NCBI GenBank assembly: GCA_025462805.1
Contig: JAOAPJ010000150.1
Coordinates: 1-5,772 of the forward strand
From: Acidobacteriaceae bacterium
GTDB lineage: Bacteria > Acidobacteriota > Terriglobia > Terriglobales > Acidobacteriaceae
Reading direction: 5' to 3'
DNA: 5,772 nucleotides
The notes beneath the pieces are model-generated. The model saw only the letters and a list, made by a program, of their open reading frames with translations, ran no database searches and was not told the origin of the DNA. The stretch's first letter is position 1. The number at the start of each line of letters is the position of its first letter. Of this stretch, positions 1-5,772 are shown one piece after another. The position numbers and the translations under genes were made by a program.

Positions 1-492
1 CCTAAGTGGAGCAACGCAATCGAACGCGATCGCGCACGCACCTATTTCCAGGCCTATGCGGCTGCCACGGCGCTCTATTTCGTGGAGAAAGCGTTGGCAG
101 AGTTGCATGCCGGCCGCACCCGCACCTTCACCGACTTCAAGGTGCCGGAGGAAGCCATTGGGTGCGGCTTCCACGAGGCAGTGCGCGGCGTGCTCTCGCA
201 TCATGTCGTCATTCGCGACGGCAAGATTGCCAACTACCACCCGTATCCCCCGACACCTTGGAATGCGAATCCGCGTGACATCTACGGCACGCCCGGACCC
301 TACGAGGATGCAGTCCAGAACACCCCGATCTTCGAAGAGAATGGGCCAGAAAACTTCAAGGGTATCGACATCATGCGCGCGGTGCGCAGCTTTGATCCCT
401 GCCTTCCTTGCGGCGTTCACATGTACCTGGGAGATGGCAAAGTGCTTGAAACCAGGCATTCTCCGATGTTCGGGACAGGAGCCCACAACTGA
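1..492 (+). CDS. hhyL: [NiFe]-hydrogenase large subunit, C-terminal part (group 1h / Hhy type), 5' truncated by window edge
   Basis: Frame 1 is open from the first base and gives the last 163 residues of a [NiFe]-hydrogenase large subunit, the subunit that holds the Ni-Fe(CN)2CO site and oxidises H2. The decisive motif is DPCLPCGVH at partial residues 132-140 (Cys134 and Cys137). This is the L2 motif whose two cysteines bind nickel (and iron) and whose His marks the usual cleavage site. A 23-residue tail follows the His (MYLGDG... to ...GAHN), so the gene encodes an unprocessed precursor, consistent with the endopeptidase gene at 3881. The YPPTPWNANPRD stretch (82-93) is typical of large subunits. 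The group 1h assignment rests on the tail, the downstream DUF5947/DUF6084/DUF6893-like set, and recollection of family sequences, not on a search. The N-terminal L1 CxxC motif and the small subunit would lie upstream. The stop overlaps the next start (TGATG). Confidence 0.93.
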   Translation, partial: PKWSNAIERDRARTYFQAYAAATALYFVEKALAELHAGRTRTFTDFKVPEEAIGCGFHEAVRGVLSHHVVIRDGKIANYHPYPPTPWNANPRDIYGTPGPYEDAVQNTPIFEENGPENFKGIDIMRAVRSFDPCLPCGVHMYLGDGKVLETRHSPMFGTGAHN

Positions 493-1070
493 TGGCGGCG
501 ATTGCGGATCCGGTCGCCGCGGCTGCCACCGCCAGCCCTCCAGACACACGCGGAAGACGGGAGTTCCGCGCGCACACGGAACGTGTCGAGCGATTGGTAG
601 CCCGCCTCAACAGCTCGGCTGATCCCGACCTGCGGGCCACTGCTCTTGAACTCCTGCAATGTGTCCTGGAACTACACGGCACCGTGCTCGAACGCATGAT
701 CGACAGCGCTGCGCAGACTGCTGCTGGTGAAGCAGCACTCAACCAAGCGCTCACGGATGATCTCGTACAGAGTGTGCTGCTGCTGCATGGACTGCATCCC
801 GAGCCGATCGAAAGCCGTGTCCGACGAGCCCTTGATAGCGTGCGTCCGTATCTGCGCTCTCATCACGGCGATGTTGAGTTCGTGAACCTGCAGGACGGGG
901 TTGTGCATCTGCGGCTGGTGGGGAGCTGTGGTAGCTGTCCGTCTTCTTCGATCACGCTCAGAAATGCTGTCGAAGAGGCTCTCTACGCGGCAGCGCCAGA
1001 CATAGTTGAGGTCGTCGCCGAAGACAGGACTGCGGCGCCCAGCGACCCGAAGCTCGTGGTCCTGAAGTAG
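492..1070 (+). CDS. NifU C-terminal-domain protein (Fe-S scaffold-like hydrogenase accessory)
   Basis: The protein has 192 residues. Residues about 107-175 form a NifU C-terminal (Nfu) domain: a helix (ESRVRRALDSVRPYLRSHHGDVEF), a beta segment, then GSCGSCPSSS with Cys146 and Cys149 in the CxxC that binds a [4Fe-4S] cluster at a subunit interface. Known Nfu proteins pass Fe-S clusters to target proteins. Here the likely client is the Fe-S small subunit of the hydrogenase, which is an inference from position. The first ~105 residues are not a standard NifU N-terminal scaffold. They comprise an Ala/Pro-rich leader and then predicted helices (about 28-100) with one Cys (57), so this is a domain combination particular to hydrogenase operons. 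The ATG overlaps the hhyL stop by one base, with AGGAG at 477-481 ahead of it, so translation is probably coupled to the large subunit. The cytosolic location is inferred from the lack of a signal peptide. Confidence 0.9.
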   Translation: MAAIADPVAAAATASPPDTRGRREFRAHTERVERLVARLNSSADPDLRATALELLQCVLELHGTVLERMIDSAAQTAAGEAALNQALTDDLVQSVLLLHGLHPEPIESRVRRALDSVRPYLRSHHGDVEFVNLQDGVVHLRLVGSCGSCPSSSITLRNAVEEALYAAAPDIVEVVAEDRTAAPSDPKLVVLK

Positions 1071-1083
1071 AGTTCGATCGAAA

Positions 1084-1088
1084 GGGAG
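1084..1088 (+). promoter_or_regulatory. Shine-Dalgarno of the 44-aa small ORF
   Basis: GGGAG lies six bases upstream of the ATG at 1095. It decides between that start and the in-frame ATG at 1089, which directly abuts the site and is too close for normal initiation. It is the main evidence that the small ORF is translated. Confidence 0.65.
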
Positions 1089-1094
1089 ATGGCA

Positions 1095-1229
1095 ATGGAA
1101 ACGACGAGGGCGAAGCCTACTCCGGCACCGTACCCCACTGGCGGCCGTAAGGCTTCAGACGCCACTGGCATCAACGTTGATCAGCGCCGTCCTATTGATC
1201 CCCGCATGCCGAACGCGCCGCCTGCATAG
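1095..1229 (+). CDS. Small 44-aa Pro/Arg-rich protein of unknown function in hydrogenase operon
   Basis: This short ORF fills the only sizeable gap between the NifU-like and DUF5947-like genes. The 44-residue product starts METTRAKPTPAPYPTGG and ends RRPIDPRMPNAPPA. It has no Cys, no Trp, no membrane segment and no signal peptide. It is hydrophilic, basic and proline-rich (9 Pro), so probably disordered. A good Shine-Dalgarno (GGGAG, 1084-1088) sits six bases before the ATG. The ORF starts 24 bases after the previous stop and ends 12 bases before the next start, and its stop codon overlaps the next gene's AGAGGA ribosome-binding site (1228-1233). This spacing is what a real operon member would show. 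I cannot name a family. The tail resembles what I loosely remember of short conserved ORFs in Hhy operons, but this is unverified. It could be a docking peptide for a maturation factor or a small subunit; the sequence does not decide. Confidence 0.7.
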   Translation: METTRAKPTPAPYPTGGRKASDATGINVDQRRPIDPRMPNAPPA

Positions 1230-1241
1230 AGGAACAGCCGA

Positions 1242-1901
1242 ATGAGTGAGCCCGCTATCCCCGCGACGGATCGCAATACCATTCCTTCGGTTTTGCGCCA
1301 GTTCGCACGTCCACGCTCCAGCGTCGAGCGATGCGAGCTATGCAGTGCTGAGCTTGCCGCTGCCCACTCTCACTTGCTGGAGCCGGCGAAGCGGCAGATC
1401 CTCTGCGCCTGTGAGGCGTGCTCCCTACTGTTCTGCGGTTCCTCGGATGCTCGTTATCTTCGCATTCCCCGCCGCATCATAGCGCTCGGTGACTGTGCTA
1501 TATCGGATCTGCAATGGGAGTCGCTGATGATTCCCATAAGTCTCGCCTTCTTCTTTCAGGACACCGCTGCCGGCAAGGTTCGCGCCATGTACCCCAGTCC
1601 TGCCGGCGCTACGGAGTCATCGCTCAGCCTCGAGTCATGGGAAGAGATTCGCACCCAGAACCCTCTCCTGCAATCGATGGAACCGGACGTGGAGGCCTTC
1701 CTGGTCAACCGAGTCGGCGGCAATGCCGAGTACTTGCTGGTCCCCATCGACACATGTTTCCATCTCGTCGGTCTCATTCGTCTGTACTGGAAGGGGCTAT
1801 CCGGAGGGACCGAGGTCTGGCAGCACATTCAGCAATTCTTCGCAGCGTTACGCGCTCGCGCGGGCTATGCACCTAAAGCCACGGAAGTGCTGCATGCCTG
1901 A
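1242..1901 (+). CDS. DUF5947-like cysteine-rich hydrogenase-operon protein
   Basis: The protein has 219 residues and its function is unknown. The N-terminal third carries Cys31-x2-Cys34, His42, His44, Cys55, Cys57-x2-Cys60 and Cys65. Two CxxC knuckles about 22 residues apart resemble a zinc ribbon or rubredoxin-type metal site. The rest (about 90-205) looks like an alpha/beta domain with a conserved-looking core (EYLLVPIDTCFHLVGLIR, 163-180) and a C-terminal helix. From memory this matches the DUF5947 family, which is annotated beside NifU-like and DUF6084 genes in actinobacterial hydrogenase operons. A metal-binding maturation or electron-transfer role is inference. The chosen ATG has AGAGGA at 1228-1233, eight bases upstream. 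The last eight bases overlap the next gene (ATGCCTGA), indicating coupled translation. There is no signal peptide or clear membrane segment, so it is probably cytosolic. Confidence 0.85.
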   Translation: MSEPAIPATDRNTIPSVLRQFARPRSSVERCELCSAELAAAHSHLLEPAKRQILCACEACSLLFCGSSDARYLRIPRRIIALGDCAISDLQWESLMIPISLAFFFQDTAAGKVRAMYPSPAGATESSLSLESWEEIRTQNPLLQSMEPDVEAFLVNRVGGNAEYLLVPIDTCFHLVGLIRLYWKGLSGGTEVWQHIQQFFAALRARAGYAPKATEVLHA

Positions 1902-2559
1902 CCTCCAGTTCCACATCGAGGGCTCTGAGGCGGTGGCTCACGCGGCCGCCCCTATGCTCGCGCTTAAGCTGCGCATCACCAGCAAACCTCCCACTGAAGC
2001 GATCCATAGCCTCTCGCTGCGCTGCCAGGTGCAGATCGAGCCCACCCGCCGCCGCTATGGTTCGACTGAGCAAGAGATGCTGCGCGACCTCTTCGGCGAG
2101 CCGGACCGCTGGAGTCGCAGCGTGCGATCCATGCTGTGGATGAACACGAACATCACTGTACCCGGTTTCAGCGAGAGCACATTGGTTGACCTGGAACTTC
2201 CCTGCACCTTTGACTTCAACGTTGCCAGCACGAAGTACTTCCACGCACTTCAATCGGGCGAGATTCCACTTTGCATTCTGTTTAGCGGCACCGCCTTCTA
2301 CCAGACTGAGGATGGCACTCTCCAGGTCGCGCACATTCCGTGGGATCGAGAGACTAACTACCGCCTTCCTGCTGCTATCTGGCACCAGATGATGGATGAG
2401 CACTATCCGAACTCAACCTGGCTGCGCCTTGATCGGGAAACGTTTGATCGCATGTATCGATACAAGGTGCGGCACGGCATTCTGAGCTGGGAGAAGCTGC
2501 TGGATGCCCTGATTCCCAGCGAAGACTCTCGGGAAGAAGAGGAGCGCCTGCCGGCATGA
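1894..2559 (+). CDS. DUF6084-like hydrogenase-operon protein
   Basis: The protein has 221 residues and no known function. I recognise it by memory as DUF6084-like, a family found next to DUF5947 in group 1h hydrogenase operons. The sequence begins MPDLQFHIEGSEAV and continues with a beta-rich region (LALKLRITSKPP, then SLSLRCQVQIEPTRRRY). It then has a LFGEPDRW segment (residues 66-73) and alternating hydrophobic strands such as LVDLELPCTFDFNV and PLCILFSGTAFY. The C-terminal part is Trp-rich and charged and ends with an acidic tail (EDSREEEERLPA). No catalytic motif or metal-binding cluster is visible; there are three scattered Cys residues. An upstream in-frame ATG at 1723 would give 57 extra residues read out of frame from the DUF5947-like gene. 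I reject it because GGAAG (1883-1887) sits correctly before 1894 and the protein aligns from MPDLQF in what I remember of the family. It overlaps the next gene by ATGA. Confidence 0.85.
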   Translation: MPDLQFHIEGSEAVAHAAAPMLALKLRITSKPPTEAIHSLSLRCQVQIEPTRRRYGSTEQEMLRDLFGEPDRWSRSVRSMLWMNTNITVPGFSESTLVDLELPCTFDFNVASTKYFHALQSGEIPLCILFSGTAFYQTEDGTLQVAHIPWDRETNYRLPAAIWHQMMDEHYPNSTWLRLDRETFDRMYRYKVRHGILSWEKLLDALIPSEDSREEEERLPA

Positions 2560-3884
2560 ACTTCGCACACGCGGAAAAGATCGCTGCCGCAGTCCTCTAC
2601 GAGGGCTACATGTTGTATCCCTATCGGGCTACATCAACGAAGAATGTGCAACGCTGGAACTTCGGCACCCTCTACCCGCAGGACTATGCGCTCGCACAGC
2701 ATCCGGTTGAGTCGTTCCGCCTCTCAGCGGAGTGTCTCGTCGAGAGCACACCAGATACAACGTTCGATATCCGGATCCGGTTCCTCCATCTCGTACGTCA
2801 GCAGGCGCAGGAGGCGCCGCATTGGGATGCTGGGGTGGAGCGTACAGTCGAGTTCGCCAGCCGTCGCCTCACTGAGCTCAGATCCGCGCCCTTGCAGCAT
2901 TCATTCTCATTTGCAAAAGGGTCTTCGGAGACTGACCGCCATGCTCCGGCCCGCCCCATAAGCGGTGAGTGCACCGTTCGCGTGGAGGCGCTCGCAGACG
3001 GATTGCACAAGCTTTGCCTTGAGCTCACGAACGTCACCCCTGGGGGGCAGCCCGCGGATTGCGAGCGCGGGATAGTGATGCTAAGATCCTTTGTCTCCGC
3101 GCATGTGCTGCTGGGTGTCACTGCCGGAGCATTCATTTCGTTGCTTGATACGCCGCAAGACTTCCGGGCGCCTGCAAACAACTGCCAGAACATCGGCGTG
3201 TTCCCTGTGCTGGTTGGTACCCCCGGCGAGAGCGCCACCATGCTTTGCTCGCCGATCATTCTCTACGACTACCCGCAGATCGCGCCCGAGAGTCTAGGCG
3301 ACTTCTTTGATGGTACAGAGATGGACGAGATGCTCGCGCTTCGCGTACTCACACTTACGGACGAAGAGAAGCGGGAGATGGGGAAGACGGATGATCGAGC
3401 GCTCCGCATTCTCCAACGTACGGAGTCCATGCCAGCGGAGCACCTCGCAAAGGTCCATGGGGCTATCCGAGGCATGCGCGTCGTTCCATCTGCTAAACCG
3501 AGCCCTGAGGTAAGTTCCCAGGTAGATCTCACGCCCAGCGAGCGGGATCCGTTTGCCGATCGTCCCGCAGTGGAGAGTGTCCATGCGTTTGGAGTGGAAC
3601 TGCGCGTCGGTAGCCGTGTCCGTCTCTGGCCGCAGAAGAAGGCCGACATCATGGACATGGCGCTCGAGGGTAAAGTGGCGGTCATCGAAGCAATCGAGCA
3701 AGACCTTGAGGACAGCATCCAGCTTGCGGTCGTGGTGGATGACGATCCTGGCCGCGAATTCGGCATGCTGCGTCAGCCGGGCCATCGCTTCTTCTTCACT
3801 CCCGATGAGATTGAGCCTCTCTCCGATGCAGCGATGACGTCCTCGGCCTCCGCGATCGAACCCTTCTCTCCGAGGACCTCATGA
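2556..3884 (+). CDS. Conserved hydrogenase-operon accessory protein, 442 aa, with C-terminal beta-barrel-like domain
   Basis: The protein has 442 residues and its function is unknown. The N-terminus (KIAAAVLYEGYMLYPYRATSTKN... through NFGTLYP, about 8-41) is a distinctive conserved-looking motif. The middle (about 55-235) is mostly beta strands and a few helices, with scattered Cys at 60, 139, 154, 169, 210 and 231. An acidic helix-rich stretch follows (about 248-310, GDFFDGTEMDEMLALRVLTL). After a disordered linker (about 312-342), residues 345-422 form a compact module. It has GSRVRLWPQ, then ADIMDMALEGKVAVIEAI, a run of strands ending in VVVDDDPGRE, then the QPGHRFFFTPDEIEPL signature. This looks like an SH3- or OB-like small barrel. 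I recall the same C-terminal module in large hypothetical proteins of actinobacterial hydrogenase loci. It is coupled on both sides by ATGA overlaps, with GAGGAG at 2539-2544 upstream, so it is made together with the maturation endopeptidase. A scaffold or chaperone role is inference only. Confidence 0.85.
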   Translation: MNFAHAEKIAAAVLYEGYMLYPYRATSTKNVQRWNFGTLYPQDYALAQHPVESFRLSAECLVESTPDTTFDIRIRFLHLVRQQAQEAPHWDAGVERTVEFASRRLTELRSAPLQHSFSFAKGSSETDRHAPARPISGECTVRVEALADGLHKLCLELTNVTPGGQPADCERGIVMLRSFVSAHVLLGVTAGAFISLLDTPQDFRAPANNCQNIGVFPVLVGTPGESATMLCSPIILYDYPQIAPESLGDFFDGTEMDEMLALRVLTLTDEEKREMGKTDDRALRILQRTESMPAEHLAKVHGAIRGMRVVPSAKPSPEVSSQVDLTPSERDPFADRPAVESVHAFGVELRVGSRVRLWPQKKADIMDMALEGKVAVIEAIEQDLEDSIQLAVVVDDDPGREFGMLRQPGHRFFFTPDEIEPLSDAAMTSSASAIEPFSPRTS

Positions 3885-4411
3885 ACTCCTCCATCCTGGT
3901 CGCTGGTGTCGGCAACATCTTCCTAGGGGACGATGCCTTCGGTGTGGAGACCGTGCGAGCCCTCTCGGCGCGGCCTCTTCCAGTAGGCGTCTCAGCAGTG
4001 GACTTCGGCATCCGCGGCTTCGATCTTGCCTTCGCTCTGCTTCATCCCTGGTATGCCGTCATCATTGTCGATGCTCTTACCCGCGGGGAGGCACCGGGCA
4101 CACTCTACACCCTGCGACCCGACCTGACCGCCACAGCCGGTGCTTCTTCGCCGGACATGACTCTGAATCCGCATGGGATGGATCCGATGCGCGTCCTGCA
4201 CCTTGCTCTCTCTATGGGGCCAATCGAGGCGCAGGTCTATGTTCTCGGCTGCGAACCGGAGGACTTCGGCGACGAATTCGAAGGTCGCATGGGACTCTCA
4301 GCAACCGTTCAGGCGTCAGTTCCCGAGGCAATCGCGATGCTCGAGGCGCTTGCCGGCAACCTCCTGCCCACCCCTGGCGCAGATGCTCCGGACGCAATGC
4401 TCACAACTTAA
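3881..4411 (+). CDS. [NiFe]-hydrogenase maturation endopeptidase (HupD/HybD/HyaD type)
   Basis: The 176-residue product matches the family's usual length (about 160-210). These nickel-dependent proteases remove the C-terminal tail of the large-subunit precursor once nickel is in place, allowing the active site to close. The N-terminus shows VAGVGNIFLGDDAFGVETV (residues 7-25). The three residues that recognise nickel in E. coli HybD (Glu16, Asp62, His93) correspond to Asp18, Asp64 (in VIIVDALTRG) and His98 (in LNPHGMDP). The APGTLYTLRPD and GCEPEDFG segments are also family-typical. The Glu-to-Asp change at the first ligand is common in related proteases. The substrate is almost certainly the HhyL precursor of this operon, which has a 23-residue tail. 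The start overlaps the preceding stop (ATGA) with GAGGA at 3872-3876. I give no symbol because the family has many names and none is certain for this subgroup. Confidence 0.95.
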   Translation: MNSSILVAGVGNIFLGDDAFGVETVRALSARPLPVGVSAVDFGIRGFDLAFALLHPWYAVIIVDALTRGEAPGTLYTLRPDLTATAGASSPDMTLNPHGMDPMRVLHLALSMGPIEAQVYVLGCEPEDFGDEFEGRMGLSATVQASVPEAIAMLEALAGNLLPTPGADAPDAMLTT

Positions 4412-4412
4412 T

Positions 4413-4417
4413 GGAGG
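4413..4417 (+). promoter_or_regulatory. Shine-Dalgarno of the 32-aa membrane peptide
   Basis: GGAGG is six bases upstream of the ATG at 4424. It is among the strongest ribosome-binding sites in the window. It selects the 32-aa frame over the ATG at 4411, which overlaps the protease stop (TAATG) and has no comparable site. Confidence 0.75.
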
Positions 4418-4423
4418 TATTTT

Positions 4424-4522
4424 ATGAAACTTCTATTTGCCGCTCTCGGCATTTTCGCCGTTGTCACTCTGGCAGCGGTAACTCCCGACCTGCGTCGCTA
4501 CCTGCGCATTCGTTCCATGTAG
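4424..4522 (+). CDS. Small 32-aa single-pass membrane protein (DUF6893-like)
   Basis: The peptide starts MKLLFAALGIFAVVTLAAVTP and ends DLRRYLRIRSM. Residues about 3-20 are a hydrophobic helix long enough to span the membrane. The C-terminal tail is strongly basic (Arg24, Arg25, Arg28, Arg30), so by the positive-inside rule the tail should face the cytoplasm. There is no AxA-type signal-peptidase site with a mature domain behind it, so it is a membrane peptide and not an export signal. GGAGG at 4413-4417 precedes it at ideal spacing. It lies 12 bases after the protease stop and 27 bases before hypA. From memory, very short proteins with a hydrophobic helix and a PDLRRYLRIR-type tail occur in this place in Hhy operons and are annotated DUF6893; I could not check this. 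It might anchor or tether a hydrogenase or accessory protein to the membrane. Confidence 0.78.
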   Translation: MKLLFAALGIFAVVTLAAVTPDLRRYLRIRSM

Positions 4523-4549
4523 GACGGCGCAGTCGAGGAGAGGGTCTCT

Positions 4550-4897
4550 ATGCACGAACTGTCGATTGCCGTCAGCATGGTGGAGCACATTCTTGAGGAG
4601 TCGGAGAGCCGAGGCGGCCTTCGGATCGAAGCGGTCCACCTACGCCTTGGCGCTCTCGCTGGCGTAGACGAGGGAGCACTGCTCTTCTCCTACGAGATCG
4701 CCTGCGAAGGCACCCCGCTCGCCGGCTCCCGACTGCTCATCGAGCCTGTGCCACTCCTCATGTATTGCGAAACGTGCGATATGGAGCGCACGCCTCCATC
4801 TGTCTATGAACTCGTCTGCCCGCACTGCCACAGCCCTGGACAGACGCTACTTCAGGGGCGCGAGCTGGAAGTCATGTCGCTCGAGCTCGCGGCATGA
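4550..4897 (+). CDS. hypA: Hydrogenase maturation nickel metallochaperone HypA
   Basis: The 115-residue protein has the family's usual length. The MHELS start carries His2, which binds nickel with the N-terminal amine in known HypA proteins. The zinc site is complete: Cys73-x2-Cys76 (YCETCDM) and Cys90-x2-Cys93 (VCPHCHSP). The middle region RIEAVHLRLGALAGVDEGALLFSYEIACEGTPLAGS (25-60) is characteristic. HypA takes nickel and, with HypB, inserts it into the large-subunit precursor in the cytoplasm. GAGGAGAGG at 4535-4543 sits six bases before the ATG. The start is fixed by the essential MHELS N-terminus. The gene overlaps hypB by ATGA, matching their known joint action. Confidence 0.97.
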   Translation: MHELSIAVSMVEHILEESESRGGLRIEAVHLRLGALAGVDEGALLFSYEIACEGTPLAGSRLLIEPVPLLMYCETCDMERTPPSVYELVCPHCHSPGQTLLQGRELEVMSLELAA

Positions 4898-5586
4898 CCA
4901 CCACCCCTCGACTCGTCGAAGTACGGGCAAAGGCGCTCAAGCAAAATGACCTGCTGGCCCGTGAACTGCGCGATGAGTTTCATCGCAGCGGCGTCTACGT
5001 TGTCAGCCTAGTGTCCAGCCCTGGTTCAGGTAAAACTGCATTTCTCGAGAAATTGCTGTCGGGCCTCAGTGCCAGCCATCGGGTTGCCGCATTGGTGGGC
5101 GACTTAGCAACGCAAAACGATGCTGCCCGCCTGAAGCGTGCCGCCACGCAAGTCCGCCAGATCACCACTGGGACTATCTGCCACCTCGACGCACAGATGG
5201 TGCGCAAGGCACTTGAAGGCTGGTCATTGGGAGCGCTGGACTTTCTTTTCATTGAGAACGTCGGCAATCTTGTCTGTCCGTCCAGCTATGACCTTGGCGA
5301 ACAGCTACGCCTGGTCCTGCTCTCCACGACCGAAGGTGAAGACAAGCCTCTTAAGTACCCTACTATCTTCAACGGGGCCGATGTCGCAATCATCACAAAG
5401 ATAGATTTGGCGGCCGCTGCCGAATTCGACTTGGACACCGCTCGCCGCAACATCCAGATGGTTCGGCCGGGTATGCGAGTGCTCGAGGTCTCATCGAAGG
5501 CCGGTCAGGGCATGGACGCTGCCATTGCGCTGCTTGAAGAAGAGCGCGCTTCGGCACTCCATGCGGCGACCTATCGGGGAGTCTGA
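4894..5586 (+). CDS. hypB: Hydrogenase maturation GTPase HypB (nickel incorporation)
   Basis: This is a 230-residue SIMIBI-class GTPase. Motifs in order: SSPGSGKT (41-48, P-loop); VGDLATQNDAARL (68-80); GTICHLDA (93-100) with Cys96 and His97; ENVGNLVCP (121-129) with Cys128; EGEDKPLKYP (148-157); ITKIDL (167-172, guanine specificity). Cys96, His97 and Cys128 correspond to the G-domain metal site at the dimer interface (Cys166, His167, Cys198 in E. coli). HypB hydrolyses GTP during HypA-assisted nickel insertion into the large subunit. It is shorter than the E. coli protein because the N-terminus lacks both the CxxCGC high-affinity nickel motif and any His-rich storage stretch. Nickel capture must therefore rely on HypA and the G-domain. 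The ATGA overlap with hypA and the family-typical start VEVRAKALKQND support the chosen ATG. There is no strong ribosome-binding site, so translation probably depends on coupling. The 3' end overlaps the converging gene by 16 bp. Confidence 0.97.
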   Translation: MTTTPRLVEVRAKALKQNDLLARELRDEFHRSGVYVVSLVSSPGSGKTAFLEKLLSGLSASHRVAALVGDLATQNDAARLKRAATQVRQITTGTICHLDAQMVRKALEGWSLGALDFLFIENVGNLVCPSSYDLGEQLRLVLLSTTEGEDKPLKYPTIFNGADVAIITKIDLAAAAEFDLDTARRNIQMVRPGMRVLEVSSKAGQGMDAAIALLEEERASALHAATYRGV

Positions 5587-5772
5587 CCCTGCGGTTTCAC
5601 CCCCAAGGGCGTAGCCGGGGGGCGATCTTCCGGCGGCACGGCATTAGCGCGAACTGCGGCTGTCTCGATCACCATGTTTACTTCGGCTCCCAGCAGCAGC
5701 ATGGTCCCTGTCACGTAAAGCCATGTCAGCAGCACCATGACTGCGCCAAGCGAACCATACGTTTTCGCGTAA
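5571..5772 (-). CDS. YihY/BrkB-family membrane protein, C-terminal fragment (truncated by window edge)
   Basis: The minus-strand frame reading from 5771 down to a stop at 5571-5573 gives the last 66 residues of a larger protein. The visible part starts YAKTYGSLGAVMVLLTWLYV and continues through a hydrophobic segment to LLLGAEVNMVIE. This is the hallmark last transmembrane region of the YihY/BrkB family (once misnamed ribonuclease BN). A hydrophilic Pro-rich tail follows (about residues 37-66). These are multi-pass inner-membrane proteins with poorly defined function. The 5' part is outside the window, hence no start codon here. The gene converges on hypB and the 3' ends overlap by 16 bp. It has no known link with hydrogenase and probably marks the end of the operon. 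Confidence 0.88.
   Translation of the reverse strand, partial: YAKTYGSLGAVMVLLTWLYVTGTMLLLGAEVNMVIETAAVRANAVPPEDRPPATPLGVKPQGQTPR
5600..5621. terminator. GC-rich hairpin just after hypB, possible terminator without a T-tract
   Basis: CCCCC (5600-5604) can pair with GGGGG (5617-5621). Inside it GGC (5608-5610) pairs with GCC (5614-5616) around a GTA loop, with AAG bulged. The stem begins 14 bases after the hypB stop, where the operon should end. There is no T-run after it, and it lies in the coding 3' end of the converging gene, so it may be only a consequence of coding sequence. No better terminator is visible. Confidence 0.25.

Follow-up and report, generated by a model that had tools for sequence, protein, structure and literature searches.

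Is the short open reading frame (ORF) lying between a NifU-like gene and a DUF5947 gene in the hydrogenase operon of an Acidobacteriaceae bacterium a real gene and, if so, what could its product do for the enzyme? The window, by which we mean the whole stretch of 5,772 nucleotides analysed, opens on the + strand with the C-terminal 163 residues of HhyL, the [NiFe]-hydrogenase large subunit (1..492, Pfam PF00374), which is placed in group 1h by its similarity to hhy loci. There follow, on the same strand, a NifU-like protein of the HhyE type (492..1070, PF01106), the small gene (1095..1229), a DUF5947 protein whose translation contains CxxC motifs (1242..1901, PF19372), the DUF6084 protein of the hhy operon (1897..2559, PF19562), a 442-aa protein with no match in the Pfam and NCBIfam search (2556..3884), relatives of which were seen in most of the hhy loci examined, and a hydrogenase maturation protease of the HycI/HyaD type (3881..4411, Pfam/NCBIfam). 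A tiny ORF of 32 aa with a hydrophobic N-terminal stretch belongs to DUF6893 (4424-4522, + strand, PF21833, E 1.2e-11), and DUF6893-type ORFs are also found near hhy genes in L026, L041, L051, L053 and L187-L190; it would be worth testing whether DUF6893 is a membrane-spanning partner of Hhy. HypA and HypB were also identified in the window by Pfam, and its far end holds, on the − strand, the convergent end of an ORF that runs off the window and is membrane-protein-like in translation (5571-5771). The locus of C. necator pHG1 shares the order HhyL-NifU-DUF5947-DUF6084-(hypothetical)-protease, and its large subunit, part of what we take to be a group-1h hydrogenase, is 88% identical over the window HhyL fragment. 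In a tree of HhyL, the nearest neighbours of the window are L189 and L188, from two genomes of the order of Edaphobacter, followed by Edaphobacter and Granulicella. Two further observations concern the loci compared: in L051, L053, L058 and L073 (Verrucomicrobiota) the DUF5947-DUF6084-442-protease block lies 5' of HhyL and HypB/HypA lie 3', unlike in the window; and in L081-L083, L085 and L236 the ORF in the small-subunit position, just 5' of HhyL, is annotated 'hydrogenase expression protein HypE', probably a misannotation.

The frame of the small gene is open on the + strand from ATG 1095 to TAG 1227-1229 and encodes a product of 44 aa, METTRAKPTPAPYPTGGRKASDATGINVDQRRPIDPRMPNAPPA, which conservation, codon pattern, locus and AlphaFold modelling place in an unnamed, hhy-linked family of predicted disordered proteins. 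The preliminary description had argued for a gene from a clear ribosome-binding site, tight flanks and a stop overlapping the signal of the next gene, and all three are there: a Shine-Dalgarno sequence, GGGAG (1084..1088, + strand), stands 6 nt ahead of ATG 1095, the stop codon of the NifU-like gene lies 24 nt 5' of the start and the ATG of the DUF5947 gene (1242) 12 nt 3' of the stop, and the TAG overlaps AGAGGA (1228..1233, + strand), the ribosome-binding site of the DUF5947 gene. An alternative in-frame ATG at 1089, which would give 46 aa, abuts the Shine-Dalgarno sequence; the database relatives P0001-P0006 are each 44 aa long and thus share the start position of ATG 1095. The length of the ORF carries no weight, since the window contains 48 ORFs at least this long (44 aa) and 39 correspond to no assigned gene; an SD-like sequence precedes the first start codon in 2 of these 39. 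Promoter- or terminator-like sites were not found between positions 400 and 2000 of the window, and an RNA element was discarded, as no Rfam model matched at the gathering score.

What raises the ORF above chance is its conservation, together with a bias of the changes towards third codon positions. The codon test was run on the last 28 codons and counted 4/2/17 changes at codon positions 1/2/3 between the window and L117, 3/3/17 between the window and L118 and 4/1/15 between L043 and L049; the N-terminal part is visibly variable. Most changes fell at the third position in 20 of 21 DNA pairs, which have sequences in common and are therefore not independent, and the Nei-Gojobori omega ranged, where finite, from 0.04 to 0.38; synonymous changes were saturated in three pairs, and the pair L026-L111 differs by one change, which is nonsynonymous. 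Codon test and alignment together indicate purifying selection on a conserved C-terminal module of 28 codons, GRKASDATGINVDQRRPIDPRMPNAPPA (1143..1226, + strand), preceded by a variable N-terminal part (residues 1-16, 1095..1142, + strand) that stands, in alignment A3, in place of the HxxGTxKGEE..EPGR module of longer members. We also looked for the outcome that had been named beforehand as speaking against a gene, namely a frame and tail without conservation and substitutions spread evenly over codon positions, and did not find it. The frame and the tail are conserved and, by this codon pattern, the ORF is judged to be a real gene under selection, as the preliminary description had proposed. 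The opposite reading, in which the ORF would be a chance frame, or would serve as a leader peptide or to couple the translation of the NifU-like and DUF5947 genes, can appeal to the shortness of the ORF, given the 39 random ORFs of such length in the window, and to the overlap of the stop with the next ribosome-binding site, which resembles that of coupled genes; it has to face, however, a conservation of amino acids spanning six phyla, the third-position bias and the fact that related peptides turn up in five or more slots, the one upstream of HhyS included. We consider it very improbable, conservation and codon pattern having ruled out the chance ORF and the coupler.

The product belongs to a family of hypothetical proteins. 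Its seven close database relatives are 44-53 aa long (E 3e-18 to 9e-9) and, contrary to the expectation that most gene callers would miss such a gene, all seven are already predicted proteins in the database, one of them titled 'hypothetical protein'. A hidden Markov model (HMM) built from the near relatives found 21 members in 80 hydrogenase loci, from Acidobacteriota, Verrucomicrobiota, Planctomycetota, Chloroflexota, Actinomycetota and, in one case, Myxococcota; 7 of the 59 loci without a member hold too little of the operon to be judged. A profile search of 5.8 billion proteins returned 3447 candidates, 2621 of them at E<=0.01, and the names among the best 120 of these 2621 are always 'hypothetical protein'. 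Against NCBIfam, 29 family members gave no match at E<=1; in Pfam, two models were each hit by a single member, no better than chance (best E 0.0067); and the family matched no PDB chain at E<=10. Moreover, no description of the family was found in the literature, including the accessible parts of PMC6883350, PMC12976888, PMC5364354, PMC8027828 and PMC6776052. The family itself is new and falls into a familiar category, that of the small accessory proteins encoded in enzyme operons.

The RRPIDPRMPNAPPA tail, to which attention had been drawn at the outset, is in fact the conserved part of the protein. The majority C-terminal core of the family reads T-G-I-N-x3-R-x-P-I-D-P-x-M-P-x-x-P-P-A, and the window form fits its broader version, T-G-[IV]-N-x3-R-x-P-[IV]-[DH]-P-x-M-P-x-x-P-P-[AP]. 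Across 52 non-redundant members, the T is retained in 47, the P of MP in 47, the penultimate P in 45, the I of PI in 42, the M in 36 and the D of PID in 33, while the last residue is A in 33, P in 8 and G in 6, the window form ending in P-P-A. In alignment A2, residues T24, I26, N27, P33, I34, D35, P36, M38, P39, P42 and P43 of the window form occupy columns that are conserved in 90% or more of the rows, and all 11 are within its last 21 residues. The motif is wholly absent from four of the 52 members (L174, L179, L218 and L220), of which L179, L218 and L220 are nevertheless in or near hhy loci, and 11 further members, including P0004, deviate from the strict pattern of the motif end. The N-terminal module HxxGTxKGEE..EPGR occurs in the longer members only and is missing from the window form, from P0001-P0006 and from L188 and L189. 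What defines a member is the C-terminal core, the part that tracks hhy. Relatives that have only the N-terminal module were observed away from hhy (L174 7867-8262, L235 6601-6834 and L237 1-195), in the form HxxGxxKGEE..GR..RPxGTS and with the PIDPxMP motif absent, so that part of the family does something that is not hydrogenase-specific. The relative in L174 adjoins genes for a molybdopterin oxidoreductase (formate-dehydrogenase-like) and a 4Fe-4S protein; a link to formate dehydrogenase as a general rule was rejected, as L174 lies beside such genes and L235 does not.

To what extent is the family tied to the hydrogenase? In evenly drawn genome samples, the family and HhyL were found, respectively, in 4 and 13 of 297 Acidobacteriota, 1 and 2 of 145 Verrucomicrobiota, 6 and 17 of 151 Chloroflexota and 9 and 22 of 188 Actinomycetota, that is, in 20 and 54 of 781 genomes when the four phyla are pooled; 4 of the 20 carriers are centre genomes that had been picked as carriers, and the carrier counts are lower bounds, since no more than 21-43 candidates were scored per genome. 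Eighteen of the 20 carriers are among the 54 HhyL genomes, and the other two, G727 and G902, carry the family gene in fragments of hhy operons. The gene lies in a locus of group-1h (Hhy) [NiFe]-hydrogenase in 19 of the 20 carriers. G776 counts among these on the strength of an HhyS-like ORF that adjoins the gene on a short contig and matches the ORF beside the gene in G736; the relative of G823, also counted, adjoins the protease gene, has no C-terminal motif and gave a first match with one internal stop. The exception is G907 (locus L174), whose motif-less relative is the one beside the molybdopterin oxidoreductase genes. An order-level sample contained 13 carriers in 249 genomes (three of them shared with the phylum sample), with hhy genes in all 13 loci, and later profiles, in three HhyL genomes, added a diverged copy (G203) and copies without the motif (G828, G843). 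Overall, 42 of 43 non-redundant family genes lie among hhy genes or at most about 2.5 kb from them. The linkage to hhy spans six phyla, which bears out the term 'hydrogenase-associated' used of the peptide before these genomes were compared.

The position within the locus is less constant. The 43 genes occupy the slot between NifU and DUF5947 in 22 cases, between DUF5947 and DUF6084 in 6, between HhyL and NifU in 3 and others in 12, among which three are beyond the protease and one is upstream of HhyS; L218 and L220 lie about 2.5 kb past HypA. When only catalogued hhy genes are counted as neighbours, 33 of the 43 have DUF5947 as the nearest on one side or both. A constant locus with a variable slot makes it more likely that the small gene is tied to the products of the operon than to a regulatory position. 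All seven carrier genomes in which copy number was determined have one copy per genome. In a Chloroflexota locus, L180, a small acidic hydrophilic ORF (5880-6152) was seen between the family member and HhyS.

The presence of the family follows the HhyL tree. On 113 rows, 39 of them with the gene, 11 presence/absence changes were counted, as compared to a minimum of 26 and a mean of 32.4 in 200 shuffles of the labels. The tree is a quick one that leaves many forks unresolved; in it, only 27% of the columns are filled for the window, and a locus is scored as 'lacking' when the sequence stretch covered shows no copy. After relabelling L178 (G776), whose gene is on another contig, the count was 11 against at least 26 in the shuffles, and with the motif-less L179 and L218 also counted as non-carriers it was 9 against at least 25. 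All rows carry the gene in a 13-row clade that includes the window and in a 10-row clade extending over Actinomycetota, Chloroflexota and Myxococcota, and none does in a 20-row clade of Pseudomonadota and a 16-row clade of Acidobacteriota. One locus, L001, has an HhyL fragment 94% identical to that of the window and yet is without the small gene; it was left out of the tree because its contig ends before the 442-aa gene. As a separate observation, the HhyL frame of L191 and L099 (G217) has 484 aa against 604 in the close relatives G001 and G101 and sits on a long branch, possibly due to a frameshift or an assembly error.

Many hhy loci are without the gene, namely 74 of the 112 in the tree set as labelled, the mislabelled L178 included. 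Whole-genome searches of 50 out of the 59 genomes lacking a local copy, with no more than 125 candidates scored in each, gave nothing at E<=0.01 in 49 and a weak relative of the N-terminal module in one; the loci of L022 and L056, which were outside this search, have no copy. Since 49 of the 50 genomes have none elsewhere, the Hhy enzyme does not seem to need the small protein. The gene occupying the NifU slot overlaps that of DUF5947 in C. necator pHG1, in Kitasatospora, in Streptomyces fungicidicus and in a Mycobacterium intracellulare plasmid, and in Methylocystis parvus the gap between NifU and DUF5947 is 69 nt with nothing annotated; a profile search found no copy in the loci of pHG1, Kitasatospora, the M. 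intracellulare plasmid and Methylocystis parvus. In S. fungicidicus a borderline candidate without the C-terminal motif is present beside the hhy operon (E 0.01), and the S. cattleyicolor plasmid has a copy. With no clear copy in the C. necator pHG1, Streptomyces fungicidicus, Mycobacterium plasmid and Methylocystis loci, the small gene would not have been met in the better-studied genera. A fusion to another hhy protein was also considered and discarded, a motif scan of all ORFs in the non-carrier loci being negative (7 of the 59, incomplete, were skipped). Among 21 gene families, each present in at least 8 of the 112 loci, none strongly tracks the small gene, the lowest two-sided Fisher P, uncorrected, being 0.006, reached both by HypB and, with a negative association, by an uncatalogued family; hence no partner is singled out.

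The chain itself is predicted to be disordered. The window peptide has a GRAVY of -1.1, a best 15-residue window of -0.54 and neither Cys nor His, in agreement with the early remark that it lacks a hydrophobic core, and all 54 members of A2, one of which has a Cys, lie on the disordered side of the Uversky charge-hydropathy line. AlphaFold2 gave no confident fold for the window protein (mean pLDDT 67.7, pTM 0.17) or for a 74-aa member (mean pLDDT 54.5, pTM 0.14). The conservation seen in A2 is that of a motif, set in a chain for which no fold is predicted. With no Cys or His, binding of a metal or cluster by the window form is unlikely.

On this basis we tentatively favour, at somewhat less than even chances, a disordered accessory protein of the Hhy operon whose C-terminal motif would dock on a folded hhy product and help assembly or the attachment of an electron acceptor. 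The module T-G-I-N-x3-R-x-P-I-D-P-x-M-P-x-x-P-P-A would be the working part, and the window form, missing the N-terminal module of its longer relatives, has this C-terminal module alone. Rich in proline, the module may bind in extended form along a groove of the folded partner; a docking peptide, as suggested in the preliminary description, fits the data and is the mechanism that we prefer. The most likely target would be HhyE, the NifU-like protein, or DUF5947, either of which would make a sensible partner, and binding could help to assemble the hydrogenase or to join it to its electron acceptor. A bolder version, in which this undescribed disordered family, inherited with Hhy clades over at least six phyla, would itself be the physical link between HhyE/DUF5947 and the enzyme in electron transfer or assembly, or part of it, the window protein being a minimal form reduced to the binding motif, is rather doubtful.

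Other roles have to be weighed against docking. The frequent slot between the NifU-like and DUF5947 genes, in an operon with a protease and hyp genes, would suit a chaperone of maturation or assembly, working on apo-HhyL/HhyS or on HhyE while the cofactor or Fe-S is inserted and forming no part of the finished enzyme; this is rather unlikely, as the window form, with neither Cys nor His, would hardly carry a metal of its own, and the operons of C. necator, Methylocystis and others do without the gene. The related suggestion of a maturation cofactor, made in the preliminary description, has gained no positive support, considering the same missing residues and the many hhy operons without the gene. 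Hydrophilicity and disorder as high as those predicted here are also what would be expected of a hydrophilin-like protectant, a disordered chain co-produced with the hydrogenase under starvation or drying that would shield proteins without having a specific partner, and the same N-terminal module does occur in relatives away from hhy, one of them beside the molybdopterin oxidoreductase genes. A generic protectant, however, would not be expected to show a position-specific C-terminal motif under purifying selection, its copies are almost only in hhy loci, and the window form keeps the motif and not the N-terminal module; we regard this role as unlikely. Even less probable is a stoichiometric small subunit of Hhy that would wrap the surface of the enzyme and keep its oligomer, or its link to the respiratory chain, stable: inheritance with HhyL clades across phyla and the single copy in all seven carrier genomes fit it, but the family has no match among the sequences of solved chains, is absent from sister clades with closely similar HhyL and has no hydrophobic stretch that could serve as an anchor.

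Comparison with known systems places the docking candidate near several small or accessory proteins and identifies it with none. HucM is a non-catalytic extra subunit encoded with a high-affinity hydrogenase (Huc, group 2a); the small protein is likewise non-catalytic and encoded with a high-affinity hydrogenase, but of group 1h and not 2a, and it has no PDB match at E<=10 and no hydrophobic segment. HypC and HybG are, like it, small proteins of hydrogenase operons; HypC works through its N-terminal Cys, whereas the window peptide has no Cys, and no Pfam or NCBIfam match ties the family to HypC/HupF. Pup and UBact, of about 60-70 aa, disordered and with a conserved C-terminus of the Gly-Gly-Gln/Glu type, resemble the family in size, disorder and conservation of the C-terminus, but most members of the small family end in P-P-A or P-P-P and there is no Pfam match. 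DUF6893 is also a tiny ORF in the same operon, but with a hydrophobic N-terminal stretch, another sequence and an entry already in Pfam. There is also a likeness to hhaABC of Thermomicrobium roseum, to hhyE and to the PHG067-like genes of mycobacteria and Ralstonia, conserved genes of unresolved function beside hhySL in the same kind of operon, although the 44-75 aa family is not described in the accessible parts of the papers that report them (PMC6776052, PMC6883350), and no copy is annotated or was found in the C. necator pHG1 and Mycobacterium intracellulare plasmid loci.

Consumption of H2 by M. smegmatis requires HhyE, and the handover of electrons from group-1h hydrogenases to respiration is unresolved (PMC6883350), while these enzymes have been hypothesised to drive much of the soil uptake of atmospheric H2 (PMC7174314). 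A conserved small protein that tracks the Hhy clades offers a component of this system that is directly testable.
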